From contig OY997589.1 of the NCBI GenBank assembly GCA_963921825.1, forward strand, positions 22,279,482 through 22,343,481: a DNA stretch of 64,000 bases. The letters are read 5' to 3'. The notes under the pieces were generated by a model. That model saw nothing but the letters and a program-made list of their open reading frames with translations. It was not told the origin of the DNA and did no database searches. A program made the position numbers and the translations under genes. This stretch comes from Erodium maritimum. Lineage: Eukaryota; Streptophyta; Magnoliopsida; Geraniales; Geraniaceae. Positions 1-64,000 of the stretch are shown here, piece after piece (position 1 is the first letter of the stretch; every line of letters starts with the position of its first letter).

Positions 1-1101
1 GAACACTTTCAAAAAAAATTATGAAACAGTTTATTTAAATATGAAACCATTTATCTTAAATAGTAAAACATATGTCCAATTGAAATATTTGACTACAAAT
101 GAATAATTGAAACATTTTCATAAACAGATTATTAGAAGGAAGCATATCCAAAAAAAGTAATGTTTCATTCATTTTATCCTACCATTTTTCATTCATAAAC
201 CATAACAAGAACTAGATCATTGATGTGTCAAGAACTTGAAGCAAAAATCATGCAACACATAATTTACTTTTGTTACCAAAAACTAAAAAGAGTTTTTACC
301 AAACGTTTCATGGTACAAATGATAATGAAACATGTGTAGTAAAATGTTGAAACACTATGTGATGTGAATGATAATTCCAATTACTCTATCTGAGAAAATT
401 GATGTTTCATAACCCATATATGAAACAATAGTAAAAGTATAATGATTTATATAGTAAAGTCAAACATATTATTTCTTATATAGTTAAGCTAGTCAATGAA
501 AAATGAAACATTAGCATTAAAAATTGTTACACTGCATGAATACAATTACTCTTAAACATACTGGTTTCCTGAAACAATACATGTGAGATTCTGAAAACAT
601 TTACAATACATATGAGATTCTAAAAACTTTTACAATAATGAACTAATGTTTCATAACTATTACATCAATGAAAGAAAAAAATAAATTACAAAACTGCCAC
701 AGCAAATCACAGCCACACATATAAGGCAAATCAAGGGCTGAAAACAGTTTTCAAATTATAGTGAAATATATAGTTTCTAGTTGATAATGGGCCTATATAT
801 ATGCATATGTATGTAGATGGATAGAAGTTGGACGAAGTTGTTAGGTAATGATCCAAGGCATGTGAAAGATGTTTTGGGGTTTCTCGAGCATGTCATAGTT
901 AATGGTCAAAATTTCGGTGTGAATGATCACTTCCGGTGTCCGTGTCGAAATTGTGCGAACGGCGGTAGGTCGAAAATCGATGTATTGATGGATCATTTAA
1001 CTAGTAAAGGGATTGGTATTATGACAAATTATCAAATATGGGAGTATCACGAGGAAGCACACCTTAGTGATTGTAGAAGCGTTGAGAAGGACGACTTTTG
1101 A
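1..1101 (+). mobile_element. CACTA (En/Spm) DNA transposon, 5' part, truncated
   Basis: The first 700 bases are AT-rich and hold about a dozen copies of TGAAACA or its reverse complement TGTTTCA (for example near 22, 108, 161, 325, 347, 402, 503, 647). Short motifs repeated in both orientations next to a transposase gene are typical of CACTA subterminal regions, where the transposase binds. They lead into an ORF with a transposase-associated domain at 817. The outer terminal CACTA repeat is not seen, so the left end lies outside the window. On the right the element stops at about 1101-1140, where minus-strand LINE sequence begins without a poly(T) junction. That points to a rearrangement rather than a clean LINE insertion. 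Assignment rests on domain plus repeats; the family is inferred. Confidence 0.72.
817..1101 (+). pseudogene. CACTA transposase N-terminal fragment (transposase-associated domain)
   Basis: An ORF of 94 residues starts MDRSW and carries the pattern of the plant transposase-associated domain found at the N terminus of En/Spm TNP2-type transposases. Visible are FLEHV followed by RCPCRNCANGG (the CxCxxC cluster), a LMDHL.SKGI stretch and YQIWEYHEE near the end. Full transposases of this family are several hundred residues or more; here only this domain remains before a stop, and LINE sequence follows. The TATATAT stretch just upstream (about 793-800) could be the old promoter TATA. It is probably not functional because the catalytic DDE part is missing. 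I am confident of the domain by its cysteine spacing and moderately sure of the CACTA assignment. Confidence 0.75.
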
Positions 1102-1144
1102 TTTGGCATAGTTGACCTGTAAGCCTTACATGGATTGAAATAAA

Positions 1145-1717
1145 TTAAAGGTGTTCCTTAGTTTCTATAGTTGTGCTTCTCTCCCAGATGTAAAAGATAG
1201 TGTATCGTCTGCGAAATGCAGATGAGATACAATAAAGTCTCCATGACCCACACGAACAACTCCCTAATCCCCATTCGAATCCCATCCTCCAAATTTTGGT
1301 GCAGGCCTTCCGCTGCCAGGAGAAAAATAAATGGATATAGACGAAAACCTTAACGAAATCCATTATCAGTAGATAAGTCCTAAGTGGGTGCTCCTTTTAT
1401 CAGTACAAAGGGTGATGCTCTAAAATATTGCATCATCCAAGTTCTCCCTCTTCCCCTAAAATTCATGGCCACCAAATCATCATCGATATAGTCCCAGCAT
1501 AGCTTGTCATATGCTTTCTCGAAGTATAGTTGAAGCAGAACCAATTCAGACTTGTCCTTCTTGATCATTTGAATAATTTCTGAAGCAATTAGCACACCGT
1601 CCATAATTTGACGTCCTGCAACAAAACCACTTTGAAATTTCGTTGATTAGATCTGGAAAAACTAATTTTGTTTTAGTTGCAAGTGCCCTAGCTGGTATCT
1701 TGTAAGGAGTTGATATC
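1145..1717 (-). pseudogene. LINE ORF2 fragment: RT palm motifs
   Basis: This is the continuation of the LINE RT on the other side of the solo LTR. 1380-1604 (minus) has MDGVLIASEII and the motif-A-like FEKAYDKLCWDYI. The following stretch has GFR.G.PLYPFIFLLAAEGL (motif B region). The FADD catalytic box appears in the alternate frame at about 1180-1215. Separate frames mean at least one frameshift, and there is an in-frame stop before GFR. The RT thumb, RNase H and zf-RVT parts are absent. Confidence 0.72.
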
Positions 1718-1906
1718 TGTAAAACCCGCTTCGAAAAAAAAAAAAATTGGGTCGAACCGGGTCGGACCGGACCCGACCAGAACCCGGCCAGACCAGCAAC
1801 CCGCCCAGCAGGCCCGGTCAGACCCGGCCTCTTGCTCTTGTTGGGCCATGGAAGCTCAGGCCCACCTTGGCCAAGCCCGTGTGCCAGGCCCGTTTGAGGG
1901 TTCGGG

Positions 1907-1914
1907 TATAAAAG
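1907..1914 (+). promoter_or_regulatory. TATA box of solo LTR (family B)
   Basis: TATAAAAG about 190 bp inside the LTR, followed about 20 bases later by GAAACCCTAAT, which resembles a plant telo-box/transcription-start motif. Family A LTRs have the same pair (TATA at 46740 and 51741), so this is probably the old LTR promoter. Activity is unknown. Confidence 0.6.
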
Positions 1915-3599
1915 ACCAGATTAGGGTCTGAAACCCTAATCTGTCATCGTCTTCTTCGCGCAGCCCCCTCCCGACCCTTCCTCCCTCTTGGTTCTTCGAT
2001 CCCGTCCAGCCACCACGCCGCCGTCCTCTCCCGACGCCACCGTCGCCGGCCACCTCACCTCCCACGTCCGACCTCCTCTCCCGTCCCTCGACCCTCTCCC
2101 TCCTCTGGTTCGAAACCCCATCCCCGACCTCCTTCTTCTTCGTCCACGCCGTCGCCGGCCACACTACCGACCTCCCTCCACCGGCCGTCCCTCTCTGCCC
2201 TCATCCAATCCCGAACCCGACCTCCCCTTCGCCGCCGTCACCTCCTCCGTCCGACCACGACAGCCACGCCCTCGACCCACCACCGTCCTCTCCCTCACCT
2301 TCTCTCCTCTCACGGCCAACGCCGCCGCGCCGTGCTTTTCCGGCAGTGACGAAGCTCATGCTCAACCTCGGCCACCACCGCCGTGTCCTTCATCCCCCAC
2401 CACCGTCCCTCTCGGTTCCGACCGTCCCGAGCCCGAGCTCGGCCACCACCGCTCTCCACCGCCCGTTTCCCTTCGGTGAGAGATCTCACCACGGAGTTGG
2501 TCGCCGGCGATGGCTTCGCCGGTGGCCGGATCCGTTTCAATAACGTCTTCCCGCTTTATATTCTATCCCGTATTTACCCTAAATCTGATCGGTTTCGTGC
2601 TGTTCGTTTCAAGTAATTTTGGATCTGTTGAAATCGACTAATATCCGTTAAACCCGTTAAAGAAATCGTTTAAAATAGAATCAGATTGGAAATTAAAAAG
2701 GAAAGTAAAACGAAGCAAAACGGATTAGATGTGGTCACGGTTTTGGAAAGAAAGGGGTTGTAAAATGGAACATCAGATATAAGGAAAAAGGGTTTTAAGA
2801 TGAAAAGGAATTAAAAGCGTTTCGGTTTTAAAAACAGTTTAAATCGAGGAGTTGTGAATCTAAGTTGTAAACGGGATTTAGGGACGGTTGTTCAAAAACC
2901 GACCCTAATTCATTTTGGTCTCAAAGATCGGAACAGAATCAGATTTGAAATAAAAAGGGAATTCGTTTTAAAATAAAAACCGTTCTATTTTGAAAAAGGG
3001 TTATTAATCGGATGTAGGAACGACTCTGGAACTCTGGGTAGAATGAACTGCTATTTGGGTTTAAAAGGGAACAAAGGCGGACCGCTGAATCGGACCTCGG
3101 GATTCGTGCATTGGGACCGTGCCTCGCATGCACCGGTTTCGGTGCTCGGTACTCAAACCCGATTCACCGTGACCCCGCTTTTATCCCGCTCAAGTTTAAA
3201 GGACAACTGTCGTTTTTAGACTGATTTAATCGTGACCTTTAGATTAACCTGGGAACCGCCTCTAATTTATGGCTTTCGTGTTATCCTTAGCGTCCGGCTT
3301 CGATCGAAGTGAAGCCCGGAGGTAGCGAGCCAGAACGTCAGCAGCTAGGAAGCGTAGCGGTTGCTCTTCAGTTGAGGTAGGGAAAAGTAGCCGGATCTCG
3401 GCCCTGACTAGGGAAAATTAACAGTAGATTTGCATGTGACACCGGGGTGTCGTGGGATGAGTAGGTTTAGTTTAAATACTAGAAAAGCATGATACGGGGT
3501 TGTAGCGTTTATCAGAAAAGCATGTTACAAGAACTTAGGAATTATTGAGAAAAGCATGTGACACTTAGTAGTGTCGTAGGAGCAGAGAACTTAGCGTTA

Positions 3600-4540
3600 A
3601 TTGTTTTACTGGAGGCATATGACCATGCCCGGAGGTTGTTTGTGAACTTATCGATATTAGGAGTACTGGAGGCATATGACCATGCCCGGAGGTTGATTGT
3701 GAAACTGTTGATTTTAGGACTGTTGGAGGCTTGGGTTAAGCCGGAGGTTGATTGTTTATTTTGGCGTCTTTGGTGGCCATGAGAGCCCGTGTTGTTAATC
3801 GTGTTTGGGTGGCCATGAGAGCCCGTACTTTATTGTTGGTGTTTTAGCTGGCTTATGAGTTAGAGTCTCGGTAAGTTGCAAGCGTGTTTTATTGTTGAGT
3901 TTTGGGTGGCCGTGAGTGCCCGTGGGGTTGTTGAAACCGTGTCTTTACCTTTGGTGCTTTGGGTGGCCTTGAGAGCCGTGTAATAAGGTTGGTGTCTTTG
4001 GCTGGCCTGACCGAGTTAGAGTCTCGGGGGGTTGCAAGCTCTCTTTAGCTGGCTTACGAGTTAGAGTCTCGGTAAGTTGCAAGCGTGTTTTATGGTTGGT
4101 GTCTTGGGAGGCCGTGAGTGCCTGTGGGGCTGTTGAGTCCGAGTTTTACTGTTAGTGTCTTGGTGGCCATGAGTGCCTATGAGTGTTGAACCTGTGTTGT
4201 TACTGGTTGTGAACTTGCCTGTGTTTGTGATTGTGTTTGTGGTTACCGGAGGTTGGGGGCCCGCTTCCTGAAACGGGGGTCCACGAGCACACGCGTTTGC
4301 ATGTTCAGACGGGGTAGGGGGCCCGCCCGCCAATAAAGGGGTCCTGGCCGCGCGTGTGTGGTTTGGGTTTGTGAGCATACCTTGGCTGGCTTATGGGTTA
4401 GAGTCCCAGTAAGTTGCAGCATTTTCCGGCTGGCTTATGGGTTAGAGTGCCAGTAAGTTGCAGCATTTTCCGGCTGGCTTATGGGTTAGAGTCTCGGTAA
4501 GTTGCAGCATTCTTGGGTTGGCCTGACCGGGTTAGAGTCC
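3600..4540 (+). repeat. Tandem hairpin modules in family B LTR leader
   Basis: Three kinds of short repeated units follow each other. First, GGAGGCATATGACCATGCCCGG-type units (about 3608, 3666, 3724), where GGCAT/ATGCC becomes GGCTT/AAGCC in the third. Second, GGTGGCCATGAGAGCCCGT-type units (3770-4180). Third, units with constant loop TTAGAGT (about 3856, 4011, 4056, 4394, 4438 and later), whose flanking stems read TGAG/CTCG, CGAG/CTCG and TGGG/CCCA. Stem positions change in a paired way while loops stay fixed. The function is not known; RNA folding in the transcript leader is an inference. Confidence 0.7.
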
Positions 4541-4834
4541 CAGGAGGGCGTTCTTGGCAGCTGGTTTGCGATCCTCTGTGATCTTGTTTGGGGTGCGATC
4601 CTTTGTGATCTTGTTTGGGGTTACGTGGTTCCTTTGAGTCCTTGGAAGAGGTCGTGATCGTTTTGTCGTGTCTACTTACGTGTTTGAGTGTTGAGTCGTT
4701 CGAGGAAGGTCACCGTGGGTGTTTGTCAGTCAGAGTACTTGGGTTGGGGACAGTGATCCCCGGGGTCGAGTTTGTTGTTGGTGTTACCGGCATTGTCTGC
4801 TAATTATGTCGTAGTCAGTCTGTTATTCGTGGTG

Positions 4835-4871
4835 GTGAGCGAACGCTCACCCCTAGCTGCTTTTCCTACAG
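4835..4871 (+). other. Conserved hairpin plus 3'-splice-site-like motif (family B LTR)
   Basis: GTGAGCGAACGCTCAC forms a 6-7 bp stem. It is followed by CCCCTAGCTGC and the pyrimidine tract TTTTCCTACAG, whose AG lies 21 nt after the hairpin and 255 nt before the LTR end. The same arrangement and spacing occur at 60202-60238 and, with a GNRA loop, in family A LTRs. Confidence 0.6.
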
Positions 4872-5131
4872 GTACTGTTCGTGGGACGGACTAGGTGAGC
4901 TCTCGAAGCTTGTGGAGCTAGGAGCGGAGTCCGGGTTTTTACTTTGGGTCTAGCGACGGATACCTCGCCCTTTTGTCCGCTTGTGGGACGTTTTATTTGA
5001 ATTGTAATTATCTTTTGTTGAACTAAACTGGTATTGTAAAGTGTTTTAATGGAAATGTTTTCAAAGTGCTTTCTTTTTCTAAACGTTCGCGTCCCGAGTT
5101 CGGTTTACTGAAATTGGGGCGTGACAATATC

Positions 5132-6725
5132 AAACTTATAGGCCTGAGCTCATGCATTCTCTCTGGGTTTGGGACCTTAGGAATCAGTTGAGAAAGGTTG
5201 CATTAAAGCCCTTCCTAATAGCTACAACTATTTGAAATTCTCTAACAAAATGGAAAACGTCCATACTCACAATATCCCAGCATTCCTTAAAGAAGAGAAG
5301 AGTGAACCCGTCAGGGCCCAGAGACTTATCGCTGCCACAATCATCATCTTCATAACGAATTTCATCCATTGTAAAGTTATCCTCCAGTAATTGGCTTTGG
5401 GCCTGGGATAGTTTGTGAAAAAAAGGTTCTGTCAACCCTAAACGAGGATAGGATGGCCTGGAAAAACGGTTCTTAAAATGGTTTGTTGCATGTACTTTGA
5501 TCTCATCAGGATCGGATAAAGTAAGAACTCCCTCCTTGATGATTGATATTCAGTTGCAGGAGCTTCTGTAGTTTGCCAATTTATGGAAGTATTTAGAACA
5601 AGAATCACCCTCTTTAAGCCACCTAGTCCGAGATTTTTTGCACCAAATTTTGTCCAATTACTTCTGCTTGATGATCAATTCCACTCGTAATAGAGAATGA
5701 GTAATGCTTTTTGCATCTATGAGGTTTCTATCTTCCAGAATTTTATCAAGGGCCTCAATATATGTTGTGATCTGAATAATGGCATAATCGATCATGCTGA
5801 AAACCTCTTGATTCCAAGTTTAAGAACAAGACGGAAACTTCTTAATTCAAACCACAACAAATAACTGTTAGAGCCATTGCAAATATAAGATTCCCATAAA
5901 CTACGAATAGTTTGTTTAAAGTCTTTATGCTAGAGCCACACATTCAAGAATTTAAAGGGGTTTTGCACCCTAGTTAAAGGTATTAGGATCCAAGAGAAGA
6001 GGTTTATGATCCAAGAGTTTACTCTCCAAACCTTTCTGAGATATGTTATCAAATAACAGCAAAAATGCATATGAAACCAAGAAACGATCTAATCTGAAAG
6101 CCTTGGAACCATAGTCATACCATATGTAAATTTGCTGCCTTCAAGCCTCAAGTCTAACAATTCCATATCCAGGATAAAATCACGGAAAGTTGTATTATCT
6201 TGGTCTTAGAATACACAATTTATCCCCTCCTATGAGAACAGAATTGAGTTGAAATATGCACATATCAAGTACGACTCTCCTAGTTGTTCAACATACAATC
6301 TGAAAATGTTCCAAAGTTCCAGTCTCTTGGATGAATTAGAAGGTCCATAAACGTTCACTAACGCAAAAGGATTACGGTTGTGTTCAACGACCCCGATACA
6401 TAACAATACATTGGGTAGTTTTATGAAAAAATATTTGGAGAAATATTGACGTTTCCAAATAGTTATAATACCACCCGAGGCTCCAACTACAGGTACCAAA
6501 TCAAATTCCTAATCACCGTTAAATCCACAACAAAGCAGAAAGGCCTGAGAGATCACATCTCTTTTGGATCCATGAATAAACACATAATCCATTCTCTGTT
6601 TAATGATTCCACTTTTGATACTCCTCCTTTTATTGGAGGAATTCATTCCTCTCACATTCCATGAGAGGAACCATATGAATAAATGTAGGAGAAGAGAAGG
6701 AGGATTGTTTGAGAGTGGAGCCAAC
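5132..6725 (-). pseudogene. LINE ORF2 fragment: endonuclease and N-terminal RT
   Basis: Three minus-strand reading frames cover successive parts of a LINE ORF2. 6509-6724 has the opening FLSWNVRGMNSSNKR, the conserved start of the apurinic-like endonuclease. 6230-6499 continues with GGIITIW, VNVYGP and a degenerate D-F-N motif near SYLICAYFNSILF. 5184-5435 has DNFTMDEIR and the GPDGF motif that opens the reverse-transcriptase domain. Shifts between frames and internal stops show decay. Upstream, 6755-6946 reads as the end of a gag-like ORF1 or the ORF1/ORF2 linker. No zinc knuckle is visible, so the ORF1 assignment is weak. Confidence 0.7.
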
Positions 6726-7902
6726 CCTTCATCCTCACATAGATCCTCGTAAACCTATGATTCTGTATCACCAAAGTCGACCTTCTCCGGGACCTCTATA
6801 TCCAACGCATTGAATTGCTCAAGAACCAGCTCTCCTGTTGTCAAGGCCTTAATTCCCACTGCTTTCACGTACTCCCAATTCTTTCTTTTGGCTTGTCTAT
6901 ATGCGTGTAGATGACATTTTTTGAATGGAGTGTGGTACAACACCACAGTTGGTGATTTGTTTGTATATAAGCACTAAACAAATGTTTTTTTTCTATCAGC
7001 AAAGTTTTATAAATTCCCTAGTCCTAAAACGGACTCAAATAGCCTACCAAAAACAGACTTAGAAACATAAAGTATTAGGCTTATATGTCAAAACAGTAAA
7101 AACCTAGCATGTCTACATATAAAATAGTAAGGCCTAAATGATCAAGCCTAAAACACATGGAACAAAAGCCCACATAACCAAAGTCAAACCAATCACCTCA
7201 GAAACTCGAACACAATCCACACCACCATCCTCAAGAACCACAAAGCGTCGAACGTCACAGATCGAGATGATGCCACAGACGACCGAACCCCGTGCTCCCA
7301 TAACCAGCACCCACGTCCCATGGCCAACACCACAAAACGACGACGGGGGAGAGGGAAGCAGATGAGACACAAAGTTGTCAAAGCCCACCCTGGCCAGATC
7401 CAAACGATACCCTCAACTATCGAAAAGGTATCCCACTAGAGGGCCAACACCCGAAAACACTAGCGTCCTAAATAGTAGAGAGCAAATCAACACACTGTAA
7501 CTTTTCCACAATAGGGGAACGACGAGCTCCAAAGAGCCCAGGTCAGCGATCTAAGAAAATAGAGGAAAAGTGTGGGCGTGTCAATCATATCGGATTTGAG
7601 GACATGACCACGACCACTCACCTCACAAGGAGTCCAGACCTGCCGTGTCACGCCCCAAATCCGGTTTTAACCGGATCCGAGACGCGAACTTAAAACAATA
7701 AATGAATAAGCAATTTAAATGAAAACGAGGGTCTCAAATAGTAATTTAAAACTTATAAAACCACACGAGTCAACAACTCGGTAAAAAGTACGTAGTAAAA
7801 GAGTATAAAAAGGTAAACAGTACGTCGCTAAACAATCTAGCCTAGGACCCTCGTAAGCTCCCAAGCATTGAGCATCCAGCTAGAATGAGTCCCGCTTAAG
7901 AC

Positions 7903-7940
7903 CTGAAACACAACAAGGTAAGGGGGTGAGCTTTCGCCCA
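7903..7940 (-). other. Conserved hairpin plus 3'-splice-site-like motif (family A solo LTR)
   Basis: On the minus strand TGGGCGAAAGCTCA gives a 5-bp stem closed by a GAAA loop, with one G-U pair where other copies have A-U. It is followed 24 nt later by TTGTTGTGTTTCAG. The AG is 257 nt from the LTR end, as in the other copies. Confidence 0.58.
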
Positions 7941-8419
7941 GTAGGAAAAGTAGTTAAGGTTATGAACATCATCTCAATACCACGAGTAACCATCCAATTA
8001 GGGCATACTAGCAAAGCATAGCTAACCACCAAACACAAGCAACCCAAGGCAACGCCTGACCTTCACTCGGGTACAACCCGTAAATCAACTCAAAAGAACC
8101 GAAAACAAACACTTATCTCACTTTTGCTCTTGGTACTCATCACCTAACGATTCTCAAGGACAACGCCCACGGTTATCTCACAACCGATCACACGTGCGGA
8201 CTCGCACGACAAAACACAGAATTCAGGTATAACAACATTTCGAGTCACTAAACACTCTCACAAGACCAAAATCACACTTAAAACAACACACAAAGCCAAA
8301 CAGCACGCACAAAACACACAGCAGACCCACACAAAACTTAGTACAACCATTTCCAACATCTCCGGCTATCACAGCCCGTTCCATTTATGTCGTACCAGAA
8401 CACGGAGCCTCAGTCCCGA

Positions 8420-8570
8420 CATCTTCCCGTCACGTAGAATCGGGGTAACATCCCAGACCGGAAATCCCTCAGTCGGACGTCTTCCTATCACGTAGAATCA
8501 GGGCCTCACGCATACTGGACCGGCACATACCTCGGTCATACACCTTCCCGTCACGGAGAATCGGGGTATC
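8420..8570 (-). repeat. Hairpin array in family A solo LTR
   Basis: Three spaced units have a near-constant 11-nt centre (TCACGTAGAAT, once TCACGGAGAAT) and stems CCCG/CGGG (8425-8445), CCTA/CAGG (8483-8503) and CCCG/CGGG (8547-8566), as read on the plus strand. The matching part of the left LTR at 48465-48570 shows CCG/CGG, CCTG/CAGG and CCCG/CGGG. Confidence 0.6.
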
Positions 8571-11024
8571 TATCACGCCATCCTTGGCCTCAATAACATG
8601 CACTGGAACTATCCCTCGGTGGAGGCATCGCACATGTTACGCCTCCTCTTGCAGCACACATCAAGAGTATAATACGCATCACAATGCTATAGTTGACCTC
8701 GGTATACCAACCGGCCAACTCACCAAAACACACAATCGGTCTATCACTCACCCGATCATATCACAACCAAAGAATCACCTCATATCAAACACGGCACACT
8801 TGCCCACACACAGTCACAACATGCTTCATCGAGTATAATCTTAATTAGACTCTCACACAGCGGTTATAACACGCATCATGCATCTCAATCAGCACGCAAC
8901 CCTAAGGCTCGACATGGTCATTCTACCAACACTGCAATTTCCCAAGTATTGAAAGCAGGTAATCTAGTGAATCACATCCTATATGTTACTAAGACTCGTC
9001 CGGTTATTTAATAATCGAAAGCGGCTATTCTAGTGAATCACATCCTATATGCCAACTAGGACCTTTCCGGTTATTATTATTTCTTAATCATGCACGCTAG
9101 TAACTTTCTGTAATTAAAGCGGTATTCGCTACTTTCCCTACCTCAAGATGATCACAACAGCTACGTCTCCCAGCTGTTGACGTCCGGGCCTACCTCCGGT
9201 CTTCTCGGGTGAAGTCCAAGTCTTAGGTTAACAGGTAAAGTTTCCAATCAGTCCCGGTATAGTCCAAAAGTCCTCTGATTTGTCCATTTAGTCCTTTAAG
9301 TCCTTCATTTTAATTTATTTAAATTAATTAATTAAATTATTAAACTGCCCGACCCGGATCCAAAAACCAGACCCGAATCCCCCCGGATCCGACCCGGTCC
9401 AGAACCCAGACCCGACCGGACTCAAAACCGACCTGGACCCGGCTCCAGACCCGGCTCCAGACCCGACCCAGACCCGGTCCAGACCCGAGTCAGACTCGGT
9501 CCAGGCCCGAGTCCAGAACCCGGACCCTAGACTTGGGCCTGGCCCAAAGCCTGTCTTCTGGCCCAAGGGTCAAGCCGGCCCAAGGCCCGTCCTGGGCAGG
9601 GCCCATTTCCTGGCCCAACTCAGGCTTGCCCAATGTCATCCTAACCAAAGTCGTCCCGGCTCGAGTCCGGCATCCTCGAGGTAGCTCCGGCGAGGGTTCT
9701 AGCTTCGAAGGGGCGGTGGACGGCATCATGTGGCGTTGAGGAGGGAGAAATGGCCGCTGGGAGGGACGCTGGGACTCCGGCGAGCTCGTGGCCGCGGCGT
9801 CAGTGACTGGAGAACGACCCAACGCTCTCTGTCCGAGATCTAGCGAGGGCGAGGTTCGCCGGCGATGATTCCGGCTGAATCCGTCCAAAACGAGTGAGTC
9901 TCGATGTGTTTTCAGGCAAGGCGAGGTCGGAGAAGAAGGGAAAGGGCGACGCAAGCACGAACCGTGCGATTCCCGTTGCTGGCGGGTTCGATTCGAGCTC
10001 GGAGAGAGAGAACTCGAGCGAGAAGCTCCGCCGATGAACCAGAGAGGGGTTCTCGGCGAGCCCGTCTCGATTCCGTGCGTGGTGGCTCGGTTTGTGAATA
10101 GAGGCGAAGGCGAGGCTGGGTGCGAGAGAGAAGAAGAGGAAGAGAGAGAGATCGAGAGAGAAGAGAGGAAGCGGAGGTGCGTTTCTGTCTTGGCATGCGT
10201 GCGGTGCGAGGAAGAAGAAGGGGGATTAGGGTTTAGCTCGGGCTTCGCGTGGTTGGGCCTGGGCTTGCGTGGCTTTGGGCTCGGGCACGCGTCAGCGCCC
10301 GATCCTCTGACCGGCCCAGTCCAGCCCAAATGCCCCTTTTCCTTTTTTTAATTCGATCCAAAATTTTAACCTGCTTTCCAACCACGACGTTCCAATCGAA
10401 TAATTTTAATAATTTAAAACTTTTTACCGAGGCGGTCTTCACATGCCGGAGTAAAGACGAGATGGACACCTAATCGGACGCTAGCGCACGAGGAGCAGTA
10501 ATTGCCCGAAACCAACACACGAGGAGCCAAATTTTTGGACCACCTTCCATCAAGAACGCTGTCCCACACGGTTGTAACACACGACAGATCAGCAACGCAC
10601 GAGATCACTAGCCGAGCCAAGGAAGTCGTACCAAGAACCTCTTACTTTACTAGTAGCGCATTCACGACGGGGCAGAAGACAGACCGAGCTGGAGCAGATC
10701 GGTTGGGCTAACATAAAAGGAGAAAGGTAGCAGAGGCAGGGGCAGGGGCGAAAGGGAAGGGATGGGAAGGGGCTCCAAAAGCCTCCACGACTGTTGAATC
10801 CATGGAGGCTGTCGGCTCAAGATGACGACGCTAAAAGGTTGTTACGGTGGAGGTTTTTCCTTGAGAGAGAAAATAACACTGAACAAATTCTTATGGGTTG
10901 ATTTGAAATCAAGTGGGTGGTTCATTTTGAGTTTACTTGAATCGTGGGACAATGCAATGGCATTGGGGCATCTTTGGTTTAAGCTCTTATGGAGGAAAGA
11001 TGCTTTCTTCTTAAGGCTTGACAT

Positions 11025-11779
11025 GATCTAGCTGGCCTTGGATATGGATATACACAATACACTATAAGTTTCATCGAAAACATGAAACCCTATGCATATT
11101 ATTTTTTTCAAAAAAGATAAAAAGAACAATGTGGAAGGCCAACCATGATGACGATGAACCCAAAAAAGTGAGGCACATATCTACTGAATTGTGCATGTTT
11201 TTTTAAGCTCATATCCTTTTCCACGGGACTGAAAGAACTTTGCCTTTTCATATGCAAACTGAGACATTGCTTTCACAAAAGGATTGAAACATTGCTTTCA
11301 AATTCATTATTTTAATCTCTGAATAGTTTCTGTTTCTTCTACAGACTTCCTGAGGCTGCATAGATCAAGGCCATGCCCCAATGCCAGAGCTGTCAACTGT
11401 GTGCTGTGTGAGAGAGATGATTCTTCCATACATGTGACTGTTTTCAGTCCCCATTTGATGGATCCCCCAGAACCAACTTGTGAGGATGGGCCATACCCTA
11501 AACGCCTAAACCTAACATGACCCACTAGTTTTTTTGTTTTGTTTTTTTTACACCCATCAATACATGTTTCATTCACATAGTTCAGATCAACTAAACATGT
11601 TATTGAAATATTTTGTTATGTAATTAAAGTCCATATCAAATATGTATGGATCATATTACCACTTGAGAGTTTAGGTGGACTTCGTTTTAACTTGTACCAC
11701 TTAAACATAAAGAGTGGTGTTAGTGATGACCCCCACCCCCTAAATAAACTATCTTGGGACATTCCCTTATAAACTCGGG
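11025..11779. other. No gene seen; AT-rich spacer
   Basis: Short ORFs only, including one of 89 codons on the minus strand at 11307-11576 with no recognisable domain. Simple A/T runs occur around 11100. Nothing supports a host gene. Confidence 0.5.
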
Positions 11780-12030
11780 TTTAAACGCATCACCCTGCTT
11801 CACAGTTGTTCTATTTCATCTTTGGTGGGTTGTTAACTTGTTTGTTTTAAGGTTGATAAATCAAGGTATAGGTTTTGTTAGACCCATCTGTGTTTGTTAT
11901 TAGGTTACTTACTCTACATCTTTGTACTAAAAATCACTGTTGAGGTTGCTTTTATTGGTTTATAACCTACTGTTGTGAGGGTTTCCCCCTTGGTCTTGTC
12001 CTTTGTTTCGAATACAAGATTTTATTATAA
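11780..12030 (+). mobile_element. LINE 3' end fragment
   Basis: The segment ending at about 12030 matches the tail of the unit at 12989-14316: GAGGGTT...CCCTTG..CTTGT, then GTTTCGAA or GTTTTGAA, then TTATTATAAAAAAAA. It is a 5'-truncated plus-strand LINE or LINE-like tail. The left boundary is uncertain and no clear target duplication was found. Confidence 0.5.
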
Positions 12031-12988
12031 AAAAAATTACTGATAATAAAAACCATCACCTAACCATCCGTCTTCATAAACTAATTGACTTGGACGGAGA
12101 TACGTTATTTGGAACAACGGGCTTCACAAACCTCACCTACTTAAAATAAGGGTGGTGAGGACCATGGTGTCTGTTTGCTGTTGCATGGAGAGTGGCTGTC
12201 TGAGGAAGAAAGAGCCCACCATATCTCTGTGGTGATACTGTGTGCTATTTATATACCCCATTTTGTGAACTTTTTCTTTCTTCACACTGTTTGTAATTTC
12301 CTAGGTTTGAACTTCGATGATATGGATATGGACTAGGAATGGCAGACACCTAGATTTGACCCAAATTAAACAAGTGTGAAATCATATACCGATACTACTA
12401 GCTAGCTAGTGTGGAAGAGAAATTGTGGATAAGATCTTCCATGTGGACATAGGTAACCTTTCAGAACCCTAGATGTTCACGTGAGATCAGTTACCTAGAT
12501 TAATGAACTTTTCACTGTGTGAATATGGGACAAGTTTTAAAGATTTGTAGGAGGAACTCGTTAGTTTTTATTTAATCGGCAAAAGCATATAATAATGAAC
12601 TCATTCTTTAAAGAGTGAGCGTAACAGACAGTATATAATGATAGTCTAATTACATTCCTGAAAGTAAATCTAACAACTAGAAACAAACGCGAACGTTGGC
12701 ATGACAGTTCAGTCTCATGACAATTCAAACAAAGGGAAAATCCAATGAAAAAGTCTAAATACCCAAATTTTACGATATTTAAGAACATAACAGTAGACTA
12801 GGTCCAAAACCCCGATTTTCATATCATGAAGCACACATGAATAAAAAGGTCAAAACCCTGATTTTTCAACCACTAAACTCAAACGATACTAACATAAACT
12901 GGCTGTCTACCATAGGAAGCAGAACACCCTGTTCATCACGACCATCAATTTGTCACATACACTGAATGACGGTCACTAACAAGTCGAC

Positions 12989-14316
12989 GACAGTCGCAAT
13001 CAAAACAGTACTATTACATTGAGAGGGTATGGAACTTAGAGTTTTTCAGTCTCTCTCTAAAAATATTCGCTCTCGCTTCTCTCTTCAGTTCAAACCCTAG
13101 CTCGTGCCTTTCTTCGTCGCTGGCGTTGGATCTGGCCTTCTATGGAGCCAGTGAAGACGACGGTAGCCTTTTCTTTCTCCCCCTTCCTTCTCCTTACCTT
13201 CCCTTTACCCTCCCTCTCCGCGTTTTTTGCCCCTTTCTCACCCCTGTTGCCCTTCTCCAACACCGGAGTTTTGCTGCTCCAGATCTATTTGTGGGAGGTG
13301 TTTCTCCACCGTCCCTGGTGGGGATCTCCATAGATCTGGAGACCTAGCTTCAGATCTGTTCTTGGGCTCGTTTTCTGGATATTCCAACTCCAGATCCACC
13401 GATCCTCTTCCTTTGTTTTCTCGGTTGTTGGGGTTCCGAGCCTCGTCGGAGCAAGTGGACTTCTGGCGAGGAGCTTGGCCGGTCTGGCCTTGGTTCTGAA
13501 GACAAACTGTAGTGGAGGAGGCGCATCGACAAGGGTTTTGGGCTCAGATCTGGTGGCTAGGCGCTGGTCCCGGTACTGATTTTCGTGGCTACTCTCAGGT
13601 TTGATACCCTGCCCTTGAACCCTTTTGTCTCTCTTCTTTTGAGAGGTATAGACTGACCGTTTAGCTCGGTGTTGGTCGGCGACAACTCGGTCTATTTAGG
13701 GGTTCTGGGATTTGGGGCTTCGCGGGGAGTTTCTTATCACTCGGCATCTCTCTGATGTTGGTTCTCCCCTTTGGGTCACCTCTTCGTGTTGGCGAGTGGT
13801 TGAGTTACCCCATGGGTAACGGAGGACCGGGTGATAAGCATTTCCCGTCTCTGGGTTTTTAGTCTGATTTGAAGTATTGGAGTCTGGAAGCTGGGGTAGT
13901 TTTGGGTATTGTTGTATTTCTTGCGTGTTTTTTTTTCTGTTTTGTACCCCTGTTAGGCTTCTGTTGTTTGTTTTGTTTGCTCTAGTTGTTTGGTTGGAAG
14001 CCTGGGTACTGGAAGTTTGCTTAATGGTTGATAAAATCTCCTTGGGTAAGAGTCCCGTTGCAGGTTTTTTCTGCCTTGTTTGGCTTAGTTTTCTTCATCG
14101 TTTTATCTGGGTATAGGTTCTTGTTAGACCCTTGTTAGTTTTTTTTCTGTTTGGTTGTGTTGTTAGCCCCTTGTGGCTCTGGTTTGTTGTGGTTCTAGTG
14201 ATAGATCTGGTTTGAGTTGTCCACATGACACTCTTGGTTGTATGAGGGTTACTCCCTTGAACTTGTTTTTCGTTTTGAAAACCTGTTCTCTTAATAAAAC
14301 ATTAGCTGATAAAAAA
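12989..14316 (+). mobile_element. RT-less LINE-like unit 2 (1.33 kb)
   Basis: Flanked by the duplication AACAAGTCGAC (12978-12988 and 14317-14327). It begins with a CT-rich leader containing CTCTTCAGTTCAAACCCTAG (about 13080), then GT/TC-rich sequence with a 63-codon ORF at 13142 (MEPVKTTVAFSFSPFLLL...). It ends in TTAATAAAACATTAGCTGATAAAAAAAA. No RT or endonuclease is present. The duplication, A-rich tail and absence of terminal repeats indicate LINE-type insertion. The tail resembles those at 6984, 12030 and 12555. Confidence 0.72.
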
Positions 14317-15289
14317 AACAAGTCGACAACCAACACCACAAACGACGAACATAGATCCGAAAGGCAATACCTACCAGAACACACTATACCAAGATCGACA
14401 CTGGAAGAATACTGTTTAACGACATTAAGGCCAAAATGCTCGTCAAGGGCCAACACCTTAACCGACAAGTCCTAACCACCAAGGTGGAAGGAAGAAGAAG
14501 TATAACCAACAGATAACGATAGAGGTACAATGAGGAGGACACTAAACTATAGCAAGTGATATGGAATACCAGTAACCTTGATGAACCATCAGGTCCACGA
14601 CGATCACCACCGAAAAGATGAAGAAACGCGTCCCACGACCAGACCTGAAAAGAAACGTCGAGCAACAGAACGTACCAACGGACGTGTCCAGTCCAAAACC
14701 ACAAAGATCCACACCTTTGAAGCTACGCACGAGCCTCCTCCACGTCTCTTTGAGGGAAACAACAAAAACGGGAACTCCGATGGCCAACACCAAAATCGGC
14801 CCGATCTTCTTGTAAATGTTTCATGTACACCTTACGACCAAATCACCACGCCCGAGCTCTAGTAGAGGGACGAGGGGACAATCGGGGCCAGTCACCATAC
14901 ACAACGGGAACCCGACAATAGCAAACACAACGATCTCAGATTTGTCCATTCGTGGACAAATTTGACCACACCAGATAGATAGTAGGACTATCGGCGTGTC
15001 CACACACAACGGGAGCTCACCAGGATCGAGGACGGCGTCGACAACCAGAGCATGCCGTCGACAACAGCAAGCGAACGAGCAAAACTTCTAGAATAGCCAA
15101 ACAACTCTAGCAAGGAGGGTAGAGGGGAATTCTGACCACAAAGACCGGAACAGGGGAACGAGCAGCGAAACTCCGACGAGACGAGCCCAACTCTTACGAA
15201 CGAGCAGTTTTTACCAAGCCAATGTTAAAAAAATCGGCCGAAGAGCTTCAACAGCCAGGAAGTGGTAGATCTAAACCCCCCACCCCCCA

Positions 15290-15315
15290 CCCCCCCCCCC
15301 CCCCCCCCCCCCCCC
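15290..15315. repeat. Uninterrupted poly(C) tract, 26 C
   Basis: A run of 26 C preceded by CCCCCCACCCCCCAC. It lies in the leader-like part of the minus-strand LINE-like unit. Length is likely to vary by slippage or base-calling. Confidence 0.9.
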
Positions 15316-15595
15316 GCCCACCAAACGTCAGCTCCAACGAGAACCGTGACATGCCAACGGTGGCTTCACCGTCTCCGATAGAGCTTTGGTACGAGGGAAG
15401 GAGGAGAAGGATTTGGCGAATCGGCTAGAAAACCCGAAAATACAACAGTGTCCGAAATTGACGAAACCTTAGCATTTTTCGGGTCGAAACGAGCCCCTGA
15501 GCAAAAGTCATGGATTTGCCATGGGCTAAGAATTTTTTCGGCCATCCGAGATCGTTTAGAGGGGCGAAACTGATATTTTAGGGTCCGGTTCATTA

Positions 15596-16070
15596 TTTCC
15601 TGTTTTTCATATTTCCTTTATTCTCGAATTAGGGTTTGGGGTAATAATTTCCTTATTGTATTAGGACTTTGGGTACTAGTTTCTCTATTTAAGCACTTGT
15701 TATTCTCCATTGTAATTCAGATTTGATGAAATAAACCAAAAACGAGTTCTACTCGATTTCTATCTTATTCGGTATTCTCTTTGAATCAACGAATTCGATA
15801 AAGAATTCGTCCTTTCCGCTCCGCACTCTGCATCAAGAGGCCTCCATCGGTAACAACCATGTTCGGACCCATGCTCGTACCGAGTGGGGAAACAGGGGTG
15901 TCGGCGCCGACTGAGTAGGGTTTGGGATTTTTTTCTAGAGAGGGTTTTTCAACGTATGGTTGTTTGAGGTTCAAAATTTAATCGGGATGTTAAATTCGAG
16001 AGTTAATAGTAACCATCCCGTTGATCGTTTTTGGGATTCTTAAGTACCGTCGTGGATATAAGATTCATGT
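15596..16070 (+). other. Possible LTR end remnant
   Basis: CTCTATTTAAGCAC (TATA-like, about 15683), then TTGTAATTCAGATTTGATGAAATAAACC, then TCTTATTCGGTATTCTCTTTG look like the U3/R/U5 order of a plant LTR. No matching second copy, terminal TG...CA pair or target duplication was found, so this is a weak call. Confidence 0.25.
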
Positions 16071-16566
16071 TTTGGTGTGTGTAAGGTCCCGTTATTTTAT
16101 TTAAAATTCTTTCAAAAATAAAATTGGAACTTTTACGGAGTAATTCTTTACTTTTAGATAAGCTTCTCGAGCCTTATTTAGTTGGTGATAATTAGAAGTT
16201 CAAGTTACAACCACATACATGATAACATGGTGTACATGTTAATTGATGTAGTTTTTTTTTTTTGTGGAAAAAGGTTTTTATTTAATTATCCTTTACCAAA
16301 ATACATCGAAGATGTTAAGAGATAATTTCTCATGACCACTCAAATCTAGAAAAAACGGACCTTTTTAGCGAGTCAGTGAGTTTCTCTTTTCGTTGAACGT
16401 CTAACAAACTCGATATCTGATAGTAACACGATATCTAATAATTAAACTCAACAGTAAAGAAAAGGAACATGTTTTATAAAGTAAGTCCACCACAACATCT
16501 CATATGTGATAGTAATTTTTATTTTATTAAAACTTATATATACAACTTTACATTGCACCACATATA
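16071..16566. other. No gene seen; AT-rich spacer
   Basis: Low-complexity A/T-rich sequence with no ORF of recognisable family. Confidence 0.5.
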
Positions 16567-16579
16567 TTAAAATGACTCT

Positions 16580-17880
16580 TTTTTTGAGCGGGTAACGAGA
16601 GTAATATATTAATAATAAAAGGAATTCTCCAGAGGTACACTCCCAAAACGGGTCTCCCAGGAGAGACAACTAACAATTGAAAACATTGTACGAAAATAAA
16701 GTACTATATTGAAAATTACTCTTTCATCGAAATGTTTCAAGGATGTTAACAGGAGAATGCTGTGATAGCCGCTGAAGCAATCGGTACCGCGGTCGAAGAT
16801 TGTATGGTAGGGGCGAGTAAACCCTATAATCTGATTAGGCATAGATCGACTCTGAGTTATGCTCCAGTAGAATACTGAAGCCCCAGAGTGACGCCCCGGG
16901 CAGCCTTGTAACCAGGGACTAAAATGGCTCAGTTGGACTTTGCATCCTCCCAAGGAACCAGTAGACGCCATCCCCCCTCTGATGATAATGAGGGCCTTTA
17001 AAAACATAAAGTTTATGTTTCCCGATCTGATTGAAGAATGTCGCACCAGTACTTGGTGGAATCGATGCCACCTTACGTCTAGAGGGGCAGTGTAACCGAC
17101 TGACCCCCCTCTAGACCCCTTTGAACTCATTCCGCGAGGCGAGGGCGCATTGAGCCCCCTGCCGCTACAAAAAAATGACCCTTCATGAATGTCGATTGTC
17201 CGGGGCCGATTGTGGAACCCAGATGGCCCATCCATCCGACCCGGTCCAACCCCGACCCGATTGTCTTGACCCAATCCATCCTGAACCGATTTCCCTTGTC
17301 CCGGCCCAGACCATTGGCCCATCACCCGTCCACAGCCTACCTCCTCTAGCTCGACCCGCAGTCCCAATAGGTCACTCCACCCAAGCCCGTTATGAGGGCC
17401 TAGTTTCCATGGCACCTTTGTCGAAACCCTAAGGGGTTCTATCCCAAGCCGCCGCCTCCGGGGACGGACCGCTTCCCCGATGGTGATCTCGCATGCCGGA
17501 GCCCCAAAAAATCCCCTCGTCCCGCTCTGGGTCGAGGCCCCCTCGCCTGCGTCCGGCTTTGCAGGCTCCTACGGGATTCCATCTCCCGACCTTGTTCCCG
17601 GTCTTCCTCGGCTCTCCACGCCGAGAACACGACCATGGGGTCCTCCTCCCCGTTCTCCATGCTAGGTTGGATCGGTTCGACTGGCTCCAAAGCTGTAAAC
17701 GGCTCCGATCCCATCGAGGGTTCTGATTCCGCTCGGATAGGCTCACTCCGGATCACCACGTTCTCTCCCTCGCCATCACTATACTGGTGCTCCTCCAATA
17801 TCGAGATCACCATTATCGTCTTCAGAAAACGCAAAACTCAAAATTTTTCTCTAGGGTTTTAGAGGACAAAGGAGTTACGC
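16580..17880 (-). mobile_element. RT-less LINE-like unit 3 (1.30 kb)
   Basis: A perfect 13-bp duplication TTAAAATGACTCT flanks it (16567-16579 and 17881-17893). On the minus strand it starts with TCCTCTAAAACCCTAGAG (about 17860) and contains an ORF from 17834 (MRFLKTIMVISILEEHQYSD...) and a longer open frame at 16609-17415. It ends TATTACTCTCGTTACCCGCTC plus an A run. No endonuclease or RT motifs are seen in either frame. Perfect duplication suggests a fairly recent insertion. Confidence 0.75.
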
Positions 17881-17893
17881 TTAAAATGACTCT

Positions 17894-18267
17894 CTTGTAA
17901 TCGTAAGAGATTATTACTTGATTAATATTATAATCCATCGCATATATAGTATTAATAACTTGTTTCAAACTCAAATTGAGTTTTGTTGATAATGATGAAA
18001 GGGTAAACCAATAAAACCATCTCACAGTAATCATGAGAGACTCCACTTTTGTTTACTCAAAATAGAAAGTATGAGAAATATATTCTCTTACACAAGTGGG
18101 AACCGTAATGCTAAGAAGAAGTTGTGATATTAACAGGGAAAGGAGAAGTTACATGGAAGTAGACTAGAGAGAGAAGACAAGCACTCATGTTCCATATATG
18201 ACCACCTTTTATAAAACATACCTTTAAATATTGACAAACCCTAAATCCATACAAGTGGGACTTCCAA
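17894..18267. other. Downstream flank of GA2ox; no gene seen
   Basis: AT-rich sequence between the LINE-like unit and the GA2ox stop. It would hold the GA2ox 3' UTR and polyadenylation site; no clear AATAAA was located. Confidence 0.4.
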
Positions 18268-19801
<1,534 letters not shown>

Positions 19802-19830
19802 GGTCGAATTGGTTTTGTGCTCTGCTCTGC

Positions 19831-19838
19831 TATTTATA
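19831..19838 (-). promoter_or_regulatory. TATA box of the GA 2-oxidase gene
   Basis: On the minus strand TATAAATA lies 30 bp upstream of the first ATG (19801) and 78 bp upstream of the second (19753). With a start site 25-30 nt downstream of TATA, transcription would begin near 19803-19808. Confidence 0.6.
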
Positions 19839-20146
19839 CAGAGAGGTGGAGGGAGAGAGAATCTGGTTTGACAGTGATTCATTTCCTGGTCGGAGCTTTG
19901 ACTATTAATGGTAGTAAAATAAATACAAATAATTTGTTTAAATCTTTTATCATGAATCAGTGTCCAAACTCAGGTTTCACACTGCAAGTCAAAATTAGTG
20001 AAAAAGAAGGTGGAAGGAAAGAGGAGGAGAAGAGCAATAGGGTAGAGTTGGGCCTATGGGCCTCACAATTTCATCAAGAAGGCTCAAAGTAGGCTTTGTA
20101 ATATCCTCTCCTTGCTAGCAAAACACAATTTTGTTGGGTTTTTTAA

Positions 20147-20563
20147 GGGATAATTCCACGGTTCCATCCCAATACCATAAATTTTTCATATTTCATATTG
20201 AGAGTATCCTAAATCTTTTTTTGTATCATCTCAGTACTTTAAACTTTTATTAATTTATTTAGAGTACCCTAAATTTTTTTTTTGTCACCTCGGTGCCCTA
20301 ATCTTTCATTAATTTTATTTTAGTACCCACTGTTAATTTTACATATGATTTTCCATACAAAACAGATAAAATGACCATACTATCCCTCACCAACAACCAA
20401 ATTTATGGTCAAGTTAACGATGGGTATTATAATGAAATTAATAAAAGTTTAGGGCACTAAAATGGAATTAATAAAAGTTTAGGGTACTGAGGTAACACAA
20501 AAAAGATTTAGGGTACTCTAAATAAAATACGAAAGATTTAGGGTACTGAGATGAAATTAACCC
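20147..20563. mobile_element. Hairpin-type MITE, probably Mutator-like (417 bp)
   Basis: Long imperfect inverted repeats: left GGGATAATTCC...GAGAGTATCCTAAATC and right (reverse complement) GGGTTAATTTC...AGAGTACCCTAAATC. Words such as AGGGTACT recur along both arms. Flanking 9-mers GTTTTTTAA and TTCTTTTAA agree at 7 of 9 positions, fitting an aged 9-bp Mutator-type duplication. No coding capacity. Confidence 0.6.
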
Positions 20564-20610
20564 TTCTTTTAATGATTTCATTTGTTGGTGCAGTGGCATA
20601 TTCTATTTTG

Positions 20611-21070
20611 GGTAAATTACGTTGACATACTCCGTATTATACATGTTTAACGAATAAATACTTCAAAATTATTTCGTAACGAAAATATACCCTGAAGTAA
20701 CACTTAATAACAACATTCCCCCTTCCATCCATTTTTAGGGTTAGATTAGGTTTGGAGAGAGATTTAGTGTTGGATTTAGGGTTGAAGTTAGTTTTAGGAT
20801 TGTAACACTACAGATAGTTTCGGAGTTTCTGAAAAAATGAACAACAAATGGACGAAAAAATGGATAAAATAGGAGATGTTGTTACTAAGTGTTAGTTCGG
20901 GGTATATTTTCGCTTTGTTGCTCTCTTTTACCTCAAAAGAGGCCTATTAATGAAAAAATTGCCTATTCAAAAAAAAAGTGTTAGTTCGGGGTATATTTTC
21001 GCTACGAAATAATTTTGGGATATTTATCTGCTAAACGTGTATAGTACGGAGTATGTCAACGTAATTTACC
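20611..21070. mobile_element. Hairpin MITE with about 110-bp terminal inverted repeats
   Basis: Left arm GGTAAATTACGTTGACATAC and the reverse complement of the right arm match for about 110 bp with few differences. ATTCTATTTT occurs at 20600-20609 and 21071-21080, a 9-10 bp duplication of the kind made by Mutator-like transposases. The right arm is interrupted by a small retroposed LINE tail (20915 to about 20975). The centre holds repeated GGTTTAGG-type words. No ORF. Confidence 0.75.
20915..20976 (+). mobile_element. Tiny 5'-truncated LINE tail inserted in a MITE
   Basis: About 60 bases ending TGCCTATTCAAAAAAAA, flanked by a perfect direct repeat of about 27 bp (20887-20914 and about 20976-21003) copied from the MITE arm. 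An A-rich 3' end plus a long target duplication is the sign of LINE-driven retroposition. Confidence 0.65.
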
Positions 21071-21575
21071 ATTCTATTTTTTCAATCTGTATTTAAGATC
21101 GGTCGTCATTTTAGTACAAAAAAGAATAAACTCAAATATATCCCGGCTATACATTATTTATTATTACTCCCACTAGAAATGTATGAAAAATACATTTAAA
21201 AAAATGTATAATTCATTTGTAACAAGCATAAAAATATGGTTGGATGTTGAATGTTGAAGGGCATGCTATAAGAAAGCAAGGGGCATGATAGGTGAGGTGA
21301 CCAATAATTGGTGAGATAAGGAACAGCTAAGTAGCTAGTGCATATTATTATATGATTGGCGATTTCAATCAGTAATCAAGAATAAAAGGCCTCGTCTATC
21401 TCTTTATGTGAGGCAAAAACAGTTTCCGCTGAAGATGAGATATAGACATGTCCTTTGAAAACTTCATGGGGTCCTACCTCCGAGGACCCATTCGTTGGTT
21501 GACAATGATTTTTGGGTTACTAAAATTGTAGGACAGCCACATTTACAGTAGATGAAATGGCATCTGCTTATATAT

Positions 21576-22410
21576 TTTTTTTAGTAAAACGATAAAACGG
21601 TATATTAATGATTATTTGATTAGAGTTCACAATACATCGAAGTGCATCAGGAAGATTTACTGACCACGGGAGAACATGTGTTGAACGGGCCTCTTTAGCT
21701 AACTAGTGAGTTATCTTATTCGCAGTCCTCTTTAATAATTCGAGAGATATTCTCTCTTTTTGAGCTAGACTAGTTAAACGTCCTAGACGTTCTAACGAGG
21801 CTCCACTAAAGCTAACTAAGACATAAACTAGAACCCAAATAAAAACTAAGAACGACTGACGAACACTGCTCAAAGTAGGTCCTATAAACCGCTGGGTCCC
21901 CCGAAGATGACACTTTTCGTCTGATGTAAAATCGAACATGTGGTTGTCGTGAATCAGTGATTCCTCTCGGTAAAAGTCTCTGACTCCTTGGGAAAAAGTA
22001 TTGAATCGTCGCTTATTGATCGTTAACCTTGCAAAAAAGAACAGAACAGAGAAAGTAAACAAGAACCAATTGATCAGAGACCGAAGAGGAGGCCAAGGGG
22101 GAGGAGATACCGACATCGGCTTTAGAGGCGGCAGGTGCTGAGCATGGGACGACGGTCCAGATGGCTTCCCCTGAGGACCTGCGAAGGGGAACGGGACAGT
22201 AGGGGCGATGATCGAGGTTAGGAGGGTGATTTCGACAGAATCGATGAGGTGGATGCGAGCGGAGTAATAGGGAGTGAGGGCTGGGAGGTAGAGTGCCCCC
22301 ATTACAGTAGAGAATGACCGGACTTTGGCCGGAAGAGATTACGACGCAGCACCTGTGCTATGGGTTTAAAAACCCTACCGGAGAAAAGATTCGCTTAGTA
22401 GTTAGATTTC
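21576..22410 (-). mobile_element. RT-less LINE-like unit 4 (0.83 kb)
   Basis: The duplication CTTATATAT lies at 21567-21575 and 22411-22419. On the minus strand it begins CGAATCTTTTCTCCGGTAGG (about 22390) and contains a 199-codon ORF (22302 down to 21703). It ends CGTTTTATCGTTTTACTAAAAAAAA. No RT. Because the duplicated target is AT-rich, the flank evidence is weaker than for the units at 12989 and 16580. Confidence 0.6.
21703..22302 (-). CDS. 199-residue ORF inside LINE-like unit 4, unknown
   Basis: An uninterrupted frame of 199 codons fills three quarters of the unit, starting MGALYLPALTPYYSARIHLI about 110 bp after its 5' end. A proline-rich stretch (about residues 35-75) is followed by a hydrophobic segment (NWFLFTFSVLFFFARL, about 78-93). 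A second hydrophobic run, FLVFIWVLVYVLVSF, lies at about 150-164. The rest is basic. I recognise no family. It could be chance, or a small protein of a non-autonomous element. No independent sign of translation is available here. Confidence 0.25.
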   Translation of the reverse strand: MGALYLPALTPYYSARIHLIDSVEITLLTSIIAPTVPFPFAGPQGKPSGPSSHAQHLPPLKPMSVSPPPWPPLRSLINWFLFTFSVLFFFARLTINKRRFNTFSQGVRDFYREESLIHDNHMFDFTSDEKCHLRGTQRFIGPTLSSVRQSFLVFIWVLVYVLVSFSGASLERLGRLTSLAQKERISLELLKRTANKITH

Positions 22411-22837
22411 CTTATATATATACATGATAGGGAACTAAACACTTAATAGGTCCTTAACTAACCATTTGCTTATATTTGATTATTCATGATTTTCATTTAG
22501 ATACATTTAATTATTAATTTTGTTTAGAAACATCTTTATTTAAAAAAAATAACACTCATATGTTTTTGTTAACTTTTGGGTGAAAAATTCAACGTGTATC
22601 GTGCACATGACCAATTTTTTTATATACAAATTACGAAAGCACCCTTACTCTTATTCCTATTTTTTTCGTTCATTTCTTGTTCTTTTCCATTCTTTTTCCA
22701 CTTCACATATTTGCTTCTTCTCGTTCTCTCTATTATTCTTCATCTCATCATCAGCTAATCCTCGACGAGTTCCTTCTCCTATTCTCTTCAAACCTTTCTT
22801 TCGTTTCTCGATTTAACATTTCTTTCCCTCAGGACCC

Positions 22838-23261
22838 GTGGCGGCCTACATGGGCCTCAAGGGGGCACGCGCCCCCCTCAAACTTTTTCACAATCACGTA
22901 TTCTCACTAAAAAATTTCGGTGTCCCTCAAAAAGCTAGCTTCACCACTACTCTGGACCTAATCACGATCCTCCGGATTTGGTTAGAAAATCCAGTAATCT
23001 ACACCGATTACATTGAAGGAGTTTTAATCATGGAGCTTCATCAACATATCTACTGTTGCTCTTATCCTTATATTCCTTTCTTATTTCTTTGTTACGCAAA
23101 ATGGAACCCTAAATTGTAGTAAGTTGTTTGGTTTGGTCTTTAAACACTGTGTTGTAATTTTGTAAACTGACTATTTTCGTTTCAGAAATACCGAAATTGA
23201 GAGATGAGAACAATTTATCACATTGTTTGCCGTTGGGTTTCGCAATAACAACTAATGGATG
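22838..23261 (+). other. Possible DNA-transposon end fragment
   Basis: CAGGACCCGTGGCGGCC followed by the palindrome GGGGGCACGCGCCCCC resembles the opening part of common plant transposon sequences that encode a short start region. No matching second end was found and no transposase domain is visible. Weak. Confidence 0.2.
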
Positions 23262-25660
23262 TGTTGAAATTGATCCAAATTCAAGTGAGGCCCATCAAAG
23301 ACTTGGGCCGTAGCGTCTTGGTCACCAAGTAACAAATACAAGGAAGTGGAGATGTGGTGCGTATGGGAGATGACAACCCACGTGAGATTGTGGGCATAGG
23401 CTCTGTTAAGTTCAAGGTGCATGACGGCATGATACGCACATTGACAGATGTGAGACACGTACCAACCATGGCGAGAAACCTCATCTCTCTCAGTACTCTT
23501 GACGATGAAGGGTACAAGTACTCCGGTTCACAGAAAATTCTAAAGATATCAAAAGGCTCTCTCATTCACATGATAGGTGATATGAACTCTGCAAGATTAT
23601 ATGTTCTTAGAGGCAGCATTTTAAATGGTTCTGTTACTGCTGCTGTTATTTCTGATGAACCTAGTAAAACTAATTTGTGGCACAAGCGCCTTGGACATAT
23701 GAGTGAACAAGGCATGGCAGAGTTGATCAAGAGAGATTTACGTGATGGCTGCAACATGAGTAAGTTGGAGTTTTGCGAGCACTGCATTTTTGGTAAGCAC
23801 AAGAGAGTTAAATTCAATGCTTCCGTTCATACCACTAAAGGGATATTAGATTATGTGCATGCTGATGTTTGGGGTCCTTCCCGTAAAACTTCTCTTGGTG
23901 GTGCAAATTACATGCTTACTATTATTGATGATTACTCTAGAAAAGTGTGGCCTTATTTTCTAAAACATAAATCTGATGTGTTTGATACTTTTAAGAAGTG
24001 GAGAGTTATGGTGGAGAAGCAAACTGAGAAGAAGGTAAAAGTGCTTCGTACTGACAATGGCATGGAGTTTTGTTTAAGTGGTTTTGACAACTATTGTAGC
24101 AATGAAGGCATTGTAAGGCACCACACCATCCCGTCCACGCCTCAACAGAATGGTGTGGCTGAGCGCATGAACTGAACCATCATCTCTAAGGCTCGGTGCA
24201 TGCTTTCTAATGCTCGTACGAGCAGATGTTTTTTGGCTGAAGCAGCCTCCACCGCCTGCTACTTAATAAACAGATCTCCAAGCATTCCACTTGATAAGAA
24301 AACTCCCATTGAGGTATGGTCTGGTTCACCTGCTGATTATTCACTATTGAGAGTTTTTGGTTGACTGCCTATGCACACGTTGATAATGGAAAGTTAGAGC
24401 CTAGAGCTGTCAAGTGTGTGTTTCTTGGTTATGGCTCAGGAGTAAAGGCGTATAAGTTATGGAATCCTGAAACTAAGAGAATTTTGTTTAGCCGGAATGT
24501 TGTTTTTAATGAGGTTTTCATGTTCAATGATAGTTCCTCTATAGATGCCTCTGATGTTCTTGATGTTACTAAATTTTCTGATGATGAGCAATAGAGGATA
24601 AGCGTGCAGGTGGAGCACCTGGATGACAAAGTAAATGAGGTTGATGAAAATAATGAAAATGATGACGTTGACGTTCAGCTTATACCACCTGTTTTGCAGC
24701 AAACAAATAATTCCATTGCTGCTGATAGACCGAGGAGAAACAAAGGTCCTCGCCCTCGTTTAATTGAACAATGTAACGTTGTTCATTATGCTTTGAGTTG
24801 TGCTGAACAGGTGGAGCATGATCGTGAACCTGCTACATATGCTGAAGTGATTGCATCCGTTGACCGTGAGAAGTGGATTTCTGCCATGCACGAGGAGATG
24901 AAATCGCTTGACAAAAATGGCACATGGGATGTTGTGCGCTTGCCAAAGCAAAAGAAGGTCGTCCGCTGCAAGTGGATATTCAAAAGAAAGGAAGGTTTGT
25001 CTCCTAATGAGCCTCCAAGTTTTAAGGCAAGGTTAGTAGCAAAAGGTTTCAGCCAGATTCCAGGTATTGATTATAATGATGTATTCTCTCCGGTTGTGAA
25101 GCATAGTTCTATTCGTGCACTCTTTGGTAGTGTGGCTATGCATGATCTTGAACTTGAGCAGTTAGATGTGAAGACTGCTTTTCTGCATGGAGAATTAGAG
25201 GAGGAGATATACATGGACCAACCTGAAGGTTTCCTTGTGCCTGGTAAGGAGGACCTCGTTTGCAAGTTAAAGAGGTCACTTTATGGTCTTAAACAGTCCC
25301 CAAGGCAGTGGTATAAGAGGTTTGATTCATTTATGATTGCACATGGTTTTAAGAGATCTCAGTATGATAGCTGCGTTTATATTAAATTTGTTAATGGATC
25401 ACCGATATACCTGTTGTTATATGTTGATGATATGTTGATTGCTGCTAAGAGCAAGAAAGAGATCACTACTTTGAAGGCACAACTAAGTAGTGAGTTTGAG
25501 ATGAAGGATCTTGGAGCTGCCAAGAAAATACTAGGTATGGAAATTATAAGGGACATAAATTCTAAAGTCTTATTCCTTAGTCAGCAGAGTTACATTAAGA
25601 AAGTGGTTTTTCGGAGAAAAGGAGCTGGAGGTTGAAGAAGGGCGAAACTGCACTGGTGCG

Positions 25661-25800
25661 CCACGGATCCGTGACGGATCCCGTGACGGGCGACGTCACG
25701 GCTCCGTGAGGGAGTCCGTGACGGCACTCGTCACGGCTCCGTGATGGTAACCGTGATGGTTGGCCTCACGGATCCGTGACCAGGTCCGTGGCAGACCAGG
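25661..25800. repeat. Inverted/tandem CCGTGACGG repeats
   Basis: Eight or so copies of CCGTGACGG, CCGTGAGG or CGTCACGG in both orientations within 140 bp (for example GATCCGTGACGGATCCCG and GACGTCACGGCTCCGTGA). They form overlapping palindromes and are followed by a 13-G run near 25801. They belong to, or border, the LTR piece. Confidence 0.75.
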
Positions 25801-27029
25801 GTGGGGGGGGGGGTTTCTTTGAGGGTTTTCACCTTGGTTGATCTTGGTTTTGAGCTGAACTTTGGAGGGGCTTTGGGGGTCTTACTTGCTGTTTAAGTGG
25901 AGTCTAACTTAACGTTTCTTTGTGTCCAAGACTTTGGGGATCGAGCTAGAGGAGCAAAGATCACGCTGGGACCCGAGTGAAGAACGGAGTGGTGACCACC
26001 GGGCTTCATCAAAGTGTTGAGAGGAAGACCTCGAGGTAGGGAAAGCCTTAACCCCTCGTTTATGATGCTTAGTATGCATGTTAGGCTAATAAAATTGGAA
26101 AGGTCCTAGAAATGCATATAGGATGCGAATAACTAGAATAATCGTCTTTCTATTACTAATAACCTGAAGTGTCTAGTGGTGAATGATTAGGATGCCAATC
26201 ACTAGTGTAATTCGCTTTCAATACTTGGGAATTGTTTGACTGGTAGAGTGGCTTTGGCAACGCCCTCGGATTAGTTGCGTGTTAGGATCACATGCTTGAT
26301 TGTTTGGTTGCTTAGTGGATAGGCTAAAGAGTCTAATGGAACTAGTTGAATTGCATATTTGAATGCTCGATTGAAGGTGTTTATGATTGGTTGATTAAAC
26401 TCCCGCTTGACTGTTGAATGTATTTTAATGATTACTTGATTTACTTGAATGGTTGCTTGGAGCATCGAGTATGACTGGTTGTACCGAGCGGTGCAATCAG
26501 GTGATCGATGCCCCGTTGGGTCGAGATTGGTAAGTGAACGGTAAGTTGTGATTGTGTGATTTGCGTAGTGTGATCATGTGATTCGTGTGCTGTGTGTTGT
26601 GGTGAATTGGTGATATGTGAGCTATGTGTGACAGTGAATTGATGTTTGTTGGGATTGGATTGTTTCGGGTTTCGGTGTGAGTGCGTATTTCAATTATTAA
26701 CTGTTTATCATTGAATTTCCCAAGTGTATGCTTCCTATGGGAGTAATACCTTGGTTCTCGAGGACATAAAATCCTTTGGAGACGTTTCTGAGAATCCCGA
26801 TGTTAAGCGGCCCGAAGGGTTGTTTCCGGTCGCCTCAATGTTATGCGTCTCCTCTGGATTTGAGGGAAAATCCGAGAGGACACATCATATGTGGATCGGA
26901 GGGTGGAGACTTCATGTGCCACGGCATTGGCTAGTTTATCTATTACCCATGTTTGTTAAGATGTATCTTGTTGACTTTGCTGTTGACTTTATTGAGTTTA
27001 AGGTCCACCTTGTTATGTGTTTTCCCTAC

Positions 27030-27072
27030 TGAGCGCAAGCTCACCCCTATGAGTTTATTGTTGTGTTTACAG
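27030..27072 (+). other. Conserved hairpin plus 3'-splice-site-like motif (LTR piece in Copia)
   Basis: TGAGCGCAAGCTCA forms a 5-bp stem with a GCAA (GNRA) loop. TTTATTGTTGTGTTTACAG follows, with the AG 29 nt after the hairpin and 264 nt before the LTR end. The loop differs from the GAAA of family A but keeps the GNRA pattern. Confidence 0.58.
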
Positions 27073-28010
27073 GCTTGATTGAGGAGTAGAGGCTCGGGAG
27101 CTTCTCGGTGTGGGTGTCTATAGAGACTTCGCCTTTATTTTTATTTCTGTTGGAACAGATTTTGTGGAGGATTATTATTACACCCCTGGAGGGTTATTTA
27201 TGTTTTAAACTGAATTTTGTGGATTTGAGCTTCTTATTGGAGTTTTCAGGAACTTATTGTTGAGTTGTTACCTTTTAAATCATTTATTACTAGTCATGCC
27301 TCGAGTCCGGGCAAGAACCGGATTTGGGGTGTGACAGTCGATATATGGCTAATCCTGGTAAAGAACATTGGAAAGTTGTTCAGTGGATTTTCAGGTACTT
27401 ACGTGGAACATCCAATGCTTGTTTGAAATTTGGCAAGATGAACGAGGGACTCATCGGCTACGTGGATTCAGACTATGCTGCTGATTTGGATAAGAGGCGG
27501 TCCCTCACAGGTTATGTATTTACTGTTGGTGGATGTGCTGTGAGTTGGAGGGCAACACTACAACCAGTTGTTGCTCAATCTACTACTGAGGCTGAATACA
27601 TGGCTATTGCTGAAGCTTGTAAAGAATCATTTTGGTTGAAAGGTTTCTATGCTGAGCTTTGTGGAGATAATTCTTGCATTAATCTGTTTTGTGACAGTCA
27701 AAGTCCGATCTACCTTACTAAGGATCATATGTTTCATGAGAGAATAAAGCACATTGATGTCAAGTATCATTTTGTTCGAGATATTGTTGCTCAAGGTAAA
27801 CTAAAGATCTGCAAGATAAGTACTCATGATAATCCTGCTGATATGATGACAAAGTCAGTTCCTGTTGCTAAGTTTGAGCTTTGCTCAAGCTTAGTTGGTA
27901 TAACTGTTTAGCCCTAGTGGTTGTTTGGCGCCGAAAGTTTTTTCTTTGTTCGTTCAGGGAGATGTCTACCGTTTCATGCTACAAGGAGGAATTTGTCTCA
28001 AGGTGGAGTT

Positions 28011-28465
28011 TGTTGAAATTGATCCAAATTCAAGTGAGGCCCATCGAAGACTTGGGCCGTAGCGTCTTGGTCACCAAGTAACAAATACAAGGAAGTGACT
28101 TGACTTGGTCACCAAGTAATCAAATTTAGGGAAACAAATATTAGGAAATTGGGTCTTAATTGTGTAGAAATTTTTATTTCCCTATTTTGTATGAAGTATC
28201 TCTACACCTCTCCTATAAATACCACATGTAAGCTGTCATGGGGGATAAGTTGAATCAGTGTAAATCCCCGGCGTTGTGTAAACATTCTCCCTATAGTGAA
28301 GTTTTGCTGGTTGGCGCCTGTGGTTTTTTCCTCTTCGTTGTTTGGAGGGGTTTTCCACGTTATATCGTTGTGTTCTCCGTTTTTGGTTTTGATCTCTATT
28401 TCGTTTTATTGCCTATCGTTTTATAATATGATGTAACCCTCACGTAGTAAAGTCCCACTTTAACA
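28011..28465 (+). repeat. Right LTR of the Copia fossil
   Basis: Begins TGTTGAAATTG directly after a polypurine tract. It has a promoter-like CTCCTATAAATACC at about 28210 and probably ends in TTTAACA near 28465. The right limit is inferred from the TG...CA rule; no flanking 5-bp duplication could be matched. Confidence 0.65.
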
Positions 28466-30542
28466 TTGAAGCTCTTAAAAAAAAACCTTTGAATGATATT
28501 TGTTTCCGCTCCAGTTGTTAAAATGTCCTCATTTTGATCAAGTCGAGGTCCATCCCTACCAATACCATACCATCAACATGTTAATCTGCACTCTTGAGGG
28601 CGACAAGCATGCATGCGCGTTCTTGCCAGTGGAGAGAAACGCTAGAATGAGGGAGCTGACACGCACAGGTTTTATACTCTTTGGATAAACTCTGCAGCAA
28701 CAGTCTAATCTCTCAACCCCAAAACTAAAGCACATTTTAAATGGAACCTACCTTCACATGTCATGGACCTTCTTGGTTTTGCGGTTTGCGAATAATAAGG
28801 TTGACCATAATGTCCTCTCTTTTTTTGTTTAAAATAAGGATTATTATCATGGAATAATTATGGTGCTTCTTCAAGTATTTAACTATTGTTGTTGGGAACC
28901 AATAATTTTTGCCACTTTCATTCATGTATTCATTGAACTTGAAATGACACAACCACTTCCTTTATTCTAATGTGTTACGTGCCCATCTTTTTGTCACACT
29001 TCTTCAGATTATTGCCTTTTTGTTACCACAAATTTCTAATAATAGTATTTCAAAAAAAAAAACAAGTTTTCAATAATAGATGTTGTTTTTAATCGATCAC
29101 GTACTATCACTGATTTTAGGCGGGTTTTTTCCAACACTACCGTCGGTAGTAGGAAAGCGAAATGAAACTTGGGAATGTCACGACCTCAAACAACATAATT
29201 ATTAAAATTATAAGTCAAGTCATAATCAAATCCTTAGCCATAAAAGGTATGGAATTTGGAACAAAACCGAACTAGATTGTGTTAAAAGTGGATTAGGATC
29301 ATTGACATGACAATTAATAAGACATCAATGAAATCATTGGTACCATAGAATATGAATGCTAAACTCACTTTCAATTTCCAATAATGTATCGGTTGATATA
29401 CATTGTAATGATAATAGCACTCCATTTATAGTAATCATTATCTTAATCTAATCAAAAGTGACATAATTGCGAAAATATTGCGGCTAATAAAGAAAATGAG
29501 TGCGAAATAGAAGATTTCGATACGTCAAACCAAACCAAGAGCTTCTGAATTTGGGATTTTCGTAAATTTGATAGGGTTATTGGTGTCACATCCACCGTAC
29601 TATGAAGAGAGTCATGGCAAAAATAAGAGTAATTAACAAGGATTGAAAACTTGTCACCGTCGGTCATCGTTGTCATTATCTTGATATGTGCGGATCTGCA
29701 ACTTGGACATTAAGAGTCGGTAAGCATGGGGATGAACAGATGTAAACCAAAGCTCAACCACGAATTGGTTCAACCCAAGACATGACTGCAAAGTGGAAAA
29801 ACAAACTACCATTAGGGATTCTAGCTTATGTTACTTTTGGTTTTGTTCATAATAAACGAGTTTGGGCGGCCCACTGTATATGCTGATCTCGGTGGTTAAG
29901 TATGTTCTTGCACCTTGTCATCTGCGAAGGCAGATTCAAAGGGGTACAAGATGTCTTTAAAAAGTTATATAAAACTTAAAGATTTTTAGTGGTTTGTTAT
30001 TTGATATCTTACAAGTCTAAATTAGAGTTTATATAAAATAATTATGATTATTTAAAAATTTGTAAGTTTGACCTTTTTTCGATTTAAAGAACTCAATTTA
30101 AGTGTCCAAATTAGAATTCATATGAAAAAGTAATGATTATTTTAAAAAAATAGATATGTTTGACCTATTAGGGACAAGTTCCTACCAAAATTCGTTAGAT
30201 CTCCGATCAAGCGGATGGGGCTGCGACGGCCTTCTACAGAGGCCCCGAGTGGTCAAGTGCCCCACACTTCTGATGTCAGTCCCTAGATCGAGCCTCCAAT
30301 GAGCTCGGATGATCGGAGGGCGGTGGCGTTGGTTGCGACGGAGGCGAGGGTGGTGGCGGCAAAAGAGGCGGATGCGACGAAGGAGGAGGAACCGACGGAT
30401 CTGGTGGTTTCCCCTTGGGACCTCAGTAGACCCATAAACTTGTGGCATAGGCGGCTAAGGAGGCAGAGGCGGTGTGGTGTCGGAGTAAGAGCTATCAATG
30501 AATGAGTTGTTGGTGGCTTCAGATTGGAGAGTGACTACAATG
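28466..30542. other. No gene seen; intergenic
   Basis: Mostly AT-rich. A GC-richer island at 30182-30540 has overlapping short ORFs in several frames, without a recognisable domain or splice structure. Confidence 0.45.
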
Positions 30543-31190
30543 TTTTTTTTTTGATAATCGAGATGAAAATTCATTATACCGTAGAAGGAAGTACAATGAA
30601 AAGCAATAGCAGATCAATGTGATCTTAGCTGCTACAACCAAACTAAAAAGATCAAAAACCAATACTGAACTATTTACCAGCACAATTAACTAGCTAGACA
30701 ATGAAATAAAAGGAAACAGGTGCTGCAAAATTAAACAAAACATGCCGAAGGATTCTTTTGTCAGTCCACGAAAGTCAGGAGAGGCCGAACCAAACCTCCC
30801 GCCCAAAAATTTGAGTAACTGATAGACTACAGCTTCAGAAAAGATGCCTCCACCGTCTCCTCAACCGAGTTAAACACCGGGGCGTTTCGACGAAGCCACA
30901 GAACCCAAAAGGTTACATATACCAACCTCAGCCAATGCAATTTCCGGCCTCTAGGAACTAGACCAGTCCACCCCAATAAAACAGAGACTACAGAACAGTC
31001 ATGAACTCCCATAATTCCCCACCAACGATATAGGCTAGACCACAATCTCCATGTAAACTCACAGTGAAGGAAAATGTGATCCGTATCTTCAAAAATAACC
31101 TTACAAGACTTACAGAGCATATTATTGAGAGATATTCGACAACCTCTACTTTCCAAAAATACCATTTTCGTTTCATTTACCTTTCTTTTC
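30543..31190 (-). mobile_element. LINE 3' end with zf-RVT-type domain, 5'-truncated
   Basis: On the minus strand an ORF reads NMLCKSCKVIFEDTDHIFLHCEFTWRLWSSL, the C-xx-C...H-xxxx-C pattern of the zinc-binding domain that ends plant LINE RTs. This is followed by LHWLRLVYVTFWVLWLRRNAPVF. The 3' end is at 30543-30552 (poly-T on plus), preceded by CATCTCGATTATC. It lacks the RT palm. The adjoining LTR piece starts at about 31195. Confidence 0.75.
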
Positions 31191-31194
31191 ATTT

Positions 31195-32042
31195 CTTTTG
31201 TTTCCTTCAACTTCGGTCTCAAAACGGTCCAGATCCAACAACGCACGGGAAGAAATAAAAAGGGAAGAAGAAGAGGTTCTCGGGCCCCAAAAAAACAAAA
31301 CCAAAAGACCACCGGTGGAGACGTCGGCGACCAAACCCTTCGGGGCCGAGATTCTCACCGTAGGGAACAAAAGGCGGCGGCTGGCGGCGTTGGGCCGGTT
31401 TTGGGACTACGAGACTCCCCAAGAGTCCACACGACGGTGCCGGAGATTCACGGCACCGGAAGGGCATCGGCACGACCGTACGCACGTCAACAGAGACGGC
31501 GACGGTGCCGGAAGCTTGGTCGACGCGCGGGGGAAAGAAGAAAAGAAGGGGGAAGGAGATGGGGATCTCGGAGACGAGGGCGACGGCGGGGGCTGGCTTG
31601 GTCTGGACGGAGAGGAGCGACGGCGACGGTGAGAGGTTCGGTGAGAGGGTCGAGAGGGAGAGAGGGTCGGGAGAGATGGTTCGGCTGAGTGCGAAGAGGG
31701 AGAAGGTGAGAATGGTTTCAGAAACCCTAAAACGTGGTTTAAATACCACGGGCCAGCAGCGAGATGGGCCTCAACGGGCTTGGTTTTCGCGGCCCAAATC
31801 GAGAGGATGAGGAGGTGGGTCGGGGCGGCCTGCTCGACCGGGTCTGCTGGTCGGGTCTGGCCCACCCGGTCCAACTCTTCTCCTTTTTTTTGTTTTTCAT
31901 TTCTCTTTTTTTTTGCAAAAGTTCATAACTTCGATTCGTTTTCAAACCACGACGAACCAAAAACCGACCCAAAATTCAACCTCGACGTTCCGATCGAACA
32001 AATTTGAATAAATTAAACCTTTTTACCGAGGCGGTCTTCACA
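31195..32042 (-). mobile_element. Family A LTR piece
   Basis: On the minus strand it begins TGTGAAGACCGCCTCGG at 32042. It contains the GGTTTCAGAAACCCTAAAA-like start region (about 31710-31740) and the long CT-rich leader. It runs to sequence like that at 47250-47310 (TTATTTCTTCCCG, then GGACCGTTTTGAGAC), where LINE sequence takes over. It is not a whole LTR. Confidence 0.7.
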
Positions 32043-32811
32043 GTCAGAGACTATGTTTAGTCATTTTTTATGATTTCATAATAAAGATTTTCTCGTTATG
32101 ATTAAAAAATTTGGGTGAGAAGTAAGTAAACATACAAAAATAATTATATCAACGACTGAGCAAATCAATTTGAAACTATACACATTTAGTTAACATGTCT
32201 ACTATGTATATTGCGGAAGTAGTTTTTTACTCCTTGATCAAAGCAGTTGATCGTATACGAGTTTAACAGATTGTTAGAGTTTGATTTTTTTAGCATAATG
32301 ATGAGTTCATCTTTGTTATGAAAAATATAAGAAAGGGCTAGACATAGTCTCAGATCTTTTTGAGAGATCCAAGACGCCGACCTTGGAACAGTAATAGCCA
32401 TTTTTCATCGCAATTATGGTATTTAATAAAACACATAAAAAATACATACAAATGATGACTATTCCAAGTATATGCTTAGGGGATTTGACCATATTCATGT
32501 GAATATGCGCATCCATCACTTCTACTAGCTCAATTCGGAAAGACCTATTTTGTCTAAGAGACACGCGGGTCCATCGGTCGAGACCCTTCAGGGGAGGTGA
32601 TAATGATAACAAACATCTGAAGAGGTCCCCAAGATGAGTGGGATTAGGGAGCAGGGCAATTCTCCTCGTCTGCGTGCCGCGATCATCGGTGCCCAAGTTT
32701 GTTGCTTCCAAACTTAGTCTCGTTGGTGTTGCTTCCCACACCAGTGTATATGTGAGCCACCATATGGCCGCCTACCAACACATCTGACCTCCACAATCCA
32801 CCAGAGCACAA

Positions 32812-33409
32812 TGTTGGAAAAATGGCTTGCAAAGGATATTTCGTAACGGTTCAGAATTAAAAACGTGGTTTAATTCTTGAGACCGAAAATCAGATTTTAT
32901 TGTGTGGTTTCATTCTTGAAACCGAAAATCAGTTTTTATTGTGCTTTTAATGGGCTTTATTGGGTTGTCCTTGCTTAGCCTATTTAAACTCAGCTTTGGT
33001 TCCAATTTGATATATATAATTTTTCAAGCATTTTACAGAGCTAGAAGTATACACGCTTTGCTCTTCTTCCTCTTTCAATTTACTACACCTTGGTTCTGGT
33101 ACTGTTCTGCTGCTTCCACATCCAGCAGAGCGAGTGGGCGCGCTACTGGGTAGAGCTGTGTAACCTTGGGGAGCAACCGCTGCTGATCGCCACCTCGGTC
33201 ACTCGGAAATATTGCTTTCAAGTCAGTGGTCTTGTGTCACGCCACAACTGATAGTTTACAACGCAACTGCTAATAGTTTGTTCAACCAGCTGCTAATAGT
33301 GTGATCAACCAAGTACTAATAGTTTGTTCAACCAGCTGCTAATATTTGAATCATCAATTCGATAAGTCTCTCTTTCTCAATCTTGTTATACGAACGTATA
33401 TTTCCAACA
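32812..33409 (+). mobile_element. Possible Copia-type solo LTR (598 bp)
   Basis: Ends TGTTGGAAA...TTTCCAACA, with the TG...CA inverted ends and length of Copia LTRs. A CCTATTTAAACTCAG TATA-like box lies at about 32978. It contains short tandem repeats built on GCTAATAGTTTGTTCAACCA (33250-33350). The flanking 5-mers (CACAA, ATTTG) do not match, so the call rests on ends and composition. Confidence 0.5.
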
Positions 33410-33507
33410 ATTTGAAAGCAATATCAGTAGAAAGACAATTTGTGTGTCAAAGATCAACATCAGTATGACAGACAATCACTGGCTCATGAGAAAATGATAG
33501 AGATACG

Positions 33508-33592
33508 ATGAATCAATATTAATGTAGCAACTTGAGTGAACAGATGAGTAATCAATATTAATGTAGCAACTTGAGTGAACAGATGAGTTAAT
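33508..33592. repeat. Two-copy tandem repeat, about 42 bp
   Basis: Two near-perfect copies containing AATCAATATTAATGTAGC and AACTTGAGTGAACAGATGAG stand side by side. No coding relevance seen. Confidence 0.75.
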
Positions 33593-34289
33593 AATGTCAT
33601 GACTGAGTTGTGAACTCTATAAAAAGGTTCTCGGAACCAAGTACTTTGCGGCCCGGTGGTGGTCGGGGACACATACATTGGTGAGAACGAAACAGTCCAC
33701 CAGTGAAGAACGACATTAATCCAAGAGACTCCGATTTCGATTAATGTTTGACAAAAACACCATGAGATAGGGACAAGACATACGATTATGAGTCCGCATA
33801 TTGTGGAGTTGTCACATCAATGAGTCATAGAAACAATGCATTGCGTTGAAATGAAAACAAGGTGAGGTGGCTGCTGAATGTTGTATTGAAGTGACTGTGA
33901 CTCTACTGGTACTACTACTAATATATAAAAAGAGGTGACCCTACTCACTGTGATTCACATATAGGGTCCGGATAGGAGTCATACAATTTCGACTATTGCT
34001 GTTCAGAATTGAGACAGAGGTGAACAACTGGTGACGGCAAACGAAACAAGCCAACTGGGGAGAGGACTTGAAAAGCCCATTCAGTATAACATGGCCCATC
34101 ACTATAACATCGTCCCACTTGAAAAGCCCAATAAGAGCTGTTCGTTCATTTTCTTACCTATAGGCTATAACTTTTTTTTGAAATGAAGAGACGTAGTTGT
34201 TTTTGTTTAGCGCAATGCTCCAACTTATAATAAAATTTTCAGGATCATAGATCTTAGCATTAAGAATTTAGTTCCGGACATCTGTACGT

Positions 34290-35949
34290 CAGGGGCGGAA
34301 TCAGGAATATAATTCAAGGTGTTCCATAAATAATTGTTAAATTTAATAATAAAAAATTAAATATAAACTATATTTATAAGAAAACTATATTATTTTGTGT
34401 TGTTCGTTCAATAATTCGTTTACATGTCCTCATGATTGATATTTAATTTACATAATATTAACTATGAAAGTAAAATACTTATCTAATTGTTGTCATATAA
34501 ATGGGCTTTCACTCAATGTATATGACTGTTTTTGCTCATTCTCCACTTTAAACATAGTTATTTCCTTCTCCTATCGAATCGAATAAAGAAATTTTTGAAA
34601 GAAACAAAATTTCTTATTAAAAAAGTGTTCAATTGGAAAAAAAATATTTTAATACCTAATCATTCATGTAGTTTTTTTTAGCGAAAGGCACTACTTGTAT
34701 TATTAATCCAAAGAAAAAGAGTCAGTACAAAGATAGGTCCCTTGAAATGCCTCTTTCCACAAACTCTGTAACAAATCGTCGGTGTCACAACCCAGCTTTA
34801 TAAAAACAATAAAGAAACAGAAATTCAGTAGTGTCGAGAACCACTGAAGATGGTGCATTCTTCATATAGTTTATAGGGATAATTGTCCAAAACTACCCTA
34901 AAGTTTCGTCCACAAACGAGTTGATGCACAAAGTTTTGTCCACGCTGTGTGGCTACCCTGAAGTTTTGTCCACACTTTTGTGGGTGCATTGAAGAAGTTT
35001 TGTCCACACTTCTATTCAATCCGGGAAGCAATGCCCAGAGGCCCCAGACCATCATTTTGAACAACCCTATTACGTCAAAACTAAAAAAGTCATGGACAAA
35101 ACTTCAGGGTAGCCACACAGCGTGGACAAAACTCTGTGCATCAACTCATTTATGGACGAAACTTTAGGGTAGTTTTGGACAATTATCCCTAGTTGATAAT
35201 ATATAGTAGACACTAAATTTTTGAAAACGAATAAAAACTACTTCATTGCTAATATTCATAAAAAAAATTGTATATGACCACAATTTAACTACTCCGCTTT
35301 ACATTTGACTTCTCAAATATAGCCTAATCAACGGTCGGATTGAAATCTACATGTTAAACTTTTTAATGTTTCGATATTTAATCAACAGTATTTATGATTG
35401 AAATATGAGATTTTTTTTAATATATTTGTAATACAGTGTTTAAAGTTTTAGTTACTAATTTAATTTTGATAATGTATCTTATTACTGTATGTATAAATTT
35501 TTGATGGATTAATACTTATTCAAGATAAGAATGTTTATGTTAAAGTTACACTTCATACTAGTATTTTAGTAAGAAAAAAGAAGCAACAGTTAGTTATAAA
35601 TGAAAGCTCAAACAAGCAAAAAAAAATCAGTTTACTAGTAATAAGTTAAAATAATGCGAGGAGAAGGTCAGACCCAAGCAATCAGTAAGAAAAGAGAACC
35701 AATAAATTATTAGGCCCGGGGGAGCAAAGACCAGACAAATAAATCATGAATAAAAACAAGGAGAAATAAAGGCCCAATTAATTACTAGGCCCAAGGGAGC
35801 AAAAATCAGTCAAAATATGAGGGTGTTCCACAGGAGAATCGAACGTATGTTACAAAAAAAATAAAGAAACAATTTTAACCACTATGCTAGTTTTCATTTT
35901 ATTTAGGGTGTTTCGTGGAACACCTTATACCCCTTTGGTTCCGCCCCTG
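34290..35949. mobile_element. Non-autonomous hAT element (1660 bp)
   Basis: Ends CAGGGGCGGAATC and (reverse complement of the right end) CAGGGGCGGAACC, with GGTGTTCCA further in on both sides. A perfect 8-bp duplication CTGTACGT lies at 34282-34289 and 35950-35957. TIR sequence and 8-bp duplication identify the hAT superfamily. There is no transposase ORF; the inside is AT-rich and hosts a LINE tail-like stretch (about 34668-34720, minus) and a MULE-type MITE. The perfect duplication suggests limited decay. Confidence 0.85.
34876..35189. mobile_element. Mutator-type MITE nested in the hAT element (314 bp)
   Basis: Terminal inverted repeats of about 98 bp are nearly perfect, starting GGGATAATTGTCCAAAACTA. 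Flanking 9-mers TAGTTTATA (34867-34875) and TAGTTGATA (35190-35198) match at 8 of 9, fitting a Mutator-like 9-bp duplication. TTTTGTCCAC words repeat along the arms. No ORF. Confidence 0.85.
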
Positions 35950-35957
35950 CTGTACGT

Positions 35958-38039
35958 GTAGCAGCGCTCTTGGACCTGAAAAAGTAACATACTTTGCATC
36001 GTAGACAAGAAAAAGAAACAGAAACCAAATAACACACATAAACGGATACATAAAACTACGGAGCTTGCGGTGCTAGTTCTTTTGAAACCCAAATCTTTCA
36101 CGGTGGGGCGTTCTGGTCTTGTCGGTCCGTCGTCTTGATTCGCCAAAATCATTTGTGATGTCTCTTCCACGGATGGGATTGCGTTTAGATGTGATTGGTA
36201 ATGTGGATCATGCGATGACGCAAACACCGAAGTCCCCCATAAGTTTCGCCCATAAAACAGCCTCCCCCACAAGGTTGGCTCATAACACGATTTCACTTGA
36301 ACGGGCAGTCCATAAATCGATTTCATCCAACATCAAAACTCAATTATGTCGACCCTAAATCAAGAAGCGGAGCAAGACAACTGCATAGGAGGAAGGAAAG
36401 ATAAAAAGTACATAAGAAACAAGAAACAAATAGGAGAGAGCCGACGTCGACGACGACAGCGGCTAAGGTCTTTGAGTTTCTTTTCCTTTACAGTTATAAA
36501 GCTTTTCGTATGGTGGAATGACTGCAATTAGTATTATCCCATAGGCTACAACTAAGGTGATGAGTTTCCAATGGTGAATGGAAAATTAAGTTATAAAATC
36601 AGATCTAACTCTCTCGTGTCTCGAGAGCAAACCCTAGCTCTAGTCTCTGCGACCATGGTGTTCCCTAGCCTTGACTTTATCGCCGAGACCACCACTGACA
36701 CTGCTGCAACCACTACCGGCTCTGTCATGTCTTCTCCGGTGCATCTTTCTCCCTCGAAGACCTCGCTCTTTGAGGGAGAAAGTTGTCTTTACAGTGTATA
36801 TTCTTATGCCATCACATGCGTATACTAGTAGTAGTAAATTATGCGATCATGAGATTCTAATTACAGTTTTTGTTTGTGTTCTGGTGTACTTACACTTGTT
36901 TGATGACATGTTGACAAAATGTTGATCTGAAACTTTCGTTGCTAGCTCCGATCAATCTCCAGCTGATAGTACCTATCAATCGCAATCTCTGGCTGGTAGT
37001 TCTGATCGATTCTAATCTACAACTGTGTGTCGTAGATTTCGAATTGACGGTCCGAGTTTCGTTATGTGAAGAATGAATCTCAAAATTACTTATATGGTGG
37101 CTGGTTGCGTATCTCTCAGTACAAAACAGGGAACTGGATAATTATGGTTCTCAGAATCGTGTTCAAAATAGGGAACTCGATATTTATATGACGACGAAAG
37201 AACGAATATACCCCTCGACAAGAACGCGTGTAAGTTCTGGACAGAGCTAATATTTCGTGTACAGTTCCTATCATAGGTTATCCGGTGATGTCCGCAATCC
37301 ACGACTGGGGATAATAATCGCATGATCGCATTGTGTATTAAAATCGTAACCGATACCATCCCTATATATTTATAAAGTATTTTGCTAATAAGTGGTAAGA
37401 ACACAAGAAAATCATTAATTTCCTTTCTCTTCATTTTGATGAATGGATATAAATATATATCATATGCAAAGAAAAGAAAGGACAAGGAAAAGAAGAGACC
37501 CGCGCCAGCATGTAGTAAAGATGAAAATGTGTAAGCATGCATGTACTGTATATCTACATGTCTTCACAGCTTGTACTTCTACTTTCTTTTTTATTTTCCC
37601 TAAAGTACATAAAGAGAAGAAGCAAAATGCTTTATAATCTAATTATTTGTTAAATTCAAAAACATTTACTTATACTAATAAAATTCAAAAATTGGCATCT
37701 ACATTCTGCACAAAGAACAATTATCCTCTTGGTCGATCGTGACCGTAAACGTGGCATCTCGGCTAACATTTTCGGGAACAACATCCCTATGGGTCCCACC
37801 TCTGAGCCCTTGCACATATTTTTTGACCATCACGGCTACACCCGAGGCTTGAATCAATCCAACGGCCAATAACCCATCGTCTTTGTTTGTCACTCACGTG
37901 TCCTGATCTAGTGGTGTGGTGCTTTTGGGTTCGGGTGTGAGTGGTTAGACGGTAGCATTGCCAAATGTTAAAAGAAATGGAAAGATTTAAGTGTGAACTC
38001 TGGAGTGAACTGTAGGAGAAGGCTATGTGTTACCATCTG
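35958..38039. other. Intergenic; possible LINE-like leader at 36590-36800
   Basis: No convincing gene. GAGAGCAAACCCTAGCTCTAG at 36620-36640 followed by ATGGTGTTCCC resembles the leader of the RT-less LINE-like units, but no tail or duplication was found. TCACTCACGTGTCC at about 37891 contains a G-box-like CACGTG and could belong to the promoter of the downstream protease gene. Confidence 0.3.
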
Positions 38040-38151
38040 TGGAATCAAAGAATCTTTTTGTAGAAGAAGAGTGGAAGGTCAAGGAGAAGGAGCTGGTGGT
38101 GGCTGTGTACGTGGGTTTTGCTCAGATTTGGCTCTTCTCTTGCATGAGGTA
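38040..38151 (+). other. Possible 5' UTR exon of the ubiquitin protease gene
   Basis: A purine-rich stretch ending GCATGAG|GTATGATTG offers a good 5' splice site. The T-rich 1.1 kb that follows up to 39300 lacks ORFs and ends with acceptor candidates (CTTTAG, GATATCAG) shortly before the coding ATG at 39364. A leader intron is common in plant genes, but without transcripts this is inference. Confidence 0.3.
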
Positions 38152-39363
38152 TGATTGAGAAGAAGAAACTTGACTTTTGGTTGTTGTTCTTGTGATGATT
38201 TGGACATTTCTATTTACGGGTTTGGCACTTGAATCTCATATTGGAAGTGTTTTTTTTCATGTGGGTTTTATGCATTCGATCTTATTGTCCGAACATTTGA
38301 CTATAATAAGTTTATTGAGCTGCATTTTGTGGGAAAGGAGAGTTCTGTTGTGCTGGATTTAATGAGTTAGTCATTAAGCATATTGTTGTGAATGTCTTCT
38401 GGGGAAATGTAATGGACCCTCAGAAAATGGTGGTAGTGCAACAACAATTTATGATTAAGATTTTAGATAAGGAAAGGTACGGCTAGGAGCTAGGTTGCTC
38501 CTATGTTGTGTTTGGCTCAAATCTGGTCTTTGATTGAAGAAGGTGTGTTTGTGGTGTAAAAAAAAATATTTTAGGTTTTAGGGGAAGCTTCTTATGCTCT
38601 TTTGTGTACTATGCTAGGTGAGAATAGCACTAAAACCATTGGTTCAAGCACAGCTTTGTGGAATTTATGGGATGGGTTTTTATTATATTCTATTATTGGT
38701 AAATGATTTGGTTGAATGGATGGATTTTTTCCTGTACATTGCTTATTTGGTCTTTCACCAAAAATTCAGTAGGGTGTTTCGTTTCTGTATGTAGCATATA
38801 AATTATGTGTTTGGGAAGGGTGGGCTATCTGAATAGAAGATTTATTGTGAGCTGTTAGTTGAGAGACAATGAAGATAGAACAAGTCACATGGATTTTCAT
38901 GTATTGCTCTAGTCTAGGTTTTTGAGAGGGAAAATAGGGTCAAAGTGATACGTTTCTTTTAACTCTTTAGTGCAGTCCCGTTTTGCACACTGGCCCCGAT
39001 AAAATATTTCCCCTCAACAATTAAAAGTATGACTTGCAGATTGCTTCTTGCCTCTATTAAGTTTTAATTGGGGGTACATTTACGTTTTTTCCGTGTTATG
39101 TAAGGGCTTAGTGATTCAAACTGACTTGTATATATATTCATATTCGTATGTCTATGCACTTGACTTAATCTATGTCATTATCATTTTTCCCTCTATTCTT
39201 GAAAGAAAGTTACAAATTTGAGAACATCACAGATTTGAATGATCAAGCATGTGTTGTGGGTCTGTCTCTGCATGGTGTAATTGCCTGGACTTGAAACTTT
39301 AGGATATCAGCTTCCGGGTAGTGATTCTGAGAGGAAATTGGACATGAGAATGCTGGTGGGGAC

Positions 39364-42300
39364 ATGCTCGAGCCAAGGGAAGCTGACATACCTGCCCTGT
39401 TTCTGGTCTTGGTTGTGCTTCCTTTGGTTGCTTATATCTTACTTGGGAGATGGACTGATGGTGCAAAGAAGAGAGAGAGGGTAAGTCTGCTTGCCCAACT
39501 GGCTGCTGAAGAAGCTTTTAGGGCGGAGTCAATGGCTACTGCCACTGTTATCCCTCTTGTGTCTTCTTCAAATAATGGACACCGTGAGTGTGCCAGATGC
39601 TTTAGTCCAGCTACAACTCGCTGCTCCCGATGCAAGTCTGTTAGATACTGGTATGTGTTATTCCTTGTTTATTAGCACAATTATTGTTGGAGAGTGAGAT
39701 TGTATTGATATCAGAGGGTTATATTAGTTCAGGTTTGAAAGAAGAAAAAAAAACTAATGGTCAACTCGTAAGGCTTATCTTTATTACTGTATCTATAATC
39801 TTTTTACAGATTTTATCTCTAGCATTTGGCATACACATGTAGGGCCTAATCTAATTAAAAATTGAAGATGGACTATTCTCTTCATGATACAAGAGCCTGT
39901 TTTACTACATTGCTTAAGGAAGTTAGTCTAGCTGAAGTAGTGAAGCTGGGGTTGTAGACGATATAGCAGTGACCACTGATAATGGTAACGCCAATTGAAA
40001 GAGATACATGGCTCACTAAAATAGGAATGCGAAGCGTTATTTCTAAGATGTAGTCATTTATGATTACTAGTGAAAGGGTCAGGTCATGAATGCTTATCAT
40101 GCTTGCGTACATGTCAAAAATTGAACTTTATGTCAATATATATCGAAGTAGTTATGTACTAGAGCTCAGAAATGAAATATATGTTCCTTACTCAAACACA
40201 TATTCTATGTACCTGTGTTGCACAACCTTGAGAGTTTCTCAATTTTCTCATCGTTGCCTTGTTGCTATTCAGTTCTGGCAAGTGCCAGATAATGCACTGG
40301 AGGGAAGTTCACAAGAAAGAGTGCCAGCAGTTAGACTACTCCAGCTCCCCCTCATCTCCTAGGTCTGTCTTAGTAGAAGAGTCCTTTCATGACAGTGCAT
40401 TACTCGATAATAGTTCAAACTCACACCTTTTGGGGTACAATGGCAAACCCATTGTGATGGAAAAGGCTCCTTTGGATAATTTAACTCATCCTTTCATGAG
40501 TGTTGGTACTGCTGCTTCAACTGCTTGCTCAGAAATTGATACCTCTCAAGTGTCCATGCCGGAGAGAAGAACTAAAGAAAAGCGGGTTGTGCGAAAATCA
40601 TATAGAGACATGTCAAGAAGAGAAGATGGAACTGTACTTGATTCTTCAGAATGTATTGCCGGGACTGGAATTAATGGTTTGGTCTCGTCAAATCTCATCG
40701 CAACTAAGGAAGCATATAAAAGGCATAAGGTATGTCCTTGTAATTTTCTGTGTAGTATCTAGTAAGCACATCCCTAACTTCCTCATGGTTTCCTTTCTTC
40801 ATGTTTGCCTCAGCTACGAAATGATGGCTCTCTTTTACGAGAAGAAGAAACATCAAGAAGACTCAGCATTGGCAACTCTGCTAAAGATGTTAATGGTTAT
40901 GCCAAATTAAGGAGTACAATGAATGAGAATTATAAGTATCAAAGCTTACATGGGAACCCTGTTGAACCAAATAACAACCGTGGGAGCTCATTAAATGAGA
41001 AAGATGCACACAAGGCTGGGATCAGATTTATTCTTGATGAAGGCAATTTAATTAAATGCAGGAGAATTTCAAATGATGAAACTGTGGAGCTTAATCACTC
41101 TTCTGAAGCAATAAGTTTAAATAGTAAAAATGGTTTGCATCTCCCTGGAAGCAAAACTTCAATATCCCCAAAGTCATCAGCCTTAGAATCAGGTGAACTT
41201 TTTTGCTCAGAAGCAGAGGGCGAGGGTCATATTGTTGATGCATCAAGTAAGTTTAGTTTATGTGTGATTACAATATTTGATGTGCATCTTCCATATTCTG
41301 TAACTTTATATTTTTATTTGTAACACAGAAATTGCTGGATCAAGATGGAGTCCTCATGCTGATGGAAGCAATTGTGCTGCGAGCACGGGGATTATGAAGA
41401 TGATGGGTTCGACGAAGCCAGCAAAACCTTCTAGGCATGTAGCACCAGAAACTTTTGGTGTTAGACATAAGAAAATGAAGGTTAGTTCCCAACATTAGCC
41501 CATATTTGGTTTCCTAATGCACATTTTTTGGCGCCAAACATATAATTCTATTGGACCTTTAGTTGTAAACAAAATTCTAATTTGTGATCTGTTTTTCTGC
41601 TGTTGTAGATGCTATTTCCTTATGAAGATTTTCTTAAGATGTTTCAATGTGAAGTCTTCAACTTAATGCCTAGAGGCCTGATGAATTGTGGGAACAGGTA
41701 ATTCATTTCTACAATTCTACTCTGTAATCTGTTTATCAAAATTAAGGCCTTTGGACAGGTTGAAAGAAATAAAAAACTTTTGATTAGGGATGTAGCTAAT
41801 ATATTATGAAAGTAGAGATTGAATCTAACAGAAGTCGATCAAAAAATAAAAATAATCTCACATAACGTTACAATGTTTTTACTTATCATGGATTGTTACA
41901 GTTTATTGAAATGAAAATGTTTTTTTTGCAGTTGCTATGCCAATGCCGTGATGCAATGCCTAACGTGCACTAAGCCTCTCATCATCTACTTGCTCCATAG
42001 ATCACACTCAAGATCATGTACTAGTTTTCTCTACTATCCTCTCTATTTATTTGATCTAAACAGTACACAGATGACAACAATGAACGTGATGTTTCCTAAT
42101 CTTTTGTTTCTGTGGTAGGTTGTGTAAGAGGTTGGTGTCTCATGTGTGAACTTGAGCAACATATTATGATGTTAGGAGAGGGTAGGGGTCCTCTCTCTCT
42201 GAGCAGAATTCTCTCTCATATGCAGAGTACAAATTGCCAGATTGGCAATGGTAGCCAGGAAGATGCACATGAATTTCTAAGGTTTTTAATGATTTTCTTG

Positions 42301-44088
42301 CCACTCCTTACCGTTTTTTCCTACTTATTATTGGGTTTTTATATTCTTTGTGATTGTAGAGGTGTAATTGAATTGTCAGAATGTTTCAGCTTCCTTGTCC
42401 AATTCCTCATGTATTACATTACTGTTTGTTTTTTCAGGCTTCTTATTGCATCTATGCAGGCCATATGCTTGGAGGTATTGGGTGGTGAGAATAAAGTAGA
42501 CCCCAGATTACAGGAAACAACTTTCATACAACACACTTTTGGTGGGCGCCTTAGATCAAAGGTGATTATATCTTGTCCAATGTTTCATAATGATATTGCC
42601 TTCAATCTCGTTTTTATGCTCATAATGATAATGACTTAAATCAATATCAACACAACAGGTCAAGTGTCTGGTATGTCATCATGAATCTGAACGATATGAA
42701 AACATCATGGATCTTACATTAGAGATATACGGCTGGGTTGAGTCACTAGAAGATGCATTGACTCAGTTTACCACCCCCGAAGATTTGGATGGTGAAAACA
42801 TGTACAGATGTGGAAGGTTTGATTAACTAACTATTCTAAGTGCTTGAGTCCTACTTCTTATGGGTTCTTGGAGCTGTTCAGTCTTTTCATCTCAAATATC
42901 TTCTCTGGTATATTTTGATGCAAGGTGCGCTATGTATGTTCGAGCAAGGAAGCAACTCAGCATACACAAGGCACCAAATGTTTTGACCATTGTCTTAAAG
43001 AGATTTCAGGTGCTACGTTTGATTAAGTTATTCATATGTGATCCTAATTGTATGCTGAAAATTAATGGGTGATACACTTTCAAAGTGTTTTTGATGTATA
43101 ATAATAGTTGATTTTTATATCATAGCACCTTCTAACTTTACCTGTATGCCACATCAGGAGGGAAGATATGGAAAAATTAATAAATGGATCACCTTTCCCG
43201 ACATGCTGGATATGATTCCATTTATGACTGGAACGAATGACATGCCTCCACTTTACTTGCTTTATGCTGTTGTTGTACATTTGGATACACTTAATGCATC
43301 CTTTTCTGGACATTATGTATCATATGTGAAAGATTTGCATGGCAATTGGTTCAGAATAGATGACACCGAGGTAAATAAGTGTAAACATATTTTGTTTGTT
43401 TTGAAGAACTAGGACCCTGAAGTTTGTGGGTTTTGCTTTGTTAACAGGTCCAGCAGGTGCCTATGAGCCAAGTGATGTCTGAAGGAGCATACATCTTATT
43501 TTACATGAGGTATGCATCTCTTTTGACAATAAAGAACAAAGATTGTATTTATTTTAATGACATTCTGTGAGGACCAGGTCTTCCCCCCGCACCCAACGAG
43601 CTCTTTCGAGTAAAGCTAATAGGCAGCAAGCTCCTGCATCTGCAAGACACTGCACTTTAAAGGTTACAAGACCCGATCAAGTCAAGCACAGCATTGACTT
43701 TGTTTGTGCAGAGCCTTCAGGAGACGACATTCTTAGGAGGACCATGAACAGATCCAAAGCAGTGAGCATGGAGTTCTCTGATGCCACATCAAGTGACTGG
43801 TCTCTTTTTACCAGTTCAGATGAGGCCTCTTTCACAACTGAGAGCACCAGGGATTCTTTCAGTACCGTTGATTATGCTGATGCGTGCAAGGATCCAATAA
43901 CCGTCTCCTGCAGAATGGCGTCAACCAGTAGGCCACAGACCCGGTTTGTTTCAGAAGAGAAGGGGTATGTTTCAACTTCTTACTCATCAAACCAACCTCT
44001 TGACAACAGAGTGCAAAAAGGAGACAGGTCTCGTAGCGTTAAAGAGTCATTCCTAACACATGATATATTTTCTAACTTCAGTGCTTAG
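39364..44088 (+). CDS. UBP16: Ubiquitin carboxyl-terminal hydrolase, MYND type (UBP15/16-like), 13 exons
   Basis: A cysteine protease that removes ubiquitin from proteins. Exons: 39364-39650, 40273-40729, 40814-41246, 41329-41480, 41609-41697, 41932-42017, 42119-42281, 42438-42561, 42659-42816, 42925-43009, 43158-43370, 43448-43509, 43578-44088. All are GT-AG and in phase, giving 939 residues (UBP16 is about 1000). An N-terminal membrane segment lies at about 10-28. The MYND zinc finger is C76, C79, C87, C90, C96, C100, H109, C113. A low-complexity linker follows to about 440. The USP domain is at about 444-765: catalytic C474 in NCGNSCYAN, H730 in SFSGHYVSY, D746/D747 in WFRIDD, and a structural zinc pair CLVC...CGRC. 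A serine-rich tail follows. The chosen ATG gives the membrane anchor typical of the group. Intact. UBP15 versus UBP16 is not certain. Confidence 0.93.
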
Positions 44089-44110
44089 CTTAGCTTAGCT
44101 TAGCTTAGCT
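44078..44110. repeat. Microsatellite (TTAGC)n at the UBP stop codon
   Basis: About six TTAGC units begin within the last codons: the TAG stop at 44086-44088 is part of the first unit. Extra units would fall in the 3' UTR and leave the protein unchanged. Confidence 0.85.
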
Positions 44111-44307
44111 AGTTGGTGACATGTTGAAACATCCTAGGAAAGGAGCAACATTGTTGGTATTTTTGAAAATTAATGTTATCAATTGTAAAGTTAACCCCTT
44201 TTCTTTTAGCATACTCTAGAGATGAAACTTTTATTTACTAGGTTGAGAACAAAAAGGATTACATTACACATGAGACTATAGGAACTAGTACTAGGTAGCA
44301 TGGTCTG

Positions 44308-45052
44308 TTACATGTCACCATCTTCCATGTGAAACGTCATCCAGATCTCATTGACTCTGTTCTCGAACTCGAAGGGAGAGTTGTACTGAGCTACAGTGTA
44401 GACAGAGGTGTCCTTTCCGTGGGCTTTCTGGATGGCGTCGGACCAGGGAGTTCCGGCGAGGCTGGAGTGTAAGGCTGCAGCTTGAACTCCGACATCCTCG
44501 TCGTGCACGAATCCATGGAACTGCCTGACGGCCACGTAGGTGGATGTCCAAGTCTGGGCATGGAGGCCTTTGGCCGGAGGCGGGTGGGGCTGGTTGAGTT
44601 TGGGGACGTAGAAGCTGACCACAAACGAGGAGGCGCAGAAGGGTCCGTCGCTCGGGGACACCTCCGTCAGGACAGGTGCGGTCATCTCTATTTGCTCCTG
44701 GTCCTTGTTCTTCCCCTGAATGTAGTCGAACAACCTATGCAACCAAATAAATCTTCATAAGCATAATCGAAAATTAAAGTGAAATTGCAAAGTCCAAGTA
44801 ACGAGGTTGAAAGTGAAGGTGTTACTGTAAGAAGCCGGTTCTGGTGGCAGCAACGAGAGAGATGTCTTGGATGGGGGAGGTGGACATCCACACGGCGGAG
44901 TTGTAGCGGCGGATCTCATAGCCGTTCCCGGAATGGACCAATTGGTAACTTGGGCACTCAATGCGGCTGCAGGACGGTGGCTCGGCCGCGTGTGACCAGA
45001 TACCCAAATTGGCAATGGAGAGGAGGAGGCTCAGTAGCTTCAAACCAGCCAT
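44308..45052 (-). CDS. SOUL heme-binding family protein, 2 exons
   Basis: A member of the SOUL/HBP family, small proteins that bind heme and other tetrapyrroles. Exons (minus): 44826-45052 and 44308-44734, GT-AG intron, 217 residues. A hydrophobic N terminus MAGLKLLSLLLSIANLGIWS looks like a signal peptide cut near SHA-A (about 22), so it is probably secreted or vacuolar. Family text: CPSYQLVHSGNGYEIRRYNSAVW, then after the splice junction LFDYIQGKN, IEMTAPVLTEV, SFYVPKLNQ, VAVRQFHGF, and a C-terminal PFEFENRVNEIWM. A further in-frame ATG at 45106 would put extra residues before the signal peptide, so 45052 is preferred. It faces the UBP gene tail to tail with 219 bp between stops. No break is seen. 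Confidence 0.92.
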
Positions 45053-45649
45053 TGAAATTGAGTATTGATTGATGAGATGAATGAAGAAGCTGTTGATGAG
45101 GTCCACACATTTATAAGAGTTTTTGTGTGGTGGGAGAGCTTACTTTTTTAGGAAGACGATAAAGCCCTTTCGTTGCTTGTCTATTTACGTAGAATTATGA
45201 ACAACTTGAGGAGAGACTTTTTTGTTGTCATTGATCGTGTTCTCTTCTGTTAGTCTTGAACGATGGTTGATTCAAATATAAAATTGCTATTGAAAGTATT
45301 TTTGATGGTATAAATTTGTTTAAGATATCTTGTTATCAAATTAAATAATGTTTATCAGGATTTTGGGGAAAATGGCGTTGTTGCAATTCTTGGTAGTTAT
45401 GTTGACCCTTAAGGAATGTGAACAAAAGGCATACATGATAACACGTGGTGGTAATGCTATCTAAATTTGTGGACCATAAAAAGCTATTTGTTTCCTTTGA
45501 TAGTTTGTTGTTTTGTGAATTAAAGGCCATTATTTACAACAACAAGAAGAAAAAAAATGAGTGCCATCTATCTTCCAAAAAACACTACTCCAAAATCTTA
45601 TTTTTGTTTTGGTTTGTTTCATTTTAATAACTTAGTTGGATCTTCTTTT
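45053..45649. other. Upstream flank of SOUL gene; no gene seen
   Basis: AT-rich. ACATTTATAAGAG at about 45105-45118 reads TATAAAT on the minus strand, a plausible TATA box 55-60 bp upstream of the SOUL ATG. Confidence 0.45.
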
Positions 45650-46170
45650 CTTGGCAACTAGAAAAAAGCATTAATGTCAAATACAATAGTAAGACCATAG
45701 CTTTGGGTTATCCGGGCCCTCTATAGGTGATTCAGTGTTTTTGTCCCGTAGAAAGAGTCTAAATTTCATCTTAAACAAATACGAAGAGGTCCAACATTCT
45801 ACCATCAAAACAAACAAAATCCAAACTAACAAATACGAAACTAAATCTAACAAACTGAAACAATAACAAAATTAATAAACCTGCATTGCTTCTAAACTCC
45901 TCCCAGGATAGCGAAGCAAGACCCGTCCTGGGTCTTGGGGGGATAGGACATCCAGGCCCCATCGTCCCAACCTGAGGTCCGATTATGGATCCTAACGGGA
46001 CTGTTTAGTATCCCTCGCCTCCTAGTCATCATTGTACTCCTCGTCCCTAATTGATGGATAAGGCCAATAACTACCTCGTCATTGTCATCCGGTTCTTCCT
46101 TAAGGGACAATGCCTCTATGTGGTGCTGAATCTCCACAATGGAGCCTGGTGCAAAACGAGACTCCCCACT
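45650..46170 (-). mobile_element. LINE-like fragment (3' part)
   Basis: On the minus strand an open frame (46203 down to 45892) passes into TTTCAGTTTGTTAGATTTAG and ends ATTGTATTTGACATTAATGC with a T/A-rich tail, like the RT-less units. No RT. The plastid-derived piece lies at its upper end. Extent and identity are inferred from tail style only. Confidence 0.35.
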
Positions 46171-46172
46171 AA

Positions 46173-46188
46173 GCATCCATGGTTGAAT

Positions 46189-46222
<34 letters not shown>

Positions 46223-46246
46223 TAGGTTCAATTCCTACTAGATGCA
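46173..46246 (+). tRNA. trnI-CAU: Nuclear copy of plastid trnI-CAU (NUPT), probably not functional
   Basis: 74 nt that I recognise as the plastid isoleucine tRNA with CAU anticodon: GCATCCATGG...GCGCCCAACTCATAATTGGC...GGTTCAATTCC...GATGCA. The anticodon loop CTCATAA and T loop TTCAATT are intact. From memory, the plastid gene has GGCTGAATGG and CTGGATGC where this copy has GGTTGAATGG and CTAGATGC. These C-to-T and G-to-A changes spoil one acceptor-stem pair (C opposite A) and fit cytosine methylation decay in the nucleus. The next about 20 bases (CGCCAATGGGACCCTCCAA) also look plastid-derived. Confidence 0.85.
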
Positions 46247-48464
46247 CGCCAATGGGACCCTCCAAGAAGTCGGTAGCTACTTGTACTAAAAAACAAGTAA
46301 GCGTAATCACGCTGATGCATGGGGGAGGCGGAGTCGGGGCCAGGACGAACTTCGTTCGTGGGGGAGTGCTTGGACCACGGGGACTGACGGGAGGAGCCCC
46401 GGTGGCATAACCGGCGGTCGAAGATGGTTAGGGTTCCCTTGGTTCAAGCTCCCTAGACGTGTTGTGAAGACCGCCTCAGTTTAAAAAGTTCTTTTATTTA
46501 TTTAAAAGTGTCCGATTGGAACGTCGAGGGTGTTTTTGGGTTAATCTCTTTTTCGTAAAAATAAAAATAAAAAAATTGGCTTTTTGAATCAGTTTTATAA
46601 AAAAAAAAAATTGTTGGGTCGGACCGGTTCGGACCAGACCCGACCAGGCCAGATCCGGCCCGTTTTCATCCCGTTCTCGTCTTGGGCCGTGTGGCCCAAC
46701 CCGGCAAAGTCCGGTAGTCAGGCCCGGTTGAGGCTCGGGTATAAAAGGGTCGTTTTAGGGTTAGAAACCCTAATTTCTACAACCGTTCTCCTTTCCCTCT
46801 CTGCAACCGAACCCGACTTCCCCTCTCACCTTCATCTCCTTCCTCCTTCGTCGCCACGGCGTCCCCGACCTCCCTTCTCCTCCCTCGCATCACCACCACA
46901 CCGTGCCCGTCACCGCCTCTCCGTCCTTCCCCGTCTTCGAGACCGATATGGTCGCCATCGTCCCGAGCTCCTCTCCGCTCGAGCCTCGCAGCCACGCCCT
47001 CGTCCCGCCTCCATCTCCGTTTCCCCTCTTAGATCCGAGTTCCAGCCGCCGTGAATCGACGTGTTGACGCCGTCCCGACGCGGATTCGTCACTCCCGGGA
47101 CAGTAACCACCTCCCCGCGTCGTTGTTTTCTTTACGGTGAGATTCTCACCCTAGAGCTTCGACTGGCAACGGCATCGTCGATGGCCGGTCGAGCTGCAAA
47201 CCGAGCTTTCCTTCTCCTCTTGTTTTTCTGATCTCTCCCGAGCTTCTCCTTCTCTTTATTATTTCTGTCCCGAACTCTTCTCGGATTTGGACTGTTTTGA
47301 AACAAAATTTCACCTTAGATCTGGAAACAGAAATCTTCTGGAATCTGTCGAGTTTGAAATTAGAAAATTAAGGTTTTTGATCTGTATAAAGGGAAAATGT
47401 TTAAAAACAAAACTAGATTTGTTTAAATGAGAAAAAGGGTTTAAAATGAGTTTTAAATTAAAATCCGATTGATTTAAAACGGGTTTTGAGCAGTTGAACG
47501 AATCTAGAAAGTGGGACATTGAAACTAGACTGTAAAACGGACCTTGAACGGGATAAAAGTGAAACGCTGAAACGCTACCTCGAGAATCGTGCCACGAAAC
47601 CCGTGCCTCGAGGTCTGTGCATTGGGACCGTGCCTTGGGAAACATGCACCTGTTTCGGTGCTCAGGTGCTCGAACCCGATTCGTCGTAATCCTACTTTTA
47701 TCCCGTTCGAGCCTAAAAGACAACTATTGAACTTAAATCGAAACCGTTGTAACCTTTTAATTAATTTGTGAAACCGGTTTTAATTGTAGTTTTCTGTGTA
47801 AAGTAGAGTCCGGCTTCGATAGAAGAGAAGACCGGAGGTAGCGAGCCAGGACGTCAGCAACTAGGAGACGTAGCGGTTGTACGTCGGTTGAGGTAGGGAA
47901 GTAGCGGATACCGGTTTAATTGCGGAAAGTTACTAGTATGCATGCTAGGTTTAATAAAAACTGGAAAGACGTTTATATCAGATAATAACTGGACGAGTCA
48001 TAGTAACATGTAGGACGAGAACAACTAGCGTAGCCGATTGAACTGCGAACATTTACGTTTCTGTCTTGGAAATTGCTGTGCTGGTAGATTGGCCGTGTCG
48101 AGCCGTAGGTTGTGTGTTGTTTTGGAATTTCCTGTTATTGGTTGAGATGCTTGCCGTGTGAGTCGGTGTCATTAGGTTTAATAGACAAGATTAGTATATC
48201 CGTTGAGCATGTTGTTGTTATGTATGGGCGAGTGTGTCGTGGTTGTGTTGATCTGAACCCTTGGTTGTGTGATGGTCGGGTGAGTGATAGACCGATGTGA
48301 CTGGTTGTGGTAAGATTGTTGGGCTCGGTAAGCCGTGTTTAATTATGACACTTGTAATATTTATCTTGTTGTGTGTTCTGAGAAAAGACGTAACCGGAGT
48401 GATACTTGCACCGTGGGATAGTTTAGGTGTAGTGGATCGAGGCCAAGGATGGCGTGTTTGATAA

Positions 48465-48570
48465 CCGAGTCTATGTGACGGGAAGTTTATGACCCTGAGT
48501 CTACGTGACAGGAAGACGTCCGACTGAGGGATTTTCGGTCTAGGATGTTACCCCGAGTCTACGTGACGGG
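48465..48570 (+). repeat. Hairpin array in family A left LTR
   Basis: Three units with a centre AGTCTACGTGA (once AGTCTATGTGA) and stems CCG/CGG (48465-48482), CCTG/CAGG (48494-48512) and CCCG/CGGG (48552-48570). The T-A pair of unit 2 replaces the C-G pair of unit 3. Confidence 0.62.
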
Positions 48571-48968
48571 TAGGTGTCGGGACCGAGGCTTCGTGTTACG
48601 GTACGACATAAATGGCTGGGTGCATTCGGTGGTGTTGGGAACTACCGTTCGGGTTATGGGTTTGTTCTGCTGAGTGTTCCGGTACGTTATGAGGGTGTCG
48701 GGCTGTGGACAGCCAACCGAGTAGGGGACTGCAGTACGGGACGTGTTATGCTTTTACAGTTTACTTTATGTTTGATGACGTGATATTTGGTGTGTTGGTT
48801 GATGTCTGTGCTGTTTGTCGTTTATGGTTGCGAGCTCGAGTTGGTCTTGAGTTGAGGATTGTGGTTACGAGTTCCCTTGGAAATTAGTTGTGTGCTGTAC
48901 TAGTATGCCCTAATTGGACGGTACCCGTGGTGGTGAGCGCTTGCTTATAACCTTAACTACTTTCCTAC

Positions 48969-49005
48969 TGAGCGAAAGCTCACCCCTTACCTTGTTGTTT
49001 TTCAG
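48969..49005 (+). other. Conserved hairpin plus 3'-splice-site-like motif (left LTR, family A)
   Basis: TGAGCGAAAGCTCA: a 5-bp stem closed by a GAAA tetraloop, then CCCCTTACC and TTGTTGTTTTTCAG. The AG is 23 nt after the hairpin and 255 nt before the LTR end. Confidence 0.6.
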
Positions 49006-49263
49006 GTTCTAAGCGGGAAGTGTACTAGCTGGATGCTCGATGCTTAGGAGCTTACGAGGGTCCTAGGCTAGGTAGTCTAGAGACGTACTGTTTTACTTTG
49101 AACTGTTTCACCGCTGGTTCTTTTTCCGAGTTGTGACTCGCATAGTGTTTAAAGTTTTAAAATTTTGAGATAGAGACTTGTTGGCTTTATTTTCGAGTAA
49201 AATTGTTATTGTTTTAGTTCACGTCTCGAGTCCGGTCAAAACCGGATTTGGTGCGTGACAATT

Positions 49264-49276
49264 TGGTATCAGAGCC
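49264..49276 (+). other. Primer-binding site (initiator tRNA-Met type)
   Basis: TGGTATCAGAGCC starts three bases after the left LTR end and is complementary to the 3' end of plant initiator tRNA-Met, the usual primer of many plant LTR elements. Confidence 0.9.
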
Positions 49277-51440
49277 TTGTTTCATTTGAAAATGTTTTTC
49301 AAACCTCGGACCGTACGTCAATTAGGTGGGTAGAGTTAGGTTGTTGAGTTTCGGTGTGTCGGTTACGCAACTCGGGGATGTCCTAAGCGTATGAACGAGA
49401 CGAGAAAGTCTCGGGTTGGTTGTTTGACTGAACTGTTGTGTATTGTGGATCTGGTCTGTCTGTGCAGGTTGTGTTTTGAGTGCCCACTTAAGCGGATGGT
49501 TAGTGTAATTTACGAATGAGTCATGCCCGATTTTCTGCAGAAACTGAAGTGTATGTACCATCACGGTTTGACTATAGGGGCCACTATAGCTGGACGTGAA
49601 TGGGGGGGGGGGGATATCAGGTTGTTACAACGTAGTTCGGGGACGCCTGAACCAGGTTGTAACGACACGATATCGACATGAATGTTTTGGGTGAAAATTG
49701 TCCGTGCTAAAACTTTAAATCCAAGTTGTTGATTGTCCATGTGAACTGTTCGGATGTTATAATTGTGAACTGCGTGACTTATGTGTAAACTCTTTGACTG
49801 TTGATTGATGGGTGTGCACTTCTCTTTTTGGGTGTTATTGTGTGACTATACTACTATACTTAGTATATTATTAGTATGTGGGTGACTGGTTGATCCGTGT
49901 GTGCACGTTAGTTATGATAAGCACGTCGTTCTTTAAGGGTAAGAAACTAAGCGTGGGCGTTGCCCGTGCGAAGAGTACCTGCGGCGTGGTACCTCGAGGT
50001 AGGAGATGGAAGCCGTTGGGGGCACATGCGCCATGGTTACTCCCACTGGGGAGGTTACGAGGGACAACACCAGTACGTCCCCGGGCTACTACGGGACAGA
50101 GTATCAGAGGAGAAGTACGAGGCCATAGTTACGGCGTGGATCGTTTGCACCAGTTTGGGGTGGCCATCGAGGTGAATGGATGCAAGAAGTTCGAGAGAGG
50201 GCCCTGAGCCCGGAGTTTGGGTCAAGTTCTCGACCCGATGAATCAGGTGTAGTTTTGGAGATGGTGGATACAACGACAACAGTGGAACGTGGTCACAGGA
50301 AGACCGCGAGGGCCGTAAGACTCGGTTGCAACTGAGCAATGATGCAAGATCGTACGAGACTCGATAACCGAGAGGGCGGAGAACCGCAGGGTTCTCCCGG
50401 CCACATTCTACAGTCTGACTGTATGAAGCGGACAGGATCAGGAACAACGATAGGTGGGCCAATGTGTTTACACGGTCGACAACCGGGACATCGGAGATGA
50501 GTGCCCGAGCGGCGGAGGGCCGCAACAACACTAGCATGCCGTCAACCCGGTCAAGAGAGGTGATCGAGCGACGTTGAGATCAGAGTGGCGCAGCGGAAGC
50601 GTGGTGGGCCCATAACCTACAGTCATCGCATTCTTCTGTTTGATGTACACTTGTGTATGATAGAAGTGGGAGTACCTCACGAGGTATCCGGAAACAAATC
50701 ACCGAGTACGACTACCCTAGCTCTTTCAGGCCAGTAACACTATGGCACCGTACGAAGAGTTGGATGATAGGTCGGGCATTTGCCAAGCAGGGCACATTTG
50801 AGGTTAATAGTGATCAGTATGGTCCCGAGTTGCTCGAGAAGCGACTGAAGGGTCGCGTGATCGTGGATGATTAAAAACCGCGCAGAGTTAACACGGAAGC
50901 GCGATGATGAGGTACGCGCGAGGTATCCAAGCTGTTCGGAGCCGGAAAGACTGGTACTTGTAGTGTATTCAGTTTCGTGGTACCGTGGGTGAATCGACTT
51001 GTAAAATGGTTGAGTTTACGTGTTATTTACTTGTGTTACTGTGGGTGGTTGGTCAGGGCGTGACTACGTTTGGAGTTCGATGACGATCGTCCGAGTAACG
51101 GGATGTGGACTTCTTTTGTTTGTTGGAAGCGCGATAATTGGTTAAACGAGTGAGTAGCCGAGGAGAAGTGTCCAGGTGTTGGATCCGTTTTAAGTGCGAG
51201 GTGAGAAAGTTTTTCCGGTGTGATACCTATGCCGACGGACGGTTCCGGTATAGGATGTCTCGACCAAGTTGCGTGTGGCGAGGTGACGTCTTTACCGACG
51301 GAGGATTCCGGTATCGACTAGCAGGCTTAAGTGTTTCCGTGTACTGGAGGAGCAATAGACTGGGAATTTCAATCGGACGTTCCCTAAGAGAGGGTTAAGT
51401 GTAGCGCGTTCGTTTTGAATTTCGAGGACAAAATTCTTTT

Positions 51441-51452
51441 AAGGGGGGAAGA
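51441..51452 (+). other. Polypurine tract
   Basis: AAGGGGGGAAGA directly before the right LTR start at 51454. Confidence 0.85.
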
Positions 51453-51453
51453 T

Positions 51454-52746
51454 TGTGAAGACCGCCTCAGTTTAAAAAGTTCTTTTATTTATTTAAAAGT
51501 GTTCGATTGGAACGTCGAGGGTTTTTTGGGTTAATCTCTTTTTCGTAAAAATAAAAATAAAAAAATGGCTTTTTGAATCAGTTTTATAAAATAAAATAAA
51601 AATAAAAAAAATTGTTGGGTCGGACCGGTTCGGACCAGACCCGACCAGGCCAGATCCGGCCCGTTTTCAGCCCGTTCTCGTCTTGGGTCGTGCGGCCCAA
51701 CCCGGCGAAGTCCGGTAGTCAGGCCCGGTTGAGGCTCGGGTATAAAAGGGTCGTTTTAGGGTTAGAAACCCTAATTTCTGCAGCCGTTCTCCTTTCCCTC
51801 TCTGCAACCGAACCCGACTTCCCCTCTCACCTTCATCTCCTTCCTCCTTCGTCGCCACGGCGTCCCCGACCTCCCTTCTCCTCCTCTCGCATCACCACCA
51901 CACCGTGCCCGTCACCGCCTCTCCGTCCTTCCCCGTCTCCGAGACCGATCCGGTCGCCATCGTCCCGAGCTCCTCTCCGCTCGAGCCTCACAGCCACGCC
52001 CTCGTCCCGCCTCCATCTCCGTTTCCCCTCTCAGATCCGAGTTCCAGCCGCCGTGAATCGACGCGTCGACATCGTCCCGACGCGGATTCGTCACTCCCGG
52101 GACAGTAACCACCTCCCCGCGTCGTTGTTTTCTTTACGGTGAGATTCTCACCCTAGAGCTTCGGCCGACAACGGCATCGCCGATGGCCGGTCGAGCTGCA
52201 AACTGAGCTTTCCTTCTCCTCTTGTTTTTCCTGATCTCTCCCGAGCTTCTCCTTCTCTTTATTATTTCTGTCCCGAACTCTTCTCGGATTTGGACTGTTT
52301 TGAAACAAAATTTCACCTTAGATCTGGAAACAGAAATCTTCTGGAATCTGTCGAGTTTGAAATAAGAAAATTAAGGTTTTTGATCTGTATAAAGGGAAAA
52401 TGTTTAAAAACAAAACTAGATTTGTTTAAATGAGAACCTTAACTACTTTCCTACTGAGCGAAAGCTCACCCCTTACCTTGTTGTTTTTCAGGTTCTAAGC
52501 GGGAAGTGTACTAGCTGGATGCTCGATGCTTGGGAGCTTACGAGGGTCCTAGGCTAGGTAGTCTAGAGACGTACTGTTTTACTTTGAACTGTTTCACCAC
52601 TGGTTCTTTTTCCGAGCTGTGACTCGCGTAGTGTTTAAAGTGTTAAAAATTTGAGATAGAGACTTGTTGGCTTTATTTTCGAGTAAAATTGTTATTGTTT
52701 TAGTTCACGTCTCGAGTCCGGTCAAAACCGGATTTGGGGCGTGACA
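51454..52746 (+). repeat. Right LTR of the family A element
   Basis: Starts and ends as the left LTR. TATA box at 51741-51748, and the conserved hairpin/acceptor motif at 52455-52491, again 255 nt from the end. Length 1293 bp. Confidence 0.85.
52455..52491 (+). other. Conserved hairpin plus 3'-splice-site-like motif (right LTR)
   Basis: Identical in arrangement to 48969-49005: TGAGCGAAAGCTCA, then a pyrimidine tract ending TTTTTCAG. Confidence 0.58.
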
Positions 52747-52751
52747 CGTGT

Positions 52752-52960
52752 CGTAGACGGAGTGGACGAGGTTCCCGTAACAGCGACGACGAACGCGACC
52801 GTGGTTGGAGTGGACAAGGAAGGGTGAAAGGTCGTGCTCGATATGGGAGATACGTGGGTGCTTGGCAGATCAGCTATGGGAAGTACAACAGTGACTTCAC
52901 GGAGGAGAGAAAAAGAGAAGGAGAGGAGAGGGTTGAACCCTAATTTTCCAGTCTCTTAAA
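52752..52960 (-). mobile_element. LINE-like leader fragment split by the LTR element
   Basis: On the minus strand AATTAGGGTTCAACCCTC (about 52945) opens a CT-rich leader like those of the RT-less units. Across the LTR element it continues into 46462-46250 (reading AGGGAACCCTAACC). Probably one older insertion interrupted by the LTR element. No tail or target duplication was matched. Confidence 0.35.
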
Positions 52961-55690
52961 CTCTATTAAAATCGTGTATAGTTCCTTAAAAAATAAGGGA
53001 TGTTCATACAATCCCTTCATTCTTTAGTTAAGTTTATTTATTTACTTATTTTGTATGAATGATCAATATTTACAGTAAAGTTATGTCAGATTTCTAAGTC
53101 AAAATTAAATGACATAGCATTATTGAGGCTTCAATCCTATGAGACATAGAAATCTTTGTGTTAGATCTTCCCATGTTGTTATGGTATAATGAGGTCAGTT
53201 GAAGATCCAGCAGAAGGCTTCATCTCTTAAGGAAAAAGGGAAAAGCCGTAACTTAATTGTATCATCCGAGTCCATTGTACCTGAAAGTAGAACAAATGGA
53301 AAGAAATTTAGTTAAATGCAATGCAGAAGCAGGATCTATAAATGCAGTCCTGCTGAATGCAAATTGCTTAACCAAATTAATCAAAGAAGTCATGATCTCG
53401 AAATCGTGATATGTCACTACTGGTGCTTGAATGCTCTGATGCAGCCTGTTGGTATGAGGTGTACCATAGTCACACGTGTATCTTGGTGGTCTCTCAACTG
53501 TTATATGATCCTATGGTGGATCTCCCCGGACCACCTGGCTTGATTGTACCCTACGAGGATTATGTCCATTTGTTTCAACTTCAGGGGGATCTTCCATTAT
53601 AATTGAGCCGCTACTTCACTTGGCGACCTTTTTTTTTCAACATTCGAATTTTAAACTTCCCTACTTCTCATAAATTTGTATCACTAGGTAAACCACTTAG
53701 AGGGGATTTAGATCTTGTAAGTATAAAATATCTGAAGCAATAAGCACAAGACGAGAATAGAGTATAAAACAAAAATTATAAAAGACGAGTAAATAAGTGA
53801 AACACTCGTAACACAACTTTATAGAAAAGGTTGGATCAATTGATCCATGGGAACGACGCCATTAACTTGACACCCTACGGACAAAAAAGCGCACGACAAG
53901 CGTACCGACCGTCAAGTAGTATTTTGGAAATAAGTCCAGATTGTCGTATCCATGGGAGCACGAGACAAGAAATTTCTATTTAGAGCTGTTATTAAGCTAT
54001 TTCGTTAAATAAATGGTTTGATTTTGAAAGTTATGCAAAAGTAAACAATAATCAAAATGTAACTAAGTATTTAGGAGAATCAGAAAAGTGTTCGAATAAG
54101 AGAGAAAGGTAATATAAGGTATGAGTTCATAGAAACCATTACAATGCATTGAATGTTGAAAAATGCTGCGAGTTATCCAATTTTAAGGGCAACGAACTAT
54201 CATTAAACTAGTCATAATTTCTCTTGAATGTTTTGGACCCTAATGGAATGTAACCACCTAGTTCTCCCGAATCTAGATGTAGGATGACCTAAAACACTCA
54301 TGTCTCCGAAAATTTCTAGTTTTCAGTGCGAAACCTATAGCTATTGCGATTGTGTTAACCTAAATATCCCTAGTCTAGATTTAAACCCAATTTATATTGG
54401 ATTTTAGACTAATTTCAATTCTCATCTTACGAGTATTGAATCCCATTCCATATCATCTAGCATGTACGAGAGATAAAACATTAAGTATAAATCAAATGAT
54501 AAACCCTAAACTAGATTCAATCTCACAATATTCCTAGCAGTCAACAAAATTAAAATCAATTTCTAATCCCACATAATCCTAGATTATGAGGGTTTAGTTG
54601 TTCATGGAAGACGAAGTAGAATACATGGATAAACACAACCAAGCAATTTTCATATTGAGAAAGTGTAAGAATCAAAATAGCCATATGTGATTACAAGGAT
54701 GTTCTTAAATGCTTCAAACTTCTCTCTTCCTAGCTCTCAACTCTTCCCCCTTCTAGCTCATCCCCAATACAATTTATCCCCAATCTAAATCTAAATTTTG
54801 ACTTTAAAAGGGTAGAAATCGAATCTGAAACGAAATAGAGAAGTTGGTCCGCGTGCGTCACGCGACGCTCATGGTACCGGGTGAGGGACTGTGATGGGTC
54901 ACTCCTCGATACCAGGACGTGTACCGTATCAGGACAGCGAGATTTTCCTTTTGTCGCGTCTTCGGGCATGGGAAATCTACCGGTTCAGGGTCCTTGCCCG
55001 TGCCGGTATCAGACCCAATTCCGGGCTTGACCCCGTGAGAGCCAACTTTCTTGCTGCCACATTCGCCATTTCCATCCGATTCAAGGCCCAGATATGTGCG
55101 AGCCACAGCTCCGATGGGTTTTTGCTCCAAGTCGCACTCTTTTAGCTTTACGACATGTTATTAATCAGAAATACAGAAGTAGAAGAGTTCGAAATAAAAC
55201 CAGAGTAAAAAACCTAATTAAATCCGACTAAACGTGATACTTTTAGTGTTAAGATACGTCTGCATCAAGGCCCAATACATCTTTTAAAAATAAAATGCAT
55301 GAAAATGGTAAATATATGAAAAAATATGCTTTGTGTTGTTTGTTGGGAAACACGTTGGGCCAAATTGCTTGTTTGCGTTTATTGGTATGCTTACGAATAA
55401 GAAAGTTGAGCCATTATCTATTTGGGGTGCAGGCCCGATTAAAATTTGCAAGTAAATTGGTTGTATGTGCAGCCCAAACCAATGTTTGGTTATAGTTAAA
55501 TGTTGTTGTATAGACCCAACTTAGGCTACTTAAACTTGATTAATAAGTTGGATGTTTACTTGCTTATCAGAATCCAACCTCGTCGGAACTTTTGTGATAT
55601 GCTTTGACAATATCAGGTTCTATCTCCTTCATATTTGAGTATATAATTAATTTGAGGGTCACACAAGCTTTTTAAAACACATAACAAGAC
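52961..55690. other. No gene seen; intergenic with short ORFs
   Basis: 53411-53602 has a frame reading PMVDLPGPPGLIVPYEDYVHLF, which looks protein-like but belongs to no family I recognise. 54820-55140 has GC-richer text with ORFs in both strands. No splice-consistent gene model could be built. Confidence 0.4.
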
Positions 55691-55869
55691 TTGGTCTGGT
55701 TCAAGGGGAAAGAGAGGATATAAAAGTCCCTATCACGATTCACAAGGTCAATCATTGGACAATTTCTTTCTACTTTCATTCTACAGAAACCATTCCCTCA
55801 TATATATACACTCATATATGATCTATGACACTATTTCATAAGTGATATTTGTTTGTAGTAGTAAAGAAG

Positions 55870-56143
55870 ATGGAAATAATTGCAGTTGTGCTCATAGTAT
55901 GTGGTTGCAAGCGTTGTAACCTTGTGGTGTCTGGACCGCAACAAAGATAGTCAGGCTCAGGCTCATGGGACAAGCCGCTCTGTTCAAAATCGTGACGTGG
56001 AGCGAGGGACAAGAAATGGTGGCATGGTTGGTCTTGGTGCAGGTGTAGCAACAACAGCTGCTATAACCAACAGTGCCAGTGGCTGTGGTGGTGGTGGAGA
56101 TGGTGGCGGTGGTTGTAGAGGTGGAGGTGGATGTGGAGAATAA
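55870..56143 (+). pseudogene. Small glycine/cysteine-rich membrane protein gene, frameshifted
   Basis: An ATG at 55870 opens MEIIAVVLIV, the start of a membrane anchor. The next frame, from 55901, continues VVASVVTLWCLDRNKDSQAQ, then VGLGAGVATTAAITNSASG and a C-terminal SGCGGGGDGGGGCRGGGGCGE before a stop at 56141-56143. The two frames differ by one base, and an in-frame TAG precedes the second, so the copy is frameshifted unless an unusual splice joins them. The layout (short hydrophobic N terminus, charged linker, Gly/Cys tail) resembles small plant glycine-rich membrane proteins; I cannot name the gene. TATATATACACTC upstream (about 55801) may be the TATA region. Confidence 0.5.
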
Positions 56144-56744
56144 TATTACCAATTGCTGTGTAGAAATGTTAGCAGAAATGACAGTGCATAATCTGGTACA
56201 AGCGAGCATAAGTGATGTGGAAAATCTCCTATAAGGTTGTTTGTGTTTGTAAGTTTATGCTTCAACTATGCGTTTGTTAGGATTTTAATATATAGCGTGA
56301 TTTATTTGAGCAGAATGAGTGGTTGTTGTTCGAATTCTCTTCAACTATTAATGTATTTATGTAACATCAATTCAAATTTCAATGGAGTAATATTGGTATA
56401 TAAGCAGTAAGAAAGAAGTTTCCTTAGCTGTTTCATGCTTCAGCAGCTCAAGTCAACTGTGGCAAATTTAACTGTCACATGCATGGTATATTGGTGTTCC
56501 TTTTAGGATACTAATGTAATTTGGACACAAAACCTCTCATTTGAAATACTATTTCTCTCTCTCTCTATTTATATATCAGATGATATATGTTGTTTGTTGC
56601 AGTCTTTGGGAGCGTATGCAACTGTGCTCATCATTTGGTGGTCTAAGGTTGGGTTTTTTCTACTGCAAAGAGATAGAAACTAAACGAGTGATTGTGTTCA
56701 AGTCTTCAACTAGTAGTCTTCGGGTAGTATAAGTTCCTAATGTT

Positions 56745-57468
56745 GTCAAGAAACCAAAAAGAGTTCAAAAGGAGATGGTTGTGGAGGATGGGGTGGTGCT
56801 AGGGATAGCCAAAAAGCCCCGACCCCGACGGGGACCCGACGTCCCCGCCCCGTGCGGGGCGGGGTACGGGGCGGTAAACGGAGATTTTGGCGGGGGCGGG
56901 GCGGGGACGGGGCAAGCACTCCCCGCCCCGCGGGGCGGCCCGCCCAGTGCCCCGCGGGGATCCCCGCTCTATTAATTTAAAAAATATATATTAATAATTA
57001 ATATTTTTTTAAAACACATAATATATTGTTTTTGCATATGATGTTTACTTATTTAAATTTTATATCTAAAAAATAGAGAACTTAGTTCAAAAATGTCAAA
57101 CGGTAATTTTTGCTTATTTATATTTTATATCTAAAAGATAGAAGACTTAGTTCGAATATGCACATTATGAGACACGGAAGTCGTGTGATGTTTGTTTTAT
57201 ATACGTGTTGTCTAAAATTATGGATTAAGAATTGTGTGATATAAAAATTTATATTTTTTTCGGGGAGAAAATGGGGCGGGGAATCCCCGTTTCCCCGCGG
57301 GGCGGGGTCAACGCGGGGTCGATGCAGGGTGCGGGGCGGGGCGGGGCGGGGCGGGGCGCGAGGAAGCGGGGCGGGGATGGGGCGCGGGGTCCCCGCCCCG
57401 AACCCGCCCCGTTGCCATCCCTAGGTGGTGCTGGTTGTGGCGGTGGTTGTTGTGGCTGTGAAGGTTGA
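56745..57468 (+). pseudogene. Second glycine/cysteine-rich gene, last exon split by a hAT element
   Basis: Before the insertion the frame reads QETKKSSKGDGCGGWGGA. After it, GCGGGCCGCEG follows and the stop TGA is at 57466-57468. Removing the element and one copy of its 8-bp duplication leaves an open Gly/Cys-rich tail like that at 55870-56143, about 1 kb upstream, so the two look like tandem relatives. An in-frame stop lies just upstream of this exon, so an intron acceptor (GTCAAG or nearby) is presumed. A hydrophobic stretch (ATVLIIWWSKVGFFYC, about 56610-56665) may be the remains of its first exon. Confidence 0.45.
56800..57423. mobile_element. GC-rich hAT-type element (624 bp) inserted in a gene
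   Basis: Ends TAGGGATAGCC and (reverse complement) TAGGGATGGCAAC, with a perfect 8-bp duplication GGTGGTGC at 56792-56799 and 57424-57431. The two sides are extremely G/C-rich (GGGGCGGGG and CCCCGCCCC words), able to fold into a long hairpin around an AT-rich centre (56975-57260). No ORF of a transposase. The 8-bp duplication points to hAT. Confidence 0.75.
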
Positions 57469-59760
57469 GGATTCATCATCACATGCTTCTCAGTCTTCCC
57501 ATTGTTATCACTTAATCAATCATTATAACAAGATTAAAGGAAAAATCCAAATAAGTCGAGATATAGACCGGATATGTAAAACCCGCTTCGCTTTCAAAAG
57601 GGTATTAAATTGCAATCCGAAAACCTTAGGGTAGGTCTTTGAAAATTGTGGTAAAAAAAAGGAGCAGGTCTGGACCAGGCCAGGCGCGCAGGCCCAACCC
57701 AGCCCAGCCAGCCTTGAGCCCGGTTGGCTTCTGAGGCCCGAAGTGGCCGGCCCAAACCCACGCCCCTTATAAGCTGAAACCCTAGGGTTTCAGTGTCACT
57801 TTTGCACGCAGCCGAACCCCTCCCATCATCTCTTCCCTCCCGATTCCGTTTCTCTCTCCCTCTCTGGTTCATCTCGAGCTCGCCGGCCACGGGGTTTCCG
57901 GCCGCCACCTCCCTCACCACCCTCGTCCCCATCCTCCCCACCCTCTCCGACCAGTCTCTTCTCCGTCTTCGTCCAAAAACCGTCCGCCGCCGCAGTTACC
58001 TTCCCCCTTCCTCACGGATCCTCTCGAGCTCGCCGGCCACGGCACAGAGCCCGTGCCTCTCTCCGTCCTTCTTCTCCGTTCAGACGCACCGCCGCCGCCA
58101 CCGAGCCCTCCCTCTTCTCGGCCGCCCTCACCGACCTGACCTACCTCGCCGGTTTCGTCCGAAACCGCCGCTCCCACCGCCACTCTCCACCGCCCGCCAC
58201 CGTTCGTGTTCCCACGGTTAGGCTTCGGCCGGCTACGCCCTCACCGGTGGTCAGCCAGTTGTGAAAACCGAGTCCCTGTTTATTTTCGTTGCCAAATTCT
58301 TTCCCTTTACTGCTGTTCCATACTTGTTCTGGATCTGGTCTCGGTTTAAACCGATTTCCATTTGAATCTGAAATGTAAAGAAATCAAAGATAGTGAGATG
58401 TTGTTATTATGTTTCAAAACGAATTTAAAAAGGAATTAAAAAGGATTGTTATTTGAAACGAAAATTAATTGTATAAGGGAAAAAAAGGGAAAAAGGAAAT
58501 CAGGTGTTGAGTTCTTAAGAAATTTGATAAAACTAAATCTGATTAAATTAAACGGGTTTTAAAACGAAAGTCGGTTGTTAAGATTAAACTTGAGTTAAGT
58601 TAAATCGAAAAGGGAAACGAAATCAGATCGACTTTAGAAGGGTTTTGGATCAAAATCTCGAGTTTGGAAAAGAGCAGAAGGAAATCGTTTTGTTTTAAAA
58701 TCAAAGTCGGAATTAAATAAAGCAAGGAGTTTCAAAGACGGTTTTGAGATAAAAATGGTTTTAACTGGGTTTTGGATTAATCTGAGTTCGGTGCGCGGGT
58801 GCTCGAACCCGATTCGTTGTTAATTCCGCTTTTAGCCCGCTCGAATGTAAAAGACAACTGTCGGATTTAAACTGGACAAATCGTAACCTTTAACTTAACG
58901 GCGGAACCGTTATTAATTTGTGGCTTCGGGTTAAATTTAGAGTCCGGCTCCGATCGAAGGGGAGCCCCGGAGAGCAATTTACAAAACCCGGGCAGATTCG
59001 CCATGTCGGGCGAATCGGGCCTTTGCGGGTCCTTTATCGACAATGTCGAGTAGTTGGGAAGTTTGGGAGTGATCGACATTGTCGGGGTTACGTTGGGCGT
59101 TAAGTTTATTAATTTTCGGTTTATTCCTACTAGTTTAAAAGTGCTTTGAATTTGTGTTCTTTTAGATCGTGCTGCGGACCGAGGCAAAGGGAAGCTCGGC
59201 GAGTGACTGGGATCACCTCGGGTTTTAGTGGAGCGCTTTTGGAGTTGTTTACGAGGTAGGGAAAAGTAGCCGGATCTCGGCCCTGACTAGGGAAAGTTAC
59301 CTGTGGAAATGCATGTGACACTTAGCAGTGTCGTAGGAGCGGAGAACTTAGCGTTATTAGAATTACTGGAGGCATATGATCATGCCCGGAGGTTGTTTGT
59401 GAAACTAGTGATCTTAGGACTGTTGGAGGCATTGATTATGCCGGAGGTTGTTGTGTGTTATTATTGTTGAGTTTTGGGTGGCCTTGAGAGCCCGTGTTAT
59501 TTATTGTTGAGTTTGGGTGGCCTTGAGAGCCCGTGCTATTTATTGCTGAGTCTTGGGTGGCCATGAGAGCCCGTGTTGTCGTTTCGATGTTTTGGGTGGC
59601 CGTGAGTGCCCGTGGGGTTGTGAACCCGTACTTTACTGTTGGTGTCTTGGTGGCCTTGAGTGCCTGTGGAGTTGTCACCGGTGTCGTTACTGTCTGTTGA
59701 ATTTGTTTGTGATTGTGTTTGGTTACTTGATACTGGCGGAGGTTGTGTGGTGTAGCTAGC

Positions 59761-59952
59761 CTCCCGACTGGGATCGGGAGAAGCGGAGGGGTTGTGCGCT
59801 AGCTCCCCGACTGGGATCGGGGGAAGGACGCGCGGGTGTGGCTAACCACCCGACTGGGATCGGGTGAAGCGGAGAGGTTGTGGGTTAGCCTCCCGACTGG
59901 GATCGGGAGAAGTTGCGCGACAGGTCGACCGCCTGTGCCGACTGGGATCGGA
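59761..59952 (+). repeat. Hairpin array with constant CTGGGA loop
   Basis: Five units: CTCCCGA/TCGGGAG (59761-59780), TCCCCGA/TCGGGGG (about 59804-59823), CACCCGA/TCGGGTG (about 59847-59866), CTCCCGA/TCGGGAG (about 59890-59909) and CCGA/TCGG (about 59938-59951). All surround CTGGGA. Paired stem positions change together between units. Confidence 0.72.
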
Positions 59953-60201
59953 AAGGGCGAGATACAGAGATTGGTTACTGAGCAACTGGTTTGCGATCCT
60001 TTGCGATCGTGTTGGGTATTGTGTGGTTGTCAGTCGTGTCTTTGGAGGAGGTCGTCAATCGTAGTGTGGGGTCTACTTTCACGTGTCCGAGCGTTGAGTC
60101 AGTTGAGGAAAGTCTTGGTCGTGTGTGTGCCTTTTGAGTCGTTGTTGGTGTCACCGACTTTGTCTGCTAAGTATGCCGTAGTCAGTCTGTTATCTGTGGT
60201 G

Positions 60202-60238
60202 GTGAGCGAACGCTCACCCCTACCTGCTTTTCCTACAG
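60202..60238 (+). other. Conserved hairpin plus 3'-splice-site-like motif (family B LTR)
   Basis: GTGAGCGAACGCTCAC, then CCCTACCTGC and TTTTCCTACAG. The AG is 21 nt after the hairpin and 252 nt before the LTR end, as in the copy at 4835. Confidence 0.6.
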
Positions 60239-60495
60239 GTACCGTTCGCAGCCTGGACTAGGTGAGCTTCTGAAGCTTGAAGAGCTTGAAGCGGGTTTCT
60301 GGGTTGTTCTTGAGTCTAGTGACGTGTCCCACGTTTTTGTCCAATTGTTGGGACTTATTTTTGAGATGTAAATATAGGGTTGTTGAACTAAACTGGTATT
60401 TTAAAGTGATTTAATGGAAAAGGTTTCAAAGTGTTCATTATTTTAAATGTTCGCGTCCCGAGTTCGGTTCGCTGAAATTGGGGCGTGACAGGATA

Positions 60496-61225
60496 CCCCC
60501 AAGCATAATAGATGTTCCGACACATTAGGCTACCTAACAGACTTCTAAAATATCAATTAGAAGTTAGACGACAACAAGTGATTCCCTCGATTGCGCTAGT
60601 CCAGGGATCTATATACCGCTTCGGGTGGTTGTCTTGACTTGCGAGATGATGTTTAGAGTCCTCCCAATAAGCCTGACCTCTCGATCGATAGTTGCACTCA
60701 GAGAGGAAAATCGGGGAGGCGCGTCTGGTTCTAGGCCTAATGAGTTTCCTTTCCCTACTGGGCCCCGACCTTCGAGGGTCAGGATCAGGGTCGGGATCCT
60801 CGTTGATAGCACAAGAAGCATGGTTCCTCTGTGCTTGACGGTATAGATAGTTCTGAATGGGCACAACTGATAGCCAAGACGTCGTGGCGAGAGTGGAAAG
60901 GTAGTCGGAGAGCACTTCGGGGGCAGCCAAGGCAGGGGACAGAGGATCGTTCGGGGTTGACAGGTCTGACTCAAAGAAACGAGTGTCAAGATGATACCGC
61001 AATGGGTGGTCCAAAACCACTATGAGGAGGCCGAAGAGGCTCGCTTGTATCTAAGCCCGATAAGGTTCCACTCTGCATTGGGCCCTTGCTTCTAAGGGTC
61101 AAGGACCCTTTCGATGTTTAGGGGAAGACATAAACGGGTCGAGAGCTCCTTTTTCTGATGGTCGAGCGAGGTTCCCGAGTTGAGGTCGGTCGAGCGAGGC
61201 TCCCGAGCCCAGGGGGTGGGGACGT
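60496..61225 (+). mobile_element. Interior 3' part of an LTR element with polypurine tract
   Basis: The last bases before the LTR at 61226 are CCAGGGGGTGGGGACG, a polypurine-like tract. Repeated GTCGAGCGAGG.TCCCGAG words occur at 61160-61210. No protease, RT or integrase motifs are seen. The original left part is not identifiable in this window. Confidence 0.45.
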
Positions 61226-61878
61226 TGTGAAGACCGCTTCGGTTAAAAAGAGTTAAGCTTTAAGTTCTGTTCGTTTGGATCGTCGTGTTGGTTTTCGGAT
61301 CGAAGTTTGAGAGTTTTTGCAAAAAAAAATAAAAAAAATAGAGAAGGCTGGACCGGGCGGGCCTGACCCGACCAGCAACCCAGCCCGAGCCAGGCCAACC
61401 CGCGTAGAACCAGCCTGTTCCCCTCTTTGGGCCGCGAAGCCAAACAGCCTACCAGAAGCCCATTTTGGACCTGGCCCGGTCCTCTTATACCCAAATCTCT
61501 AGGGTTCGGCAGCATTGTGCTTCCTCCCTCAACGCAGCTGTCCTCTCATTTCCTCTCTCCCTCTTCGACCTCACCCTCTCTCGAACGTCTCTCTCACTCT
61601 CCACTTCTCTCCTTCTTTTCTCACGTCCCCGACCTCTCGCCTCCCTCTCCCGATCCCGCCACCTCTCTCCCTCTCCGCTTCTTTCCCGTGCTCGATTTGG
61701 AATCACCGGTGAGGGAGAAGACCGTTGTTCCTCAACCAGCCGCCTTCGTGCTCGATCCCGGCCACCACGTCCTTCCGGTGATCGTGTCAGGCCGGCCAAC
61801 GACGGGAGACGGTGCTCGGATTCGTGAGACGCCGTCCTTTCCGCGCTCGACTCTGGATCCAACGCGAAACCATCTCCC
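61226..61878 (+). mobile_element. Family A-like LTR piece
   Basis: Begins TGTGAAGACCGCTTCGG after a polypurine tract and has the GC-rich U3, a CTCTAGGGTTC start-like motif (about 61497) and a CT-rich leader. It is interrupted at 61879 by another LTR start (TGTAAAGCCCGC). Confidence 0.6.
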
Positions 61879-64000
61879 TGTAAAGCCCGCTTATTTAAAA
61901 AGGGGTAATCTTTTGCTACCAGAAACTACGGGGTAAGTTTGTGCAATGAATGAAACTTTAAAAGAAAAATAAAAAAAAAGGAAAAAGGGAGGTTTGGGCT
62001 GAACTGGAACTGGGCCGGACTTGGGCCAAGATCGCGCGCGCTAAGGCCCAAGAGACGAGCCCAAGCCCAACCCTAATCCCTGTTCATGCTTCTCCTTCAG
62101 AAGCGCCACACGCACCCCGAGACCCCCCATTTCGCAGCACCTCTCTCCGTCCTTCTCTCTCTCCTTCCCTTTCTCGACCTCCTCCCTCTATCTCGCTTGC
62201 ACAACCGAGCGTCACCATCGCCCTCATACCTCGCCCTCACCTTCTCCACGAACTCGTTCAGAAACCTCGCGACCGGAAACAAGCGAGCTCGCCGGAGACG
62301 ATCTTCTCTTGGTCGTCCTCTCCGAACCGAAATCGAGTGCGCCATCAACGTAGACGCACGGTTCGAGCCCCTTTCACCCTCATCATCTTCTCCCGACCTC
62401 GCCACGGCTGAAATCGCGAGTCCCCGAGCTAGTTTTGAGCGATTCTGGCCGGGGCGTCGCCGACGAGTTCACCTTCGCCAGATCTGCTTCGGGGAGGTTC
62501 TGGGCCTTGTTTCCGGGCACCCACGGCACGGCCACGGCGTCGCAAGAGGGTCCACGCCCTTCACCGCCCTCGCTTCTTCACTTTCTAGTGCCCCTGACGC
62601 CGTGGACGGCGGTCGGAGCTACTCTGGCTAACCGAAGAACATCGCCGGTTCAGTCTCGAACCCGAGCAGGCCTTGGGCCATGCGGTGTGTTGGGCCGGAG
62701 TCTACTGGGCCAGGACGAGCGACACGGGCCGGGTACAGACGAGCCTTGGGCCAGGCCCAGATCCCAGGTCTGGGTCCGGGCCGAGTCTGGACTCGGGTTG
62801 GACCGGGTCTGGACTCGGGTCTGGGTCAGGCTTGGGTCCGGGTTCGGATCCGCGTTCGGACCGGGTCTGGATCCGGGTTGGGCTTGGATTCGGGTCGGAT
62901 CCGGGTCACAGATTTAATTAAATAATTAATTAATTATTTTGACTTAAAAATGGGTTATTTAAAGACATTTGAGACGTTTCCGAGGACTTTGACACACTGG
63001 AACTGATTGGGCTTTTTAACTGTTAAAAACCCAGAATCGGACTTCGTGGATTTCGCCCTAGAAGACGGAGTAGGCCCGGATGTCAGCAGCTAGGAGACGC
63101 AGCTGTGGTATCGTCTTGAGGTAGGGAAAGTAGCGGATACCGCTTTAATTACGGAAAGTTACTAGTATGCATGCTTAGGGTTTAATAATAACTGGAAAGG
63201 TCCTAGGTGGCATATAGGGACGACTGCTTTATTTAATCGATTAAACGAACGAGTCTAGTAACATGCAGGACGAGTTTCACTAGTTTACCTGTGTTACCTG
63301 CTTTCAATACTCGGGAAATTTCCGTGCTGGTAGATAGGCCATGTCGAGCCTTAGGATGGTGTGCTGTGTGGTATACCCGTTGTGTGAGAGTCTAAATAAG
63401 ATTCTACTCGGTGTGGGCAAGTGTGTCGTGTTTGATAACGTGAACTCTTGGTTGTGATATGACCGGGTGAGTGATAGACCGGCTATGTATGCTAGGTTGA
63501 GATGGTCCGGTTGGTATACCGAGACCATCAGTGGGTTGTGTTGTGTGTTATACCGTGGTTGTGTGTTCCAAGAGACGGCGTAGCCGGAATAGCACCTACA
63601 CCGATGGATGGTTCCGGTGTAGGGAGGCTAAGGATGGCGTGATCAGTACCCCGACAACTCGTAGTCCAGGACGATGTTTGACCGAGGTGCGTACCGGTCC
63701 TGTACGTATGTTGAGTAGTGCCCACGTCTGTGTGCGTGGAAGACATCAGACTGAGGGATTTCCGGTCGAGGATGTTACCCTTCATCTGTGTGAGGAGGAA
63801 GATATGACCAGTTCAGTATGTATGTTGAGTAGTGCCCATGTCTGTGTGCGTGGAAGACATCGGACTGAGGGATTTCCGGTCGAGGATGTTACCCTTCGTC
63901 TATGTGCGGAGGAAGATATCGGGACTGATGTTGTGTGGTCCAGTACAATATAAGTAGATGTGTGCATCCGGTGGTATGGCTTATGCCGTTAGACGACATC
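61879..64000 (+). mobile_element. LTR of a family A/B relative, running off the window
   Basis: Starts TGTAAAGCCCGC. It contains GGGTCTGGACTCGGGT-type repeats (62750-62900) as in the solo LTR at 7646, an AATTAATTAATTA stretch (about 62922), the GAGGTAGGGAAAGTAGCGGATACC and AGTATGCATGCTTAGG landmarks (63118-63180), and repeated ATCVGACTGAGGGATTTCCGG-like units (63745 and 63865). Its end, and any duplication, lies outside the window. Confidence 0.6.

Follow-up and report, generated by a model that had tools for sequence, protein, structure and literature searches.

Hypervariable tandem repeats in the 3′ UTR of Tat/Ogre LTR retrotransposons were reportedly described by Macas et al. in 2009. The hairpins through which retroelements are packaged and dimerised lie in the 5′ leader of the genomic RNA. 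In the part of PMC7004042 available to us, the Tat/Ogre repeats vary from element to element: short arrays of tandem monomers occupy a constant position, which in the Tat lineage lies 3′ of the coding sequence, and the monomers of different elements are unlike in sequence and length. Repeats and stem-loops within LTRs are treated in the accessible portion of PMC3601003: retroviral long-R stem-loops, where conservation in the LTR leader is tied to both sides of the stem, and tandem repeats of U3, for example in Tnt1, which sit upstream of the TATA box and are tied to transcription.

Here we compare with these systems a tandem array of hairpins found in the window, i.e. the whole stretch of 64,000 nucleotides of Erodium maritimum DNA that was analysed. 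The array shares with the Tat/Ogre repeats their short tandem units, fixed place and variable monomers; however, it lies inside the LTR of another Ty3/gypsy lineage and not between the coding region and the 3′ LTR, and its units, unlike those repeats as presented in that part of PMC7004042, form hairpins in many families. In the long-R stem-loops conservation is likewise tied to both stem sides, but they are neither tandem nor exchanged between families in this way (same portion of PMC3601003), and the U3 repeats are tandem within an LTR, yet placed on the other side of the TATA box. With the packaging and dimerisation hairpins the array has in common its presumed position in the 5′ leader, although its unit number and loops are far more variable. 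It would thus seem to belong to a type with known relatives – variable tandem repeats on the one hand, LTR stem-loops on the other – whose combination as tandem hairpins inside an LTR leader we did not find described: our search of open PMC papers returned no such array, in agreement with the initial annotation, and packaging terms are absent from the accessible part of a paper on BARE RNA pools (PMC3735527).

The hairpin array and its LTR

The features of the family B LTR are as follows.

57575..60490, + strand: family B solo LTR, 2916 bp, ends TGTAAAACCC...GGGGCGTGACA, target duplication GGATA
57768..57773, + strand: TATA-like box, recognised from the sequence
59200..59220, + strand: isolated hairpin, CGAGTGA CTGGGA TCA(C)CTCG variant, with the array's loop on another stem
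59761..59780, + strand: hairpin unit 1, CTCCCGA CTGGGA TCGGGAG
59804..59823, + strand: hairpin unit 2, TCCCCGA CTGGGA TCGGGGG, outermost pair U-G
59847..59866, + strand: hairpin unit 3, CACCCGA CTGGGA TCGGGTG
59890..59909, + strand: hairpin unit 4, CTCCCGA CTGGGA TCGGGAG
59920..59936, + strand: hairpin of a second type (HP1) within unit 5, ACAGG TCGACCG CCTGT
59938..59951, + strand: hairpin unit 5, CCGA CTGGGA TCGG
60201..60218, + strand: tail inverted repeat, GGTGAGCG AA CGCTCACC, the anchor for finding related LTRs

The solo LTR has intact TG...CA ends, with the 5-bp duplication GGATA on both sides, and the same ends occur in a full-length copy, L069; these boundaries confirm that the array lies within a family B LTR. 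The five hairpins with their common loop CTGGGA were also found at the positions and with the stems first noted, near-regularly spaced at 43, 43, 43 and 45 nt (loop starts at 59768, 59811, 59854, 59897 and 59942). Units 1-4 have perfect 7-bp stems, in three versions around one loop, and the isolated hairpin with this loop lies ~560 nt upstream of the array. Hairpins of 5 bp or more that do not overlap number five across 59751-59985, whereas shuffles average 2.0 (p = 0.02, 300 shuffles). At minimum energy 59740-59965 folds more stably than shuffles (z -3.35), but with unit 1 paired to unit 4 in place of separate hairpins in each of the five units. This fold, HP1 and the isolated hairpin do not figure in the initial annotation. 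An 86-nt period was also called by TRF, units 1+2 being 87% identical to units 3+4, and between distinct units 2-3 of the 20 hairpin positions vary, versus 3-14 of 23 in the spacers. The constancy of the loop in the array is partly a matter of recent duplication, an alternative foreseen in the initial annotation. Just upstream of the hairpins, the same LTR holds a second tandem array (59455-59614) with a period of ~39 nt (TTGGGTGGCCTTGAGAGCCCGTG), and words similar to it also occur in family A, introduced below.

Orientation and class come from the full-length relative.

C1:27955950-27961700: L069, full-length relative, which sits between two B arrays

In L069 the LTR end GGGGCGTGACA is followed by GCTTGGTATCAGAGC, which we take to be an initiator-Met-type (tRNA-iMet) primer site, then by gag, protease, RT, RNase H and integrase in that order (Pfam), and the 3′ LTR starts with TGTAAAACCC. 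Because of this primer site and gag-pol order, the hairpin array is on the sense strand. The same two features mark L069 as Ty3/gypsy, the window copy itself being a solo LTR. The C-terminal piece of the L069 integrase matches Pfam SH3_Tf2-1 and not Chromo, a chromodomain-like end being discernible by eye only; the long LTR and iMet primer site may point to the Tekay/Del clade. The tail pattern GAGCGNACGCTCACC has 15,458 matches in the genome, exactly 7729 per strand (reversed control 1), and pairs of GACTGGGATC 20-40 nt apart occur at 4631 places in the 763 Mb genome (reversed control 1). The element that carries the array is a high-copy Ty3/gypsy LTR retrotransposon.

Since a TATA-like box stands at 57768 and 18 ATGs lie from the putative start to the end of the LTR, the sequence suggests a long leader. 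The transcript would start near 57798, placing the array, which follows the TATA-like box at a distance of ~2 kb, in the leader that the initial annotation had presumed; its sense orientation and position fit that anatomy.

A hypervariable module in related LTRs

A related LTR family is represented in the same window.

1718..5126, + strand: family A solo LTR, TSD ATATC
about 3843-4080 and 4384-4543, + strand: family A hairpin units, loop TTAGAGT

Families A and B share the tail inverted repeat, and within the tail one stretch shows 75% identity across 540 aligned columns. At the position equivalent to the B array, the family A units have their own constant loop, TTAGAGT, on stems that include TGGG/CCCA, CGAG/CTCG and CCGGG/CCCGG, and in several of them GGTAAGT, a splice-donor-like word, adjoins the stem.

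We then read the stretch upstream of the tail pattern at 60 of 100 listed places (of 15,458 in total), all on contig C1, a sample that passes over known B arrays, some places close to others and the last part of the list. The array site is occupied in these 60 LTRs by roughly a dozen unit types, whose loops and stems differ from those of the B array. All 60 hold at least one of 13 motifs, a coverage that follows by construction, the motifs having been drawn from these same LTRs. With several motifs possible at one locus, the counts are HP1 37, C 17, F0 10, A and I 8 each, D, F and G 7 each, B-like 5, H and I2 3 each, E 2 and L113 1. Unit order was identical in all eight copies read of the L113 family (L113 included), whereas unit numbers differ in two other families (20 more loci over the three families, L113's among them); one array of the L113 family contains CCGAC/GTCGG, CCAAC/GTTGG and CCGAT/GTCGG together. 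Type D units (loop region TTTGAGTA) form arrays at the same site in L072, L074, L076, L079, L097 and L122, where stem pairing has been lost and the unit is nonetheless repeated and amplified. The array of the window represents one form of a hypervariable module, within a leader region that changes fast.

Type F units (L081, L086, L098, L117, L128) pair CCGAG with CTCGG around the loop TTCGAGT, which fits the tRNA T-loop consensus. An origin of the units from a tRNA T-arm was considered for that reason and rejected, as the T-loop is not shared by other unit types.

Partial retention of pairing in the stems

The initial annotation held that both sides of the stem change together, as expected of a folded RNA that has been kept. 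In the window pairing is indeed kept across three stem versions: unit 1 differs from unit 3 by two substitutions and from unit 2 by three, with all seven pairs preserved (product P 0.001-0.02). The two-sided changes, however, are confined to one of the seven pairs (pair 6), pair 7 adding a one-sided U-G change, and shuffling the 3′ arms of units 1-4 gave p 0.083, the smallest value possible with four such units.

Beyond the window, hairpin types present in at least three loci were connected by a minimum spanning tree and set against random substitution at an equal number of sites, with P values for transition shares of 0.33/0.60/0.75. B-like hairpins (six types, six substitutions) show a net loss of 0 pairs (P 0.0004/0.0042/0.0066) and the CCGAC type (five types, four substitutions) a net -1 (P 0.0004/0.0036/0.011). 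Family A without type D, with six types, is borderline (P 0.0038/0.030/0.077), and this test gave no signal for family A with type D (P 0.10/0.32/0.51) or for HP1 (P 0.07/0.25/0.40). B-like rows were dropped if they had no innermost A-T pair or, in another count, fewer than two of three inner pairs, a filter with a slight bias in favour of pairing; type D was left out only where stated. Single pairs add to this picture. In 119 TTAGAGT units of family A, pair 4 is U-A in 40, C-G in 56, U-G in 20 and C-A in only 2, and one-sided G-U states have become fixed in families (CCGAC/GTTGG, CTCCCGA/TCGGGGG, CTTCCGA/TCGGGAG and CCGAT/GTCGG), which argues for some RNA-level constraint. Overall, the ratio of G-U to A-C over 42 typed rows, 13:11, is not decisive as a test of the strand and gives no such argument. 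Among recurrent distinct hairpins it is 4:2 in family A, 3:0 in HP1 and 1:3 in the CCGAC type; it reaches 7:1 in recurrent distinct CTGGGA-like hairpins, some rows of which are not array units. The mismatched stem CACCCGA/TCGGGGG recurs in 8 loci.

Covariation in the stricter sense was not recovered. An R-scape-style test with a phylogeny-aware null found no pair at E < 0.05 in either of two alignments: the best pair among 85 family-A-type units (3 of 88 rows, poly-G, having been dropped) lies in the lower helix at E 0.083, and the best among 59 HP1-containing units, at E 0.99, is not a proposed pair. This comes close to the lack of significant covariation that the initial annotation had named as counting against a kept structure. 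For CCGA-type stems in a single register, pairing equals that of shuffles (p 0.64) without two isolated hairpins, and reaches p 0.03 (four columns) or 0.07 (five columns) with them; the core CCGA/TCGG gives the impression of sequence conservation and not of covariation. A type-level permutation over 18 CCGA-type arms (69 of 72 pairs versus 44 in shuffles) was set aside because it mixed two stem registers, and in a single register the effect is weak or gone. Independent events are few throughout, and the unit classes were defined after the data had been seen.

Folding energies point the same way for single units. The mean z against shuffles of 31 typed units is -0.2 in sense and -0.7 in antisense, so that the antisense strand folds slightly better. 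In sliding 36-nt windows over 39 loci (the 34 of 40 then-sampled LTRs with the anchor, plus L001, L002, L039, L041 and L050), the array averages z 0.01 in sense and -0.13 in antisense, versus 0.20 and 0.06 in a downstream control, and lies below that control in 26 of the 39. Unusual stability of the units is supported by neither data set. Hairpins number 2.15 per array versus 1.38 in shuffles (60 arrays, 40 above their own shuffle mean), and the downstream control has 1.12 versus 0.64, making the excess in the array no larger in ratio. The claim of a kept RNA fold is accordingly supported in part, by the substitution test in B-like and CCGAC units, but finds no significant pair under the phylogeny-aware null, no pairing in type D and no unit energies below shuffles.

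Possible roles and rival explanations

Our tentative reading, to which we give somewhat less than even confidence, is that of a hypervariable leader array in which sense-RNA pairing is probably maintained, and whose role we would guess to be that of a multivalent recognition site. Units would arise by tandem duplication and then be homogenised within the array, leaving the loop constant inside a family and different between families. In the stem-keeping families (B, B-like and CCGAC), base pairing of the sense RNA has probably survived the drift of the stem letters, perhaps through selection. If the hairpins fold in cells, they could offer several binding sites on the genomic RNA, for example to the element's own Gag, and family-specific loops would then give self-recognition; recognition by Gag is a guess. 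Perhaps the array even acts as a fast-evolving identity tag on genomic RNA, its loops fixed within families and replaced between them with pairing kept, through which the Gag of each family, or else a host factor, would tell that family's RNA from others, though we consider this unlikely.

The main rival is template switching. Here there would be no selection on RNA at all, and the array would be a fast-turning tandem repeat in the LTR that strand transfer had produced in the course of reverse transcription; its units would have begun as a chance near-palindrome, and two-arm changes would result from template switching or conversion between units, one arm being re-copied from the other. We regard this as possible, if somewhat doubtful. 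Two-sided changes can come from template switching without selection, and stems can be created and mended by it, according to the part of PMC8794818 available to us; the Ogre tandem repeats are ascribed to abnormal strand transfer in the accessible part of PMC7004042. Such an origin agrees with unit numbers and types that are hypervariable between and within families, with sense energies near those of shuffles and lower antisense ones, with a core that is conserved and does not covary, and with the repetition of type D without pairing. Yet one-sided G-U states fixed in families are not expected from re-copying one arm, and the P values for retained pairing in the B-like and CCGAC types also speak against it.

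Distinctly unlikely, in our view, is that the units are DNA sites for host transcription factors, i.e. tandem LTR enhancers in which the inverted repeat serves as a palindromic site for binding. All units in the window contain CCGAC, which we take to be the core of the plant DRE/CRT element, and the CCGA/TCGG core is conserved as sequence across many families; antisense folding is as good as sense, and U3 tandem repeats are known to act in transcription (accessible part of PMC3601003). However, the array lies far downstream of the TATA-like box, and CCGAG or other letters replace CCGAC in families A, D and F. An effect on how the long leader is processed or translated, with hairpins masking splice donors or upstream starts, would make use of the 18 ATGs, of GGTAAGT beside the family A stems and of the acceptor-like TTTTCCTACAG downstream in both LTRs, but is very unlikely, family B units having no GT donor at that place.

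Should the hairpins work in RNA, as in the reading we prefer, evolution would have supplied, in thousands of copies within one genome, a natural set of variants of a modular leader element that differ in loop, stem and number of units, and the separation of co-resident LTR retrotransposon families at the RNA level would become testable. If they are not functional, the array clearly illustrates how a tandem repeat can seem to covary until phylogeny is taken into account, and the template-switch repair of near-palindromes could be measured in it as a natural system.

Rfam at gathering thresholds gave no match at the array and two in the window as a whole, both at 46173-46247: in this plastid-like fragment the + strand matches a tRNA and the - strand the Plastid-ycf2 5′ UTR family. 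Nearby, direct repeats of ~980 bp that are 96% identical (46462-47433 and 51453-52436) are possibly the LTR pair of another element.
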